Assembly: GCF_016907275.1 (NCBI RefSeq)
Contig: NZ_JAFBBP010000001.1
Location: 1,783,501-1,847,500, forward strand
DNA from: Micromonospora luteifusca
GTDB lineage: Bacteria; Actinomycetota; Actinomycetes; Mycobacteriales; Micromonosporaceae
Direction of reading: 5' to 3'
DNA length: 64,000 nucleotides
Below the pieces are notes generated by a model. It had not been told where the DNA came from, did no database searches, and saw nothing but the letters and a program-made list of their open reading frames with translations. Position numbers and translations under genes: made by a program. Of this stretch, positions 1 through 64,000 are shown one piece after another (position 1 is the first letter of the stretch; every line of letters begins with the position of its first letter).

Positions 1-501
1 GAGCGCGTCCACACAGGTAGGAGCCCATCTCGTCGCCCCTTTTCAGCCCACGACGACGCCCCAAAAAAATCCGCCGCCGCGGTCACGCCACCGCCCTCAG
101 CAGCCAGCCTGCACCCATGACGGGCCGACCGGCCGGCCGAGGCAGACGCGCCGAGGGGACCAGTCGAGGCAGCCCGACCGAAGCAGACCGACCGAGCAAA
201 CGGGCGCCGAGGAGACCCGCCGAGAGGGCCGACCACCGGGTGCCGGGCCACACGGACCACCTGACCGCACAGATCGACCGCACGGAAGGCAACGGCACCA
301 ACGGACGACACCGAAGGGCGGCCACACCAACAGACGGCCACACCAACAGGGGCGGCCACACACCAACAGACGGCCGCGCCAACGGGGCGACCGCACCAAC
401 GGGGCGACCACACCAACAGACGGCCACACCAACAGGGGCGGCCACACACCAACAGACGGCCGCGCCAATGGGACGGCCGCGCCGAAGGGCAGTGGGCGGA
501 G
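1..501. other. Gene-free stretch upstream window edge to lepA stop
   Basis: No convincing gene lies here. Long open frames exist on both strands, but they arise from a repetitive composition with few stop codons: they encode low-complexity Arg/Pro/Thr-rich strings and have no usable ribosome binding site. The right half is built from degenerate CACCAACAG/CGGCC repeats, annotated separately. The start of the next gene upstream lies outside the window. Confidence 0.7.
322..468. repeat. 61-bp exact direct repeat within a CACCAACAG-rich tract
   Basis: The 61 bases at 322-382 recur exactly at 408-468, a period of 86 bases. The whole tract consists of shorter CACACCAACAGACGG-like and GCGCCAACGGGG-like units. 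It lies just downstream of the lepA stop. Slippage or unequal exchange is the simplest explanation. No transcription or protein function can be read from it. Confidence 0.85.
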
Positions 502-2379
<1,878 letters not shown>

Positions 2380-2493
2380 AGCGGTCCGTTCTGGTCGGCT
2401 GACGTGAACAGGCCGGCGCGCCGCCGACCCCCTCTATGTTCCCACGCCGCCGGGGTGCGCCCGCTGCGCGGGCGACGGATCGACCCGCGGCCC

Positions 2494-3030
2494 TCACTCC
2501 ACCGGCGGCTCGACGAAGAGCGCGGCGAGTCGCGGCAGCCGACGACGCGCCTCCTCCTCGTCGTCGAAATCCCAGAAGTCGTTGAGGTCCGGCGTGCGCA
2601 CCGGGTCGCGGTCCGCCGGCAGTTCGGTCGCGGTGGCCTTGCGGTACGCGTCCCAGGGCACCGACAACATCTGCTCGGCGGAGAACTCCTCGCCGCTGAG
2701 CGAGGCCGCCCGCACCTGGGGCAACTCGGCCAGGGAGTCCGGTTCCGCGACCGCGCGGGCGAAGACCGCCCGTCCCTGGGTCATCAGCCAGCCCCGGAAG
2801 TGCTCGAAGCCGTCGGCCGAGGCGCCACCGTTGATCAGGTACGCCGCACCCCAGAGGTCCGCCTTGTGCGAGGCGGCCAGCACCCGTGTCTGATGACGGG
2901 CGTACCCGATGATGTCCTCCGGGTCGCGCTCGGCGAGCAGCGCGACGGCCCGCGCGGCGACCGGGCCGGGCTCACCCCCGCCGCCGGCCCGAGCCTGGTC
3001 GATCAGCTGCCAGAAGTCCTCGGTCCTCAT
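2494..3030 (-). CDS. DUF4240 domain-containing protein
   Basis: This 178-residue acidic soluble protein begins MRTEDFWQLIDQAR, the characteristic N-terminus of the DUF4240 family, whose members occur widely in actinobacteria without known activity. It is rich in Trp and acidic residues (DFWDFDDEEEARRR near the C-terminus), with no signal peptide or membrane segment. It lies 114 bases upstream of lepA on the same strand and could be cotranscribed with it. Its 5' end faces a divergent phosphotransferase-like gene. Assignment rests on family memory of the N-terminal motif; the function is unknown. Confidence 0.8.
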   Translation of the reverse strand: MRTEDFWQLIDQARAGGGGEPGPVAARAVALLAERDPEDIIGYARHQTRVLAASHKADLWGAAYLINGGASADGFEHFRGWLMTQGRAVFARAVAEPDSLAELPQVRAASLSGEEFSAEQMLSVPWDAYRKATATELPADRDPVRTPDLNDFWDFDDEEEARRRLPRLAALFVEPPVE

Positions 3031-3091
3031 GGGTTGGCAGTCTGGCAGTGTCGCCGTGCGTCGCGCACGTACCCCGGGGCAGCATGGTGGG

Positions 3092-4078
3092 GTGTCTCCT
3101 CCCCCGCTGCCGCCGGTGCCCTACCACGCGAGCGCGCTGCGCCCGTCGTGGCCGACGTTGCCGGCGGCGCTGCGGGCCGCGGTCGGCGAACGGCTCGGTG
3201 CGCCGGTGGTCACCGCCCGGGTCGCGGGCGCGGGGTTCACCCGGGGGTTCGCCGCCGTGCTCGAGACGGCCGACGGCGGCCGGGCCTTCGTCAAGGCGGC
3301 ACCCGCCGTCGAGCAACCGCATCTGGTCGACTGGTACGCCCGAGAGGCCGCGATCCTGGACCGGCTGCCGGTGGCCCTGCCGGCGCCCCGCCCCCGGTGG
3401 ACCCTTTACGAGGCCGGCTGGTTCGTGCTCTGCACCGACGCCGTCGACGGCCACACCCCGCGCCTGCCCTGGGTGGCCGGCGAGTTGGACGCCACCCTCA
3501 CCGGGTGCGCGGAGGTCGCCGCCGCCCTGGCCGACCCGCCGGCGGAGCTGACCGCGCTGGGTCTGCCGCACCTGGCCGACCTGGCCCGCTCGGACATCCT
3601 GTGGTGGGAGGAGGTCGCCGCGGGTCGCGAGCCGACCCCACCGCTGCCGCCACCGGCACTGGGCCGGCTGCCCGAGCTGGTGGCGCTGGAGTCGCGCCTC
3701 CCCCGGTACGCCGCCGGGGTGACCGGCCTGATCCACGGCGACCTGCGGGTCGACAACGTGCTGATCGACGCGGACGGCCGAGCCTGGTTCTGCGACTGGA
3801 CCTGGGTCTGCTCCGGGCCGGCCTGGTTCGATCTGGCCGGCCTGCTGCTCACCGCGTACGCCAGCGGACTGGACGCGGACCGGCTCTTCGCCGCGCACCC
3901 GGCGACCGCGGGAGCACCCCCCGACGCGCTGGACGCGACCCTGGCCGCGTTGGCGGGCTACTACCTCACTGGGGCCGCGGCGGCACCGCCGACCGCCTCG
4001 CCGCACCTGCCCGCCCACCAGCGCTGGAGCGGTGAGCAGGCACTCGACTGGCTGGCTCGCCGGCAGGGCTGGGGGTAA
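3092..4078 (+). CDS. Aminoglycoside phosphotransferase (APH) family kinase-like protein
   Basis: The 328-residue protein has the APH/choline-kinase fold motifs: the Brenner-type catalytic loop HGDLRVDN near residue 214 and the metal-binding Asp in WFCDWTW near residue 233. Members phosphorylate small molecules such as aminoglycosides, choline, homoserine or hydroxyurea. The substrate cannot be told from sequence, and resistance should not be assumed. I chose GTG at 3092 because the longer open frame runs into the divergent DUF4240 gene; GTG at 3116 is an alternative. It is monocistronic, with rpsT following after its own promoter. Confidence 0.85.
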   Translation: MSPPPLPPVPYHASALRPSWPTLPAALRAAVGERLGAPVVTARVAGAGFTRGFAAVLETADGGRAFVKAAPAVEQPHLVDWYAREAAILDRLPVALPAPRPRWTLYEAGWFVLCTDAVDGHTPRLPWVAGELDATLTGCAEVAAALADPPAELTALGLPHLADLARSDILWWEEVAAGREPTPPLPPPALGRLPELVALESRLPRYAAGVTGLIHGDLRVDNVLIDADGRAWFCDWTWVCSGPAWFDLAGLLLTAYASGLDADRLFAAHPATAGAPPDALDATLAALAGYYLTGAAAAPPTASPHLPAHQRWSGEQALDWLARRQGWG

Positions 4079-4150
4079 CCGGCGACCACGGCCGGGGGCG
4101 TAGTCTGGTCCCCGACGGGCCGGGTCCGTCCGCACGAAGGCCGAGCCGTT

Positions 4151-4179
4151 TTGGCTCGTCCCGGGCGACCTGGTAACCT
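4151..4179 (+). promoter_or_regulatory. Candidate housekeeping sigma promoter for rpsT
   Basis: A TTGGCT -35-like hexamer at 4151-4156 is followed after exactly 17 bases by TAACCT at 4174-4179. This is a good match to the principal-sigma promoter of actinobacteria. It implies a leader of roughly 75 bases before the rpsT GTG. Confidence 0.6.
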
Positions 4180-4260
4180 GGCTCTTCGCGCAGCGATGAC
4201 GCATGTTCGTCATCCCGCGCATAAGCTGACCAACCCGAGCTATCAAGACGAGGCTGTCGC

Positions 4261-4527
4261 GTGGCGAACATCAAGTCCCAGATCAAGCGCAACCGGCAGA
4301 ACGAGAAGGCCCGGCTGCGCAACAAGTCGGTCAAGTCGTCGCTGAAGACCGCCGTCCGGAAGTTCAACGAGGCTGTTGAGGCCGGTGACGCCGAGAAGGC
4401 CACCGCGCTCATGCAGGACGCCTCGCGCAAGCTGGACAAGGCCGTCAGCAAGGGCGTGATCCACTCCAACCAGGCCGCGAACCGCAAGTCCGCGATCGCG
4501 AAGCGCGTGGTGGCACTCTCCGCCTGA
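4261..4527 (+). CDS. rpsT: 30S ribosomal protein S20
   Basis: This 88-residue, strongly basic protein has the S20 N-terminus [22 protein letters not shown] and the C-terminal [17 protein letters not shown] segment. S20 binds 16S rRNA early in 30S assembly. It starts at GTG, as is common here, with a weak purine-rich stretch upstream. It is transcribed alone from the promoter at 4151-4179 and ends at the hairpin at 4552-4582. It lies convergent with a minus-strand membrane protein gene followed upstream by holA, a neighbourhood typical of actinobacteria. Confidence 0.98.
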
Positions 4528-4551
4528 CGATTTCACCGTCAGACTGATTTC

Positions 4552-4582
4552 GGAAAGCCCCGGACCTCGGTCCGGGGCTTCC
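4552..4582 (+). terminator. Intrinsic terminator downstream of rpsT
   Basis: Arms 4555-4566 and 4569-4580 form a perfect 12-bp stem (AAGCCCCGGACC) with a 2-base loop as drawn. The stem can extend at the base with one bulge. It lies 25 bases after the stop codon. There is only a weak T-run, as is usual in high-GC genomes. Confidence 0.85.
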
Positions 4583-4622
4583 GTGTGTCTACAGCCCAGT
4601 CGTTTGCCCGTGGTCCCGGTGC

Positions 4623-5045
4623 TCAGCCGGACGGGTCGGCGCGGCGGGTGGGTGGCGCCGGATCGGCGTTGATCACCACACCGGTGACACTGTGCGAGAT
4701 CCACTCCACCTGGGCTCGCCCGACCGCCGGCTCCATCTGCCGACGGAAACGGTCGCGTTCCTGCTCGGGCACGAGCGCGGCGGAACGGACCACGATCGCG
4801 GCCACCATGTCGTTGAGCTTGACCATCGCCGCCACCACTACCGGCAACACCAGGACCGCCCACCAGGTGACCAACTCGGCAAGGGCGAGCAGCACCGCCA
4901 GGGCGATGGTGCCCTCGAAGAAGAGGAAGCACAGCACGCCGCCGGGGTTGACGAACCGCAGACCGAGGAGTCGGGCATAGAGCGGTCGGTACCGCTCCTC
5001 GTCGACTGCGATGGTGGCCCACGCTGGGCGGTTCGCTCCCGTCAC
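4623..5045 (-). CDS. Hypothetical two-TM membrane protein coupled to holA
   Basis: The 140-residue protein has a polar N-terminus (MTGANRPAWATIAVDEERYR), two hydrophobic segments at about residues 35-57 and 62-82, and a soluble charged C-terminal half. I do not recognise a named family. The start is GTG at 5045, whose last two bases form part of the holA stop codon (GTGA overlap), so translation is probably coupled to holA. The long extension upstream in this frame overlaps holA and is not coding. Cotranscription with a replication gene may only reflect operon economy. Confidence 0.75.
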   Translation of the reverse strand: MTGANRPAWATIAVDEERYRPLYARLLGLRFVNPGGVLCFLFFEGTIALAVLLALAELVTWWAVLVLPVVVAAMVKLNDMVAAIVVRSAALVPEQERDRFRRQMEPAVGRAQVEWISHSVTGVVINADPAPPTRRADPSG

Positions 5046-6022
5046 CTGGTGCTGCCCTGCCGGGCCGCCGCGACCGAGAAGACCGCGCGCTCCAGGGCGT
5101 ACGCCCGGTCGTCGGAGCCACCCTTGACGGCCGCGTTGCACTCGGCGGCGACCTGCATGGCCCGGACCAGGCCCTCCGGCGTCCAACCCCGCCCCTGCCG
5201 CTGCGCCCGCTCGATCTTCCACGCCGGCATCCCCAGGGTGCTGGCGAGCTGGTACGGGCTGCCCCGCCCGGCCGACGCGACCCGGGCCACCGTGCGCACC
5301 CCGTCGGCCAGAGCGTCGGCGATGGGCACCGGGTCGACCCCGACGTGCAAGGCCCAGCGCAGCGCTTCCAGAGCCCCCGGCACGTCGCCGACCATGGTGG
5401 CGTCCGCCACCGTGAAGCCGGTCACCTCGACCCGACCCCGGTAGTAACGGGCGACGGTGTCGGCGCTGATCCGCCCGTCGGTGTCGGCGATCAACTGGGA
5501 GCACGCCGCAGCCAGCTCGCGCAGGTCGTTGCCGACCGCCGCGATGAGCGCCTCGGCGGCGTCGTCGGTGCACTTCCCGCCGGCTCGGCGGATCTCGTCG
5601 CGGACGAACGTCACCCGGTCACGGTGCCCCTTGAGCTTGGCCGCCGGCACGACCGTCGCGCCGGCCGCCCGCAGCCCGTCGGCGAACGCCTTGCCCTTGG
5701 CCCCGCCCAGGTGCAGCACCAGCAACTGGACGTCCGGGTCGGGGTTCTTCGCGTACGCCAGTAGCGCGGCGACCAGGTCCTTGCGGGCGTCCTGGCCGGA
5801 GCGCAGGATGAGCAGCCGCCGCCCCCCGAACAGCGAGGGGCTGAGCATCTCGGCAATCTCGCCGACGGTGAGCGCACTGGCCTGGTATTCGCGGACGTCC
5901 ACCTCAGCGTCGACGCTACGGACCTTCGCGACAGCTTCGGTGACCGCGCGCGTGGCGAGCAGCTCCTCGTCACCGAGGACGAGCAGAATGGGGGCGAGGC
6001 TGGCGGCGTTCACGCCGCCCAT
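5042..6022 (-). CDS. holA: DNA polymerase III subunit delta
   Basis: The 326-residue protein matches HolA in length and in the N-terminal pattern PILLVLGDEELLATRAV, followed by the LFGGRRLLILR region of the degenerate AAA+ fold. The delta subunit opens the beta clamp within the clamp loader. The upstream extension of this frame crosses the 43-bp tandem repeats and is spurious. I chose ATG 6022, a few codons before the conserved hydrophobic strand; GTG 6013 is an alternative. The stop overlaps the GTG of the next gene. The preceding comEA-comEC operon on the same strand matches the usual actinobacterial order comEA-comEC-holA. Confidence 0.93.
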   Translation of the reverse strand: MGGVNAASLAPILLVLGDEELLATRAVTEAVAKVRSVDAEVDVREYQASALTVGEIAEMLSPSLFGGRRLLILRSGQDARKDLVAALLAYAKNPDPDVQLLVLHLGGAKGKAFADGLRAAGATVVPAAKLKGHRDRVTFVRDEIRRAGGKCTDDAAEALIAAVGNDLRELAAACSQLIADTDGRISADTVARYYRGRVEVTGFTVADATMVGDVPGALEALRWALHVGVDPVPIADALADGVRTVARVASAGRGSPYQLASTLGMPAWKIERAQRQGRGWTPEGLVRAMQVAAECNAAVKGGSDDRAYALERAVFSVAAARQGSTR

Positions 6023-6761
6023 ATTCGCACGGCCCACCGCGGGATCGTGCCTGCTCATTCGCTGCCTGGTCGGCGCAGCCCGCACTAAGCGCAAAACCAG
6101 ACATATATCGCGATTCATTGCAAAATCCGCAATCCGGCTATTGAACGCGGCCTGCTGCGGGCTGGCCGACGCCCGTCCGGCCGCCTTCACAAGCCCCGCA
6201 ATCCCCCGACGATCCCGCAATCCCTGAGCGCCGCGATCCCCGCAAGAGCGCGCCCTCCGAGCCCGCGAGCCCCGCAATCCCCCCGAGCCCCGAAGTCCCG
6301 TCGCCCCACCAGGCCCGCAATCCCCCCGAGCCCCGAAGTCCCGTCGCCCCACCAGGCCCGCAATCCCCCCGAGCCCCGAAGTCCCGTCGCCCCACCAGGC
6401 CCGCCGTCCCACAAGCCCCGGGGTCCCGTCGCCCCACGAGGCCCGCCGTCCCGCGAGGCCCGCCGTCCCGCGAGGCCCGCAATCCCGCAATCCCGCGAGG
6501 CCCGCGCTTGATCCACACAAGGTCGGCGACATGGCGCTATCGAGCGCCGCTGATGCCCCGATATCGGCGATCTGGAGTCGATCAACTGGTGATCCGACAG
6601 GGCGGTGTGGGAATCCGCCCTCCTGGACTCGTGCCTACGGGACACAACGGTCGTAGTGGACGTCGAGCCCGGCATCGCGTGACAACGAGGGCGCAACCCC
6701 GTCCGGGCGAGGCGGGGAGCTTCACTGATCGGTGGGCCGGCCGCGCCGTGACGCCGGCGAC
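6023..6761. other. 739-base intergenic region between comEC and holA
   Basis: No gene is supported. The left part holds tandem repeats (separate entry). About 6023-6180 presumably contains the holA promoter and leader on the minus strand; it is relatively AT-rich around 6090-6130. The right part, 6510-6760, includes a GATATCGGCGATCTGGAG segment followed by TCGATCAACTGGTGATCC, which looks like part of a dispersed intergenic repeat. Open frames here have repetitive Gly/Arg/Pro composition. Confidence 0.65.
6273..6505. repeat. 43-bp tandem repeats with degenerate 17-bp subunits
   Basis: Three head-to-tail copies of a 43-bp unit start at 6273, 6316 and 6359, each beginning CGCAATCC and containing CGAAGTCCCGTCGCC. 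They are followed at 6402 by a diverged 42-bp copy and then by two copies of a 17-bp CGCCGTCCCGCGAGGCC unit and scraps. The unit length is not a multiple of three, so the array is not a coding repeat. It lies between comEC and holA. Confidence 0.9.
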
Positions 6762-9182
6762 TCAGGATTGTCGGCCCGGTGGGATTCCTCGCCGGACCAC
6801 GGCCAGGCCATCATCAATCCGGAGCGCCGCCAGGTCGCCGTCGGTGTCGGTGCGCAGCACCCGGGTGCCGCCCCTGCTCAGCCGGGCGAGCAGCCCCGGG
6901 TTGGGGTGGCCGTAGGTGTTGCCGCTGCCCACCGGCACGAGCGCCACCGCTGGCCGCACCGCGTCGAGGAAGCTCGGGTCCTGATACGCCGACCCGTGAT
7001 GCGCGACCTTCAACACGTCCGCCCGTAACTGGTCGGGCGTCGTCCGCGTCAGCAACGCGTGCTGCTCCTCGGTCTCGGCGTCCCCGGGCAGCAGGATCCG
7101 CACTCCGGCCACCGTGGCGCGCAACACCAGCGAGTTGTTGTTCGGGTCGGACCTGGTCCCCGCCAGCGGGTACGGCGGACCGAGCACCACCAGGTCGACG
7201 CCCCCGATCGGGTGGCGCGCACCGGCCACGGTGGTGAGCAGCGCAGCCCGCCCGGCGGTCGCCGCCGCCCGGACCAGGTCCCGGCCGCTCTCCGGGTCCG
7301 TCGAGGACGGCACCAGCACGGAGTCCACCCGTCGCCCCCGGAACACCCCGGCCACTCCACCCACGTGGTCGGCGTGGAAGTGGCTGACCACCAGCAGCGG
7401 CACCTCCCGTACGCCGAGCCGGCGCAGGCAGCCGTCCACCGCGCCCGGCTCCGGCCCGGCGTCCACCACCACCGCCCGGCCGGAGCCGACCGGCAGCACC
7501 AGGGCGTCGCCCTGGCCCACCGCGCAGGCCACCACCACCCAACCCGGTGGCGGCCAGCCGGCAGCCGCCAACCGAACCGGCAGGGCGCCCAGGACTGCGG
7601 CGACGCCGACAACTGCCACCAGTCGGCGCACGAGGGGCCGTCGCACCGCCACCAGGAGGGCGACCGTCAGGACGGTCAGCAGCAGTGCCCCCGGCACCCC
7701 GCCGGGCCACGGCAGAGTGCCGCCCGGCAGCCGGGCGCCCTGGCGGGCGATGACCACCAGCCACCAGGCCGGCCAACTCGCCAACCACGCGACGAACTCG
7801 GCGCCGGCCGGCCAGATCGGCGACACAATGGCCGCCAGCACGCCCAGCACGGTCGCCGGCGCGATGGCCGGCACCGCCAGCAGGTTGGCCGGCACCGCAA
7901 CCAGGCTGACCGTGCCGGAGATGCCGGCGACGACCGGCCCGCACGCCAACTGCGCCGCGGCCGGCACGGCCAGCGCCTCCGCCAGGCCGGGCGGTACGCC
8001 GCGCCGCCGCAGCCCGTCCCGCCAGCGCGGCGCGAGCAACAACAGGCCGCCGGTGGCCAGCACGGAGAGCGCGAACCCGGGATCTCCGGCCAGCTCGGGA
8101 TCGACCAGAACCAACACGGTGACGGCGGCGGCCAACGCGGGCAGCGCGGCCCGGGGACGACCGGCGGCAAGCGCGGCGAGCCCGATCGCCCCCATGGTCG
8201 CGGCCCGAACGACGCTCGGTGACGGGCGGACCAGGATGACGAAGCCCACCAGCGCCACTCCGCAGAGCCCGACGGCGAGCCACGGACCGGCTCGCGCCCA
8301 GCGAGCCAGCAACAACACCGCGCCAACCACAATCGCCACATTGCTCCCCGACACGGCATTGAGATGTGTCATCCCGGTGGCCCGGAAGTCCTCCTCAACG
8401 GCGGGTGGCAACCGACTGGTGTCTCCCACGACCAGCCCCGGCAGCAGCCCGCCCGGATCGTCGGGCAGCGGCGCGCAGGCCCGTTGCAGACCGGCACGCA
8501 GGGTGCCGGCGAGACGCTGCGCCCAGGACGACTCACCATGCCGCTCCGGCGGGTCGTTGGTGCTGAGCACCGCCGCGGTGAGATCACCACCGCGTGGGAC
8601 GCCCAGTCGCCCCTCGGTGCTGACGCGCTGCCCGGGCAGCAGCCCACGCCAGGCCGGGTCGGTGGCCAGGACGAGCAGCCGCACCGACGCGTGGATCCGG
8701 TGGCCGTCGGGGCCGGTGAGCCGGACCAGCTCGGTCGACACCAGCAGCATCCCCGGCCGCCCGGCTGAACGGATCGGGCGCGGATCGTCCCGGACCACCA
8801 CCTCAGCGGTGACCGGAACGCGCTGCTCGGCCAGGGCACGGATCGGCGGCGCGTCCCGAACGACGAGCCGGGCCGCCGTGGCCGCCGCACCGCAGACCAC
8901 GCCGAGGCCGACCGCGACGGCGATCCAGCCGACGCGGCGGACAGCAACTCGGGGGTTGCCGAGACGGCCGAGCAGGTGCAGCGCGCTGACCGTCGTCAGG
9001 ACGGCCACCGTCCCGGCCAGCAGCAGGATCGCGCGGGCGCCGAGATGCAGGCCGGCCAACGCGGTCAGCCACGCGGCCACCGCCAGCCCGGCCAGCCGCA
9101 GATCCGGCGGTGCGGGCTGAGCCTGGACGGCGTTCAAGCCGCCTGGCGGTGTTGTGCCATCGGCGACAGGGCGGGCGCTCAC
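6762..9182 (-). CDS. comEC: ComEC/Rec2 family DNA uptake channel protein
   Basis: The 806-residue protein has N-terminal membrane segments, a DUF4131-like region, the central competence domain with many transmembrane helices (around residues 230-520), and a C-terminal metallo-beta-lactamase domain with the metal motif SHFHADHVGG. ComEC forms the inner-membrane channel that passes single-stranded DNA during transformation; the MBL domain is thought to degrade the other strand. The GTG start at 9182 overlaps the comEA stop (GTGA), giving a coupled comEA-comEC operon. Actinobacteria commonly keep this pair although natural competence is rarely shown. The gene appears intact. Confidence 0.94.
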   Translation of the reverse strand: MSARPVADGTTPPGGLNAVQAQPAPPDLRLAGLAVAAWLTALAGLHLGARAILLLAGTVAVLTTVSALHLLGRLGNPRVAVRRVGWIAVAVGLGVVCGAAATAARLVVRDAPPIRALAEQRVPVTAEVVVRDDPRPIRSAGRPGMLLVSTELVRLTGPDGHRIHASVRLLVLATDPAWRGLLPGQRVSTEGRLGVPRGGDLTAAVLSTNDPPERHGESSWAQRLAGTLRAGLQRACAPLPDDPGGLLPGLVVGDTSRLPPAVEEDFRATGMTHLNAVSGSNVAIVVGAVLLLARWARAGPWLAVGLCGVALVGFVILVRPSPSVVRAATMGAIGLAALAAGRPRAALPALAAAVTVLVLVDPELAGDPGFALSVLATGGLLLLAPRWRDGLRRRGVPPGLAEALAVPAAAQLACGPVVAGISGTVSLVAVPANLLAVPAIAPATVLGVLAAIVSPIWPAGAEFVAWLASWPAWWLVVIARQGARLPGGTLPWPGGVPGALLLTVLTVALLVAVRRPLVRRLVAVVGVAAVLGALPVRLAAAGWPPPGWVVVACAVGQGDALVLPVGSGRAVVVDAGPEPGAVDGCLRRLGVREVPLLVVSHFHADHVGGVAGVFRGRRVDSVLVPSSTDPESGRDLVRAAATAGRAALLTTVAGARHPIGGVDLVVLGPPYPLAGTRSDPNNNSLVLRATVAGVRILLPGDAETEEQHALLTRTTPDQLRADVLKVAHHGSAYQDPSFLDAVRPAVALVPVGSGNTYGHPNPGLLARLSRGGTRVLRTDTDGDLAALRIDDGLAVVRRGIPPGRQS

Positions 9183-9997
9183 ACCGTCACCAGGTCCTTG
9201 AGCTGCTCATACCGTGCGTCGCCGATCCCGTCGACCTGACGCAGGTCGCCGACGGCCTTGAACCCGCCGTGCTGGTCCCGGTGGTCGAGGATGCGCTGGG
9301 CGAGCACCGGCCCTACCCCGGGCAGCGCGTCGAGCTGCGCCAGTGTGGCGGTGTTGAGATTCAGTGGACCGGTGGCCGAAGCCGCCCCGCCCGCCGCCGG
9401 TCCGCCCGGCGGCGGCGTCACCCCGACCACGATCAGCTCGCCGTCGGTGACCTTGCGGGCGGGGTTGAGCAGCGCCACGTCGACCCCGGGGAGCGGGCCG
9501 CCGGCCGCCTGTACCGCGTCGGCGAGGCGGGATCCGGCTGGCAGGCGCACCAAACCGGGTTTTCGGACCTTGCCCGCGACTGCCACCACCAACTCGCCGG
9601 AGCCGGACGCGCTGGGGTCAGCAAGGGGCGCGGCCGACGCGGTGTCGCTGACCAGCGGGGCGACCGGCTCCGACTGCGGCCGGGCCTGCCAGGCCCAACC
9701 TGCCGCACCCACGACCACCACCACGGCGACCACCGCCAACGCCCGCACACCACGCCGCCCGGGGTCGAACGCCCCCGGGCCGGGCAACCGCGTATCGGGC
9801 GGGACCGCGAGGGCGTCCGACGACGGCTCCGCGACCGGCGCGGTGGGCCGGGAGGACAGCGCGTCCGCAGGCACGCCGACCAGGGACGACGGGGATACGT
9901 CCGCGAGCGGCGCCTCCGGCCGGGGCGGCGGTGCGGCAGCCGCCTCCGTCAGCCGGCGCAGGCGCTGGCGTACCTCTGTCTCCTCGTCGTGCGACAC
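9179..9997 (-). CDS. comEA: ComEA family DNA-binding protein (SLBB + helix-hairpin-helix)
   Basis: The 272-residue protein has an acidic cytoplasmic N-terminus, one membrane anchor near residues 90-110 (VRALAVVAVVVVVGAAGW), an SLBB domain (VAGKVRKPGLVRLPAGS), and two helix-hairpin-helix motifs at the C-terminus (LNLNTATLAQLDALPGVG and VDGIGDARYEQLKDL). ComEA binds incoming double-stranded DNA at the outer membrane face and passes it to ComEC. Translation is coupled to comEC. The upstream region carries two DnaA boxes (10050-10077). Start 9997 gives a normal-length N-terminus. Confidence 0.93.
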   Translation of the reverse strand: MSHDEETEVRQRLRRLTEAAAAPPPRPEAPLADVSPSSLVGVPADALSSRPTAPVAEPSSDALAVPPDTRLPGPGAFDPGRRGVRALAVVAVVVVVGAAGWAWQARPQSEPVAPLVSDTASAAPLADPSASGSGELVVAVAGKVRKPGLVRLPAGSRLADAVQAAGGPLPGVDVALLNPARKVTDGELIVVGVTPPPGGPAAGGAASATGPLNLNTATLAQLDALPGVGPVLAQRILDHRDQHGGFKAVGDLRQVDGIGDARYEQLKDLVTV

Positions 9998-10049
9998 AGC
10001 GCGACGTTATGGCGGCGGCCGGGACGGTGGAGGGTGACGGGCGTCGTCC

Positions 10050-10077
10050 TGTGGACAACCACCGCCACTGTGGACAA
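10050..10077. promoter_or_regulatory. Pair of perfect DnaA boxes
   Basis: TGTGGACAA occurs at 10050-10058 and again at 10069-10077, in the same orientation 19 bases apart. The complement, TTGTCCACA, is the preferred DnaA box of high-GC actinobacteria. The pair lies about 53-80 bases upstream of comEA and 40-67 bases before the short ORF at 10117. No AT-rich unwinding element or dnaA/dnaN gene is nearby, so this looks like a regulatory or DnaA-titration site and not an origin. Confidence 0.6.
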
Positions 10078-10116
10078 CGCCCTGATCATGCCTCGGTCTG
10101 CTAGGAGGGGGTCGAA

Positions 10117-10209
10117 GTGCGGCACGTGGCCTGGGCAACCGGTCTGGTCGCGGACGCCCGCAGCGAGCGGACCACCCTCGCTGGTATGCCCGACTCCGCG
10201 CGCCCGTGA
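10117..10209 (+). CDS. Possible 30-residue small protein
   Basis: GTG at 10117 is preceded by AGGAGGGG at optimal distance, the strongest Shine-Dalgarno in this area. The ORF reads MRHVAWATGLVADARSERTT and ends ...AGMPDSARP. There is no membrane segment or known motif. It may be a real small peptide, or the surviving N-terminus of a decayed gene. The case rests only on the ribosome binding site and position. Confidence 0.35.
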   Translation: MRHVAWATGLVADARSERTTLAGMPDSARP

Positions 10210-10354
10210 CCTCCTCGAACTTCCCGCGCACGCCTGACCGTCCGCCGGGTACCGCCGTCGCGCACCGGTAAGCGAATTCCAACCGGCCCGTTGGAGAGCG
10301 CGAAGTAGAGTGCATATTGTCGATCTTGAAGGTCCGACCACGGAGGTGGCTCAG

Positions 10355-10735
10355 ATGCGGGCTCGGCTACGGCAGATTCACGTCGGCGGGCAGACCTTCA
10401 CGTGGCGCGCGGCGCTGCACAGCGTGCAGGTCAACGGTTTCTACCACCGGGCCGTCTACGTTCGCGTCTGGGGATCCGGCGGCAAGAACAGCCAAAAACT
10501 CGAAGCGGATCTGTTGTCGGCCCCCGGACCGTACATTGTCGACAACGGCTACCCCACACCCGCCGACGTGCGGGTAGTCATCAGCTATGCGCTGGAGCAC
10601 GGTTGGCAGCCAGAGCAGCGGGGCGGAACGTTCGCGCTGTCCGAGCGCGAGCATGGTGCCCGGTTCTCGCTGCCGGGTTTCCTGCTGGTTGACCCCGTGC
10701 GCACGGCCGAGAGCGCGGACCCACGGCGCAGGTGA
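10355..10735 (+). CDS. Hypothetical protein, possibly frameshifted at its 3' end
   Basis: ATG 10355 has a good GGAGGTG ribosome binding site, giving a 126-residue basic soluble protein (MRARLRQIHVGGQTFTWRA...). The mixed composition and alternating hydrophobic pattern look genuinely coding. I do not recognise a family. Near the stop, a 67-bp segment (10714-10780) recurs at 11097-11164. In the frame other than that of this gene, both copies encode a near-identical tail, PTAQV.RA.E.QQRG-stop. This suggests the gene may have lost its original C-terminus through a frameshift between about 10692 and 10735. Confidence 0.55.
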   Translation: MRARLRQIHVGGQTFTWRAALHSVQVNGFYHRAVYVRVWGSGGKNSQKLEADLLSAPGPYIVDNGYPTPADVRVVISYALEHGWQPEQRGGTFALSEREHGARFSLPGFLLVDPVRTAESADPRRR

Positions 10736-11164
10736 CCCGCGCCTACGAGACTCAGCAGCGAGGCTGACGGCCGGCGGGCTGTAACGCCCAGATGGGATCT
10801 CATGGACTGGGCCCCGGCGCTGCTGCCGCCGGGGACCAATCAGATGGATCAACAAGTCATTGCTGGCTACGCGTTCCCGTACGAGGGCGGACCGTACTTC
10901 ATGTAATTGCCGGCATATTCGCCGACCGACATCCTGACCCGCACGCCCTCCGGCAGGTAGCTCGAGGTGTGCGACTCGCGGCCATTACGCGAAGACGGAT
11001 CCCTGATGATGATTTCCGGCGACCACACGCCAGGCTCATGCGACACCGAGACCACCACGATGACGCCCATACCAACGGTCACCTTCTCGGAGCCACCGCG
11101 GAGCCCACGGCCCAGGTGGCCCGTGCCCACGAGGCTCAGCAGCGAGGCTGACGGCCGACGGGCC
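10714..11164. repeat. 67-bp imperfect direct repeat (10714-10780 and 11097-11164)
   Basis: The two copies are offset by 384 bases and share the exact core CTCAGCAGCGAGGCTGACGG, with scattered substitutions and one indel elsewhere. Both end just after a shared TGA. On the minus strand both copies also read similarly (AVSLAAE...RG..G/PWV-like). The intervening 316 bases hold only weak ORFs: a 34-codon ORF at 10802-10906 on the plus strand and a minus-strand ORF listed below. The block may be a decayed tandem duplication of a small gene. Confidence 0.7.
10867..11070 (-). CDS. Possible small hypothetical protein
   Basis: ATG 11070 gives 67 residues, beginning MGVIVVVSVSHEPGVWSPEI and ending NYMKYGPPSYGNA, with an AAGGTGA upstream that could act as ribosome binding site. 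The composition is not the Arg/Pro-rich pattern of shadow frames here, which argues for real coding. No family is recognised. It lies between the copies of the 67-bp repeat. It could equally be a remnant. Confidence 0.35.
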   Translation of the reverse strand: MGVIVVVSVSHEPGVWSPEIIIRDPSSRNGRESHTSSYLPEGVRVRMSVGEYAGNYMKYGPPSYGNA

Positions 11165-11166
11165 TG

Positions 11167-11541
11167 CTACACGTACGGCCGGGTGATGATCTCGATCGCG
11201 TGCCCCGCCGGGTCCATGAAGTAGAAGCCCCGCCCACCGTGCTCGGTGTTGGTCTCCCCCTCCCGCTTCAGCTGCGGGTCGGCCCAGTAGGTGATGCCGC
11301 GCCCCTCGACGAACGCCAGGCACCGTACGAACAGCTCGTCGTCGACGAGGAACGCGTAGTGCTGCATCTGGATGTCCACCGGCGGTTCAGCGAACTGGAG
11401 CAGCACGCCCTCGTCCAGCAGAACGTTGACGAACGGCCCCCACGACGGCGCCTCCGGCAGCTCGAACAGCTCCCGATAGAACGCGGCCGACGCGTTCCTG
11501 TCCTTGCTGGCGATGATGGTGTGGTTGAACGTGACTGTCAT
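11167..11541 (-). CDS. VOC family (glyoxalase/bleomycin-resistance fold) protein
   Basis: ATG 11541 gives 124 residues with the typical beta-alpha-beta-beta-beta repeat: MTVTFNHTIIASKDRNASA, AAFYRELFELPE, and the C-terminal metal/substrate strand GRGFYFMDPAGHAIEIIT. His8, a mid-chain position and Glu in HAIEII are the usual metal positions. VOC proteins catalyse isomerase, epimerase, dioxygenase or lyase chemistry or bind antibiotics; the substrate is not predictable. The frame upstream of ATG 11541 lacks family similarity. It stands alone. Confidence 0.87.
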   Translation of the reverse strand: MTVTFNHTIIASKDRNASAAFYRELFELPEAPSWGPFVNVLLDEGVLLQFAEPPVDIQMQHYAFLVDDELFVRCLAFVEGRGITYWADPQLKREGETNTEHGGRGFYFMDPAGHAIEIITRPYV

Positions 11542-11888
11542 GCGTACCGTCTTCCGGTCGATCCGAAGACCCGACCGGAGGCCCAGAGCGTTCACCCAGC
11601 CACACCGATGACAAAGCCCCGAAGGCGCCGACGCCCCGGATCCCGCACAAGAGACGCGTGCATCGCGCCGATCTCGGCGTGGTGGCTGAAGTAGCCAGAA
11701 CCTCCGGGGGGTAGGCCCATCTGGGGCGCGGCACGGAGGCTAACACAGCGACCCAGGCAGGACAGCGCCTGATCAAGATGAGCCCCGATCGCCGCCAGCG
11801 CGCTGCGGTCCTCCTGGTACCTCACGCACTCTTCTTCACGATCCAGCACGATCGCCGGGGGTAGTCAGGCTCCAACGAGCCGCGCCGC
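11542..11888. other. Intergenic stretch with one doubtful ORF
   Basis: Apart from the weak ORF at 11592-11849 listed next, I see no gene or structured RNA here. The VOC gene promoter presumably lies at its left end. Confidence 0.5.
11592..11849 (-). CDS. Doubtful small hypothetical protein
   Basis: The GTG start gives 85 residues. An internal GTG at VRYQEDRSALAAIG has a better purine-rich stretch (GAAGAAGAG) upstream. The N-terminal half has a helical amphipathic pattern (ALAAIGAHLDQALSCLGRC). No family is recognised, and codon bias is weaker than in the neighbouring genes. It may be non-coding. Confidence 0.25.
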   Translation of the reverse strand: MLDREEECVRYQEDRSALAAIGAHLDQALSCLGRCVSLRAAPQMGLPPGGSGYFSHHAEIGAMHASLVRDPGRRRLRGFVIGVAG

Positions 11889-12662
11889 TCAGCGGGCCTC
11901 CGGGTCGAGGCCGAGCACGGCTCGTCCCCCGTCGACCGGCAGGATCACCCCGTTGACGAAGCTCGCCGCCGGTGACAGCAGGTACGCGACGGCCTCCGCC
12001 ACCTCGTCGGCCCGCCCGATGCGACCCACCGGGTGCAGCCGATTCAGCTCGGCGTCGATCCACTGGGCCTGGTTGGGCTCCTGCGCGGCCAGGAATTCGG
12101 TGTGCCGCTCGGTGGCGATCGAGCCGAGCGCGACGGCGTTGGCGCGGATGCCCTGCCTGCCGTACTCGACGGCCAGCGCCCGGGTCAGCCCCTCCACGGC
12201 GGCCTTCGCCGTCGCGTACGGCAGGGCGCCGGACACGGGCCGGCGGGCCTGGTGCGACGAGACGTTGACGATCGCGCCGCCGGCGGCGCGGGTCAGGAAC
12301 CGGCGGACGGCCACCGCGGCGCCCACCACGGCCGGACGCAGGTTCAGCCCGATCAGGTCCAGTACCGTGTCGGCCGACGCGGAGTGCAGCGTGGCGTCGC
12401 GGAACACCGCCGCGTTGTTCACCCAGCCGGTCAGGGGCGCGGCACGTTCGGCCAGTTCGGCGGCGTGCTCGGCCACCCGTTCGTCGGCGGCGTCGCCGAT
12501 CACCGCGACGAGCCGGTCGGCGGCCGGGTGGCTGGCCAGCCAAGCGGTCGCGTCGGCGTCGCGTTCCAACACGACGACGGTGGCACCGGTCGCCACCAGG
12601 CGTTCCACCACGGCCCGGCCGACACCGCGACCGCCCCCGGTGACCACACAGGACGGGGGCAC
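11889..12662 (-). CDS. Short-chain dehydrogenase/reductase (SDR) family oxidoreductase
   Basis: This 257-residue classical SDR has the nucleotide-binding motif TGGGRGVG at residues 8-15, NNA at 82-84, and catalytic Ser136, Tyr149 and Lys153 (YATAK). The C-terminal FVNGVILPVDGG segment is typical of FabG-like members. It probably reduces or oxidises a carbonyl with NAD(P)H; the substrate is unknown. GTG 12662 lies only three bases after the stop of the degV-like gene, so the two are likely cotranscribed and coupled. Confidence 0.9.
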   Translation of the reverse strand: MPPSCVVTGGGRGVGRAVVERLVATGATVVVLERDADATAWLASHPAADRLVAVIGDAADERVAEHAAELAERAAPLTGWVNNAAVFRDATLHSASADTVLDLIGLNLRPAVVGAAVAVRRFLTRAAGGAIVNVSSHQARRPVSGALPYATAKAAVEGLTRALAVEYGRQGIRANAVALGSIATERHTEFLAAQEPNQAQWIDAELNRLHPVGRIGRADEVAEAVAYLLSPAASFVNGVILPVDGGRAVLGLDPEAR

Positions 12663-12665
12663 TGC

Positions 12666-13529
12666 TCAGCCCTCCGGTCGGCGGTGGACGACCACGCAGG
12701 CCAGGCCCGGGCCGGCGTGCGCGCCGACGACCGCGCCCGCCTCGGAGACGTACGTGTCGTGCAGCCGGTCACCGAGCCGTTCGGTCAGCGCGGCGCGCAG
12801 CGCCTCGGCCCGTTGCGGCGCGGCCAGGTGGTGTACCCCGAGATCCACATCGTCGTCGCCGGCGGCCTCGACGGCCAGGTCCACGAGACGGGAGACTCCC
12901 CGGCTGGCGGTGCGGACCTTCTCGCGCAGCACGATCGCCCCGTCCGGCATGTGCATGATCGGCTTGACGGACAGGGCGGTGCCGAACAGCGCTTCGGCCG
13001 CGTTGATCCGGCCGCCTCGGCGGAGGAACTCCAGCGTGTCGACGTAGAAGAAGACGGTGGTGCGGGCGACCGCGGCGAGCGCCGCGTCGCGTACACCGGC
13101 GAGGTCGACGCCGGCCTCGGCGGCGGTGACGGCCGCGATGGCCGGGAAGCCCAGCCCCATGCCGGCCGAGCGGCTGTCCACGACCTCCACGCGGCCGTCC
13201 AGGTCGGCGGCAGCCAGGCGGGCGGCCTCGACCGTGCCGGACAGCGCGGCGGACAGGTGCACCGAGACAACCCCGTCGGCACCGGCGTCGAGTAGTTGGC
13301 GGTACGTCCGGGCGAACTGCTCGGGCGCCGGGCGGGAGGTGGTCGCCGTGACCCGGCGCGCGCTCAGCGCCAGGGTGGCATCGGCGGGCTGGGTCTCCAC
13401 CCCCTCCAGCCCCTCCGCGCCGTTGAGCACGACGGTCAACGGGATCACCGTCAGCCGGTGCGCCTGCGACAGCTCGGGCGGAAGGTAGGCGGTGGAATCG
13501 ATGACGACCGCGACGGGCATGCCCGGCAC
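12666..13529 (-). CDS. DegV family fatty-acid-binding protein
   Basis: The protein of about 287 residues begins with the DegV signature VAVVIDSTAYLPPEL and has the family pattern [14 protein letters not shown]..., a Ser-rich lipid head-group site (VSVHLSAALSGT), and FLRRGGRI.....F.....KPI. Some DegV proteins (FakB) bind fatty acids and present them to a kinase; no fakA-like gene is visible in the window. The start is either GTG 13529 or ATG 13520, and neither has a clear Shine-Dalgarno. It lies 39 bases downstream of a histidine phosphatase gene. Confidence 0.9.
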   Translation of the reverse strand: MPGMPVAVVIDSTAYLPPELSQAHRLTVIPLTVVLNGAEGLEGVETQPADATLALSARRVTATTSRPAPEQFARTYRQLLDAGADGVVSVHLSAALSGTVEAARLAAADLDGRVEVVDSRSAGMGLGFPAIAAVTAAEAGVDLAGVRDAALAAVARTTVFFYVDTLEFLRRGGRINAAEALFGTALSVKPIMHMPDGAIVLREKVRTASRGVSRLVDLAVEAAGDDDVDLGVHHLAAPQRAEALRAALTERLGDRLHDTYVSEAGAVVGAHAGPGLACVVVHRRPEG

Positions 13530-13568
13530 GCTAGCCGATCGGGGCCCCGAACGCCGAAGCGCGAGCCC

Positions 13569-14228
13569 TCAGATCGCGTCGGCGACGACCGGGGCGGTGA
13601 TCCAGCCGACGTTGTGGGCCCGCAGCTGCCAACCCCGGACGTCCTGGGGACGACCGACGGCCGGCGCGCTGGGTGCGCGCCGCAACTCGGTCCAGTGGCA
13701 GTTGGCCAGGGAGCCGACGCTGCGCAGCACGGCCTGGTCCCAGCCGAGCAGGTGACCGATGCCCTGCCGGGAGGCACCACCGTGGGTGGCGACCACCACG
13801 GTGCCGTCGGGGGCAGCGTCGGCCGCCTCCAGCAGGGCGGCGGCGACCCGTTCGCCGAGGTCGTGCAGCGGTTCCAGATCGACGCCAGGGTCGGGGTCGC
13901 CGGCCCGCCAGCGGGCGTACTCGTCGGGGAAACGCTCCGCGACCTCGGTGAGGTGCAGACCCTGCCACTGGCCGAAGTGCCGCTCGCGCAGCCGGGCGTC
14001 GGTGCGTACCGGAAGGCCCGTGAGCGCGGCGAGCGCGGCGGCGGTGTCCGCGGCGCGACTCAGGTCGCTGGCCACGATGGCGTCGGGCCGCAGCGCCGCA
14101 AGCAATGGCGCGGCGGCGCGGGCCTGGTCACGGCCCAGTTCGTTGAGGGGTACGTCGGTCTGCCCCTGGACACGATTGGCGGCGTTCCAGTCGGTGTTGC
14201 CGTGCCGCCAGACGATCAGCCGGGTCAT
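13569..14228 (-). CDS. Histidine phosphatase (phosphoglycerate mutase-like) family protein
   Basis: ATG 14228 gives 219 residues with the RHG motif (VWRHGNTDWN) at residues 7-12 and the second catalytic His in VVVATHGGASR. The start overlaps the rsfS stop (ATGA), so it is translationally coupled. This gene commonly follows rsfS in actinobacteria, where members act as glucosyl-3-phosphoglycerate or related phosphatases. That specificity is an inference from family and position, not visible in the motifs. Confidence 0.9.
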   Translation of the reverse strand: MTRLIVWRHGNTDWNAANRVQGQTDVPLNELGRDQARAAAPLLAALRPDAIVASDLSRAADTAAALAALTGLPVRTDARLRERHFGQWQGLHLTEVAERFPDEYARWRAGDPDPGVDLEPLHDLGERVAAALLEAADAAPDGTVVVATHGGASRQGIGHLLGWDQAVLRSVGSLANCHWTELRRAPSAPAVGRPQDVRGWQLRAHNVGWITAPVVADAI

Positions 14229-14629
14229 TCGGCGGTGGCGGACCCGGCGTCGGCCTCGACCAGGTCGCGGTCGACGAACGGGATGGTGGGGCAGTCCTTC
14301 CAGAGGCGGTCGAGCCCGTAGAACTCGCGCTCCTCGGTGTGCTGGACATGCACCACGATGTCGACGTAGTCGAGCAGCACCCAACGGCCACCACGCTCGC
14401 CCTCGCGCCGAACCGGCTTGGCCTTGTCCGGCATCTCCAGCAGGCGCTCCTCGATGGCGTCGACGATGGCAAGCACCTGACGCTCGTTGGGGGCAGCGGC
14501 GAGCACGAACGCGTCGGTGATGGCGAGCTGGTCGCCGACGTCGATGATCGCGATGTCCTGCGCCTTCTTGTCGGCAGCAGCCTGGGCGGCCGCGATAGCC
14601 AGCTCGTGAGCGCGTTCGGAAACTGTCAC
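14225..14629 (-). CDS. rsfS: Ribosome silencing factor RsfS
   Basis: The 134-residue protein of the Iojap/RsfS family contains DIAIIDVGDQLAITDAFVL, RREGERGGRWVLLDYVDIVVHVQ and EREFYGLDRLW. RsfS binds ribosomal protein L14 and blocks 50S-30S joining in nutrient limitation. GAAGGAGA lies directly upstream. GTG 14629 has better spacing than the ATG one codon earlier (14632). It is flanked by nadD (upstream) and the coupled histidine phosphatase (downstream), the conserved order nadD-rsfS-phosphatase. Confidence 0.95.
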   Translation of the reverse strand: MTVSERAHELAIAAAQAAADKKAQDIAIIDVGDQLAITDAFVLAAAPNERQVLAIVDAIEERLLEMPDKAKPVRREGERGGRWVLLDYVDIVVHVQHTEEREFYGLDRLWKDCPTIPFVDRDLVEADAGSATAE

Positions 14630-14739
14630 CATTCTCCTTCGATCAAGCGTGCGATCCTCCAAGCGTCTCATACCCGGCGACACCCCGACCCTGCAGTTCT
14701 GGCCTGCTTCGTGGCTAAACCGGGCGATATCCGGCGCAT

Positions 14740-15336
14740 TCAGCGCTGATAGAGGCTCCGCTTGGCGATGTACTGCACCACACCGTCGGGCACCAGATAC
14801 CAAACTGGCTCCCCCCGGGCGACCCGAGCGCGGCAGTCGGTCGACGAGATGGACATCGCGGGGACCTGGATCAGGCTGACGGTGTCCGCCGGCAGGTGCT
14901 TGTCGGTCAGCGGGAAGCCGGGACGGGTCACCCCGATGAAGTGCGCCAGCTCGAAGATCTCGTCCAGATCCTTCCAGGACAGGATGCGTTGCAGGGCGTC
15001 CGCGCCGGTGATGAAGAACAGCTGCACCTTGGGGCCGTACTCAGCCTGGAGGTCGCGCAGGGTGTCGACCGTGTAGGTCGGCCCGGTGCGGTCGATGTCG
15101 ACTCGACTGACCTGGAAGCGGGGGTTGGAGGCGGTGGCGATCACGGTCATCAGGTACCGGTCCTCGGCCGGGCTGACCGGTTCGTCAGCCTTCTGCCACG
15201 GCTGCCCGGTCGGAACGAAGACCACTTCGTCCAGGCCGAACCGGTCGGCCACCTCGCTCGCCGCGACGAGGTGCCCGTGGTGGATCGGGTCGAAGGTGCC
15301 ACCCATGATCCCGATCCGCCGGATATCTTCCTCCAC
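14740..15336 (-). CDS. nadD: Nicotinate-nucleotide adenylyltransferase
   Basis: The 198-residue nucleotidyltransferase has the [12 protein letters not shown] active-site motif near the N-terminus and the C-terminal [15 protein letters not shown] motif. It converts nicotinate mononucleotide and ATP to deamido-NAD, the central step of NAD synthesis. GTG 15336 is the first plausible start before the conserved core ([13 protein letters not shown]). The much longer frame upstream overlaps the divergent PadR gene and is spurious. Confidence 0.95.
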
Positions 15337-15416
15337 CCAGTGATCGTAGGCCGACCGTCCTGGCCGGCCGTCTCGGCCCGGCGCGAGGGGTCGCGGGCGG
15401 GCTACCCGTCTGCGTA

Positions 15417-15432
15417 TACTCGTTGACAAGTA
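15417..15432 (+). promoter_or_regulatory. Candidate operator dyad and -10 upstream of padR
   Basis: TACTCGTTGACAAGTA at 15417-15432 has dyad symmetry (TACT..GT..AC..AGTA, six of eight base pairs). It overlaps a TATACT -10-like hexamer at 15415-15420 and lies 28 bases before the padR start. PadR regulators commonly autoregulate through such dyads. This is a pattern-based proposal. Confidence 0.45.
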
Positions 15433-15459
15433 ATTGGTCACGAGGGCAGGAGGGCAACC

Positions 15460-16122
15460 GTGCCGAAGCGGCGCAAGGTCAGCAACCTGCTGGCGCTGGC
15501 TGTGCTGTCCGCCCTGGCCCAACGACCGATGCACCCGTACGAGATCGCCACCGCACTGCGCACCTGGGGCAAGGACCAGGACATGGAGTTCAAGTGGGGG
15601 TCCTTCTACACGGTGATCCGCAACCTGGACAAACACCACCTGATCGACGCGGTGGAAAGCGTCCGCGAGGGCCGACGGCCGGAACGGACCGTCTACCGGA
15701 TCACCGACGCCGGGCGCGCCGAGCTGGTCGACTGGGCCCGCGAGCTGGTCTCCACCCCGATGCCGGAGCATCCCCGCTTCCGCGCAGGGCTGTCCGTCCT
15801 CGCCGCACTGCACCCCGACGAGGCCACCGGCCTGCTCCGCCAGCGGCTCGACCTGCTGGACGACGCCCTCCGGCAGGACCGCGAGACGCTCGACGCCCAC
15901 CTGCGAGAGGTCCCGCGGCTGTTCCTGGTGGAGTCGGAGTACGACCTGGCCATGCGGGCCGCGGAGGCGGCCTGGCTTCGTGGACTGCTCGCCGAACTCA
16001 CCTCGGGCAGCTATCCGGGGCTGGACTTCTGGCGGGCCTACCACGAGACCGGCGAGATTCCGCCCGAACTGACCGAGCTGGCCGAGAGGACCAGCACCCC
16101 GACCCCGGACACCACCGACTGA
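15460..16122 (+). CDS. PadR family transcriptional regulator
   Basis: The 220-residue protein has an N-terminal winged helix ([25 protein letters not shown]...[11 protein letters not shown]...[13 protein letters not shown]) followed by a Vir-like C-terminal helical dimerisation domain, so it is the longer PadR subtype. The GTG start has an AGGAGGG ribosome binding site. A dyad overlaps its promoter. The FAD monooxygenase downstream in the same direction is a likely target or partner, though a strong terminator separates them. Confidence 0.92.
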
Positions 16123-16127
16123 CGAAC

Positions 16128-16163
16128 GGCTCCGGCGGGGTGCGCCAACACCCCGCCGGAGCC
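16128..16163 (+). terminator. Terminator after padR
   Basis: Arms 16128-16142 and 16149-16163 form a perfect 15-bp stem (GGCTCCGGCGGGGTG) with a 6-base loop, 6 bases after the padR stop codon. There is no long T-tract. It should insulate padR from the monooxygenase gene. Confidence 0.85.
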
Positions 16164-16281
16164 CTTACCTCGAACCGACACCTGGGAAGGCACCCGGCCC
16201 GAAGCGGCAATCAGAGGATAGCCGGGCTCCCTCCCAGGTCGGTTCGCACGCGCACGAACCGACAACACCCAGGGAGAGACC

Positions 16282-17487
16282 ATGACCACGGCACGAACCG
16301 CGATCGTCATCGGCAGCGGCATCGCCGGACCGGTGACGGCACTCGCACTGCACCGCGCCGGCATCACCGCCACCGTCCACGAGGCGTACCCCGCCACAGC
16401 CAGCGGGGTCGGCGGCACCCTCGCACTCGCACCCAACGGCGTCGCGGCTCTGCGCACGGTCGGCGCCGACGAGGCGGTGACCGCGATCGCCACCCCGATC
16501 ATGCGCAGCGCGATGGCCGTCGGCAGCCGCCACCTCGACCTGCCCACCCTCGCCGGGGCGCCGCCGCTGCGCGTGGTGCACCGGGCCGAGCTGCACCGCG
16601 TGCTGCACGACCGGGCGGTCGCCGAGGGCGTCCGGTTCGAGTACGACAGGAGACTGGTCGACGCCGAGCAGACCGACAGCGGGGTGACCGCCCGATTCGA
16701 GGACGGCAGCACCGCCACCGCCGACCTCCTCGTCGGCGCGGACGGCATCCGGTCCAGGGTCCGCGGCCTCATCGACCCGTCCGCGCCCGGCCCCCGGTTC
16801 ACCGGGCTGCTCGGCTTCGAGGCGGTCGCCCGCCACGAGGTGGACGTCGAGCCAGGCACGATGACGTTCGCGTTCGGGCGGCGCGGCTACTACCTGTACT
16901 GGCCGGAGCCCGGCGGCGGCACCCGGTGGGGCGCCAACCTGCCGCAGCAGCGGCCGATGAGCACCGTCGAGGCGCGCGCGGTGCCGGCGGCGCAGTGGCT
17001 GGACACGCTGCGCACCACCTACGGCGACGACGACCCGGGCCGGGAGCTGATGGCGGCCAGCCACGCCGACGAACTCCAGGTGGCCGGGTCATTGCAGATC
17101 ATGCCGCCGGTGCCGCACTGGTACCGGGGCCGGATGGTGCTCGTCGGCGATTCGGCGCACGCCCCCTCGAACAGCTCCGGGCAGGGCGCGTCGCTGGCCA
17201 TCGAGAGTGCGGTGCAGCTCGCCCGCTGCCTGCGCGACCTGCCGGACGTGGAGACGGCGTTCGCCGCGTACGTGCGGCTGCGCCGCGCCCGGGTGGAGAA
17301 GGTCGCCGCCCGGGCCGCGCGGATCAACCACGCGAAGGCGCCGGGGCCGGTCGCCCGGACGTTGATGCCGTTGTTGCTTCCGCTGATGGTGCGCACCATG
17401 CTGGACCCGGAGAAGACCGTCGCCGAGGAGCAGCGCTACGTCATCAATTGGGACGCTCCGGTCACCATGGAACCCGCGCTGCGCTGA
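16282..17487 (+). CDS. FAD-dependent monooxygenase (PHBH/UbiH fold)
   Basis: The 401-residue flavoprotein has the FAD-binding motif IVIGSGIAGPVTALALHRAG at residues 8-27, the DG motif VGADGIRSRVR, and the GD motif LVGDSAHAPSNSSGQGASLAIES. These are class A flavin monooxygenase features; such enzymes hydroxylate aromatics or inactivate antibiotics such as rifampicin or tetracycline. The substrate is unknown. ATG 16282 follows GGGAGAGACC. The gene is preceded by a PadR regulator, a common arrangement for substrate-induced detoxification, and ends at a hairpin shared with pepN. Confidence 0.9.
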   Translation: MTTARTAIVIGSGIAGPVTALALHRAGITATVHEAYPATASGVGGTLALAPNGVAALRTVGADEAVTAIATPIMRSAMAVGSRHLDLPTLAGAPPLRVVHRAELHRVLHDRAVAEGVRFEYDRRLVDAEQTDSGVTARFEDGSTATADLLVGADGIRSRVRGLIDPSAPGPRFTGLLGFEAVARHEVDVEPGTMTFAFGRRGYYLYWPEPGGGTRWGANLPQQRPMSTVEARAVPAAQWLDTLRTTYGDDDPGRELMAASHADELQVAGSLQIMPPVPHWYRGRMVLVGDSAHAPSNSSGQGASLAIESAVQLARCLRDLPDVETAFAAYVRLRRARVEKVAARAARINHAKAPGPVARTLMPLLLPLMVRTMLDPEKTVAEEQRYVINWDAPVTMEPALR

Positions 17488-17492
17488 GCCCG

Positions 17493-17524
17493 GGCGCGGG
17501 GTGGCCCACCAGCCACCCCGCGCC
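17493..17524. terminator. Bidirectional terminator between monooxygenase and pepN
   Basis: Arms 17493-17505 and 17512-17524 form a perfect 13-bp stem (GGCGCGGGGTGGC) with a 6-base loop, placed between two convergent stop codons only 45 bases apart. Confidence 0.8.
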
Positions 17525-17532
17525 GCCAGGCC

Positions 17533-20049
17533 TCACGCCGCCGCGGCGGCCACCGCCGTCCGGGCCACCAGCGCGCGGCGCAGGTCGTCGTCGGCGTCGG
17601 TGACCACCCGACGCAGACCGGGGGTCAGGTCGTCGCCGGCCAGCAGCGCCGCGGCCGCCTCCCGGGTCGGCTGCGCCACGGCGTAGTGGGGAAACGCCAG
17701 CTTCGCGACCCGGTCGGCCGTCCACGGGGTACGCCGACGCGAGGCGGCCGGCATCTCCGCGAAGTACCGCTCGACGTAAGCGGCGGTCAGCTCGGCCTGC
17801 TCGGGCTGCCAGAACCCCTCGGCGGTCGCCTCCAACAGTCGGTTGGACAACCCGGTGTCCCGCACGATGATCTCCCAGGCCGCCTGCTTCGCGGACGGGT
17901 CGGGCAGGGCGGCCCGGCAGAGGGCGGCCCGTTCCGCGCCCGTGGAGCTGTTGTCGGCGGCCGCCTCGATGGCGATCTCCGCCTCGCCGGCGGCGCCCAG
18001 CACCACCAGCCGGCGCAGCACCGCCCAGCGCAGCTCCGCGTCGACCTTCAGCCCGGCCGGCACGTCCCGGCCGGCGAGCCAGCCGACGAGCAGATCCGCG
18101 TCGGTGGTCGCGGCGATCCAGCCCCGAGCGGCAGCCAGCTGCAGCGACTCGCCCGCCGGCGCACCATCGAGCAGCTGCTGGCATGCGCCGGCGACCCGGG
18201 CCAGCGCCGCGGACCGGGTCAGCGGGTCGAGGTAGCGGTCCACCAACGACCGGCTGAGCGTGAGCACGTCCTCGGCGATGATCACCTCGGTCTCGGTGGG
18301 CAGGGCGGCGACGATCAGATCGACCAGGGCGGCCACCGGCCGCTCCCCGTCGGTCGCCGCATCCAACGCCTCGCCCCAGAGGAGCGCCCGGGTGAGAGGG
18401 TCGGCCAGGCTGGGCAACATCAGCGGAACGGCATCCGCCGACGCCCGGTCGAGGCGCACCTTGGCGAAGGTGAGGTCACCGTCGTTGAGCAGCAACAGCC
18501 GGGCCGCCGGCGCACCGGTCAGCGCACCGAGCACCGTCCGGCCACCATCGGCGGCCGGGTCGACATCCACCTCGTCGCGCCGCACGGTGCCGTCCGCCGA
18601 GTAGCGGCCCACGCCGATCCGGTGTGGGCGCAGCACCGGGTGCGACTCCGGCGCGGTCTGCACCACGGCCACCTCGGTGTAGCGGCCGTCGGCGTCGACG
18701 GCGACCTCGGCGCGCAGCGTGTTGACCTGCGGCCGGCGCAACCACACCTCGGCCCAACCGGAGAGGTCCCGGCCGCTGGCGGTGGAGAGGCTGGCCAGCA
18801 GGTCGGCGAGGGTGGCGTTGCCGAAGCGGTGCGCGGCGAAGTGCGCGTTGAGGCCGGCGAGGAACGCCTCGTCACCGAGCCACGCGACCAACTGCCGCAG
18901 CACGCTGGCGCCCTTGGCGTACGAGATGCCGTCGAAGTTGAGCAGGCCCTCGTCGGCGTCGGCCACCTCCTGCGGGGCGACCGGGTGGGTGGAGGGGCGC
19001 TGGTCGGCCGCGTACCCCCAGGCCTTGCGGCGCAGGGCGAAGGTCGTCCAGGCCTGCTCGAAGCGGGTCGCCTCGGCGATGACCCGGTGGCCCAGGTACT
19101 CCGCGAAGGACTCGTTCAACCACAGGTCGTCCCACCAACGCATGGTGACCAGGTCACCGAACCACATGTGCGCCATCTCGTGGGCGATGGTGGTGGCCCG
19201 CAGCTCGCGCTGACTGTTTGTGACGGCCGAGCTGAACACATAGTCGTCGCGGAAGGTGACGATGCCAGGGTTCTCCATCGCGCCGGCGTTGAACTCGGGC
19301 ACGAACGCCTGGTCGTACTTGCCGAACGGGTAGCGCTCGGTGAAAAGCTGGTGGAACCGGTCCAGGCACTGCCGGGTGATGGTGAAGATCTCCTCGGCGT
19401 CGGCGTCCAGGTGCTCCGCGAGCGAACGGCGACAGTAGATGCCCAGCGGCACACCATCATGCTCGGCCCGCCGGACGTGGTACGGCCCGGCGATCAGCGA
19501 GAAGAAGTACGTGGCCAGCGGCGCGCTCGGGGCGAACTCCCAGCGGCCCGGAGTCGGCCTGGCGCTCACCTCGGCGTTGCCGGAGACCGTCCATTCCGGC
19601 GGCGCGGTGACCGAGAGGACGAACGGAGCCTTGAGGTCAGGCTGGTCGAACGCGGCGAAGATGCGCTGCGCATTGTCGAGGAAGCTCATCGCGTAGAGGT
19701 AGGTCTCGCCGTCGGCCGGGTCGACGAAGCGGTGCATCCCCTCCCCCGCGTTCGAGTACGCCATCTCGGCCTCGACGATCAGCGTGTTATCTGCCTCCAG
19801 CTCGCTCAGCGGCAGCCGGTTGTCGGTCAACAGGTCGGGATCGAGGTCGCGGCCGTTGAGGCGTACCGCCAGCAGTTTCGCGGGCTTGACCTCGGCGAAC
19901 GTCGCGGCGCCGGAGGTCGCCCGGAACCGGATCGCGACGCGGGAGCGGAACAGCTCCGCGCCGCCGGTCAGGTCGAGGTCCACCTGATAGGACTCGACAG
20001 TAATCGCCGCGCCACGCGCGGTCGCCTCTACACGGGTCAGGCTCGGCAT
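17533..20049 (-). CDS. pepN: Aminopeptidase N (M1 family zinc metallopeptidase)
   Basis: The 838-residue enzyme has the M1 exopeptidase motif GAMENPG near residue 256, the zinc motif HEMAHMWFGDLV near residue 288 and the downstream WLNESFAEY glutamate ligand. The C-terminal ERAP1-like helical domain completes the family architecture. It is cytosolic, with no signal peptide, and releases N-terminal residues in peptide turnover. I chose ATG 20049 (MPSLTRVEATARG), the canonical actinobacterial PepN start; the longer frame upstream overlaps the divergent DUF397 gene. Confidence 0.95.
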   Translation of the reverse strand: MPSLTRVEATARGAAITVESYQVDLDLTGGAELFRSRVAIRFRATSGAATFAEVKPAKLLAVRLNGRDLDPDLLTDNRLPLSELEADNTLIVEAEMAYSNAGEGMHRFVDPADGETYLYAMSFLDNAQRIFAAFDQPDLKAPFVLSVTAPPEWTVSGNAEVSARPTPGRWEFAPSAPLATYFFSLIAGPYHVRRAEHDGVPLGIYCRRSLAEHLDADAEEIFTITRQCLDRFHQLFTERYPFGKYDQAFVPEFNAGAMENPGIVTFRDDYVFSSAVTNSQRELRATTIAHEMAHMWFGDLVTMRWWDDLWLNESFAEYLGHRVIAEATRFEQAWTTFALRRKAWGYAADQRPSTHPVAPQEVADADEGLLNFDGISYAKGASVLRQLVAWLGDEAFLAGLNAHFAAHRFGNATLADLLASLSTASGRDLSGWAEVWLRRPQVNTLRAEVAVDADGRYTEVAVVQTAPESHPVLRPHRIGVGRYSADGTVRRDEVDVDPAADGGRTVLGALTGAPAARLLLLNDGDLTFAKVRLDRASADAVPLMLPSLADPLTRALLWGEALDAATDGERPVAALVDLIVAALPTETEVIIAEDVLTLSRSLVDRYLDPLTRSAALARVAGACQQLLDGAPAGESLQLAAARGWIAATTDADLLVGWLAGRDVPAGLKVDAELRWAVLRRLVVLGAAGEAEIAIEAAADNSSTGAERAALCRAALPDPSAKQAAWEIIVRDTGLSNRLLEATAEGFWQPEQAELTAAYVERYFAEMPAASRRRTPWTADRVAKLAFPHYAVAQPTREAAAALLAGDDLTPGLRRVVTDADDDLRRALVARTAVAAAAA

Positions 20050-20118
20050 CCGCTTATCCTGCCCGATGGGGATCGGCACTCGGTCACCACACGACCCTCG
20101 GCACTGGAGGAAAGAACC

Positions 20119-20337
20119 ATGGCGCAGCACCCCAAGGGCGACTTCGACCTCTCTCGAGCGGTCTGGCAGCGGGCCGAGGGGGACACCTCCGACAGCGCCG
20201 TTGAGGTCGCCTTCGTCGACGACCTGATCGGGATGCGCAACTCCGCCGAACCCGAAGGACCGGTGCTGGTCTTCACCCAGGCCGAGTGGGACGCGTTCGT
20301 TGCCGGCGCCCAGGACGGGGAGTTTGACCTGGACTGA
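20119..20337 (+). CDS. DUF397 domain-containing protein (orphan)
   Basis: The 72-residue acidic protein has a strong GGAGGAAAG ribosome binding site and the DUF397 core: VEVAFVDDLIGMRNS...GPVLVFTQAEWDAFVAGAQDGEFD. In streptomycetes such proteins usually sit beside an XRE-type regulator (WhiJ/BldB-like systems, some acting as antitoxin-like partners). No HTH gene is adjacent here. The Cys that often precedes VEVA in the family is replaced (SDSAVEVAF). It is divergent from pepN with a 69-base gap. Confidence 0.88.
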   Translation: MAQHPKGDFDLSRAVWQRAEGDTSDSAVEVAFVDDLIGMRNSAEPEGPVLVFTQAEWDAFVAGAQDGEFDLD

Positions 20338-20475
20338 CCGCCCTCGGCACCTCGTCGCTGTTGGCGTGCCGTGCCGGTGCCGGTAACCCGGACACCGGCG
20401 CGGCGACGCGAGCGGAGACCTGCTCCGGGTGTCAGGGTTCGCCGAGTTTGGCCACGCGTGCCGCCTCGCCAACGG

Positions 20476-20877
20476 TCACCCGTCGCCCGGGCCGTCGCCA
20501 TCGCCCCAGCCGAGGCCGCCGGGACCGGGGGCGTGGTGGAAGCCGGGGTGATCGGCCACGTCGACGCAGCGCTCCCCGTCCGGGCCGACTGCCCCGCAGA
20601 ACAGCCGCTCGGCCCGGTGCCAGGCGTCGGCCGGCGACAGCGCCGCCGCACCGAGGGCCACCTCCGGACGGAGCAGGCTCAACGCCTCCGCGTACGCCAC
20701 GGCAACCTCGCGGGCATCGGCCGCGCCGGGCGCGGTGAAGCCCAGATGCACGGTGAAGAACCGGTGCGGCCGCGTGGGCCGCCGGGGCGGCCCGAGCAGT
20801 GCCCGCCCGTCGCGACCCAAGCCCAGCGCCTCGACCGCGCGCCGCTGCCGCCAGTGTGGCGACCTGTTGTCCCGCAT
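20476..20877 (-). CDS. Hypothetical protein upstream of the P450 locus
   Basis: ATG 20877 has an excellent GGGGAGGAAGC ribosome binding site, giving 133 residues: MRDNRSPHWRQRRAVEALGL at the N-terminus, then a region with Ala-rich helices (AREVAVAYAEALSLLRPE) and a Gly/Pro/His-rich tail. I recognise no family. The frame runs on upstream for almost 2.5 kb across the P450 and glycosyltransferase genes, but only this 3' part has a start and a coding pattern. It is divergent from the P450 gene across a 198-base gap. Confidence 0.6.
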   Translation of the reverse strand: MRDNRSPHWRQRRAVEALGLGRDGRALLGPPRRPTRPHRFFTVHLGFTAPGAADAREVAVAYAEALSLLRPEVALGAAALSPADAWHRAERLFCGAVGPDGERCVDVADHPGFHHAPGPGGLGWGDGDGPGDG

Positions 20878-21075
20878 GCTTCCTCCCCGTGGTCGTGGCC
20901 GTCGGCCCACCAGCAGCAAACCAGGTTTCGCCGCCCCTGGGAGGGGCCAGCCGGCGCGGGGATTCAGCGGCGACGACGGGGGTAAACGCACGGCGAGCCG
21001 TCGCTGGCGTCGAGCAGGCCGGCGGCGGAGAGCAGGCCGTCGGCGACCGTCAGCACCTGCGCGGGAGGAGACCCG

Positions 21076-22323
21076 ATGGCGAGCATGCCGGCCGACCGCA
21101 GCCCGGACAGCACCCTCGCGCTGCTCCGCTCCGGCTACCGGTTCATCGGCGAACGCTGCGAGCGGTACGGCAGCGACATCTTCCGGACCCGGATCCTGCT
21201 CGCCCCGGCCATCTGCCTGCGCGGCCGGCCGGCAGCGGAGCTGTTCTACGACAACGAGCGCTTCGAACGGGCGAACGCGATGCCGCTGCGGGTGCAGCGG
21301 ACCCTCACCGGACGGGGCGGCGTGCAGGGGTTGGACGGGCCGGAGCACCGGGACCGCAAGGCCATGTTCATGTCGATCATGACACCGACCGCCATCCGGC
21401 GGCTCGGCGAACTCTTCGACGACGAGTGGCAGACCCGGATCCCCGCCTGGGAGGGCGCTGGGCCAGTGCTGCTCTACGACGAGCTGGGCCGGCTGCTGAC
21501 CCGGGTGGTCTGCGCCTGGGCCGGGGTGCCCCTGCCCGCGTCGCAGGTCGAGCGGCGCGCCGTCGAGCTGCACGCCATGATCGAAGCTCCGGCGGTGGTC
21601 GGCCCCCGACACTGGCGGGGGTGGCTCGCCCGGCACCGCGCCGAACGGTGGCTCGCCGCCCTCATCGAGCGGACCCGGGCCGGCTTCTCGCCGGCACCGA
21701 CCGGCAGCGCCCTGGCGGTGATCGCCGAACACCGCGACAGGCGGGGCAAGCTCCTCCCCCGGCGGATCGCGGCGGTGGAGCTGCTCAACGTGCTGCGCCC
21801 GGTGGTCGCCGTGGACCAGTACCTCGTCTTCGCCGCGCTCGCCCTGCACGACCATCCGGCCTGGCGGGAGCGGGTCCGCGACGACGACGAAACCGCCGAG
21901 CAATTCGTCCAGGAAGTACGTCGCTACTACCCCTTCTTCCCGATGGCGGCGGCCCGGGTCCGACACCCCTTCGACTGGCAGGGCCACCACTTTCCCCGCG
22001 GCCGACGCGTGCTGCTCGACCTCTACGGCACCAACCACCACCCGTCGCTCTGGCCACAACCGGAGCTCTTCCGTCCGGACCGGTTCACCGGCCGTCGGGT
22101 AGACCCGTTCGAGCTGATCCCGCAGGGCGGCGGTGACCACTGGGCCGGGCACCGCTGCGCGGGCGAGTGGATCACCATCGACCTGATGAAGCGGGCGGTC
22201 GCCAACCTGACCACCGCCATGCGCTACGACATCCCGGCCCAGAACCTGGCCCTGGACCTGCACCGGATGCCCGCGCTGCCACCCATCGGCCTGACCCTCA
22301 CCAACATCCGCGGCACCGCCTGA
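21076..22323 (+). CDS. Cytochrome P450, CYP152-type fatty-acid peroxygenase
   Basis: The 415-residue P450 has heme-ligand Cys361 in GGGDHWAGHRCAGEW. The usual I-helix acid-alcohol pair is replaced by Arg241-Pro242 (LNVLRPVVAVDQYLVF), the hallmark of CYP152 peroxygenases (P450SPalpha/BSbeta/OleT). These use hydrogen peroxide directly and the fatty-acid carboxylate as general acid-base, giving alpha/beta-hydroxylation or decarboxylation. The C-terminal RRYYPFFPMAAARVR and LLDLYGTNHHPSLW segments also fit. ATG 21076 follows GGAGGAGAC. The next gene is a glycosyltransferase 36 bases downstream, so the two form an operon. Confidence 0.9.
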   Translation: MASMPADRSPDSTLALLRSGYRFIGERCERYGSDIFRTRILLAPAICLRGRPAAELFYDNERFERANAMPLRVQRTLTGRGGVQGLDGPEHRDRKAMFMSIMTPTAIRRLGELFDDEWQTRIPAWEGAGPVLLYDELGRLLTRVVCAWAGVPLPASQVERRAVELHAMIEAPAVVGPRHWRGWLARHRAERWLAALIERTRAGFSPAPTGSALAVIAEHRDRRGKLLPRRIAAVELLNVLRPVVAVDQYLVFAALALHDHPAWRERVRDDDETAEQFVQEVRRYYPFFPMAAARVRHPFDWQGHHFPRGRRVLLDLYGTNHHPSLWPQPELFRPDRFTGRRVDPFELIPQGGGDHWAGHRCAGEWITIDLMKRAVANLTTAMRYDIPAQNLALDLHRMPALPPIGLTLTNIRGTA

Positions 22324-22359
22324 CACCACCCCGACCGTTGTCCTGCCCAGGAGGCGCCG

Positions 22360-23409
22360 ATGCCCTCGGTCAACCCCACCGATGACGCACCCTGCGCCGC
22401 GCGTCGGTGGGACGGCAGGCACGGTGCCAGCACACTGCCGGCCCGCCTGCCGATGACGTACGTGCTGCCGCTGCGCTGGCACAACGACACCGGCCTGGCC
22501 GAACTGACCGGCTACCTGCGCTGGCTGGCGGGGCGAGTCGACGTACTCGTGGTCGACGGCTCGGCACCGGACCTCTTCGCGCGGCACGCGCAAGCCTGGC
22601 GAGGGCTGGTCCGGCACCTTCCACCCGATCGCACCGATCGCGGGCTCAACGGCAAGGTGATCGGGGTGTGCACCGGCGTCCGCGCGGCCGAACACGAACA
22701 CGTGGTGATCGCCGATGACGACGTCCGGTACGACGATGCGGGGCTGACCGCTGTGCACCGCCTGCTCGGCCGGGCCGATCTGGTACGACCACAGAACTAC
22801 TTCGACCCCCTGCCCTGGCATGCCTGGTGGGACACCGGCCGGACGCTGCTCAACCGGGCGCTCGGCGCGGACTACCCGGGCACCCTGGCCGTGCGCCGCA
22901 GCACCTTCCTCGCCATGGGCGAGTACGACCCGGACGTGCTCTTCGAGAACCTGGAGCTGATTCGGACCATCCGTGCACACGACGGCACCGAGGCCGCCCC
23001 GGCCTGGCTGTACGTACGCCGGCTGCCGCCGGACGCCACCCACTTCCGCGGCCAACGTGTCCGCCAGGCGTACGACGATCTGGCCCAGCCCGCCCGCCTG
23101 GTGACCGCGCTCGCGGTCCTGCCGGCGCTGGCCGCGGCGGTCGCGGCCCGCCGGCCCGCGCTGCTGCTCGGCGCGGCGGCCGGCACCGTCGCCCTCGCCG
23201 AGCTGGGCCGCCGCCGGGCGGGCGGCACCAGGGTCTTCCCGCCGGCAACGGCGCTGGCGGCCCCGGTCTGGCTGCTGGAGCGCGGCGTGTGCGGCTGGCT
23301 CGCGGTCGCCCAGCGGTTCCTGTTCGGCGGTGTCCGCTACGGCGAAACCCGAATCCGCCGAGCCGCCCACCCGACCCACACCCTGCAGCGTCGCCCCCGC
23401 CCCCATTAA
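22360..23409 (+). CDS. Family 2 glycosyltransferase with C-terminal membrane segments
   Basis: The 349-residue protein shows a GT-A fold pattern: TYVLPLRWHND, DVLVVDGSAPD, GLNGKVIGVCTGVRAA, the metal-binding VIADDDVRYDD, then LFENLELIRTIRAH in the acceptor part. Hydrophobic segments at about residues 245-285 and 300-325 anchor it in the membrane. The ribosome binding site CAGGAGG precedes ATG 22360. It lies immediately downstream of the CYP152 gene, so a lipid or hydroxy-fatty-acid acceptor is an attractive but unproven idea. The sugar donor is unknown. Confidence 0.82.
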   Translation: MPSVNPTDDAPCAARRWDGRHGASTLPARLPMTYVLPLRWHNDTGLAELTGYLRWLAGRVDVLVVDGSAPDLFARHAQAWRGLVRHLPPDRTDRGLNGKVIGVCTGVRAAEHEHVVIADDDVRYDDAGLTAVHRLLGRADLVRPQNYFDPLPWHAWWDTGRTLLNRALGADYPGTLAVRRSTFLAMGEYDPDVLFENLELIRTIRAHDGTEAAPAWLYVRRLPPDATHFRGQRVRQAYDDLAQPARLVTALAVLPALAAAVAARRPALLLGAAAGTVALAELGRRRAGGTRVFPPATALAAPVWLLERGVCGWLAVAQRFLFGGVRYGETRIRRAAHPTHTLQRRPRPH

Positions 23410-23490
23410 CCCCACCCCGCGCCCCCGCCCCTCCCTCCCCGCCTCTCCCTCCCCCGCCCTTCACCCCTTCACCTCCGCTCCCGCTCCCGC
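23401..23490. repeat. C/T-rich homopyrimidine-like tract
   Basis: After the glycosyltransferase stop, about 80 bases of the plus strand are almost only C and T (with few G/A interruptions), including CCCTCCCTCCCCG-like mirror units and CGCTCC repeats. Such tracts can form triplex structures or stall polymerase. It leads directly into the terminator hairpin. Confidence 0.6.
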
Positions 23491-23534
23491 TCGCGACAGC
23501 TCGCGGTCACCGTGGTGGCCGCGAGCTGTCGCGA
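23491..23534. terminator. Strong bidirectional hairpin terminator
   Basis: Arms 23491-23506 and 23519-23534 (TCGCGACAGCTCGCGG and its complement) form a perfect 16-bp stem with a 12-base loop. It lies between the convergent glycosyltransferase and DUF3618 genes. Confidence 0.85.
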
Positions 23535-23555
23535 TTGCGGTGGTGCGGGGTGGGG

Positions 23556-24206
23556 TCAGGGGCTGACCTGCTGCCGGGCCTGCTGCGCCTGGTCCTTGAC
23601 GTCGTGCGCGGCCGACCTCGTGTCGTCCTTGACCGCGTGCACGGCGTCCTGAGCTGTGGACTTCACCGACTCGGCAGCGTGCTGGGCCGGCTCGCGCAGT
23701 TCCTCCTTGAGTTCGCTGGCGACCGCGCCCAGCTTCTCCGTCACCGCCCCGCTGTGCTCGCTGGCCTTGGCCTTCACCTGGGTCGCGACCTCCTGCTCAC
23801 GGCGGGAGGCCGGGATCAGCGACGAGGCCAGCCAGCCGACCCCGAACGCGATCAGACCGGCGGCGAGAGGGTTGCCCTGGGACTTCTGCCGGATCACCCG
23901 CGGCGCGCTGTGCGCGGCGTCGCTGACGGTGGTCGCCGCCGAGTGCGCGGCGTCGCTGACGCCGGAGGCCGCCGACGAGGCGCGGTCACCCACCGAGTGG
24001 GCGGCCTGGCCGGTGCCGTGGCCGAGGTCAGACGCGGTTCCCATGACCTTGTCCCTCACATTCTGCAGAGCGGAACGGGCCCGCTGCTTGCGGTCGTCGA
24101 CGATGCGGCTGGGGCTGACCTTGTACGCCAACGCGTCCACATCGGAGCTGAGACTGTTTCGGGTGGCTTCGATCTCCCGGCGGATCTGATCGGGATCGGT
24201 GCTCAT
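23556..24206 (-). CDS. DUF3618 domain-containing membrane protein
   Basis: The 216-residue protein begins with the DUF3618 signature DQIRREIEATRNSLSSDVDAL, then has repeated SDAAHSA segments, a single hydrophobic segment (NPLAAGLIAFGVGWLASSLI, about residues 110-130), and a long Lys/Glu/Ala-rich amphipathic C-terminus resembling LEA or apolipoprotein-like helices (AESVKSTAQDAVHAVKDD). ATG 24206 overlaps the upstream gene stop (ATGA). It is part of a three-gene minus-strand envelope cluster. Stress-related membrane association is an inference from composition. Confidence 0.85.
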   Translation of the reverse strand: MSTDPDQIRREIEATRNSLSSDVDALAYKVSPSRIVDDRKQRARSALQNVRDKVMGTASDLGHGTGQAAHSVGDRASSAASGVSDAAHSAATTVSDAAHSAPRVIRQKSQGNPLAAGLIAFGVGWLASSLIPASRREQEVATQVKAKASEHSGAVTEKLGAVASELKEELREPAQHAAESVKSTAQDAVHAVKDDTRSAAHDVKDQAQQARQQVSP

Positions 24207-24670
24207 CGGGTGACTCCCTCCGGGTGCGGCTTGAGCGCGTCGGGGATCCGCTGCACGCTGTCGTTGGTCTGCTTGAGCCCGCGTACGTGCTGGGCGTTCT
24301 TCTTGGCCATGGAGTAGAGGACCGCAGCGACCACGGCCCAGATCACGGCCACGATCAGCGCGGCCAGGCCGGAGTCCATGACGTTGTCCATGAACTGCCA
24401 CACGGCGATGGACACGAAGAGCGCCACCATGTAGCCGCCGAAGCCGGCGCCGCCGAACAGCCCGGCGGCCTTGCCTGCCTTCTTGCCCTCCTGGCGGATC
24501 TCGGCCTTGGCCAGCTCGACCTCCTGACGCATCAGCGTCGACAGGTCGGTGGTGACCTGACGCATCAGGTCACCCAGCGAGTTGCTCTTCACCTCCGCCG
24601 CGGTGTGCGGGGCACCCGCGTCGGGGTGGTATCCGGAGTCCAGCCCGGACCCCTGCGTCGGCATGGTCAT
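24203..24670 (-). CDS. Phage-holin-like actinobacterial membrane protein (Holin-X family)
   Basis: The 155-residue protein has an N-terminal amphipathic helix (LGDLMRQVTTDLSTLMRQEVELAKAEIRQEGK), then two transmembrane helices (about 72-95 and 100-122), matching the actinobacterial 'putative holin superfamily III' proteins. Despite the name these are chromosomal envelope proteins, not phage lysis genes. A GGGAGGCGAC ribosome binding site precedes ATG 24670. It is translationally coupled to the DUF3618 gene downstream, and this pairing recurs widely in actinobacteria. Confidence 0.87.
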   Translation of the reverse strand: MTMPTQGSGLDSGYHPDAGAPHTAAEVKSNSLGDLMRQVTTDLSTLMRQEVELAKAEIRQEGKKAGKAAGLFGGAGFGGYMVALFVSIAVWQFMDNVMDSGLAALIVAVIWAVVAAVLYSMAKKNAQHVRGLKQTNDSVQRIPDALKPHPEGVTR

Positions 24671-24701
24671 GCCGTCGCCTCCCTTCGGATGACTCGGCGG
24701 C

Positions 24702-25553
24702 TCACGGGCGGGGGCTGCCGCTGGACGGCACGCCCGGCAGCGGGTCGGTCTGGGTCACCGGCGGCAGCGGCTGACCGGTGCCGGAGTGCTCCGGGTAGTC
24801 GCCCCGGTTGGGCTCGGCATAACCACCGGACGCCTGGTCGGCGTAGCCACCGGACGCCTGGTCGGCGTAGCCACCGGACGTCGGCGGGGTGTGCGTGCCG
24901 GGGGTCGGGTCGAGGTAGCCGCCCGGCGGGACGGCGTCGGGCACCGCCCGGGGCGCTGGCGTCGGCGGCGGCGTCGGGATCACGGCGGTCTGCTCCGGGT
25001 CGTACGCCCCAGCGCCCCGGTAGGTGGAGGATCCGTTGCCGGAGTCGTCGCCAGCGGCCGAGATGCCGCGGGTCAGCCGGCCGGCCAGCACGCCGAGGAC
25101 CGCCGCGCCGACCAGGAATGTGCCGGGGTTGCGCCGCGCGTAGTCACGTACCTCGGTGAGCAGGTCGCCGGGCTCGCGCTCCTCGAGCCAGCCGGCGACG
25201 CCGTGCACCCGGTCGGCGGCCTGGCGGGCCAGCTCGCTCACCGGACCGGCCTGGCCACCCTGCTCGGCCATCGAGCGCATCTCGTCGGCCAGCGAACGCA
25301 GCCCGCCAGCGGCCCGCCGCTGCTGCTCACCGGTCTGGCTGGCGAGCTGGGTGCGGGCCTCGCCGTAGAGGTTGCGGGCCTGCCGGGCCGCCTCGCGGCC
25401 GACCTCAGTGCCCTGCTCCTTGGCCGTCTGGGCGACCGCCCCGCCAGCCTGCGCGGCTTCGGAACCGACGTGTCGCGCCTGGTCGCGGACGCCACCACCG
25501 TTGGTCGACTCCTGCCCGTACGTGGAAGACGTGGGTGAAAGATCGTAAGACAT
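24702..25553 (-). CDS. Helical membrane protein with Pro/Gly/Tyr-rich repeat tail
   Basis: ATG 25553 (with GAAGGGAAATC upstream) gives 283 residues. The N-terminal 120 residues are amphipathic and Ala/Arg/Gln-rich (REAARQARNLYGEARTQLASQ). A hydrophobic segment follows (NPGTFLVGAAVLGVLAGRLT, about 145-165), then a disordered C-terminus with consecutive SGGYADQA, SGGYADQA, SGGYAEPN repeats. It opens the operon with the holin-like and DUF3618 genes. No named function; related proteins are called nutrient-deprivation or stress proteins by similarity only. Confidence 0.8.
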   Translation of the reverse strand: MSYDLSPTSSTYGQESTNGGGVRDQARHVGSEAAQAGGAVAQTAKEQGTEVGREAARQARNLYGEARTQLASQTGEQQRRAAGGLRSLADEMRSMAEQGGQAGPVSELARQAADRVHGVAGWLEEREPGDLLTEVRDYARRNPGTFLVGAAVLGVLAGRLTRGISAAGDDSGNGSSTYRGAGAYDPEQTAVIPTPPPTPAPRAVPDAVPPGGYLDPTPGTHTPPTSGGYADQASGGYADQASGGYAEPNRGDYPEHSGTGQPLPPVTQTDPLPGVPSSGSPRP

Positions 25554-25784
25554 GATTTCCCTTCCGCTCAGAAAGTCGTCGCGGTTGTGCTGGGGGATGC
25601 GGTCGGCGTTGCCGCGGCCGCTGACCAAATCCCTACCCTGGGTTTCGGCTTCCATACCTCTTCGTGCATTTCTCTGCGCGGCAGGCCGGATCGACTTCAA
25701 AATGGAGGATCGTCGGGCTGCGTCACGTCGCCGCTGCGGACAGTGAGGTTCGCGAGGGCTGGCAGATCCACGGAGGGGGCAGCG

Positions 25785-26276
25785 ATGGCACGAGACGCGC
25801 GAGGTGGCCGACCGACCGGCCATCGTCCCCGGGTCCAGTCGGCCGCGTTGGCCGTGGCCGGGGTGTTTCTGCTGATCGGCGTCCTCGGCTTCATACCCGG
25901 CATCACCACCGACTACGGCAAGCTGAGGTTCGCCGGGCACCACTCGGACGCTCTGCTGCTCGGGCTCTTCCAGGTGTCGATCCTGCACAACGCGGTGCAC
26001 CTGCTGTTCGGGCTGGTCGGTCTGGTGCTGGCCCGCAGTGTCGGGGGCGCCCGGCTCTTCCTGGCCGGCGGCGGTGCGGCCTACCTCGCGCTCTGGCTGT
26101 ACGGCCTGGCGATCGAGGCCGTCGACCCGGAGGCCGGGGCGAACATCCTGCCGCTCAACGACGCCGACAACTGGCTGCACCTCGCGCTCGGCTTCGGGAT
26201 GCTCGCGCTCGGGCTGTTGCTGTCGAACCAGGCGGGCACCGGCGGACGCCTGGACAACCCCGCCGCTCGACACTGA
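25785..26276 (+). CDS. DUF4383 domain-containing membrane protein
   Basis: The 163-residue protein has four predicted transmembrane helices (AALAVAGVFLLIGVLGFIPG; HNAVHLLFGLVGLVLAR; FLAGGGAAYLALWLYGL; WLHLALGFGMLALGLLL), with the family motifs GFIPGITT and LHNAVHLLFG. DUF4383 proteins are common actinobacterial membrane proteins of unknown role. The ATG follows GGAGGGGGC. It is divergent from the envelope cluster across 231 bases, with the DUF6766 gene 63 bases downstream in the same direction. Confidence 0.9.
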   Translation: MARDARGGRPTGHRPRVQSAALAVAGVFLLIGVLGFIPGITTDYGKLRFAGHHSDALLLGLFQVSILHNAVHLLFGLVGLVLARSVGGARLFLAGGGAAYLALWLYGLAIEAVDPEAGANILPLNDADNWLHLALGFGMLALGLLLSNQAGTGGRLDNPAARH

Positions 26277-26339
26277 CCTGGCGCTACGGGTTTCGCCGTC
26301 GCGCCCGTAGGGGTAACCGATCAGCGAAGGAGGTGCGAC

Positions 26340-26999
26340 ATGCCTCGTTGGCTTCGCAACAACGCGCTGGCCGTCGCCATGCTGGGGGCGTTCCTGGCCT
26401 TCCTCGTGCTGCAGAGCGTCTTCGGCTGGCAGACCCACAACGAGGAGCTGACCGAGTTCGGGGCCGCGCCGCTGAGCTGGCCGGCGTACCTGACCAGCGG
26501 GCACTTCATCGAGTCCGTCTTCGAGAACTGGGAGTCGGAGTTCCTCCAGATGGGCGGGTACGTGCTGCTCACCGCGTACCTGGTGCAGCGGGGCTCGGCC
26601 GAGTCGAAGCCGGTGCAGCAGACCGACCGGCCGAAGGACGACGAGCGCCGGGCCACCCCGCAGTCACCCTGGCCGGTACGCGTCGGCGGCCTGCCACTGG
26701 TGATCTACCGCAACAGCCTCTCCCTCGCACTGCTGCTGATCTTCGCCGGTTCGTTCCTCGGTCACCTGCTGGGTGGCACCGCCGCGTACAACCAGGAGCA
26801 GGCGCTACAGAGCGGCGCGCCGCCGATCGGGGTGTGGGAGTTCCTCGGCACCAGCGAATTCTGGTTCCAGTCCATGCAGAACTGGCAGAGTGAGTTCCTC
26901 GCGGTCGGTGCGCTGATCCTGCTGAGCATCGTCCTGCGCCAGCACGCCTCACCCGAGTCGAAGCCGGTGACCGTCGAGCACGCCAGCACCGGCACCTGA
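26340..26999 (+). CDS. DUF6766 family membrane protein
   Basis: The 219-residue protein consists of two similar halves, each with HFIESVFENWESEFLQMGGYVLLTAYL-type or SEFWFQSMQNWQSEFLAVGALILLSIVL-type helices and W..H/Y.E polar loops, plus an N-terminal transmembrane helix (ALAVAMLGAFLAFLVLQSVFG). It fits DUF6766. GAAGGAGGTG is an ideal ribosome binding site. The function is unknown. It is probably cotranscribed with the DUF4383 gene. Confidence 0.85.
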   Translation: MPRWLRNNALAVAMLGAFLAFLVLQSVFGWQTHNEELTEFGAAPLSWPAYLTSGHFIESVFENWESEFLQMGGYVLLTAYLVQRGSAESKPVQQTDRPKDDERRATPQSPWPVRVGGLPLVIYRNSLSLALLLIFAGSFLGHLLGGTAAYNQEQALQSGAPPIGVWEFLGTSEFWFQSMQNWQSEFLAVGALILLSIVLRQHASPESKPVTVEHASTGT

Positions 27000-27017
27000 C
27001 CGGCGGCGACCCCGCGC

Positions 27018-27467
27018 TCAGGCCGCGACCGGAAGCCGCTTCGCGAAACAGATGCTGTACGGGTTGCCCACGTATTCGCCGAAGACCGGGATCTGGTCGT
27101 AGCCACACGAGGTGTACAGCGCGATCGCCGCCGGCAGGTAGGTCCCGGTCTCCAGGCAGACCACCGAGTGCCCCTGCCGGAACGCGCACTCCTCCAGTGC
27201 GGCCAGCAACTGGCGGGCGATGCCCCGCCCCCGGTACGCGGGCCGCACGTACATCCGCTTGACCTCGCCGGTCTCGGCGTCGATCGACTGGAGCGCTCCG
27301 CAGGCGACCGCCCGCCCGTTCACCACCACCGCAAGGTAGCGGACGTCGTCGTGGGGGACGAAGACCTGCCCATCCAGTCCGCCATCGGCCTCGCGCAGCT
27401 CACGCTGCTGCGCGATGACCAGGGCGGCGATCTCCGGATCGATGGCAGGCCGGGACTCGATCAGCAT
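27018..27467 (-). CDS. GNAT family N-acetyltransferase
   Basis: The protein of about 149 residues has the acetyl-CoA-binding motif A VKRMYVRPAYRGRGIARQLL and the motif-B-like LETGTYLPAAIALYTSCGY. It transfers an acetyl group to an amine substrate that cannot be predicted. The start is ATG 27467, or GTG 27470 directly before it. The upstream region has no obvious Shine-Dalgarno. It lies convergent with the DUF6766 gene and 70 bases from the obgE stop, upstream of which it is not transcribed. Confidence 0.9.
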   Translation of the reverse strand: MLIESRPAIDPEIAALVIAQQRELREADGGLDGQVFVPHDDVRYLAVVVNGRAVACGALQSIDAETGEVKRMYVRPAYRGRGIARQLLAALEECAFRQGHSVVCLETGTYLPAAIALYTSCGYDQIPVFGEYVGNPYSICFAKRLPVAA

Positions 27468-27537
27468 CACCCCACGCTAGGACCGGAGGATTTCGCGAAG
27501 GTTTCCGGAAATCAACCCGATCACGGAGCGCAACGGG

Positions 27538-29013
27538 CTACTCGGCGTCGTCCTCGTCGTCGATGTCGTCGAGGTCGTCGGACGAGTCCGCACCGACCTC
27601 GTCCGCCGACCGCACCCGGCGAGCCTTGCGGGCAGCGAGCCGGTCCGCCGCAGAAAGCCGGTTCGACTTCTCCTCCAGGCGGACGTCGGTGCCCCGGTTG
27701 CCGGGTACGAAGTCCACGCCGGCGTAGAGCGTCGGCTGCCAGTCGAACTCGCGCTCACCGATCCGGACCAGGTCCCCGGGCTGCGCGCCGGCCTTGGCCA
27801 GCTTGTCTTCCACCCCGAGCCGGGCCAGCCGGTCGGCCAGGTAACCGACGGCCTCGTCGTTGTCGAAGGTGGTCTGCTTGACCCAACGCTCCGGCCGGGT
27901 ACCGCGAACGGTGAACGAACCGTCCGCCTCGGCCGTGATGGTGAAGCCGTCGTCGTCCACGGCGATCGGACGGATCACGACCCGGGTCGGCTCGGCGGGC
28001 GGCGCGGCCTTGCGCTCCGCCTCGACCAGCTCGGCCATCGCGTAGGTGAGCTCCTTGAGGCCTTCCCGCGTGGCGGCGGAGACCTCGAACACCTGGTAGC
28101 CGCGCTCCTCCAGGTCGGGGCGCACGATTTCGGCGAGGTCCCGGCCGTCCGGCACGTCGACCTTGTTCACGGCGACCAGCCGGGGCCGTTCGGAGAGCCC
28201 GGCCCCGTACTCGGCCAGCTCGGCCTCGATGGCGTCGATGTCGGCGACCGGGTCACGCCCGGGCTCCAGGGTCGCCGAGTCGATGACGTGCACCAGCACC
28301 GCACAGCGTTCGATGTGCCGCAGGAACTCCAGGCCCAGACCCTTGCCGGTCGCCGCGCCGGGGATCAGACCCGGCACGTCCGCGACGGTGAAGGTGTGGT
28401 TGTCCATCCGGACCACACCGAGGTTGGGCACCAGGGTGGTGAACGGGTAGTCGGCGATCTTCGGCTTGGCCGCGGAGATCACCGAGATCAGCGACGACTT
28501 GCCGGCCGACGGGAAACCCACCAGGCCCACGTCGGCGACGCTCTTGAGCTCCAGCACGATGTCCAACTGGTCGCCCGGCTCGCCCAGCTCGGCGAAACCC
28601 GGAGCCTTGCGCTTGGCGTTGGCCAGCGAGGCGTTGCCCCGCCCGCCACGCCCACCACGGGCCACCTCGAAGGTGGTGCCGGCGCCGACCATGTCGGCCA
28701 GCACCGTGCCGTCGGAGGTCTGCACCACGGTGCCGTTGGGCACCTTGAGCACCAGGTTGTGACCGTTGGCCCCGTCCCGGTTCGACCCAGCGCCGCCCTT
28801 GCCGTTGTCGGCCTTGACGTGCGGATGGAAGTGGAAGTCGAGCAGCGTGGTCACCTGCGGGTCGACCACCAGCGACACGCTGCCGCCGTGCCCGCCGTTG
28901 CCGCCGTCCGGCCCGCCGAACGGCTTGAACTTCTCGCGGTGGATCGAGACACAACCGTGCCCGCCATCGCCGGCCTGCAGATGCAGAACGACCCGGTCAA
29001 CGAACGTTGCCAC
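27538..29013 (-). CDS. obgE: Obg family GTPase ObgE/CgtA
   Basis: The 491-residue protein has the Gly-rich Obg fold ([20 protein letters not shown]...[10 protein letters not shown]), then the G domain with G1 [18 protein letters not shown] and NKVD, then an OCT domain, and an acidic C-terminal tail ([14 protein letters not shown]). Obg monitors GTP and ppGpp and acts in 50S maturation and stress control. GTG 29013 has GGAAGGA at a suitable distance. It lies downstream of rplU-rpmA in the conserved order, but an intrinsic terminator sits between rpmA and obgE, so obgE depends on read-through or its own promoter. Confidence 0.96.
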
Positions 29014-29052
29014 GGCGTCAATCCTTCCAGCGAGGTCCAACCCCGCACTTCG

Positions 29053-29099
29053 AAAAAAAACTAAGCGGGCCGGGACCCGGAGGTCCGCGGCCCGCTTAG
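29053..29099 (-). terminator. Intrinsic terminator after rplU-rpmA with U-tract
   Basis: On the minus strand, arms complementary to 29088-29099 and 29061-29072 (CTAAGCGGGCCG) form a 12-bp stem with further internal pairing. It is followed by eight consecutive T residues (A-run at 29053-29060 on the plus strand). It is one of the few textbook hairpin plus U-tract terminators in the window. Confidence 0.92.
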
Positions 29100-29107
29100 C
29101 CCGAGAA

Positions 29108-29362
29108 CTACTGCTGCGGAACGATGCTGACGGTCTTACGACCGCGCTTGGTGCCGAACAGGACCGCACCGGCGGACAGCGCGAACAGCGTGTCGTCGCC
29201 GCCACGGCCGACCAGGTCACCGGGGTGGAACTTGGTGCCACGCTGCCGGATGATGATCTCACCGGCGCTGACGACCTGACCACCGAAGCGCTTCACGCCG
29301 AGTCGCTGGGCCGCGGAGTCACGACCGTTACGCGAGCTGGACGCACCCTTTTTATGAGCCAT
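29108..29362 (-). CDS. rpmA: 50S ribosomal protein L27
   Basis: The 84-residue protein starts [20 protein letters not shown] and contains [19 protein letters not shown], the L27 hallmark. The N-terminal tail reaches the peptidyl transferase centre. It has no N-terminal cleavage extension of the Firmicutes type. It lies 11 bases downstream of rplU in a two-gene operon ending at the terminator at 29053-29099. Confidence 0.98.
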
Positions 29363-29373
29363 TGGAGGACGAC

Positions 29374-29688
29374 CTACTTCCCGCTGGAAATGCCGGTCAC
29401 CTTGACCTGGGTCAACGGCTGGCGATGACCCTGGCGCTTGTGGTAGCCGGTCTTGTTCTTGAACTTGTGGATCCGGATCTTCGGGCCCTTGGTGTGCGCG
29501 GCAATTTCGCCGGACACCGCGACCTCGGCAAGCTTCGCCGCGTCGGTCACCAGGTCGTCACCGTCGACGAGGAGCACCGCGGTGAGCTTCACCGCGTCAC
29601 CGGGGGCACCGGTGAGCTTCTCGACCTCGATCACGTCGCCCTCGGCGACCTTGTACTGCTTGCCGCCGGTCTTGACGATCGCGTACAT
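29374..29688 (-). CDS. rplU: 50S ribosomal protein L21
   Basis: The 104-residue protein begins [18 protein letters not shown] and ends with the conserved [21 protein letters not shown] region (here [20 protein letters not shown]). It binds 23S rRNA. ATG 29688 is preceded by GGGAG about 11 bases upstream. The longer frame upstream is not L21. It is the first gene of the rplU-rpmA operon, with a candidate promoter at 29810-29839. Confidence 0.98.
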
Positions 29689-29809
29689 CGGAGGCGGACT
29701 CCCTGTCGTTGAGGCTGCTGGCGGTCGTCCCCGCGGCGGCTCGCCGGGTAGCAGTGCACGGCGGCGCGGGCACACGGGAACTCGGCACACCAAAAGTGCG
29801 CCGCAGGCA

Positions 29810-29839
29810 AGAGTACGCCATTGTTGGCCCGGACCCCAA
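29810..29839 (-). promoter_or_regulatory. Candidate rplU promoter
   Basis: On the minus strand, TTGGGG (29839-29834) is followed after 18 bases by TACTCT (29815-29810), about 120 bases before the rplU start. This long leader is common for ribosomal protein operons, but I see no recognised regulatory structure in it. Confidence 0.45.
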
Positions 29840-29854
29840 ACCGGCCCGCCCTGG

Positions 29855-30364
29855 TCAGCGCGCGCAGAGCTGGTCGAGGCGCTGCTGGAGCCGGTCGAGC
29901 TCGGTTTCGTCGATCGACTCGACGTCCGCGCCGAGCGCGGCCACTTCGGTGCCGATGTCGGTGAGCAGAGTCTTGAGCTGCGGATCGGTGGCCCGCTCCG
30001 ACTGCTCCCGCAACTGGGTCCGCCAGCCGGCCAGCGCCGCCTCAGCCCGCCTGCGGGCAGCCTCGGCCGTGCCGCTGTCCCCTGCACCCACCGCCGCGAT
30101 CATCTGACCCAACTCGGCCACGTACGTCTGGAGGGCGGTCGTGCTGGCCTGCTGGGCTGCGGCGCAGACCTGCGGGGCAACCCCCGCCGCACCGCCACTG
30201 GCCGGCATGGCGGTGGCTCCGGGGTAGGTGACACCAGCCGCCGGACCGGAGCCCCCGGTGGTCCCACCGGTCGGACCCGCCCCGGCGCCTGGCCGGTCGG
30301 CGGCACAGCCCGCCGCGCCGAGGAGCACGGTGACCAGCGCGGTGACGGCGAGCAGACGACGCAT
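29855..30364 (-). CDS. Hypothetical secreted lipoprotein
   Basis: ATG 30364 (CAGGAGAAGAAG upstream) gives 169 residues with a lipoprotein signal peptide: [20 protein letters not shown], with the lipidated Cys at position 20. A Gly/Thr/Pro-rich linker leads to a helical C-terminal domain of about 110 residues ([20 protein letters not shown] ... [16 protein letters not shown]) with paired Cys residues near each end. No family is known to me. It lies between rne and rplU on the same strand, downstream of a terminator. Confidence 0.8.
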
Positions 30365-30417
30365 CTTCTTCTCCTGACCCGGGACGGCTGATCCTGGACC
30401 GGGGTGGCCGGAACGGC

Positions 30418-30455
30418 GAGGTCCCTCCCCCGGTCTTTGCCGGGGAAGGGACCTC
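30418..30455 (-). terminator. Terminator downstream of rne
   Basis: Arms 30418-30430 and 30442-30455 (GAGGTCCCTCCCC and its near-complement with one bulge) form a hairpin 26 bases after the rne stop on the minus strand. It separates rne from the lipoprotein gene. Confidence 0.75.
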
Positions 30456-30480
30456 ACCAAACACTTTGCCGGTCAGGCGG

Positions 30481-33400
30481 TCAGGGGCGCGTCCGCCGAC
30501 GGGTGCCACCTCGGCGTGAACGGCGACGGCCGGCGCCACCCTCGGCGCTCTCCTCGTCGCCCTCACCATCGGCGAGCGCGTCCGGGTCGTCAGCCGCAGC
30601 CAGTCGAGCCGACTCTCCCTGCTGGCTGTCGGAGATCGCCGGCGCGGCGGCGGTGTCCGACTCGTAGCGGGACAGGTCGTAGCCCATGGTGTCCTGGTAG
30701 TCGGCGTCCGGTTCGACGGCGCTGGTGTCGGTGTCGACGACCTCGACCGCCGCCCGCTCGACCGGGGCGTTCTTACGCGCCCGGCGACGGGACGACGCGG
30801 TGCCCTGCTCGGTGGCCGGAGCGGCGGCCACGGACGAGGCGACCGCCTTGACCTTCTCCCCCGCACCGGCAGGGCGCGGCTTCTCCGGCACCGGCTCGGT
30901 GTGCATGATGACGCCCCGGCCCTTGCAGCACTCGCAGGTCTCGCTGAACGCCTCCAGCAGGCCCGCGCCGATCCGCTTACGGGTCATCTGCACCAGACCG
31001 AGCGAGGTGATCTCGGTGACCTGGTGCTTGGTGCGGTCCCGGCCCAGGCACTCGGTGAGTCGGCGCAGCACCAGCTCACGGTTCGACTCGAGCACCATGT
31101 CGATGAAGTCGATCACCACGATGCCGCCGATGTCGCGCAACCGGAGCTGGCGGACGATCTCCTCCGCCGCCTCCAGGTTGTTGCGGGTGACGGTCTCCTC
31201 CAGGTTGCCCCCGGAGCCGGTGTACTTGCCGGTGTTGACGTCGACGACCGTCATCGCCTCGGTACGGTCGATCACCAGCGAGCCGCCGGAGGGCAGGAAG
31301 ACCTTGCGGTCCAGACCCTTGATGATCTGCTCGTCGATCCGGTACTCGGCGAAGACGTCGCTCGTGCCGACGTGCCGGCGCACCCGGTCGACCAGATCCG
31401 GGGAGACGTGCGACAGGTACGACTCGACGATGTCGTACGACTGCTCGCCCTCGATCACCAGCTCGCGGAAGTCCTCGTTGAACAGGTCACGGACCACGCG
31501 GATGACCAGGTCCGGCTCCCCGTAGAGCAGCGCCGGGGCGCCACCCTCGGCGGCCTTGGCCTGGATGTCCTCCCACTGGGCCTGGAGCCGCTTGACGTCA
31601 CGAGCCAACTCGTCCTCGCTGGCACCCTCGGCGGCCGTACGGACGATCACGCCCGCGCCGTCCGGTACCAGCTTCTTGAGCACGTCCCGCAGACGCTTGC
31701 GCTCGTTGTCCGGCAGCTTCCGGCTGATCCCGGAGGCGTTGCCGTTGGGCACGTAGACCAGGTGCCGGCCGGAGAGCGCGATGTGGCTGGTCAGCCGAGC
31801 GCCCTTGTGCCCGATCGGGTCCTTGGTGACCTGGACCAGCACGGAGTCGCCGGAGCGCAGCGCCTGCTCGATCGAGCGGGCCCGCCCTTCCAGACCGGAG
31901 GTGTCCCAGTTGACCTCACCGGCGTACAACACCGCATTGCGACCCCGGCCGACGTCGACGAACGCCGCCTCCATGCTCGGCAGCACGTTCTGCACCTTGC
32001 CGAGGTAGACGTTGCCGGCCATCGTGCCGGAGGAGTTGCGGGTGACGTAGTGCTCGACCAGCACGCCGTCCTCCAGGACGGCGATCTGGGTGCGGTCACC
32101 GCGCTGCCGGACCGCCATCACGCGGTCGACGGCCTCCCGGCGCGCCAGGAACTCCGACTCGCTGAGAATCGGCGGTCGCGTACGCCGCTGCTCCCGGCCG
32201 TCCCGACGGCGCTGGCGCTTGGCCTCCAGCCGGGTCGAGCCGGACACGCCCTGCACCTCGTCGACGGTCCGGCGCGGCTCGCGGATCTTCACGACGGTCG
32301 GCACGCCGTCGTCGGCGGCGCCCTCCGTGTCGCCGGCGCCACGGCGGCGACGACGCCGGCGGCGACGGGTCAAGCCGTCCCCGCCCTCGGCCTCGTCGTC
32401 CTCGTCGCCTTCGGCCTCGACTTCGGCGGTCTCTTCCTCCTCAACCTGCGCCGCCTCTTCGGACTCCTCGTCCTCGGCGTCGTCGGCCCCGCCCTTGCCC
32501 CGGCCCCGGCCGCGGCGACCACGCCGGCGGCGACGGCGCGCGGCGGCGCTGTCCTCGTCGTCCTCATCCGCCTCGGTGGCCTCTTCGGCCTCCTCGGTCG
32601 GCTCCTCCTCGACCTCGATCACCTCGACCGGCTCGACCTCGCGGCGACCACGCCGGCGGCGGCGGGACGGCTCTGCGGCCTCCTCGGCTGCCGGCTCCTC
32701 GGCGACCGGGGCGGGCTCGACCGGGCGGGTCACCGGCACGGCGTCCGGCTGCGGCGCCATGAACAGCACGGTGGGTGCGGAGAGGGCGGCGCGCCGACGA
32801 CGGGTACGCGGCTGCTCCGGCTCGACCTCGTCGTTCGGTTCATCGGTCACACCGGAGACGGCGGCACCCGGTGGCACCTCACCGGAGCGCTCCTGCGCGC
32901 CACTGGTCCAGGCCAGCTCGGCGGCGGTCGCGCTCGGGACGGCCTCCGTGTCGTTCAACTCGGCCTCGGCCTCGCGCAGGTCGGACTCCGCCGGCTCCTC
33001 GGCGGCGACCGGTTCCTCGACGGCGACCGGCTCCTCGGCGACGGGCTCCTCGACCGCGGGCGGCTCCTCGACGGCAGCCGGTGTGGCCTTCTTACGCCGG
33101 GTACGGGTCACCTTGACCGGCGGAACCACCTCGGCCGAGGCCGCCTCCGCGGAGGCCGCGACCAGCGGCTCCTCGGCGGTCGTCTCGACGGGGGTGGCCT
33201 TGCGGCGGCGCCGGGGGGTCTTCGGGGCGACGTCCAGGTCGCCGGAGACCGGGGCGAAGACCTCCGCCTGCGGCGACTCGGCACCGCCGGCGTCGCCGGT
33301 GGGCGCCTCGATCGGCACGTCGGTCTGCTCCGGCTGGTTGAGCGGGGCGGCCCGACGCCGGGTCGCCCGGGTGCGCCGCACCGGCGCGGCAGGCTCGGCG

Positions 33401-33552
33401 CTCTCCGCGTCGACCGGGTCCGCCGGGGCTGAACCGACAGCCGTGGTAGGGGTCGCGACGGCAGCGCCGTCGGCAGTGGTGCTCTGGTCGGCGGTTTCAC
33501 CGGCCGGCTGTGAACCGGTCCGTTCGCCGCCCTCGGGCTCGTTCTCGAGCAT
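30481..33552 (-). CDS. rne: Ribonuclease E/G family endoribonuclease
   Basis: The 1023-residue protein has a long disordered, Glu/Ala/Pro and Arg-rich N-terminal region (about 1-430, with RRRRRRRRGAGD-type clusters). The catalytic core follows: an S1 domain with GNVYLGKVQNVLPSMEAAFVDV, the RNase H-like/DNase I-like region with VVDVNTGKYTGSGG and VVIDFIDM, and the Zn-link CECCKGRG. The C-terminus is again Arg-rich. Actinobacterial RNase E has the catalytic domain placed centrally, unlike E. coli. ATG 33552 has GGAGAACG upstream, so the longer frame start is rejected. Confidence 0.94.
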   Translation of the reverse strand: MLENEPEGGERTGSQPAGETADQSTTADGAAVATPTTAVGSAPADPVDAESAEPAAPVRRTRATRRRAAPLNQPEQTDVPIEAPTGDAGGAESPQAEVFAPVSGDLDVAPKTPRRRRKATPVETTAEEPLVAASAEAASAEVVPPVKVTRTRRKKATPAAVEEPPAVEEPVAEEPVAVEEPVAAEEPAESDLREAEAELNDTEAVPSATAAELAWTSGAQERSGEVPPGAAVSGVTDEPNDEVEPEQPRTRRRRAALSAPTVLFMAPQPDAVPVTRPVEPAPVAEEPAAEEAAEPSRRRRRGRREVEPVEVIEVEEEPTEEAEEATEADEDDEDSAAARRRRRRGRRGRGRGKGGADDAEDEESEEAAQVEEEETAEVEAEGDEDDEAEGGDGLTRRRRRRRRRGAGDTEGAADDGVPTVVKIREPRRTVDEVQGVSGSTRLEAKRQRRRDGREQRRTRPPILSESEFLARREAVDRVMAVRQRGDRTQIAVLEDGVLVEHYVTRNSSGTMAGNVYLGKVQNVLPSMEAAFVDVGRGRNAVLYAGEVNWDTSGLEGRARSIEQALRSGDSVLVQVTKDPIGHKGARLTSHIALSGRHLVYVPNGNASGISRKLPDNERKRLRDVLKKLVPDGAGVIVRTAAEGASEDELARDVKRLQAQWEDIQAKAAEGGAPALLYGEPDLVIRVVRDLFNEDFRELVIEGEQSYDIVESYLSHVSPDLVDRVRRHVGTSDVFAEYRIDEQIIKGLDRKVFLPSGGSLVIDRTEAMTVVDVNTGKYTGSGGNLEETVTRNNLEAAEEIVRQLRLRDIGGIVVIDFIDMVLESNRELVLRRLTECLGRDRTKHQVTEITSLGLVQMTRKRIGAGLLEAFSETCECCKGRGVIMHTEPVPEKPRPAGAGEKVKAVASSVAAAPATEQGTASSRRRARKNAPVERAAVEVVDTDTSAVEPDADYQDTMGYDLSRYESDTAAAPAISDSQQGESARLAAADDPDALADGEGDEESAEGGAGRRRSRRGGTRRRTRP

Positions 33553-33683
33553 GGACGTTCTCCAGTTCTGGCTACCCCGGGCGCGTGTGAGCGCTGCCAC
33601 GCAGGGTCGCCGCAAAAGTGTTTCCGCCGGGCGCGCGTGGTGCGCGACCGCCGAAGTCTGCCTGCCAGAGCACGGACCGTCGG

Positions 33684-34496
33684 TCAGTGCCCAACGATGG
33701 TTGCCCCGCCGCGGTCCGCATCCAACGGATCCACGATCGCACCCTGCGCGGTCAACGTGCCCTGAGCCAGCCGGGTCACCCTCGGCGAAACCGGCGGCTC
33801 CAGGTCGGCCACCACGCGGAGGCCGGAAAGGACGTCATCGGGCCGTACGGACGGGGTGACCTGCCGCACGACCAGTTCGAGTATCGCACACGGTACGGCC
33901 GGCGCCCCGGAAGGCGTCGGCGTTGGCGCGAGGACATCGATCGACATCACGGCCGCTCGGGCGTCGAAAGTGCGTCGCCCCTGCTTGGTCATCCGCTCCA
34001 CCAGCACCTCTTCGGCCGCGACAAAAGCGTCGACCGCGGCGCGAAGGACCGCCGTGTCGACCTCGGGCAACTCGATGTGCCAGTGCGACGCCTCGATCCG
34101 GTCCGGAAGGTTGCCGCTTTCGGCGATCACGGCGTCCAACACGTCCAGCCCCGGCGAGAGCGCGGCGTCCAACGCGGCCCGCAACTGCTCCGGGTCGACC
34201 GCCGCCTGAAGACCGATCTCCAGGTACTCCGCCTCGCTCGCCACCCCGGTGGGCGCGGCGCTGGCGTAGGAGATCTTCGGGTGCGGGTGGAAACCCTGGG
34301 AGAAGGCGACAGGTACGGCGGCCCGGCGCAGCGCACGCTCGAACGCCCGGGCGAAGTCACGGTGCGAGGTGAACCGCAACGGTCCGCGCTTGGCGTACCG
34401 GATGCGGACGCGCTGGACGACCGGCGCCTGGCCGCCCTCGGGTTGAGGCTTCTTGGCGATCGTGGGCTCCTCGGGTGTACCTGCGTGTCCGCCCAT
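33684..34496 (-). CDS. TIGR03936 family radical-SAM-associated protein
   Basis: The protein has about 258-270 residues and the family core VQRVRIRYAKRGPLRFTSHRDFARAFERALRR and FSQGFHPHPKISYASA. It is related to the C-terminal domain found fused to the radical SAM protein in clostridia; the biochemical role is unknown. The only standard start, ATG 34496, has no Shine-Dalgarno. A GAGGAG lies 6 bases before an in-frame ATC at 34460, exactly where relatives start MAKK.... The gene sits upstream of rne as usual, but is parted from its TIGR03960 partner by a type VII-like operon. Confidence 0.88.
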   Translation of the reverse strand: MGGHAGTPEEPTIAKKPQPEGGQAPVVQRVRIRYAKRGPLRFTSHRDFARAFERALRRAAVPVAFSQGFHPHPKISYASAAPTGVASEAEYLEIGLQAAVDPEQLRAALDAALSPGLDVLDAVIAESGNLPDRIEASHWHIELPEVDTAVLRAAVDAFVAAEEVLVERMTKQGRRTFDARAAVMSIDVLAPTPTPSGAPAVPCAILELVVRQVTPSVRPDDVLSGLRVVADLEPPVSPRVTRLAQGTLTAQGAIVDPLDADRGGATIVGH

Positions 34497-34598
34497 CCTG
34501 GCGCAGGGCCCGTGACGGTACGCATCCGGGGCGGCCGTCCGGCCCTGGCGAACCGGTTCAAACCGGTCGACACCACCATGATCACGTGCCGGAACGCC

Positions 34599-34640
34599 GA
34601 TGGCCGGCCGGGAGACCCGAAGGTCGTCCGGCCGGCCATC
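34599..34640 (-). terminator. Terminator closing the type VII-like operon
   Basis: Arms 34599-34611 and 34628-34640 (GATGGCCGGCCGG and complement) form a perfect 13-bp stem with a 16-base loop, starting 4 bases after the mycosin stop codon on the minus strand. Confidence 0.8.
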
Positions 34641-34644
34641 ATGA

Positions 34645-36093
34645 TCAGGACCGGTTACCGCTCCCCGGCGGGGCCGGCGGCGGCGCCCCTCCCGGCGGGC
34701 CGTAACCCGGCGGCGCGTAGCCGGACGGTGGGGGGTATCCACCACCGGGCGGGGCGTACCCCGGAGGTGGGGGGTATCCACCACCGGGTGGTGCGTACCC
34801 CGGAGGTGGGGGGTAACCGGACGGCGGCGCGTAACCAGCGCCGGGTGGCGGGTAACCGCCGGGGGGCTCCTGGTCGAGCAGGTGGTCCGGGACGTTGGCC
34901 GCCAGGGCCGCCTCTCGGCGGTACCGACGTCGGTTCCAGATCAGGAACGCCACCAGCCCCAACACCAGCACCAGCACCACGGCGACACCGATGACGATCA
35001 CCATGACCTGCTGGTCCGTGGGGCCACCACGGTCGCCGTGCTGGGTGACGTCGAACTCCTCGGCCGCGTCCGCGGTCTGCGTCGGCGCCGGGTCGGCGGT
35101 CGCGGCGGTCGGGTCGAGCAGCGGGTTCGCGGTGACCGGCGGCACGTTCGCGCTCAGTGCGGTCACCGGGTCGATCAGGCCGAAGCCGTACTGCGGGTCG
35201 CGGCCGGCGGGACCGGCGTCCCGGGCGGTGCGAATGATCCGGTTGATCACATTGGGGGCGTCGAGGTTCGGGTACTTCGATCGGATCAACGCGGCGATGC
35301 CGGCGACGATCGCCGTGGAGTCGGAGGTGCCGTCACCCCAGCCGTAGCCGTTGTCACGGCCGGCGTTGTAGATGTCATCACCGGGCGCGGCGATCACCGC
35401 CTCCGGACCCTGGACCGACCCGGACCAGAACCTGCCGCCCCGGGTCGTCCCGGTCACGGCGATCACGCCGGGGACGTTGGCGGGAGCATCGACCTTGGTG
35501 CTGCCCTTGGCGGTGTTGCCGGCGGCGACCACCACGACGACGTCGTGATCCAGGGCGTACTGGATGGCGCTGAGCTCTGCGGGGGTGGCGGCCGACGGCT
35601 TACCCAGTGACATGTTGATCACCTTGGCGCCACCGTCGACAGCCATCCGGATGCCGAGGCTGACCGGCGCAGCGTCATACGGCGCAGCCTCATCCCTGGA
35701 GGCGTCCAGTTTGATGGGCAGGATCTTCGCACCGGGGGCAATGCCGTCCACGCCGTCCGGGCTGGCGTTCGTCGCCGCGATGATGCCGGCCATGTGCGTG
35801 CCGTGCCCGTGCGTGTCGGTCCGTCCATCTCCGCTGCCGCCGTCACTGCGGCCACCTCGGAGCACCTGCCCCTTCAGGTCCGGGTGGTTGGCGTCGACGC
35901 CGGTGTCGAGCACGGCCACGACCACGCCCCGCCCGGTGGACAGCTTGTGCGCCTGCTCGATCCGCAGCTCGTCCACATACCACTGTTCGGCTCGCCGAGG
36001 TGCCGCGACCGCCGGCTGGGCGGCCCCCAGCACCAGGAGCCCCGCCAGCAGGCAGGCCGCGGCCGGTCGGATCGCTCCGACGTTCACTGTCAT
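34645..36093 (-). CDS. Type VII secretion-associated serine protease (mycosin-like, S8)
   Basis: The 482-residue subtilase has a signal peptide (cleavage near AVA-AP, residue 31) and catalytic Asp63 (VAVLDTGVD), His97 (HGHGTH), Asn193 (AAGN) and Ser257 (GDGTSDST). A C-terminal transmembrane helix at 363-386 is followed by about 95 residues of Pro/Gly/Tyr-rich repeats (GGGYPPPPGYAPP). The layout of periplasmic protease, TM helix and tail is that of mycosins, which process and stabilise ESX systems. The repeat tail is unusually long. GAGGA precedes ATG 36093; the previous gene ends 10 bases upstream. Confidence 0.87.
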   Translation of the reverse strand: MTVNVGAIRPAAACLLAGLLVLGAAQPAVAAPRRAEQWYVDELRIEQAHKLSTGRGVVVAVLDTGVDANHPDLKGQVLRGGRSDGGSGDGRTDTHGHGTHMAGIIAATNASPDGVDGIAPGAKILPIKLDASRDEAAPYDAAPVSLGIRMAVDGGAKVINMSLGKPSAATPAELSAIQYALDHDVVVVVAAGNTAKGSTKVDAPANVPGVIAVTGTTRGGRFWSGSVQGPEAVIAAPGDDIYNAGRDNGYGWGDGTSDSTAIVAGIAALIRSKYPNLDAPNVINRIIRTARDAGPAGRDPQYGFGLIDPVTALSANVPPVTANPLLDPTAATADPAPTQTADAAEEFDVTQHGDRGGPTDQQVMVIVIGVAVVLVLVLGLVAFLIWNRRRYRREAALAANVPDHLLDQEPPGGYPPPGAGYAPPSGYPPPPGYAPPGGGYPPPPGYAPPGGGYPPPSGYAPPGYGPPGGAPPPAPPGSGNRS

Positions 36094-36103
36094 CCGTTCG
36101 TCC

Positions 36104-37600
36104 TCATCGCAGGATGCCCGGGGACGCCCCGTCACCAGGACCCCACGGATCGTCGTCCTCAGTCAACCACGACGAGTGCTCCGAGCCCGTACCACCACCA
36201 CCGCCGTGCCCGGCACCGCCCGCGCCGCCCATCATGCCGCCGCCCATCCCGGCGCCCCCCATCCCGGCACCGCCACGCGCGCCGCCCGCCATGCCGGCGC
36301 CGGCGCCGGCCGCGCCCGCACCCGCGCCGGTGGCGGCGCGCAGCGCGTTCGCCGCGCTCGTCATCGGAGGCACCTTGCCGTTGCCGCCACCCACCATGCC
36401 GGGGATGCCACCCATGCCACCCACGCCGGCACCGCCGCCGGACCCGATCCCGCCGCCGGACCCGATCCCGCCGCCCGCACCAACGCCGCCACCGAAACCG
36501 CCGCCGGCGCCACCGAGGCCGGCACTGCCGAGGCCGCCACCCGCGCCGCCGTATCCGCCGCCAATGCTGCTGGGCGCGGCGCCAGCCAGACCGGTGCTGT
36601 AGCCGTCGTCGACACCCGGATATCCCGAACCGGTGGGCGGAGGTTTCAACGAACCGGCGCCGCCGCCGGTGGAGCCGTCGCCGAGCCCGCTGGACGGGGG
36701 CGGGGAGAACGGTCCCCCCTTGGACGTCGGCCCGCCAGTGAGGTCGGCGCCGATGCCGGGCGGCCTGCTGCCGATGTCCGGACCACCGCCGGTGTCGAAC
36801 CCGCCGCCGATGTTGGGTCGTCCGTTCGGCGGCACCCGATCGTCGGGTCGGAAGTCGTCCGAAATCCTCTCAGGGGGCTCCGGAGGCGGCGCTTCGCCCA
36901 CCACCAGCTTCGGACGCTCGGAGTACACGGCCGCGGGCAGCGGGGACATCGCCGTGTTCGCCGCCTGCTGGTTGTCCTTGTACCAGTTGTCGAGATGGTC
37001 CTTGGTGTCCCACCAGCCGCCCCGCTTGTGGTCGTCGGCCTGGCCGTCGACCTTCATGGTCGCCTCCAGGTCGTCGGCCTTGTCGCGGAACGCGCCATCG
37101 GCGTACGACCCGGGGTTGCTCTGGTAGTCCTTGCGCAGCGCGGCGAGGAAGCCCGACGCGCTCTCGCCGTCCCGGGCGTCGCCGAGGTCGGTGCCGTTGG
37201 GCAGGCTCCAGTTGTTGATGCCGAAGTCGTCCATCAGCGGGACCGGGATCGTGGCGACCACCTTGCGGATGTCCGTCTCGATCCGCGCCAACGCGCCGCT
37301 GACGTTCGTCGAATCGGTGATCAGATCCTCGATCTGCTTACCGATCTGACCCAGATGCTCGCGGTAGGCGTCACCGCCGCTGCCCTTCCAACCGGCGAGC
37401 ATCCCGGGCAGGCCACCGACGTGCGGGCGCTCCTGACCTGTGGCGATCGGGCCGACGAACGATCGGCCGACGAGCGCGTCCCGCAGCTGCGTCAGGCCGG
37501 AGGAGAGGTTGCCCCACCCCTGCCCGACCGATCCGACCGTCTCCGGGTCGGCGGAGAGCGTCACCTCGCGGACGCACCGCTCCCAGCTTCCTTCAGCCAT
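36104..37600 (-). CDS. WXG-fold N-terminus with long Gly-rich C-terminus, ESX-type protein
   Basis: The 498-residue protein has a helical N-terminal half including Trp71-Lys-Gly73 (AGWKGSGGDAYREHL), the WXG turn with a downstream Tyr, as in WXG100/PPE-like ESX substrates. The region 230-345 is Pro-rich; 345-475 is almost only Gly, Ala, Met and Ser (PE_PGRS-like composition). The C-terminus ends SSWLTEDDDPWG..., resembling the terminal motif of other actinobacterial Gly/Pro-rich WXG proteins. GAGGGGGAC precedes ATG 37600. It is the middle gene of a tight operon ahead of the mycosin. Confidence 0.8.
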   Translation of the reverse strand: MAEGSWERCVREVTLSADPETVGSVGQGWGNLSSGLTQLRDALVGRSFVGPIATGQERPHVGGLPGMLAGWKGSGGDAYREHLGQIGKQIEDLITDSTNVSGALARIETDIRKVVATIPVPLMDDFGINNWSLPNGTDLGDARDGESASGFLAALRKDYQSNPGSYADGAFRDKADDLEATMKVDGQADDHKRGGWWDTKDHLDNWYKDNQQAANTAMSPLPAAVYSERPKLVVGEAPPPEPPERISDDFRPDDRVPPNGRPNIGGGFDTGGGPDIGSRPPGIGADLTGGPTSKGGPFSPPPSSGLGDGSTGGGAGSLKPPPTGSGYPGVDDGYSTGLAGAAPSSIGGGYGGAGGGLGSAGLGGAGGGFGGGVGAGGGIGSGGGIGSGGGAGVGGMGGIPGMVGGGNGKVPPMTSAANALRAATGAGAGAAGAGAGMAGGARGGAGMGGAGMGGGMMGGAGGAGHGGGGGTGSEHSSWLTEDDDPWGPGDGASPGILR

Positions 37601-37610
37601 GACGTCCCCC

Positions 37611-38051
37611 TCAGGCCGTGTACGGGTAGGTGGGCGCGCCGCCGGCAGCAGGCGGCGGCGCCGCCGACTCGAGCAGCCGCTCGATCTCCTTGCCGGTGGC
37701 GGCGTTGCGCGCTTCGGTGTTACGGAACGCCTTGGCGATGTCCTCGGTGCCCTGCTTCAGCCCGGCGAGATTCTGGGAGAGCGTCCTGAGGTGCATCTCC
37801 ATGTTGGCCGTGGAAGTGGTCAGCGCCTGCCACTGCATGCGGGCGTCCTCGTAGGCGCCGAAGGGGGTGCCGTTCGGGACGGTCTGGGCGTTGTTGCTGT
37901 CGCCCTTCATCCGCTCCTTGACGCGTTCCATCTCGTAAAGGATGGTGTCGTCGACGTACTGCTTCAGCCGCTCGACGTACGCCGCCGCGGCGTCCAGGTC
38001 CTCGACGCTGACTTGTAGATCGCCGGTGTTCGGCGGCGGAATGGTCCCCAT
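37611..38051 (-). CDS. Small helical ESX/WXG100-superfamily-like protein
   Basis: The 146-residue, nearly all-helical protein (VEDLDAAAAYVERLKQYVDDTI...MEMHLRTLSQNLAGLKQGTEDIAKAF) has a short Pro/Gly-rich tail. Size, helical hairpin pattern and neighbours suggest a WXG100-superfamily partner of the next gene, although no WXG tripeptide is present (MQWQAL takes the turn region). The start ATG 38051 has GGAGGAAG. It opens the three-gene operon; gaps to the next genes are 10 bases each. Function is inferred from context. Confidence 0.7.
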   Translation of the reverse strand: MGTIPPPNTGDLQVSVEDLDAAAAYVERLKQYVDDTILYEMERVKERMKGDSNNAQTVPNGTPFGAYEDARMQWQALTTSTANMEMHLRTLSQNLAGLKQGTEDIAKAFRNTEARNAATGKEIERLLESAAPPPAAGGAPTYPYTA

Positions 38052-38218
38052 CAGCTTCCTCCCCCGTTCCCGACCCACCGGGTCGGTCCATGTCAGACGC
38101 AGCGTATCGAGTCTGACCCAGTCGGGGCAGCCCCAGCCACCGTCACACCGCGCAGTCGTCGTCGATGCCGACGAGGGTCGCGGGGTCGACCGTTGCGGGC
38201 TGTGCAGGCCGACCAGCG

Positions 38219-38249
38219 CCAACGGGCCCGCGAGACGCGGACCCGTTGG
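38219..38249 (-). terminator. Terminator between TIGR03960 gene and type VII-like operon
   Basis: Arms 38219-38231 and 38237-38249 form a 13-bp stem with one mismatch and a 5-base loop, 62 bases after the radical SAM stop codon on the minus strand. It isolates the downstream operon, so that operon needs its own promoter within about 38052-38218. Confidence 0.7.
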
Positions 38250-38311
38250 GTGACATGTCGGATGTGGAGTTTAGTGGTGCATCGCCGCCCGGCGCTGCCC
38301 TGGACGGGCGG

Positions 38312-40360
38312 TCAGTGGGAGTGGCCGGCTGCCGGGACCTTCATGCCGCTGCCGCCCAACGGGGTGAGCGGCAGCAGCTTCTTACCGGTGGGGCCGATCT
38401 GGATCTCGGTGTCCATCGATGGGCAGACGCCGCAGTCGAAACAGGGCGTCCACCGGCAGTCGTCCTGCTCGAACTCGCTGACCGAGTCCTGCCAGTCCTG
38501 CCAGAGCCAGTCCTTGTCCAGGCCCGAGTCCAGGTGGTCCCAGGGCAGGACCTCCAGCTCCTCGCGCTGCCGGGTGGTGTACCAGTCGAGGTCCACCCCG
38601 AACGCGGGCAGCGTCTCAGCAGCCGCGTCGACCCAGCGCTGGTACGAGAAGTGCTCGCTCCAACCGTCGAAGCGACCGCCGTTCTCCCACACCTTGCGGA
38701 TCACCGAGCCGACCCGACGGTCGCCCCGGGAGAGCAGCCCCTCGATCAGCGACGGCTCGCCGTCGTGGTAGCGGTAGCCGATGGCCCGGCCCAGCGAGCG
38801 GTCCGAGTTGATCGCCTGCTTGAGGATCTTCAGCCGGTGGTCGATGACCTCCGGACGCTCCATCGACGCCCATTGGAAGGGGGTGTGCGGCTTCGGCACG
38901 AACCCACCGATGGAGACCGTGCAGCGGATGTCCTTGGAGCCGGTGGCGGCCCGACCGGCCTTGATCACCTCGTGGGCCATCTCCGCGATCTCGAGGACGT
39001 CCTCGTCGGTCTCGGTGGGCAGGCCGCACATGAAGTAGAGCTTCACCTGCCGCCAGCCGTTGGTGTACGCGGTGACGACGGTGCGGATCAGGTCTTCCTT
39101 CGTCACCATCTTGTTGATGACCTTGCGGATCCGCTCCGATCCGCCCTCCGGGGCGAAGGTCAGGCCGGTCCGCCGCCCGTTGCGGGACAGCTCCTGCGCG
39201 AGGTCGATGTTGAAGGCGTCCACCCGGGTCGACGGCAGCGACAGCGAGACGTTCGTGCCCGCGTACTGCTCGGCGAGGCCCGAGCACATGTCACCGATCT
39301 CGGAGTGGTCGGCCGAGGAGAGCGACAGCAGGCCCACCTCGTTGAAGCCGGAGAACTCCAGGCCCTCGCGGACCATCTGGCCGACCGTGGTGATGGACCG
39401 TTCCCGCACCGGACGGGTGATCATGCCCGCCTGGCAGAACCGGCATCCCCGGGTGCAGCCCCGGAAGATCTCCACCGCGTACCGCTCGTGCACCGTCTCG
39501 GCCAGCGGGACGAGGGGCTTCTTCGGGTACGGCCAGGCGTCCAGGTCCATCGTCGTGCGCTTGTGCACCCGGAACGGCACGTCCGCCCGGTTCGGCACGA
39601 CCCGCTGGATCCGCCCGTCCGGGAGGTAGTCGATGTCGTAGAAGCGCGGCACGTAGACGCTCTCGGTCCGCGCCAGCCGCAGCAGCAACTCGTCGCGGCC
39701 ACCCGGGGAGCCCTCGGCCTTCCACTCCCGGACGATCGCGGTGATCTCCAGAACCGCTTCCTCGCCGTCGCCGAGGACCGCGGCGTCGATGAAGTCGGCG
39801 ATCGGCTCCGGGTTGAACGCGGCGTGCCCGCCGGCCAGGATCACCGGGTCGGCGTCGGTGCGGTCGGCCGCCAGCATCGGGATGCCGGCCAGGTCGATCG
39901 CGGTGAGCATGTTGGTGTAACCGAGCTCGGTGGAGAAGGAGATGCCGAACACGTCGAAGTCGCGGACCGCCCGGTGCGCGTCGACGGTGAACTGCGGCAC
40001 GCCGTGCGTGCGCATCAGGGTCTCCAGGTCCGGCCAGACCGCGTACGTCCGCTCGGCGAGGGTGTCGGGCAGCTCGTTGAGCACCTCGTAGAGGATCTGC
40101 ACGCCCTGGTTGGGCAGGCCCACCTCGTAGGCGTCGGGATACATCAGTGCCCAGCGCACGGTGGCCGCGCCCCAGTCCTTGGTCACGGCGCCCAGCTCGC
40201 CCCCGACATATTGGATGGGCTTGGAGACCTGGGGCAGCAGCGGCTCGAGCTGGGACCAGACCGACGGCTCCAGGTCGCGGCGCTGCGTCAGAGGCGCCGA
40301 GCTGGAGTCGTCGCGAGAGTCGGTCGCGGCCGCGCGCGGCGTCGGGGACGTGGCACTCAT
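38312..40360 (-). CDS. TIGR03960 family B12-binding radical SAM protein
   Basis: The 682-residue protein has an N-terminal B12-binding-like region (YPDAYEVGLPNQGVQILYEVLN), the radical SAM cluster motif RGCTRGCRFCQAGM (CxxxCxxC), GGSERIR-type substrate segments, and C-terminal Cys residues (CFDCGVCPSMD) suggesting a second metal site. The product is unknown. It is usually adjacent or fused to the TIGR03936 protein, which here lies 3.8 kb downstream. ATG 40360 begins MSATSPTPRAAA. It is divergent from a Pro-rich membrane protein across 78 bases. Confidence 0.93.
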   Translation of the reverse strand: MSATSPTPRAAATDSRDDSSSAPLTQRRDLEPSVWSQLEPLLPQVSKPIQYVGGELGAVTKDWGAATVRWALMYPDAYEVGLPNQGVQILYEVLNELPDTLAERTYAVWPDLETLMRTHGVPQFTVDAHRAVRDFDVFGISFSTELGYTNMLTAIDLAGIPMLAADRTDADPVILAGGHAAFNPEPIADFIDAAVLGDGEEAVLEITAIVREWKAEGSPGGRDELLLRLARTESVYVPRFYDIDYLPDGRIQRVVPNRADVPFRVHKRTTMDLDAWPYPKKPLVPLAETVHERYAVEIFRGCTRGCRFCQAGMITRPVRERSITTVGQMVREGLEFSGFNEVGLLSLSSADHSEIGDMCSGLAEQYAGTNVSLSLPSTRVDAFNIDLAQELSRNGRRTGLTFAPEGGSERIRKVINKMVTKEDLIRTVVTAYTNGWRQVKLYFMCGLPTETDEDVLEIAEMAHEVIKAGRAATGSKDIRCTVSIGGFVPKPHTPFQWASMERPEVIDHRLKILKQAINSDRSLGRAIGYRYHDGEPSLIEGLLSRGDRRVGSVIRKVWENGGRFDGWSEHFSYQRWVDAAAETLPAFGVDLDWYTTRQREELEVLPWDHLDSGLDKDWLWQDWQDSVSEFEQDDCRWTPCFDCGVCPSMDTEIQIGPTGKKLLPLTPLGGSGMKVPAAGHSH

Positions 40361-40438
40361 GATGCCCAAGGGTACGCGCCCGCCCGGCGGTGGCGGCACG
40401 GTACTAACCTCGGACCGGCGCGAGAGGAGATTGCCGCG

Positions 40439-41785
40439 ATGCCCGAGCCCCAGCCGGGAGCACGGCCGGCCGACGGGAGCACCCCGGGCGCGGAGCCGGA
40501 CCGGGATCCGGCGGCCGCCGACGAGCCGACCTCCCCACCCGTACCCTCGGACCAGCCGGAACCCTCGGCGCAGCCCGACACTCCCGACCAGCCGGAAGCC
40601 TCGGACCGGCCGGAACCCCCGACGCAGCCCGACACTCCGGAGCAGCCGGAACCCTCGGACCAGCCGGAACCCCCGACGCAGCCGGAGACTCCGGAGCAGC
40701 CGAAATCCTCGGGCCAGTCCGAGGCCGCCGCCACCGTGGAGGCCCCGGCGCCCAGGTGGAGCGGCTCGGCGCCGGTGCCGCCGCCGCTGCCGCGCCGACC
40801 GGTCTGGGGCGAGTCGGCCGAGCCGACCCCGCCGCCGCCCGTGCCGGTCGGCTCGCCGGAGCACCAGACCCCGGTCGACCCGTGGGCCGGTGTGGACACC
40901 GGCGGCTGGGACCTGCCGTCCGCCGAGTTGCCCCCGCTGCCCCCGACAGTGCCCTACCCGACGCCGCCGGCGACCCGGCAGTGGTCCGGTCCGCCCGCTC
41001 CCCCGGTCGGGTCGCACCCGGTGTCTCCGGCGGTCGGGTCGCATCCGGTGTCTCCGGCGGCCGCCCCAAGGCCACCACAGGTCACCGGGCCGCGGATCCC
41101 GGCCCGGCCGATGTCGCCGCCCGCACCGCCGCCGGCAGCGCCGAAGCAGCGCCGGGGCCGTCGATCCGCCACGCCGCCGGTGGCGCCGCCGCCGGGCTGG
41201 CAGGCCCCCAAGGGGTACGTGCCGGTGCCGGTGCGCCGACGTCGCCGCTGGCCGTGGTTCCTGCTGCTCACCCTGGCCTGCTGCTGTGGCTGCCCCGCCT
41301 ACTACGGGTTCCCGATCTCGGCCCAGTACCCGGCCCAGGCCGCACTGCCCGCACAGGTGGACGACCTGAGCCTGCGCCAGGACAACCGCAGCGCGGAGAC
41401 CGCCCAGCAACTGGAGAGCGAGGTCCGCAAGGAGCACTGGCTGGCCGAGGACACCTTCGCCGGTGTCTACTCCACCTCACATGGCAAGCAGGTGACGGTC
41501 TTCGGCGGCACCGGCTTCCGGCTGAACCCGGAGTCCGACGCGGACGCCGAGATCAGCCGGCTCACCGAGCGCTACGCGCTGGACGCCCCCGAGAGCGTGG
41601 ACACCGGTGTGCGGGGCCGGCACGAACGATGCGCGGTCGGCCGGTCCGATGGCGGCGACGTGGTGGTCTGCACCTCGGTTGACTACGGCAGCATCGCCAC
41701 CGGGGTGTTCACCCGGCTCTCCGTCGCCGACAGTGCCGCCCTGCTGGCCACCCTGCGCGCTCAGATCGTCCAGCCCAAGGGCTGA
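40439..41785 (+). CDS. Pro-rich single-pass membrane protein with FGGT extracytoplasmic domain
   Basis: The 448-residue protein has about 270 disordered residues including three copies of an 18-residue unit like QPDTPEQPEPSDQPEPPT. A basic cluster (VPVRRRRRW) precedes one transmembrane helix (PWFLLLTLACCCGCPAYYGF), then about 145 extracytoplasmic residues with VTVFGGTGFRLNPESD and paired Cys (RCAVGRS...VVCTSVDYGS). The C-terminal domain is clearly related to that of the protein at 59503-60189. The function is unknown. ATG 40439 has GAGAGGAGA upstream. Confidence 0.8.
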   Translation: MPEPQPGARPADGSTPGAEPDRDPAAADEPTSPPVPSDQPEPSAQPDTPDQPEASDRPEPPTQPDTPEQPEPSDQPEPPTQPETPEQPKSSGQSEAAATVEAPAPRWSGSAPVPPPLPRRPVWGESAEPTPPPPVPVGSPEHQTPVDPWAGVDTGGWDLPSAELPPLPPTVPYPTPPATRQWSGPPAPPVGSHPVSPAVGSHPVSPAAAPRPPQVTGPRIPARPMSPPAPPPAAPKQRRGRRSATPPVAPPPGWQAPKGYVPVPVRRRRRWPWFLLLTLACCCGCPAYYGFPISAQYPAQAALPAQVDDLSLRQDNRSAETAQQLESEVRKEHWLAEDTFAGVYSTSHGKQVTVFGGTGFRLNPESDADAEISRLTERYALDAPESVDTGVRGRHERCAVGRSDGGDVVVCTSVDYGSIATGVFTRLSVADSAALLATLRAQIVQPKG

Positions 41786-41792
41786 CGTCGGA

Positions 41793-42482
41793 TCAGGCCT
41801 CGCGGATCGGGTCCGGGTGGGCGCGCGGCGGTGCGTAGCGGGGGACGTACTCCTGGCCGGTGAGCTTCTGGATCTCACTCATCATCTCGTCGGTCATCTG
41901 CCGCAGCGAGGCGCGGTCGGTCGGCCGACCGGTGAAGTCCAGTGGCTTGCCGAACCGAATGGTGATCTTGGCAGTGCCGGGACGGGGCACCCGGGCGCCG
42001 ATCGGCTGCGCCTTGTCCGTGCCGATCATGCCGACCGGAATGATCGGCACGCCGGTGGACGTCGCCAGCCGGACCGCCCCGGTCCGCCCCCGGTAGAGCC
42101 TCCCGTCCGGCGAGCGGGTGCCCTCCGGGTAGACCACCACCAGGTCACCGCCCTTGAGCGCCGGGATCGCCGCGTCGAACGCGGACAGCGCCGCCCGACC
42201 GCCGCCCCGTTCGACCGGGATGGCACCCAGGCCGGTGAGGACGAACTTGGAGATCGCGCCCTTCACGCCGGCGCCCTTGAAATACTCCGACTTCGCCCAG
42301 AACGCCAGATGCCGGGGCACGACCGTGCCGAGGAACAGCTCGTCGGCCACCGAGAGGTGGTTGCCGGCGAAGATCGCGCCGCCGGTCTGCGGCACGTTCT
42401 CCAGCCCCTCCACGGTCGGGCGGAACGCCAACCGCAGCGTGGGCCCCACGGCGAGCTTGCCGATGGTGTAGAGCAGGGGCAC
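41793..42482 (-). CDS. Lysophospholipid (1-acylglycerol-3-phosphate) acyltransferase family
   Basis: The 229-residue protein has the PlsC motifs I GNHLSVADELFLG (HX4D), III VVVYPEGTRSPDG and a downstream IIPVGMIGT. It transfers an acyl chain to a lysophosphatidate-type lipid at the inner membrane face. GTG 42482 has a strong GGAGGACCA ribosome binding site, so the longer ORF beginning at 42581 is rejected. It lies downstream of ileS on the same strand with 95 bases between, possibly cotranscribed. Confidence 0.92.
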   Translation of the reverse strand: MPLLYTIGKLAVGPTLRLAFRPTVEGLENVPQTGGAIFAGNHLSVADELFLGTVVPRHLAFWAKSEYFKGAGVKGAISKFVLTGLGAIPVERGGGRAALSAFDAAIPALKGGDLVVVYPEGTRSPDGRLYRGRTGAVRLATSTGVPIIPVGMIGTDKAQPIGARVPRPGTAKITIRFGKPLDFTGRPTDRASLRQMTDEMMSEIQKLTGQEYVPRYAPPRAHPDPIREA

Positions 42483-42577
42483 TGGTCCTCCGGCAGATGA
42501 GGTGCGGACAGGCGGTGTCACGGTAGCGGACGCCTCCACACCTCGCAGACAGAGGTGGTGAGGCGCCCGCACCTTCC

Positions 42578-45500
42578 TCACACGCGGCGGACGGTGACCG
42601 TTACCCGTTCGCCCTCGCCGACCTCGCCGGCGAAGCCGTCGAGGCCCTCGGCGAAGTCCACCGAGTCGGCCAACACCTCCCCGGAGACGAAGTCGGCGTA
42701 CGCCGCCACGGCCGCACGCACCTCCTCGGATGCCGACACCGCCACCACGATCCGGTCCGAGACGTCCAGGTCGGCGTCCCGGCGGGCCTGCTGGACCACC
42801 CGCACCACGTCGCGGGCCAGCCCTTCGGCGGCCAACTCCGGGGTGACCTCGGTGTCCAGCACCACCACGCCCTCGGCGCCGGGCAGTGGCGCGGAGTGCT
42901 CGGCGTCGGCGGCGACCAGGCGCAGCTCGTACTCGCCCTCGGCGAGGGTGACGCCAGCGGCCACCGGGGCGCCGTCGACCAACTCCCAGTCGCCCGCCTT
43001 CACCGCCTTGATGACCTGCTGCACCTGCTTGCCGACCCGGGGGCCGAGCGCCCGGGGCACCACGGTCAGGACCTGCTCGCAGTACGCGGACAGCTCCGCG
43101 CTGAACTCCACCGCCTTCACGTTGACCTCGTCGGCGACCAGGTCGGCGAACGGGCGCAGCTGCTCCGCCGCCGGCGAGGCCACGGTCAGCCTGGACAGCG
43201 GCAGTCGTACCCGCAGCCCCTTGGCCTTGCGCAGCGACAGCGCCGCCGAGGCGACCGCCCGGGTGGCGTCCATCGCGGCGACCAGGTCGTGGTCGGCCGG
43301 GAACTCGGTCGCCTCCGGCCAGTCGGTCAGGTGTACCGACCGTTCCCCGGTGAGCCCCCGCCAGATCTCCTCCGCGGTCAGCGGCGCCAGCGGCGCCACC
43401 ACCCGGCAGAGCGTCTCCAGCACGGTCCAGAGCGTGTCGAACGCGTCGGCGTCACCGGACCAGAACCGGTCCCGGGAGCGGCGCACATACCAGTTGGTCA
43501 GCGCGTCCAGGTAGGAACGGACGGTGGCGCAGGCGCCGGAGATGTCGTACGCGTCCATCTGCGCGCCGACCGTCGACACCAGTTCGTTCGTCTTAGCCAG
43601 CACGTACCGGTCGAGCAGGTGCGTCGAGTCGGTCCTGCGGCGAGCGGTGTGGGAGTCCGCGTTGGCGTAGAGCGTGAAGAAGTACCAGACGTTCCACAGC
43701 GGCAGCAGCACCTGCCGGACGGCGTCGCGGATGAGCGTCTCGGTGACCGCCATGTCGCCGCCGCGCAGCACCGGCGAGGACATCAGCATCCACCGCATCG
43801 CGTCCGAGCCGTACGCGTCGAAGACGTGGTACACGTCCGGGTAGTTGCGCAGGCTCTTGGACATCTTGCGCCCGTCCGAGCCGAGCAGGATGCCGTGGCT
43901 CAGGCAGTTGCGGAACGCCGGCCGGTCGAACAGCGCGGTGGCCAGCACGTGCATCGTGTAGAACCAGCCGCGGGTCTGCCCGATGTACTCGACGATGAAG
44001 TCACCCGGGTAGTGGTGCTCGAACCAGTCCGCGTTCTCGAACGGGTAGTGCACCTGGGCGAACGGCATCGACCCGGACTCGAACCAGCAGTCCAGCACCT
44101 CCGGCACCCGGCGCATCATCGACTTGCCGGTCGGGTCGTCCGGGTTGGGGCGGACGAGGTCGTCCACCGCCGGCCGGTGCAGGTCGGTGAGGCGTACGCC
44201 GAAGTCCCGCTCGATGTCGGCCAGCGAGCCGTAGACGTCCAACCGTGGGTAGTTCGGGTCGTCGGACTTCCAGGCCGGGATCGGCGAGCCCCAGAACCGG
44301 TTCCGGCTGATCGACCAGTCCCGGGCGTTGGCCAGCCACTTGCCGAACGAGCCGTCCTTGATGTGACCGGGCGTCCAGTTGATCTGCTGGTTCAGCTCGA
44401 CCATCCGGTCGCGGAACTGGGTCACCGCCACGAACCACGACGACACCGCCTTGTAGACCAGCGGGGTGTCGCAGCGCCAGCAGTGCGGGTACGAGTGGGT
44501 GTAGGTGTCCTGCTTGAGCACCACCCCCCGCTCCTTCAGCTCCCGGATCACCGGCTTGTTGACGTCGAAGACCTGCTCACCCTGGTAGGGCGGGACAATC
44601 GCGGTGAAGCGGGTGTGGTCGTCGACCGTGACGATGGTGGGGATGCCCGCGGCGTTGCAGACGTTCTGGTCGTCCTCACCGAAGGCGGGGGCGAGGTGCA
44701 CGATCCCGGTGCCGTCCTCGGTGGTGACGAACTCCGCGCCGAGCACCTGGTACGCGTTCTCGCCGGCCTGCTCGACGAGGAAGTCGTACAGCGGGGTGTA
44801 GCGGCGCCCGACCAGGTCCCGGCCGTACACCGTGCCGACCTGCTCGTAGGACTCCAGCTCCTTGGCGTACGCGGCCAGCCGAGCCGCGCCGACCACGAAC
44901 CGCTCCCCACTGCGCTCGCTGTCGGGGGAACCCCGGTGCTCCAGCACCGCGTACTCGATGTCCGGACCGACGGCGAGCGCCAGGTTCGACGGCAGGGTCC
45001 ACGGCGTGGTCGTCCAGACGCCCAGCTTCACCGCGCCGCGCAGCAACTCCGGGGCGGACTCGTCGGGGGTCAGCCCGAACCACACCGACAGCGTCGGGTC
45101 GTGCCGGTCCCGGTAGACGTCGTCCATCCGGGTCTCGGTGTTCGACAGCGGCGTCTCACAGCGCCAGCAGTACGCCAGCACCCGGAAGCCCTCGTAGATC
45201 AGACCCTTGTCGTGCAGGGTCTTGAAGGCCCACATGACGCTTTCCATGTAGTCCAGGTCGAGGGTCTTGTAGTCGTTGGTGAAGTCGACCCAGCGGGCCT
45301 GCCGGTTGATGTACCGCTCCCAGTCCTGGGTGAACTCCAGCACCGAGGTGCGGCAGGCCTCGTTGAACCGGGCCACGCCCAGGTCGATGATCTCCGCCTT
45401 GCTGGTGATGCCGAGCTGCTTCTCGGCCACCACCTCGGCGGGCAGGCCGTGGCAGTCCCAGCCGAAACGCCGCTCGACGTGCCGCCCGCGCATGGTCTGG

Positions 45501-45748
45501 TAACGCGGCACCACGTCCTTGACGTACCCGGTGAACAGGTGGCCGTAGTGCGGCAGGCCGTTGGCGAACGGCGGGCCGTCGTAGAAGACGTACTCGTTCT
45601 TGCCGTCGTCGCCCGCCGGACGGGCCTCGACCGACGCCTCGAAGGTCTTGTCGGCCGTCCAGTGCTCCAGCACCCGCCGCTCGACCGCGGGCAGGTCCGG
45701 GCTCGCCGGGACACCGGCGGCGGTCGGGTCGTGCATCGGATAGGCCAT
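42578..45748 (-). CDS. ileS: Isoleucyl-tRNA synthetase (eukaryote-like, type 2)
   Basis: The 1056-residue class I synthetase has the HIGH motif as HYGH at 67-70 ([21 protein letters not shown]), KMSKS near residue 627 ([12 protein letters not shown]), a CP1 editing domain, and an anticodon-binding region. The length and [12 protein letters not shown] pattern belong to the eukaryote-like IleS clade, whose members are typically insensitive to mupirocin. There is no C-terminal zinc-finger domain as in E. coli IleS. The start MAYPMHDPT follows AGGAGA by 10 bases. Expression is predicted to be controlled by the T-box leader upstream. Confidence 0.96.
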
Positions 45749-46075
45749 CGGGGGTCGCTCTCCTCGCGTTACGACGACTCCGGCTCGGCCGCGTCTGGCG
45801 CCGCGCCCCGCCCCGGAGACCGTCGAGCTCACTCATCACTGGGTCTGCGAGGACGAGCCTTTCCGGGGTACGCCTCAGTCGGCGTTCCCGGGTGGTCCGC
45901 GGTACCACCCCGCTTGGCGGTCAGGATCGACCGCCCGCTCATTGACCGGCTGTGACGGGCCGGACCCGTCCGGTTCTACTGGGCCGGTCACCCGGCTGTT
46001 CTTCCGGAGGCTCACCGGTGATGGCCGGGTCATCGCCTTACGGTGCTCAACGATACTCGACCCGCCCACCGCTCC
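45749..46075 (-). promoter_or_regulatory. T-box riboswitch leader of ileS (Ile specifier)
   Basis: On the minus strand the leader contains the invariant T-box TGGTACCGCG (plus-strand 45898-45907), preceded by GGGG and followed by GACCACCC, and upstream a short stem I region with CGATGACCCGGCCATCACC. Here ATC (plus-strand 46020-46022) can act as isoleucine specifier, followed by CCGGAAGAACAG. The short stem I is typical of actinobacterial ileS T-boxes, which act on translation initiation: uncharged tRNA-Ile frees the Shine-Dalgarno (AGGAGA at 45759-45764). Exact 5' end and helices are approximate. Confidence 0.9.
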
Positions 46076-46118
46076 CGCCGAGTAATCCCGTGCGCCGACC
46101 GCCACCTAGGCTGGCCGG

Positions 46119-47141
46119 GTGATCCGGATCGAGTTGGACGAGCCCACGCTGGCCCGGACCCGGATCGCGACCAGCCCACTGTGGGAGGCCAAGTGCAGCC
46201 TCTACCTCCTCGACCGGTACCCGGACGAGGCGCCCTGGCCCTACACCGGCTGGGCCCGGCACGCCCGGCGGGTGCTCGCCGAACTGCCCGCGGCGGCCCC
46301 GGCCCAGCTCTACTCGGCGACCGGCGCCTGGTACCCGGATTTCCTGGGCCCGGTGCCGCCGACGGCGAACCCGACCATCGCCGAGGAGTTGGCCGTGCTC
46401 CGGGCCACGCCGGCCTCGGTGATCGCTGAGCAGCTCCCCCGTTACCACCGTCCCGACGACCTCCCGGGTTGGCTGCGCCCGTTCGTCACCGATCGGGAGG
46501 CCGCCCTGAACCGGCTCGCCGACGGCCTGCAGGCGTACTGGAACGCCGCGATCGCGCCCTGGTGGCCGGCGATGCGGGCCGCTCTGGACGAGGAGGTGTT
46601 GCACCGGGCGCGGGCGCTCGCCGCGCACGGCCCGGACGCGCTGCTGGCCGACTTGCACGAACGGGTGCTCTGGGAGAAGCCGGTGCTGACGCTGGTCAAG
46701 CCGTCCGAGGGGCAGTTCACCGCGGTCGACCAGCGGCTGCTGCTGATCCCGTTGATCTTCTCCCGAGGTGCGCTCACCTTCTCCACCGACCACTCCGAGA
46801 TCCTCGCGGTCTCGTACCAGGCCCGGGGCTCGGTGCTGCTGGCCGACCGGCCTACCGCCGACCAGCCAACGACCGACCCGGCGATCGACCGGCTGGCGGT
46901 GCTGGTCGGGCGCGGGCGGTCCCAGGTGTTGCGGGCACTGACCCGGCCGGCCACCACCGTCGGCCTCGCGGCCACCCTCGGGCTGGCCCCGAGCACCGTC
47001 TCGGAGCAGCTCTCCGCGTTGCTCACCGCCGGCGTGGTGCACCGCCGTCGGGTGGGCCGGCGGGTGCTGTACGGGCTGGAACCGGCCGGTATGGCCCTGG
47101 TGCAGTTGATCGGCGACGAGCCGGTGAGCGCCTCGGCCTGA
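46119..47141 (+). CDS. ArsR-family HTH transcriptional regulator with N-terminal DUF5937-like domain
   Basis: The 340-residue protein has about 240 residues of an all-helical N-terminal region (WEAKCSLYLLDR..., ALNRLADGLQAYWNAAIAPWW) and a C-terminal winged helix (TVGLAATLGLAPSTVSEQLSALLTAGVVHRRRVGRRVLYGL), the layout of actinobacterial ArsR/SmtB-like regulators beside ABC exporters. GTG 46119 has no Shine-Dalgarno but lies 6 bases after TAGGCT, so it is probably leaderless. It is followed by an ABC exporter in the same direction and probably regulates it. Confidence 0.88.
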   Translation: MIRIELDEPTLARTRIATSPLWEAKCSLYLLDRYPDEAPWPYTGWARHARRVLAELPAAAPAQLYSATGAWYPDFLGPVPPTANPTIAEELAVLRATPASVIAEQLPRYHRPDDLPGWLRPFVTDREAALNRLADGLQAYWNAAIAPWWPAMRAALDEEVLHRARALAAHGPDALLADLHERVLWEKPVLTLVKPSEGQFTAVDQRLLLIPLIFSRGALTFSTDHSEILAVSYQARGSVLLADRPTADQPTTDPAIDRLAVLVGRGRSQVLRALTRPATTVGLAATLGLAPSTVSEQLSALLTAGVVHRRRVGRRVLYGLEPAGMALVQLIGDEPVSASA

Positions 47142-47201
47142 GCATTCGGCCGGATCCGAATTCGTTTCCCCGACCACCCCGCTGCTCCTAGCGTGGCCGC
47201 C

Positions 47202-48212
47202 ATGAGCGAGTACGCGATCGAGGCGGCCGGGCTGCGCCGCACCTACCGCAGCCGAACGGGCTGGTTACGACCACAGCGCCGGGAGGTGGAGGCGGTCCGC
47301 GGCGTCGACCTGACGGTCGGCAACGGGGAGCTGTTCGGCCTGCTCGGGCCGAACGGCGCTGGCAAGACCACGACCATCAAGCTGCTGAACACGCTGCTCA
47401 TCCCGACCGCCGGCGAGGCCCGGATCTGCGGCTTCGACGTGGTCCGGCAGACCCGGGAGGTGCGCCGACGGATCGGGTACGTCTTCGGCGGCGACCGTGG
47501 CCTCTACGACCGGCTCTCCGCCCGGGACAACCTGCGCTACTTCGCCGAGTTGTACGGCGTGCCGGGGCGGGAGCAGAAGCGGCGGATCGCCGAGCTGTTC
47601 GAGCTGGTCCGGTTGACCGGCCGGGAGAACGACCGGGTGGAGGGTTACTCCCGGGGCATGCGGCAGCGGCTGCACATCGCCCGGGGCCTGCTGCACCGGC
47701 CGCGCGTCCTCTTCCTCGACGAGCCGTCGATCGGCGTGGACCCGGTGGCCGCCCGGGAGCTGCGGCAGACCGTCGCCGAGCTGGCCGCCACCGGCACCAC
47801 CGTGCTGCTCACCACGCACTACATGGCCGAGGCGGACGAGCTGTGCGGCCGGATCGCGGTGATCGCCAACGGCACGATCCAGGCCCTCGGCACCCCCGCC
47901 GAGCTGCGGCACCACGCCGACGGCCGGCAGGTGCTGGAGGTGGAGGCGTACGGGGTCGGCGACGCGCAACTCGCGGCCATCCACGCCCTGCCCGGCGTAC
48001 GGGAGGCGAGCGTGACCGTCGCCGGGGCGGCCCAGGTGCTGAGCGTGCAGTCCGACGCGGGGGTGGACGTGCAGGCCGACGTGCTGCGCGCGCTGGACGG
48101 GGTCCGACTGGGTCGGGTCACCGCCCGGCAGCCCACCCTGGAGGACGCGTACGTGGCGATCGTGAACCGGGTGAACGCGCAGGCTCGCCTCGTCGAGGCG
48201 GTGGCCGGGTGA
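47202..48212 (+). CDS. ABC-2 type exporter ATP-binding protein (DrrA-like)
   Basis: The 336-residue NBD has Walker A GPNGAGKTTT, the signature YSRGMRQRL, Walker B VLFLDEPSIG and H-loop TTHYMAE. A C-terminal extension resembles the DrrA/daunorubicin-resistance subfamily. ATG 47202 is preferred: TAGCGT lies 7 bases upstream, suggesting a leaderless transcript, and the GTG at 47193 would overlap that -10. The stop overlaps the permease start (GTGA). The exporter has one NBD and two permeases (48209, 48993); the cargo is unknown. Confidence 0.92.
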   Translation: MSEYAIEAAGLRRTYRSRTGWLRPQRREVEAVRGVDLTVGNGELFGLLGPNGAGKTTTIKLLNTLLIPTAGEARICGFDVVRQTREVRRRIGYVFGGDRGLYDRLSARDNLRYFAELYGVPGREQKRRIAELFELVRLTGRENDRVEGYSRGMRQRLHIARGLLHRPRVLFLDEPSIGVDPVAARELRQTVAELAATGTTVLLTTHYMAEADELCGRIAVIANGTIQALGTPAELRHHADGRQVLEVEAYGVGDAQLAAIHALPGVREASVTVAGAAQVLSVQSDAGVDVQADVLRALDGVRLGRVTARQPTLEDAYVAIVNRVNAQARLVEAVAG

Positions 48213-48982
48213 GGACGCTGCGGATGATCGCGGTGGGCGCGCTGCTGCACACCAAGCAGCTCAGCCGGTCGCCGTTCGAGATCGCTACGGCGCTGATCGT
48301 GCCGGTGGTGCAGGCGACCCTGGCCGTCTACCTGTTCCGGGCCGGCGGTGAGCCGGGTCGACTGTTGGAGGCGGCTGTCGGGGCGGGGCTGATGGGCGTC
48401 TGGTCGTCGGTGCTGTTCGGTTCCGGTGGCGCCGTCCAGAACCAGCGCTGGCAGGGCACCCTGGAGATGATCATGTTGGCGCCCCGGCCACCGGCCCTGG
48501 TGGTCCTGCCGATCACGCTGGCCACCGCGCTCACCGGCACGTACGCGATGGTCGCCACGCTGGCCTGGGGCCGCCTGCTGTACGGCATACCGCTGACCTT
48601 CGCCGATCCGCTGGCCTTCGCGATCGCGGTGCCCGGCTGCATCATCGGGCTCGGCATGTTCGGCCTGCTGCTCGCCTCCACGTTCGTGCTGTTGCGCAAC
48701 GCCAACGCGCTGACCAACACGCTGGAGTACCCGATCTGGTTGGTCTCCGGGATGCTCGTGCCGATCACCGCGCTGCCCGGCTGGACCGGCCCGATCGCCG
48801 CCGTGCTGCCCACCACCTGGGGGGCGCGTGCGGTCCGCGAGGCGGCCACCGGCAGCGGGCCGGTCTGGCCATCGCTCGGCATCTGCCTGGCGATCAGCCT
48901 GGCCTGCCTGGCGCTCGGCGCGATCATGATGACCCACGTCGAGCGGCGAGCCCGCGCGGCGGCCACCCTCGCTCTGGCCTGA
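48209..48982 (+). CDS. ABC-2 type transporter permease, first subunit
   Basis: The 257-residue protein has six predicted transmembrane segments (ATALIVPVVQATLAVYLF; AAVGAGLMGVWSSVLF; LVVLPITLATALTGTY; AVPGCIIGLGMFGLLLAS; WLVSGMLVPITALPG; CLAISLACLALGAIMM), typical of ABC-2 permeases. GTG 48209 overlaps the ATPase stop. It probably forms a heterodimer with the next gene. Confidence 0.9.
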   Translation: MRTLRMIAVGALLHTKQLSRSPFEIATALIVPVVQATLAVYLFRAGGEPGRLLEAAVGAGLMGVWSSVLFGSGGAVQNQRWQGTLEMIMLAPRPPALVVLPITLATALTGTYAMVATLAWGRLLYGIPLTFADPLAFAIAVPGCIIGLGMFGLLLASTFVLLRNANALTNTLEYPIWLVSGMLVPITALPGWTGPIAAVLPTTWGARAVREAATGSGPVWPSLGICLAISLACLALGAIMMTHVERRARAAATLALA

Positions 48983-48992
48983 GGAGGCGACG

Positions 48993-49781
48993 ATGACCGC
49001 ACTGCTCCGCCTGGTCGGCACCGGTGGCGTGATCGCCTACCGGGCACTGTTCAACTGGACCACCCCGGCGATGTTCGTCGGCACGCTGCTCGTCGGCCCG
49101 CTGTTCCAGCTGCTCTTCTTCGCCTACCTGGGACGCCAGCTCGGAGTCGCCGACGACGGCTTCTACATCACCGGCAACGCGGTACTGGCGGCCTCCCTGG
49201 CCTGCGTGTTCGGCGGCACGATGGCGGTCTCCAACGAGCGCCGCTTCGGCACCCTCGGGCACGTGCTGCTGTCGCCGCGCAGCCGCACCGCGGTCTTCCT
49301 CGGCCGCGTCCTGCCGTACGCGGCGAATGGTCTGCTGATCGCGGTGACCACCATGACCGCCGCGGCGCTGCTGCTCGGCCTCCGGGTGCCGCTCGACGCG
49401 CTGCCGGGGTTGCTGCTGACCCTGGCGGTCGCGGCGCTGGCCTGTGGCTTCTTCGGCCTGACCCTGGGCGCGATCGGGCTTCGGTTCCGCGATGTCTGGC
49501 TGGTCTCCAACGTCTCGGTGGCGCTGCTGCTCCTGCTCACCGGCGTGAACGTGCCCGCGGCCGGGCTACCGGCCTGGATGCGGATCACCGGCGAGCTGTT
49601 GCCGATCACCCACGCCGCCGAGGCGGCCCGCCGGCTGGTCGCGGGCGACGGCTTCCAGGCCGCCGCACCTCAACTCGCCGCCGAACTCGCCATCGCCACC
49701 GCCTACGCCGTCCTCGCCGCACTCCTGCTCAAGGTCTTCGAAGCCGAGTCCCGCCGCCGAGCCTCCCTAGACACCCTGTAA
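48993..49781 (+). CDS. ABC-2 type transporter permease, second subunit
   Basis: The 262-residue permease shares the pattern of the previous gene (SLACVFGGTMAVSNERRFGTLGHVLLSP, ALACGFFGLTLGAIGLRFRDVWLVSNV, LLTGVNVPAAGLPAW). ATG 48993 has GAGGAGGCGAC. A 10-base gap from the first permease implies one transcript of NBD and two permeases. It is followed by a tandem CCCAGC repeat and a large hairpin. Confidence 0.9.
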   Translation: MTALLRLVGTGGVIAYRALFNWTTPAMFVGTLLVGPLFQLLFFAYLGRQLGVADDGFYITGNAVLAASLACVFGGTMAVSNERRFGTLGHVLLSPRSRTAVFLGRVLPYAANGLLIAVTTMTAAALLLGLRVPLDALPGLLLTLAVAALACGFFGLTLGAIGLRFRDVWLVSNVSVALLLLLTGVNVPAAGLPAWMRITGELLPITHAAEAARRLVAGDGFQAAAPQLAAELAIATAYAVLAALLLKVFEAESRRRASLDTL

Positions 49782-49792
49782 CCCAACCCGAC

Positions 49793-49828
49793 CCAGCCCC
49801 AGCCCCAGCCCCAGCCCCAGCCCCAGCC
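49793..49828. repeat. CCCAGC hexanucleotide tandem repeat
   Basis: Six consecutive 6-bp CCCAGC-type units lie just after the permease stop, abutting the hairpin at 49827-49893. A simple-sequence tract of this kind is prone to length variation. Confidence 0.85.
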
Positions 49829-49893
49829 CGTTGATCATGAGGTTATTGCTGGCCGCGCCGGCGTGTCGTGACGATAACCTCATGATCAACGGG
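49827..49893. repeat. 20-bp perfect inverted repeat, GTTGATCATGAGGTTAT type
   Basis: Arms 49827-49846 and 49874-49893, containing GTTGATCATGAGGTTAT and its complement, flank a 27-base GC-rich spacer. It sits between convergent genes and could act as a bidirectional terminator. The arm, with two TGATCA/ATCATGA palindromic cores, is less GC-rich than its surroundings and looks like a dispersed genomic element; copies elsewhere cannot be checked here. Confidence 0.75.
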
Positions 49894-49949
49894 GCCAGGG
49901 GTGGGTCGGGGTGGGCTAGCCCGGGATGAGGGTGGGTCAGGGGGGTGGG

Positions 49950-51500
49950 TCAGGGGGCTGGGAGGGTGGTGGACCAGAGGGAGGCACCGTCGCGGTCGCG
50001 GAGGTGGACCGTCAGGGCCTCCGACTTCCCGTCGATGGAGACCTCACCGAAGTGCTGGAAGCCCTCCGCCGGTGAGCTGTTGGCCTGCGGCGGGGCGTGC
50101 ACGAAGGCCGCCTGCGGGCCGAACGTACCGTCCAGCGCGTTCGGGCCGAACGCCCCGGCGTGCGCGGGTCCGGAGACGAACTCCCAGAACGGGGTGAAGT
50201 CACCGACCGCCGCACGGGACGGGTCGTAGTGGTGCGCGGCCGAGTAGTGCACGTCGGCGGTGAGGAAGACCATGCCGGTCACCCCGGCCCGATGGGTGGC
50301 CCTCAGCACCTCGGCGAACTCGAGCTCACGTCCGGCCGGCGCGCCCGGGTCACCCTGCGCGACGCCTTCCTGGGCGGTCGGACCGTCCGGCACCACCACC
50401 CCGATCGGCAGGTCGTTCGCGATCACCTTCCAGGTCGCCGTGGACCGCTTCAGCTCCCGGATCAGCCACTCCCGCTGCTCGCGGCCGAGCAGACCGCGCT
50501 TCGGGTCGGCGTACGTGTTGCCGTCGTTCGGGTCCTTGTGGGTCCGCATGTCGAGCACGAACACGTCGAGCGACGGCCCGTACGACAACCGCCGGTACAT
50601 CGGACCGTCGACCGGCACCGGCAGCCACTCGTTGAACGCCTGCCGGGCCCGGGCGGCGAGCACGTCCACCCGCTGCTCGGTGTAGCGGGGGTCGTCCAGG
50701 ATCTCCCCCGGGTACCAGTTGTTGAGGACCTCGTGGTCGTCCCACTGGTTGATCTGCGGCACCGTGGCGGCGAACTCCCGTAGGTGCTTGTCGAGCAGGT
50801 TGTACGCGAACTGTCCCCGGTACTCGGTCAGCGTCTCGGCGACCTTGCTCTTCTCGGGGGTCACCAGGTTGCGCCAGATCCGCCCGTCGGGCAGCGTCAC
50901 CGACTCGACCAGCGGGCCGTCGGCGTACACCGTGTCGCCGCTGCACAGGTAGAAGTCCGGCCGGGTCTCCCGCATGGCCCGGAAGATCGACATCCCGCCG
51001 AAGTTCGGGTCGATCCCCCAGCCCTGCCCGACGATGTCGCCGGTCCAGACGAACTTCACGTCGCGCCGCCGGTGCCGGCCCGGCGCGGTGGTCAGCGACC
51101 CGGTCAGCGGCTCGCTGACCACCCCGTGCCGGTCCAGGCTCTCCACCCGGACCCGGTAGTGCAGCCGCTCGGCGTCCGGCAGGCCGCGCAGCCGGACCTT
51201 TCCGGTGAAGTCACCGTTCGGGGTGAGCACCGGGCCGCGCAGCTTCCGGGCACCCCGGAAGTCCGGCCGACGGCTCACCTCGACCAGCATCCGACCCGGC
51301 CGGTCGGCCCGCGTCCAGACCAGCGCCGAGTCCGCGGTGACGTCACCGCTCTGCACACCGTGGGTGAGTACCGGCCGTCCCGCCGGGCGCCAGGCCGGAG
51401 CCGCGGTCGCGCCGGCACCGCCCAGCAGGGCGCCGCCGGCGACTCCGGCACCGGCCACCAGGCCAGCCCGCAGCAGGGTACGTCGATCGAGCTCGGTCAT
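49950..51500 (-). CDS. phoD: Secreted alkaline phosphatase D (PhoD) family metallophosphoesterase
   Basis: The 516-residue protein has a Tat-type signal (DRRTLLRAGLVAGAGVAGGA, ending near ATAAP). A PhoD_N immunoglobulin-like domain (HGVQSGDVTADSALVWTRAD) is followed by the metallophosphatase domain: VWTGDIVGQ, LCSGDTVYADG, WDDHEVLNN, and FLTADVHYSAAHH. PhoD enzymes hydrolyse phosphate mono- and diesters with Ca/Fe cofactors, and are exported folded. GGGAGGAAGC precedes ATG 51500. No PHO box was confidently found in the 187-base gap to the divergent CMD gene. Confidence 0.92.
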   Translation of the reverse strand: MTELDRRTLLRAGLVAGAGVAGGALLGGAGATAAPAWRPAGRPVLTHGVQSGDVTADSALVWTRADRPGRMLVEVSRRPDFRGARKLRGPVLTPNGDFTGKVRLRGLPDAERLHYRVRVESLDRHGVVSEPLTGSLTTAPGRHRRRDVKFVWTGDIVGQGWGIDPNFGGMSIFRAMRETRPDFYLCSGDTVYADGPLVESVTLPDGRIWRNLVTPEKSKVAETLTEYRGQFAYNLLDKHLREFAATVPQINQWDDHEVLNNWYPGEILDDPRYTEQRVDVLAARARQAFNEWLPVPVDGPMYRRLSYGPSLDVFVLDMRTHKDPNDGNTYADPKRGLLGREQREWLIRELKRSTATWKVIANDLPIGVVVPDGPTAQEGVAQGDPGAPAGRELEFAEVLRATHRAGVTGMVFLTADVHYSAAHHYDPSRAAVGDFTPFWEFVSGPAHAGAFGPNALDGTFGPQAAFVHAPPQANSSPAEGFQHFGEVSIDGKSEALTVHLRDRDGASLWSTTLPAP

Positions 51501-51626
51501 GCTTCCTCCCGGTCATGAGTTGACCCCGTCGGTCTACCGGCCGGAGATGACCGCGATCGGCGATGCGGATGACGCGGATCGGAACGCAGGTTGTCCGCTC
51601 GGCATGACCGGAGTCACAGCCACGGC

Positions 51627-51654
51627 TGTCACGACGCGCCCCCGCCGATCCGTC
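51627..51654 (+). promoter_or_regulatory. Candidate ECF41 sigma-dependent promoter
   Basis: TGTCACG at 51627-51633 and CGTC at 51651-51654 are 17 bases apart, close to the promoter consensus reported for ECF41 sigma factors (TGTCACA, then CGTC). It lies 33 bases upstream of the carboxymuconolactone decarboxylase start, exactly where autoregulated ECF41 targets are expected. Confidence 0.6.
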
Positions 51655-51687
51655 GTGTCGATGTCGAACCGATCAGGGGAGGTAGTC

Positions 51688-52128
51688 ATGCAGCGAATGA
51701 ATCCCAGCGAGGTGGCGCCGAAGGCGTACCAGGCCGTCATGGGGCTGGAGAAGTACGTCCAGTCGAACGTCGACCGAACCGTGCTTGAGCTGGTGAAGCT
51801 GCGGGCGTCGATGATCAACGGGTGCGCGTACTGCGTGGACATGCACAGCCGGGACGCGCTCGCCGAAGGCGAGTCGAGCCGCCGCCTGTTCGCGGTCGCC
51901 GCCTGGCAGGAGTCGCCGTTCTTCGACGAGCGGGAGCGGGCCGCGCTGGCGCTCACCGACGCGGTCACCCGGCTCGGTGAGCACGGTGTCCCGGACGACG
52001 TGTGGAATGACGCCGCGAAGGTCTGGTCGGAGAAGGAACTGGCCGACCTCGTCATCGCGATTGCCACAATCAACGTGTGGAATCGGATCGGGGTGACGAT
52101 GCGGCTGGAGCCGCCGGCCCAGGCGTGA
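51688..52128 (+). CDS. Carboxymuconolactone decarboxylase (AhpD-like) family protein
   Basis: The 146-residue protein has the AhpD/CMD redox motif GCAYCVDMHS (Cys46, Cys49, His53). Such proteins are often peroxidase or thiol-redox enzymes. The start ATG 51688 follows GGGGAGGTAG. It overlaps the sigma factor start (GTGA). In ECF41 groups, the neighbouring gene is a carboxymuconolactone decarboxylase, oxidoreductase or epimerase and is the main target of the sigma factor. This gene fits that role. Confidence 0.92.
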   Translation: MQRMNPSEVAPKAYQAVMGLEKYVQSNVDRTVLELVKLRASMINGCAYCVDMHSRDALAEGESSRRLFAVAAWQESPFFDERERAALALTDAVTRLGEHGVPDDVWNDAAKVWSEKELADLVIAIATINVWNRIGVTMRLEPPAQA

Positions 52129-53000
52129 CCACCGAGGCAGCAGAGGCGGCCGGTGCGCTCCAGGCGCACCGGCCGATGCTGCTCGGGCTCGCGTACCGCC
52201 TGCTCGGCAGCTGGCACGACGCGGAGGACGTGCTCCAGGAGACGTACCTGCGCTGGCTGGGCGTGGACCGTTCGACGGTCGACGAGCCGCGCCGGTACCT
52301 GTCCCGGGTGGTCACCCGGTTGGCCCTGGACCGGTTGCGGGCCCGGCAGTCCGGCCGCGAGACGTACGTGGGGACGTGGCTGCCCGAGCCGGTGCCGACC
52401 ACGCCCTCGCCGTTCGGGCCGTTGGACCGCGCGGAGTTGCGCGACTCGCTCTCCACGGCGTTGTTGCACGTCCTGGAGCGGCTCACCCCGCCGGAGCGGG
52501 CGGTGTACGTCCTGCACACGGCCTTCGAGCTGCCGTACACGGAGATCGGCGAGATCCTGGACCGGTCCGCTGCCGACTGCCGGCAGTTGCATCACCGGGC
52601 GACCGCGCGGGTACAGCAGGAACAGCGCCGGTTCACCGCCAGCCGCTCGGAGCGGGAGCGGTTGCTCGACGCGTTCCTGGCCGCCGCCCAGGAGGGGGAT
52701 CTGGCGACCCTCACCAGCCTGGTCGCCTCGGACGCCACAGCCTGGAACGACGGTGGTGGGCGGGTACGGGCCGCCCTCAATCCCGTCAGTGGCGCGGACC
52801 GGATCGCCCGGTTCTACGCCGGAATCTACGGCCGACGCAACCCCACGGCCATCGAACGGATCGAGCTCAACGGGGAACCCGCAGTGGTGATCACCCACGC
52901 GGACGGCATTCGGTACGCCTTCACCATCGCCGCGGCAGGCGGTCAGATCACCGGGATCTACGTGGTCGGCAACCCGACCAAAATGCAGTCCGTCGACTGA
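52125..53000 (+). CDS. sigJ: RNA polymerase sigma factor SigJ (ECF41 family)
   Basis: The 291-residue ECF sigma factor has region 2 (RPMLLGLAYRLLGSWHDAEDVLQETYLRW), region 4 (LTPPERAVYVLHTAFELPYTEIGEIL), and the ECF41-specific C-terminal SnoaL-like extension with WLPEP (85-89), DGGGR (209-213) and NGEPA motifs. The extension regulates activity in place of an anti-sigma factor. GTG 52125 overlaps the CMD stop. No anti-sigma gene is adjacent, as expected. Confidence 0.93.
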   Translation: MTTEAAEAAGALQAHRPMLLGLAYRLLGSWHDAEDVLQETYLRWLGVDRSTVDEPRRYLSRVVTRLALDRLRARQSGRETYVGTWLPEPVPTTPSPFGPLDRAELRDSLSTALLHVLERLTPPERAVYVLHTAFELPYTEIGEILDRSAADCRQLHHRATARVQQEQRRFTASRSERERLLDAFLAAAQEGDLATLTSLVASDATAWNDGGGRVRAALNPVSGADRIARFYAGIYGRRNPTAIERIELNGEPAVVITHADGIRYAFTIAAAGGQITGIYVVGNPTKMQSVD

Positions 53001-53036
53001 ACCCCGGCACCGTCGATCCGCGCCGGCCGGGTCGCG

Positions 53037-53462
53037 TCAGCCCAGCTCGGGAAACCAGAGCGCGATCTCGCGCTTGGCGCTGTCCGTCGAGTCGGAGGCG
53101 TGCACCAGGTTCTCCCGGTTGGACAGCGACAGGTCACCCCGGATGGTGCCGGCCGCGGCCTTGCGCCCGTCGGTGGCACCGACCAGCCCGCGGACCACGT
53201 CGATGACCTGATCTCCGGAGAGCACCAGAGCGACAAGTGGACCGCTGGTCATGAAGTCCTTCAGCGGCGGGTAGAAAGCCTTGTCGACGTGCTCGGCGTA
53301 GTGTTCGTCGGCGAGCGCGGCGTCCATCGTCCGGTGCACCATCGCGTCGATCTGCAGCCCCTTGCGCTCGAAGCGGGAGAGGAGCTCGCCGACCAGGCCG
53401 CGGCGGACCGCGTCGGGCTTGATCAGAACGAGGCTGCGCTCATCCGGGCTGTTGCTGGACAC
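53037..53462 (-). CDS. ndk: Nucleoside diphosphate kinase
   Basis: The 141-residue protein contains SLVLIKPDAVRRGLVGE and the active-site His region: GTIRGDLSLSNRENLVHASDS, in which family members have NxxHGSDS; here HASDS keeps the catalytic His. It balances NTP pools by phosphate transfer through phospho-His. GTG 53462 has AGGAGGAACCC. It is convergent with sigJ and divergent from the membrane-VOC gene. Confidence 0.96.
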   Translation of the reverse strand: MSSNSPDERSLVLIKPDAVRRGLVGELLSRFERKGLQIDAMVHRTMDAALADEHYAEHVDKAFYPPLKDFMTSGPLVALVLSGDQVIDVVRGLVGATDGRKAAAGTIRGDLSLSNRENLVHASDSTDSAKREIALWFPELG

Positions 53463-53604
53463 GCTGGGTTCCTCCTGTACGCCATGAACGCTCGGGATCG
53501 GTACGGTCAGCCTAGCGACCCGGTCCCGGCGCCGGCGCGGCGGCCGGTCTTTCCCCCGGTGGCCGATCCGGCCTAGCCTGGCCCTGACCCCCGGGAGGTC
53601 CACT

Positions 53605-55044
53605 GTGGCGAATGGCGGGAACCGGCCCATCGCGCCGGTACGCAAGCTGATCGGCGCGGTGCTGGGCACCGTGGCCACGTTCGTCGTCCTCTTCGGGCTG
53701 GGCATGACCAGTTGGGCCATCGTGGCTCTCGGGGTCGCCCTGTTGGTGCTGGCGATCGCGCTGGCGACCATACGCGGCGGCGGGCGCACCTGGGTGGTCG
53801 GCGTCGGGCACGTGCACAGCGCCTCCGAACCACCCACCCAGTACGCGTTCGGCCGCTGCGAACTGCAACTGGTGATCGATGCGCCCGGTCTGCCGCCGCG
53901 ATCCAAGAAGATCATCGAGCCGAGGGTGCCGGTCTCCAAGTGGCCGTCACTGGGTCAGACCCTGCCGATCCGGGTCGCGTTGGACGACCAGCGGCACGTC
54001 AAGGTCCTCTGGGACGAGGTGCTGACCCACGCCGAGACCGCCGCCGCCGTCGCCGACCTCCCGCCGGAGTTCGCCGACGCCGACGCCATCGACGAGGTGC
54101 TGATCCAGCAGGATGCCCCGCCGTGGGCCGACCGTGGGCCGGACGACGACTTCCGGGACGACTTCCGCGACCCGTTCCGTGACCCGCTCGGCCCCGACCC
54201 GCTGCGCACCAACGACCCGCTGCGCACCAACGACCCGCTGCGCCCCGATCCCCTGCGCGACGACCCGGGCGTCGTGTCCGAGGAACGCGAGCCCGTGGTG
54301 ATGCACCAGAGCCCCGGCGGCCCTGTGGTCCTGGAGGGCGTCGTCGTCGAGCAGCAGGCCGGTGGTGGGCTGCCCCGGCGGGCCACCCCGGCGCCGCGTT
54401 CACCCGCCGAGGAGCGCTTCGACGAGCCCGGAGCCGACCCGTTCGACCGGCCCGAGGACGACCGGGCAACCGACCCGCCGCCCACGGAGCGCTTCGACCC
54501 GCCGCCCGCGCAGCGGTCCGGCCCACGGGCGACCGACCCGCTCGACCCACTCGACCTTCCGCTGGACGATCCGTCCCCGGTCGGGGCGGCCCGCGAGACC
54601 GTCACCGACGCGGAACTGGACGAGGCGATCTTCGGGTTCGACGACGGCGCGGCTGCCGACCCGACGGCGCCGATCAGCGGGGTGGGCCTCACCCTCCTGG
54701 TGACCGACCTGTCCCGGTCGCTCGGCTTCTACCGCGACGTGCTCGGCTTCACCGAGGTCGACCAGGGTGCCGGCAACGCCGTACTCGCCTCCGGCACGAC
54801 CCGGCTCGTGCTGCGCGAGGTGACCGGCGCCGCGCCCATCAGCCGCCGGCTGGTGCACGTCAACCTCGAGGTCAACGACATCGAAGCGGCGTACGAGCGC
54901 CTACGCGAGTCGGGCGTCCGATTCACGTACGCGCCCCGGGTGGTCAACCGGGGCACCAGGCTGGAGGTGTGGGCGGCGGCGTTCCGCGACCCGGACGGCC
55001 ACGGCATCGCGCTCACCCAGTGGCGTGAACGCGCCGAGGCCTGA
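53605..55044 (+). CDS. Two-TM membrane protein fused through a disordered linker to a VOC domain
   Basis: The 479-residue protein has two transmembrane helices at about residues 13-35 and 37-58. A beta-rich region (60-150: TWVVGVGHVHSASEPPTQYAFGRCELQLVID) is followed by an acidic, Asp/Pro/Arg-rich linker with DPLRTND repeats (about 170-345) and a C-terminal VOC domain (GVGLTLLVTDLSRSLGFYRDVLGFTEVDQ ... AAFRDPDGHGIALTQW). The GTG start has GGGAGGTCC. I know no characterised protein of this layout. The VOC part resembles glyoxalase-like enzymes or binding proteins; the substrate is unknown. There is no frameshift. Confidence 0.82.
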   Translation: MANGGNRPIAPVRKLIGAVLGTVATFVVLFGLGMTSWAIVALGVALLVLAIALATIRGGGRTWVVGVGHVHSASEPPTQYAFGRCELQLVIDAPGLPPRSKKIIEPRVPVSKWPSLGQTLPIRVALDDQRHVKVLWDEVLTHAETAAAVADLPPEFADADAIDEVLIQQDAPPWADRGPDDDFRDDFRDPFRDPLGPDPLRTNDPLRTNDPLRPDPLRDDPGVVSEEREPVVMHQSPGGPVVLEGVVVEQQAGGGLPRRATPAPRSPAEERFDEPGADPFDRPEDDRATDPPPTERFDPPPAQRSGPRATDPLDPLDLPLDDPSPVGAARETVTDAELDEAIFGFDDGAAADPTAPISGVGLTLLVTDLSRSLGFYRDVLGFTEVDQGAGNAVLASGTTRLVLREVTGAAPISRRLVHVNLEVNDIEAAYERLRESGVRFTYAPRVVNRGTRLEVWAAAFRDPDGHGIALTQWRERAEA

Positions 55045-55088
55045 CCCGGCCCGCACCACGTCGGGGTGTCACCAGACCGGGTAGTGCC

Positions 55089-55487
55089 TCAGCCGAGGAT
55101 GACCCGACGAACGTGCAACGCGTACGCCCACACCAGCGCGAAGATGATGCCCAGCCCGAGCAGCGACCAGTGCAGCAGGCCACCCAGCATCAGCAGTCCC
55201 TGGAGCACGGTGCCGGCGTGCCAGGCCCAGGGGCGGCGCATCATGCCAGCGAGTACGACGGCGGCCACCGCCAGTGCCACCACGGCACCGATCGCGGTAC
55301 CGCTGAGGTCACCACCGACCACCCGGATCGGCTGGATCGCCAGCAGCAGCACGAGCGCCTCCAGGCTGAGCGTGCCGGCGCCCAGGCCGCGTACCGCCCG
55401 CTCCGGGTTGCGCAACCCGGAGCGGCGCGGCTGTCCGGCCGCCGGCTCCTCCCCCGTGGCGCGCGGGTCCCCCTCCGGGCCGGTCAT
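55089..55487 (-). CDS. DUF4233 domain-containing membrane protein
   Basis: The 132-residue protein has three or four hydrophobic segments (GAGTLSLEALVLLLAIQPIRV; AIGAVVALAVAAVVLAGMM; VLQGLLMLGGLLHWSLLGLGIIFALVWAYAL), matching DUF4233, a family found next to folC in actinobacteria. The ATG overlaps the folC stop (ATGA). The function is unknown. Confidence 0.9.
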   Translation of the reverse strand: MTGPEGDPRATGEEPAAGQPRRSGLRNPERAVRGLGAGTLSLEALVLLLAIQPIRVVGGDLSGTAIGAVVALAVAAVVLAGMMRRPWAWHAGTVLQGLLMLGGLLHWSLLGLGIIFALVWAYALHVRRVILG

Positions 55488-56818
55488 CGCTTCAGCAACC
55501 GACGGGCGTCGGCGACCGTCACCACCGAACCCGTGACCAGCACCCCCACCCCGCTGAGCTCACCGGGGACGTCCTCCTCGGCCAACGCCACCGCCAACTC
55601 GATCGCGTCCGGCATCTCCTCGGCCAACTCCACCCGCTCCTCGCCGAAGATCTCACCGGCCAGCTCGACGAGTTCCGCCGTCGGCATCGCCCGTGGCGAG
55701 CTGTTGCGGGTGACCACCAACTGGTCGACCACAGGCTCCAGCAGCTCCAACAGCCCCTCGGCGTCCTTGTCGGCGAGTACGCCGACCACCGCCACCAGCT
55801 TGCTGAACGCGAACTCCTCCTGCAGCGCGGTGACGGTGGCCGCCATACCGTGCGGGTTGTGCGCGCCGTCCAGCAGGATGGTCGGGGCGTTGCGTACCCG
55901 CTCCAGCCGCCCCGGGGAGCTGGTCGAGGCGAAGCCCTCCCGGACCGCCTCGATGTCCAACTGCCGTCGGGCCCCGGCACCCAGGAACGCCTCCACGGCG
56001 GCCAGCGCCACTGCGGCGTTCTGCGCCTGGTGGGCACCGTGCAGCGGGACGAACACGTCGTCGTAGACGCCACCCAGGCCCTGCAGGGTGAGCACCTGCC
56101 CGCCGACGGCGACCGCCCGGCCCAGCACGCCGAACTCGGTGCCCTCCCGGGCGAGGGTCGCTCCCACTTCGGCGCAACGGTCGAGGATGGGGCCGGCAGC
56201 CTCCTCCTCCTGCGCCGCGGCGATCACCGTGGCGCCCGGGTGGATGATGCCGGCCTTGGCCAGCGCAATGTCCTGAAGCGTGTCACCCAGCCACTCGGTG
56301 TGGTCCAGGCCGATCGGGGTGATCACACAGACCCCGGCCTGAATGACGTTGGTGGCGTCCTCGGCACCGCCGAGGCCCACCTCGACCACCGCGATGTCGA
56401 CAGGCGCGTCGGCAAACGTGGCGAACGCCAGCGCCGTCGTCATGTCGAAGTACGTCAGCGGCTCGTCGGACCGCGCGTCGATCAGCTCGGCCAGCGGTTT
56501 GATCTCCCGGTACACCGACGTGAACCGCTCCTCGCTGACCGGCTCCCCGTCCAGGCTGATCCGCTCCCGGACGGTCTCCAGGTGCGGGCTGGTGTACCGC
56601 CCCGTGTGCAGTCCATGCGCCCGCAACAGCGAGTCGATCATGCGCGCGGTGGAGGTCTTGCCGTTGGTGCCGGTCAGGTGGATCGACGGGTACGCCCGCT
56701 GTGGGCTGCCGAGCAGGTCGAGCAGCGACTCGATCCGGTCCAGCTCGAAAACCATGCGGGTGAAGCCACGGGCGTTCAGCTCGGCCTCGACTGCGGCGAA
56801 TTCGGTACGGTCGGTCAC
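55484..56818 (-). CDS. folC: Bifunctional folylpolyglutamate/dihydrofolate synthase
   Basis: The 444-residue Mur-ligase-fold enzyme has the ATP-binding [18 protein letters not shown] near residue 47, [19 protein letters not shown] and [11 protein letters not shown] motifs (here [11 protein letters not shown]). It adds glutamate to dihydropteroate and to folates. GTG 56818 overlaps the valS stop (GTGA), so valS-folC-DUF4233 form one coupled operon, as elsewhere in actinobacteria. Confidence 0.95.
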
Positions 56819-59433
56819 GAGGAAAGTGTCTCCAGAGCAGCGTCGATCCGGACCAGGTCGGCCTCGGCGGTGGCGAGCCGGTCGCGGATCTTCGCGACCA
56901 CCGGCTCGGGGGCCTTGCCGATGAAGGCAGGGTTGTCGAGCTTCGACCGGGCCTGCGCGACCTCCTTCTCAGCCGCCGCGCGGTCCTTCGTCAGCCGGGC
57001 CCGCTCGGCGGCCACGTCGATCGACCCCCGGGTGTCCAACGCGACACCGACCGCGCCGGGCATGGCCAGCGTGGCGCTGGCCTGGAAGTCGTCGCCGGCC
57101 GGGTCCAGCCGGACCAGCGAACGGATCAGTGGCTCGTGGGCGTCGATACCAGCGCCGGCCAGCCCGTCCAGCCGGGCGGCCACCCGCTGGGTCGGGCGCA
57201 ACCCCTGGTCGGAACGGAACCGCCGGATCTCGGTGACCACCCGCTGCACACTGACCAGCTCGGCCTCGGCAGCGTCGTCGACCAGCGACCGGTCGGCCAC
57301 CGGCCAGGCGGCGGTCTGCACCGTCTCACCACCGGTCAGCGCGAGCCACAGCTCCTCGGTGACGAACGGGATGACCGGGTGCAGCAGCCGCAGCAGCTGG
57401 TCCAGCACGTGCCCGAGCACCCGCCGGCTGGTGTCGGCACGCTCACCACCCTCGGCGAGCACCGGCTTGCTCAGCTCGACGTACCAGTCGCAGACGTCGT
57501 CCCAGGCGAAGTGGTAGAGCAGGTCGCAAACCTTGGCGAACTCGTACGCCTCGAACTGCTCCTCGACCTCGGCGGTGACGTGCGCCAGCCGGGACAGGAT
57601 CCACCGGTCGACGGTGGAGAGCTGCTCGACGGCCGGCAGGTCGCCCGTGGTGTGCGCCCCGTTCATCAGGGCGAACCGGGTGGCGTTCCAGAGCTTGTTG
57701 CAGAAGTTGCGCGAGCCCTGGCACCACTCCTCGCTAACCGGGACGTCCTGGCCAGGGTTCGCACCGCGGGCCAGGGTGAACCGGGTGGCGTCGGCGCCGA
57801 ACCGGTCGATCCAGTCCAGCGGGTCGACCACGTTCCCGAACGACTTGGACATTTTCTTGCCATGCTCGTCGCGAACCATGCCGTGCAGGGCCACGACGTC
57901 GAACGGCTGCTTGCCGTCCATCGCGTACAGGCCGAACATCATCATCCGGGCGACCCAGAAGAACAGGATGTCGTAGCCCGTGACCAGGACGCTCGTCGGG
58001 TAGAACTTGGCCAGGTCCGGGGTCTGCTCGGGCCAGCCGAGGGTGGAGAACGGCCACAGCGCGCTGGAGAACCAGGTGTCCAGCACGTCGTCGTCCTGCC
58101 GCCAGCCGTCACCCGTCGGCGGCTGCTCGTCCGGGCCGACACAGACGATCTCGCCCTGCGGGCCGTACCAGACCGGGATGCGGTGACCCCACCACAGCTG
58201 GCGGGAGATGCACCAGTCGTGCATGTTGTCGACCCAGGCGAAGTAGCGCTTGGCCAGCTCGGCCGGCTCGATGCGGACCCGGCCGTCACGGACCGCGTCG
58301 CCGGCGGCCTGGGCCAGCGGCGCGGTGTTGACGAACCACTGCAGCGAAAGCCGCGGTTCGACTGTCGTCTTGCACCGCGAGCAGTGCCCGACCGCGTGCA
58401 CGTACGGCCGCTTCTCCGCGACGATCCGGCCCTGCTCGCGTAGCGCCGCCACGATCGCGGGCCGCGCCTCGAACCGGTCCAAGCCTTCGAACGGGCCGGG
58501 CACGGTGATCACGCCACGCTCGTCCATCACGGTGATCGCGGGCAGGTCGTGACGCTGGCCGATCTCGAAGTCGTTCGGGTCGTGCGCCGGCGTCACCTTG
58601 ACCATGCCGGTACCGAACGACGGGTCGACGTGCGCGTCGGCGACGATCGGGATACGGCGGCCGGTCAGCGGCAGCTCGACCTCGGTGCCGATCAGGTGCT
58701 GGTAGCGCTCGTCATCCGGGTGCACCGCCACGGCGGTGTCCCCCAGCATCGTCTCGGCCCGGGTGGTGGCCACCACGACCTCGTCGCTGTACCGGATGGA
58801 GATCAGCTCACCGTCGTCGTCGGTGTGCTCCACCTCGATGTCGGAGAGCGCGGTCAGGCAACGCGGGCACCAGTTGATGATCCGGTTGGCCCGGTAGATG
58901 AGACCCTCGTCGAAGAGCTTCTTGAAAATCGTCTGGACGGCCCGGGTCAGCCCCTCGTCCATGGTGAACCGCTCACGGTCCCAGTCGACGGAGTCGCCGA
59001 GGCGTCGCATCTGGCCGAGGATGGCGCCGCCGGACTCGGCCTTCCACTGCCAGACCCGCTCGACGAACTTCTCCCGCCCGAGGTCGTGCCGGGAAAGGCC
59101 CTCGGCGGCGAGCTGGCGCTCGACCAGGTTCTGGGTGGCGATGCCGGCGTGGTCCATGCCGGGCAGCCAGAGCGCCTCGAAGCCCTGCATCCGCTTACGC
59201 CTGGTCAAGGCGTCCATCAGCGTGTGCTCGAACGCGTGGCCCATGTGCAGGGAGCCGGTGACGTTCGGCGGCGGAATGACGATGGTGAAGGGCGGCTTGT
59301 CGCTGTCGGCGGAGGCCCGGAAGTGTCCGGCGGCTACCCACTGCTCGTACCGTCGCTGCTCTACCTCGCCGGGCTGGTACTGGCCGGCAAGGGTGGGGGC
59401 GTCGGGGCGTTGGGCATCCAGTCTCTCGGTCAC
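56815..59433 (-). CDS. valS: Valyl-tRNA synthetase
   Basis: The 872-residue class I synthetase has HIGH as HMGH at 63-66 ([17 protein letters not shown]), KMSKS ([17 protein letters not shown]), a CP1 editing domain and the C-terminal Val-tRNA synthetase coiled coil ([25 protein letters not shown]). GTG 59433 has no Shine-Dalgarno, but the minus-strand TAGACT (59445-59440) ends 6 bases upstream, so the mRNA is probably leaderless. No T-box was found. Confidence 0.96.
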
Positions 59434-59439
59434 CTGTCA

Positions 59440-59445
59440 AGTCTA
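59440..59445 (-). promoter_or_regulatory. Probable -10 element of a leaderless valS promoter
   Basis: TAGACT on the minus strand fits TAnnnT and lies 6 bases before the valS GTG, so the transcription start would coincide with the start codon. The -35 region is weak. Confidence 0.5.
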
Positions 59446-59489
59446 CGGAGGGCTTCCGCAGACCTGACGTGCGCCACCTGTGGTTCGCG

Positions 59490-59495
59490 TACGGT
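59490..59495 (+). promoter_or_regulatory. Probable -10 element of a leaderless promoter for the 59503 gene
   Basis: TACGGT (TAnnnT) lies 7 bases before ATG 59503, and there is no Shine-Dalgarno. A leaderless transcript divergent from valS is likely. Confidence 0.45.
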
Positions 59496-59502
59496 GTCGG
59501 CT

Positions 59503-60189
59503 ATGTCCGACGCACATCTCACCGAGCGTTCGCTCGCCGGCGGTCGCGAGCCGGTCGAGCTGACCGAAGAGCCGATCCAGCTGAGCACCCGGGACTCCGG
59601 GGGCGACCCCGACGAGCAGTCGGCAGGTTGGTCCCGACGGCGCAAGATCGGTTGGACGGTCGCGCTCGTGGTCGGCCTCGCCGGTGCCGGGGTGCTGGGT
59701 GTTGGCGGGTGGCGGATCGCGCAGCAGAAGGACACCCAGCTGACCTCACCCGAGCAGGTAGCAGGCCTGACTCGAGACGACAGCGAACGGGCGAAGAGCA
59801 CAGCCGACTACCTGCGCAGCGGTCTGGCCGCGGACATCGAGTTGGACCGCAGTTTCGGCACGGTCTACCGCGACCCGGCCGACGACAAGCGCTCGGTGCT
59901 CGTCTTCGGGGGCACCACCCTGCTCTGGCAACCAGAGCGGGACCTGGACAGCCTCTTCCGCCTGATGTCGGACGAGACGGGGGCGGTGAGCGGCCTGCGC
60001 GAGGTGCCTGCGGGCGACCTGGGCGGCGTGATGAAGTGCGGCAACACCAGCGGTGAGGGCGGCGACTTCGCGGTGTGCGGCTGGGCCGACCACGGCAGCG
60101 TGGTGATGGCGATGTTCCCGGGCCGGTCGGTCGACGACGCCGGCGGCCTGCTGCGTAACCTCCGCGCAGACATGCAGTCGCGGGGCTGA
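59503..60189 (+). CDS. Single-pass membrane protein with FGGT domain, paralogue of the 40439 protein
   Basis: The 228-residue protein has about 50 polar N-terminal residues, a basic stretch (SRRRK), one transmembrane helix (IGWTVALVVGLAGAGVLGVGGW), and an extracytoplasmic domain with SVLVFGGTTLLWQPERDLDSLF, then Cys pairs (MKCGNTS...FAVCGWADHGSVVMAMFPG) and a C-terminal amphipathic helix (AGGLLRNLRADMQ). The FGGT, Cys-spacing and C-terminal pattern match the protein at 40439-41785. The function is unknown. It is convergent with the rRNA operon. Confidence 0.82.
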   Translation: MSDAHLTERSLAGGREPVELTEEPIQLSTRDSGGDPDEQSAGWSRRRKIGWTVALVVGLAGAGVLGVGGWRIAQQKDTQLTSPEQVAGLTRDDSERAKSTADYLRSGLAADIELDRSFGTVYRDPADDKRSVLVFGGTTLLWQPERDLDSLFRLMSDETGAVSGLREVPAGDLGGVMKCGNTSGEGGDFAVCGWADHGSVVMAMFPGRSVDDAGGLLRNLRADMQSRG

Positions 60190-60242
60190 CGACGCGCTGA
60201 CGCCGGCGCCTTTGTGGCGGGGTCACCCACGATCAGGAAATG

Positions 60243-60279
60243 CAGAAAGGGCCACCCCTGTTGGGGGTGGCCCTTTCTG
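60243..60279. terminator. Bidirectional terminator between 59503 gene and rRNA operon
   Basis: Arms 60243-60258 and 60264-60279 (CAGAAAGGGCCACCCC and complement) form a perfect 16-bp stem with a 5-base loop. It lies just after the 5S 3' end on the minus strand and after the convergent membrane-protein gene. Confidence 0.9.
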
Positions 60280-60288
60280 AAAGATTGT

Positions 60289-60405
60289 CCGGCGGCGTCC
60301 TACTCTCCCACACCCTCACGAGTGCAGTACCATCGGCGCTGGAGGGCTTAGCTTCCGGGTTCGGAATGTGACCGGGCGTTTCCCCTCCGCCATGACCGCC
60401 GTAAC
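60289..60405 (-). rRNA. rrf: 5S ribosomal RNA
   Basis: On the minus strand the 117-base sequence starts GTTACGGCGGTCATGGCGG and contains the conserved CCGAACCCGGAAGCTAAGCC and GATGGTACTGC, ending GGACGCCGCCGG. Ends are estimated to within a few bases from the 5S terminal helix. It is the last gene of the rRNA operon. Confidence 0.96.
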
Positions 60406-60463
60406 TCTATGAACATATCAAACAACCCCGGCACAAAAATCACGGGTGTTCGCTTGTTCAGAG

Positions 60464-63597
<3,134 letters not shown>

Positions 63598-63625
<28 letters not shown>

Positions 63626-63981
63626 TTCTCAACAAACGACCAACCCACAACCCGATCCGCCCCACACCAAACCCGACAACCGCCGGCGGTATGTGGAGCC
63701 AGGCCATGCCTGGCAGACTTCCAGCCCCCACAAGGAGGCTGGCCAAGTCTCTGAAACAACAACACGATGGTTGTTCCTTCAGGACCCAACAGGGTGCTCA
63801 CATTCTCCCCCAGCCGCACCAACGTCATCCGTTCCCACCACACCCCGAAGAGAGTGGCTGTACTAAGCGCCGCCGGCCGTTGCCAGGGTAAAACTTGCCA
63901 GTGTCTCCGCCATCTGAGCACCCCACCACCACATTCGGGTAGTGCGGGCTCCTTACCGACTTTCGTCGGAAGGTGCTCCTT
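63598..63981 (-). other. 16S-23S internal transcribed spacer
   Basis: The 384-base spacer contains no tRNA gene: no T-psi-C GGTTCGAATCC-like segment is seen, in agreement with other actinobacteria. It holds one arm of the 23S processing stem (63610-63625) and, near 63960-63981, the sequence that would pair with the 16S leader. Open frames here are shadows. Confidence 0.85.
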
Positions 63982-64000
63982 AGAAAGGAGGTGATCCAGC
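63982..64000 (-). rRNA. rrs: 16S ribosomal RNA, 3' terminal fragment
   Basis: The last 19 bases of the window are the complement of GCTGGATCACCTCCTTTCTA, the universal 16S 3' end including the anti-Shine-Dalgarno CCTCC. The rest lies beyond the window edge. The anti-SD sequence explains the GGAGG ribosome binding sites chosen throughout. Confidence 0.95.

Follow-up and report, generated by a model that had tools for sequence, protein, structure and literature searches.

We have analyzed a window of 64,000 nucleotides of the genome of Micromonospora luteifusca and found in it a trio of genes lodged between two radical-SAM genes that are normally adjacent. The trio codes for a small helical protein (T1), a PPE/WXG-like protein with a glycine-rich linker and a conserved tail (T2) and a mycosin. 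The explanation that we prefer, tentatively and at somewhat less than an even chance, is that of an accessory, horizontally acquired PE/PPE-like substrate pair that brings its own mycosin and is exported by a resident ESX machine.

The three ORFs lie on the minus strand in the order T1 (37611..38051, 146 aa), T2 (36104..37600, 498 aa) and mycosin (34645..36093, 482 aa from the ATG, or 496 aa from a longer GTG start), separated by 10-base gaps as the preliminary description of this DNA had it. The flanks, also on the minus strand, are a TIGR03960 B12-binding radical SAM gene (38312..40297, the HMM-matched region, its start not being fixed) and a TIGR03936 gene (33684..34460) that probably starts at the ATC at 34460; both exceeded the curated cut-offs of their families in the profile search. 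Five ORFs from the locus and next to it were profiled, and none is an Ecc gene, in keeping with the earlier statement that EccB, EccC, EccD and EccE are missing, or an integrase or transposase. The complete trio was present at the same site in all 46 insert-bearing loci fetched, which excludes chance. The dN/dS values were 0.34 for T1, 0.19 for the T2 N-terminus and 0.36 for the mycosin.

In every one of the 46 insert-bearing genomes with both flanks placed, the insert was found between them, and a gap of only 152–370 bp separated the flanks in 87 of the 89 insert-free genomes of the genus in which both could be placed. Across the family, the flanks were adjacent in 22 of the 28 insert-free loci examined. 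The arrangement is not ancestral, and the proposal that the module was acquired between two normally linked genes holds. The same description had also called it fixed, and this has to be withdrawn: across the genus a strong T2 match was found in only 59 of 160 genomes, and one genome presents a clear secondary loss. This insert-free genome (G182) retains a deletion scar with the 3' end of the mycosin, whose alignment scored 279 against a maximum of 62 from 50 shuffles. A 14-mer of the mycosin end (up to 2 mismatches) was detected in 6 of 54 empty loci; the remnant alignment covered four of the six (G210 and G232 were left out), and those of G168, G225 and G144 did not rise above shuffles. The right flank (34461..34644, minus strand) travels with the insert, as judged from the 13-mer GCGCCAGGATGGG, found with up to 2 mismatches in 46/46 filled versus 3/54 empty loci. 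The T2 N-terminus had no match among 72,556 records of plasmids and 50,697 of phages. The 100-genome tree was built on the two flanking genes, and these could have travelled together with the insert; the EccC identities provide only a rough, unlinked check, and all the trees are quick ones except the 22-row mycosin tree.

Residues 1-230 of T2 are predicted to form a WxG hairpin, with the W71-K-G73 turn (37382..37390, minus strand, located by alignment) between predicted helices 19-44 and 74-117, and the conserved prolines P119 and P121 behind it. Its best structural matches include PPE4, PPE15, PPE41 and EsxA, and EspB was also among the matches; the alignment with the three PPE proteins spans 158-160 residues, with a mean pLDDT of 69 for the model and all Foldseek matches worse than E 0.001. 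Profile matches were obtained to EsxA (1.3e-6) and PPE41 (0.018). Regarding formal membership, T2 scored below the curated WXG100/ESAT-6 cut-offs (17.3 vs 27.3 bits on PF06013, 13.5 vs 44.85 on TIGR03930), and its 498 aa compare with the approximately 100 residues typical of these families. The PPE family (PF00823) gave no match in the T2 of the window and matched 4 of 20 T2 rows at E <=0.01, the best at 2.8e-4. The C-terminal half is low-complexity and glycine-rich and gave no domain match in the profile search, and the long Gly-rich part ends SSWLTEDDDPWG...SPGILR, so that both the WXG turn and the Gly-rich tail of the preliminary description are present. The linker varies among loci while the tail, TGSEHSSWLTEDDDPWGPGDGASPGILR (36107..36190, minus strand), is nearly invariant: it is encoded in 46/46 loci and in the same frame as the N-terminus in 45/46. 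T2 is frameshifted in one genome (G244), and an additional T2 fragment exists elsewhere in the host genome. A genome-wide count of WLxED[DE] was discarded as evidence for the tail, as it gave 3 hits, two of them at T2-type tails, no more than the 3 of the reversed pattern used as a control.

T1 is predicted by AlphaFold to consist of helices 16-48 and 68-130 (mean pLDDT 76), and the suggestion that both small proteins form helical hairpins is thus supported by the models. The ORF, the alignment and the model together point to a PE/EspC/Esx-like ESX substrate partner. T1 carries the motif (Y/F)xxxExxN, with E113 and N116 invariant in 24/24 alignment rows; in the window it is FRNTE at residues 109-113 (37713..37727, minus strand). 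Phenylalanine occupies the first position in all 46 cassette T1 genes of Micromonospora, and FxxxE is found in the window T1 and in P0059 from Melissospora, with YxxxE appearing in the host paralogue L057 and in the 11 T1 rows that come from loci fetched in genomes of other genera. The motif may be a YxxxE-like ESX signal with Phe in the Micromonospora cassettes. Searches with T1 of Pfam, NCBIfam and the PDB sequences yielded nothing significant in the PE or Esx families. Specifically, the PE family (PF00934) matched none of the 24 rows of T1 at E 0.01 nor the window T1 at E 1, and the score on TIGR03930 was 17.1 bits against a cut-off of 44.85. Naming T1 an Esx or PE protein outright was rejected: the top Foldseek matches were Esx chains, but at E >=0.4 and mixed with unrelated coiled coils.

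The mycosin, an S8 protease, scored 295.6 bits on TIGR03921 (cut-off 278.75). The triad Asp63, His97 and Ser257, described before as intact, is indeed present, and D, H and S align in 46/46 cassette mycosins (for the serine, a narrow motif finds 28/46 and the alignment 46/46). The earlier assignment of the genes to an ESX-type set is supported. The protein appears to have a signal-like N-terminus, a catalytic domain, one TM helix and a Pro/Gly/Tyr-rich C-terminal tail of about 100 residues; the hydrophobic N-terminus and the segment near the C-terminus (mean hydropathy 3.4) were read from the translation and hydropathy only. An N-terminal signal peptide and a C-terminal membrane anchor are given as mycosin features in PMC10924467. 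Sorting mycosins as core or T2-linked by their gene neighbourhood, we found a Pro/Gly/Tyr-rich tail of at least 61 residues behind the membrane helix in 9 of the 13 T2-linked ones examined, the other four having tails that measure 11-32 residues, among them L063, which was cut at its alignment end. The tail was of 24 residues or fewer in 7 of 9 other mycosins and of 72-94 in the remaining two. A long tail therefore looks like a tendency among T2-linked mycosins and not a rule, and the difference in length hints at a different job for them. As for T2-linked mycosins being a separate clade, this found no support (3 changes on the 22-row tree, AU p 0.0465).

The cassette mycosin is outside any ESX locus, and the nearest EccC over the cut-off is ~0.98 Mb away. 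A search for eccC elsewhere in the genome, proposed in the preliminary description, yielded three EccC genes over the cut-off, all outside the locus. The complete ESX-A locus at ~3.747-3.760 Mb contains EccB, EccC, EccD, EsxA/B and a mycosin, the composition of the ESX-4-type clusters of non-mycobacterial actinomycetes (EccB, EccC, EccD, an Esx pair and a mycosin), and bears a distant T1/T2-like pair that shares the T2 tail type (WLTED...W; TWLTEDEMVW). The EccC1 of ESX-A was found in 59/59 insert-bearing genomes (>=83% identity) vs 48/101 others, EccC2 in 57/59 and EccC3 in 4/59 of the insert-bearing ones. When independent contrasts on supported branches are counted, the EccC1 association comes down to 3 of them, and with this control it is not significant. 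A mycosin over the cut-off is found in the host loci L057 and L058, and none turned up in the stretch of 19.9 kb that was fetched for EccC3 (L059), the nearest match being sub-threshold and ~20 kb away. We considered and rejected that the EccC3 machine borrows the cassette mycosin, as EccC3 (>=55% identity) occurs in only 9 of 160 genomes, of which 4 have the insert and 5 lack it.

Under the preferred explanation, T1 would supply the YxxxE-like export motif and T2 the WxG/PPE-like hairpin, and both would probably leave together through an ESX machine encoded elsewhere, most likely ESX-A. The Gly-rich region of T2 may then reach the cell wall or the hyphal surface. From its place on the outer face of the membrane, the cassette mycosin would process or gate T2 in the way that MycP1 handles EspB, and the tail (WLTEDDDPWG...PG[IV]LR) could act as a sorting or docking signal. 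In favor of this explanation we counted the mycosin over the cut-off with its triad, the fold and profile matches of T2, the T1 hairpin and motif, the ESX-linked trios (below), the kept T2 tail, EccC1 in 59/59, the dN/dS values and the EspB precedent. Against it we counted T1 being without a significant PE/Esx family match, its weak Foldseek hits (best E 0.4) and Phe for Tyr, T2 being under the WXG100 cut-offs, with no PPE match in the window protein, a pLDDT of 69 and no Foldseek hit at E <=0.001, the EccC1 association that is not significant after control, and the mycosin that ESX-A already has, which makes another one superfluous for assembly.

Similar trios occur in ESX loci. Two genomes of another Micromonosporaceae genus (L068 and L075, only L068 being checked by profile) have T1, T2 and a mycosin in this order just downstream of EccC and an Esx pair, and at L074 a candidate trio is separated by ~5 kb from an Esx-like pair and an EccC-like end. 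The trios of L068 and L075 resemble the cassette in gene order and T2 tail type; they lie within an ESX locus or close to one and are only 23-44% identical per protein, whereas that of the window is an orphan within a radical-SAM gene pair. In the mycobacterial pairs PE5-PPE4, PE25-PPE41 and PE8-PPE15 the gene of a small helical protein likewise comes immediately before that of a WxG-bearing PPE-like protein, T2 aligns with the PPE members of these pairs and its two prolines follow the hairpin. A glycine-rich C-terminal extension occurs in some PPE and PE_PGRS proteins, and the tail WLTEDDDPWG is not known from PPE proteins. The cassette differs from the mycobacterial pairs in giving no PE/PPE Pfam match over the cut-off and in the long second helix of its 146 aa T1. 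EspB is a single chain with both PE- and PPE-like parts; the cassette, in contrast, has two genes and is far from any EccC over the cut-off. The EspB-MycP1 couple of ESX-1 provides the precedent of an exported PE/PPE-like protein processed by a mycosin. PMC4791881 describes pe and ppe genes joining a plasmid-borne ESX of mycolic-acid bacteria; the PPE-like pairs seen here fall outside these bacteria and sit awkwardly with a first addition on a plasmid there.

Some of the same evidence could be read differently. The cassette mycosin could be structural, joining or replacing the resident mycosin in an ESX membrane complex and altering export, with T1 and T2 as linked, uncleaved cargo. According to PMC5082899, the ESX-1 and ESX-5 complexes of mycobacteria are stabilised by mycosins, and secretion can do without the protease activity of the latter, which speaks for such a role and counts against the explanation that we prefer; of the host ESX loci, L057 and L058 have a mycosin and the 19.9 kb around EccC3 gave none. 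On the other hand, the catalytic residues are kept in all the cassette mycosins and the tails of the T2-linked ones tend to be long; we consider a structural role unlikely but deserving serious weight. Decay is a less likely reading, that of a piece broken off from an ESX locus and drifting without function through random gain and loss. The patchy presence, the scar of G182, the frameshift of G244 and the stray T2 fragment would fit it, but the dN/dS values of the three genes all lie far under 1, the upstream box and the T2 tail are conserved and T2 keeps its frame in nearly all loci.

It appears improbable to us that the trio needs no ESX machine and forms a cell-envelope system complete in itself, with the mycosin going through Sec and T1 and T2 being cytosolic or released by lysis. 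The locus lacks an Ecc gene and the trio is always whole at the site, but T1 and T2 have the ESX-type fold and motifs, similar trios are found within ESX loci and EccC1 accompanies the insert in every genome; the use of a remote ESX machine is better supported than stand-alone function. It is common for type VII systems to export effectors in which a variable C-terminus follows a WXG- or LXG-like head, a general precedent for a polymorphic toxin/immunity cassette with T2 as the ESX-delivered effector. We give this very little credit: T2 as a toxin is disfavoured by its domain-less C-terminal half and by a tail that is constant instead of polymorphic, and the third gene codes for a protease that is not immunity-like.

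Going beyond the preferred explanation, the trio could be a transferable plug-in, new cargo with a dedicated protease, for a standing ESX machine, with the T2 tail WLxED(D/E)xxWG...P(G/P)x(V/I)L as a signal, so far undescribed, for type VII sorting or for recognition by the mycosin, common to orphan and ESX-linked PPE-like proteins of Micromonosporaceae; we regard this as possible but doubtful. If true, mycosin-substrate pairs could be predicted from genome sequence. According to PMC5082899 (2016), EspB is the only known mycosin substrate. The set joins a PPE-like protein to a mycosin of its own and occurs naturally in some genomes and not in others, its empty site is known and the resident machine is intact; this makes both mycosin-substrate pairing and recognition of the T2 tail directly testable in soil actinomycetes.

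Outside the coding regions, Rfam gave zero matches across 33500-40500, and sigma-70 and T-run terminator scans found 0 and 1 sites, with no excess over shuffles. The cassette had been described as bounded by two hairpins, one 3' of the TIGR03960 gene (38219-38249) and one 3' of the mycosin (34599-34640), both on the minus strand. They fold far better than shuffles (z -5.1 and -5.3, 200 shuffles each), so the structures stand, but as terminator-like hairpins without a T run, neither being detected by the simple T-run scan. A strong hairpin at the 38219-38249 position also folds in 4 other loci compared. Upstream of T1 there is a conserved box, GATACGCT (38101..38108, minus strand, 49 nt from the gene), found in 45/46 insert-bearing loci at 42-50 nt from T1, and it is possibly the -10 part of T1's own promoter.

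We found the three genes between the TIGR03960 and TIGR03936 genes on the minus strand at the places given in the preliminary description, with gaps of 10 bases between them: T1 (37611-38051, 146 aa), T2 (36104-37600, 498 aa) and a mycosin (34645-36093, 482 aa counted from the ATG). The mycosin reached 295.6 bits with TIGR03921 (cut-off 278.75), and both neighbours were over their cut-offs (TIGR03960 688.8 bits, TIGR03936 192.1 bits). Its residues D63, H97 and S257, described as intact, are indeed present and aligned in the 46/46 cassette mycosins, and the hairpins proposed to bound the trio, one after TIGR03960 and one after the mycosin, stood out from shuffled sequence (z -5.1 and -5.3, 200 shuffles each). 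A GATACGCT box is located 42-50 nt upstream of T1 in 45/46 insert-bearing loci, the exception being G129. With hairpins at both sides and this box upstream, the trio appears to form its own transcription unit.

The N-terminal part of T2 was matched in 62 of 160 genomes of the genus (E <= 0.001), strongly in 59 (at least 316 bits) and weakly in 3. Insert-bearing refers here to the 59; the weak rows and a T2 fragment of the own genome were omitted from the count of flank gaps. TIGR03936 was matched in 160/160 genomes and TIGR03960 in 158/160. When both flanks were among the best ~150 matches listed for each and on one contig, the insert was located between them in 46/46 insert-bearing genomes, and 87 of 89 insert-free genomes had 152-370 bp between the flank matches. 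Among the remaining 13 insert-bearing genomes, 12 had one or both flanks no more than ~3 kb away on the contig of the insert, and in G259 neither flank was among the matches listed. We compared 100 loci, the 46 filled ones and 54 of the 89 empty ones (a random draw excluding G143 and G171). The full trio was encoded in 46/46 filled loci, and no part of it was matched at 1e-20 in the 54 empty ones. In a sample of the family, TIGR03936 was found in 56 of 61 genomes searched, and the best 30 minus 2 with the insert left 28 loci; these contained no mycosin, and TIGR03960 was within 1.5 kb upstream in 22 and absent there in 6. The comparison within Micromonosporaceae suggested in the preliminary description thus found both arrangements. 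Since insert-free loci appear across the genus and the family, the arrangement with the trio is not ancestral in the family.

The gap between both flanks may be an insertion hot spot. In G143 and G171, the two other of the 89 insert-free genomes, a different 2.2-kb stretch fills it, with another gene of 556-611 aa (L066:2635-4470 in G171; L067:2762-4432 in G143, without match in Pfam or NCBIfam). In G255 there are 2 kb extra between TIGR03960 and T1 (L114:4511-6571), containing two YbaB-type genes over cut-off, an EspC-like protein with YRTMEE and a PPE-like WxG protein. The last two were sub-threshold. The stretch adds ESX-type cargo at the trio site. G188 and G228 showed a similarly enlarged distance.

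A tree of the flank genes separated the 46 filled loci into two groups, I and II (21 and 25 rows). It requires a minimum of 5 insert changes, and well-supported branches force 3 of these. Several insert-free genomes were 93-95% identical to the window's genome in the unlinked EccC1 or EccC2 vs. 86-90% for group II, in agreement with the separation of the two filled groups. A right-flank motif was common to 46/46 filled loci (3/54 empties), and the second codon of TIGR03936 was GCC in 46/46 (4/54 empties). Therefore, there is a single right edge to the insert, and recombination through the flanks is probably how it moves. In the cassette tree, G161 of group II adjoins group I (95*). The trio moves as a unit; at the same site, G129 has a cassette whose three genes each show only 57-62% identity. 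In 21 pairwise comparisons among 7 genomes, dN/dS was 0.34 for T1, 0.19 for the T2 N-terminus and 0.36 for the mycosin, against 0.09 for TIGR03960, and the trio genes are under purifying selection. Loss has also left its trace: G182, empty and inside group II, carries a deletion scar in which 46 bases from the end of the mycosin gene, with its stop codon, remain together with the right flank of filled loci (187/216 identical, score 279 vs. a shuffle maximum of 62). Partial filled flanks were found in the empty G130 (65/74 identical) and, as a weaker piece, G270 (87/118). G237 and G173, beside group I on the tree, had no such scar in the sequences examined, so not every empty site is a proven loss.

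T1 matched no curated family in profile searches. It is predicted to fold into a hairpin formed by helices 16-48 and 68-130 (mean pLDDT 76), and E113 and N116, within (Y/F)xxxExxN, were invariant in 24 aligned rows. YxxxE is known as an ESX signal, and the T1 of the window differs in having Phe for the Tyr: Phe was found in the window, P0059 (Melissospora) and 46/46 cassette T1 genes, and Tyr in 11 rows from loci of other genera and the own-genome paralogue at L057.

The eccC that was to be looked for elsewhere does exist, the own genome carrying three EccC genes over cut-off. One belongs to ESX-A (L057), with EccB (301 bits), EccD (226), two WXG100 proteins, a mycosin and a T1/T2-like pair whose T2 member ends in TWLTEDEMVW and which is 19-20% identical to that of the window. 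ESX-A EccC (at least 83% identity) was present in 59/59 insert-bearing and 48/101 other genomes (Fisher 2.5e-14, kinship ignored). After controlling for kinship, supported branches yielded only 3 independent contrasts, which were either neutral or pointed the same way and were not significant, and hence much of the association is explained by relatedness. EccC2 (at least 80%, one partial) was found in 57/59 insert-bearing genomes, missing in G177 and G215, and EccC3 in 4/59. The EccC distribution and the ESX-A pair point weakly to ESX-A as the machine of the cassette. Also in the own genome (L261, about 3.6029-3.6046 Mb), two small ORFs, WXG-like by eye, adjoin a mycosin over cut-off; the 19.5 kb examined gave no EccC match over cut-off.

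Probably, T1 and T2 would form a dimer exported by ESX-A, either the machine or the mycosin would recognise the T2 tail, and the mycosin would cut or gate T2 outside the membrane. This scheme is modelled on MycP1-EspB. A passage in PMC5082899 presents EspB as the only known mycosin substrate and adds that mycosins also hold the complex together, for which protease activity is not needed. No such trio appeared in the titles or abstract starts listed for the mycosin, PPE and type VII literature on Micromonospora or Streptomyces, nor among those listed more broadly.

A scan of named genomes gave 39 loci: 36 in Micromonospora, 1 in Longispora and 2 weak ones in Amycolatopsis; plasmid and phage records searched gave no match. 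In Longispora albida (L061) a WXG100 pair, of which one member is over cut-off, precedes the trio. The order EccC, Esx pair, T1, T2, mycosin was found in L068 and L075, from two genomes of a single further genus. In L068 the profiles gave EccC (995 and 895 bits), EccD (264) and two WXG100 over cut-off, and the T2-linked mycosin, at 255.5 bits, was below 278.75. The own genome has a second orphan trio (L262, about 4.0329-4.0360 Mb), very different from that of the window, with a 152-aa protein with YADSD, a T2-like protein whose tail contains HWDPDNPWETEKGVAPVVRP and a mycosin of 256 bits, below cut-off. It also has a lone T2 fragment (L060:5689-5943, about 5.8017 Mb; 63-69% identical, within residues 75-168), apparently the remnant of another copy. 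Second T2 copies, 74-76% identical, were located elsewhere in G194 (L063), G138 (L064) and G127 (L065), without T1 match at 1e-4, and are followed by a mycosin in L063 and L064.

The TIGR03936 gene itself seems to start with ATC (34458-34460, minus strand), like infC, which is known with an AUC/AUU start. If true, a conserved start of this kind would suggest translational control. In 100/100 Micromonospora loci the ATC follows GGAG at a distance of 6 or 7 nt. Between it and the in-frame stop upstream, 42/100 had no ATG/GTG/TTG, and such a codon occurred within the next 39 codons in only 19/100. Across 30 family loci (3 from the genus), L253 was ambiguous, 5 had ATG or GTG at the start position or one codon on, 4 had ATT and 20 had ATC (one codon on in L250).
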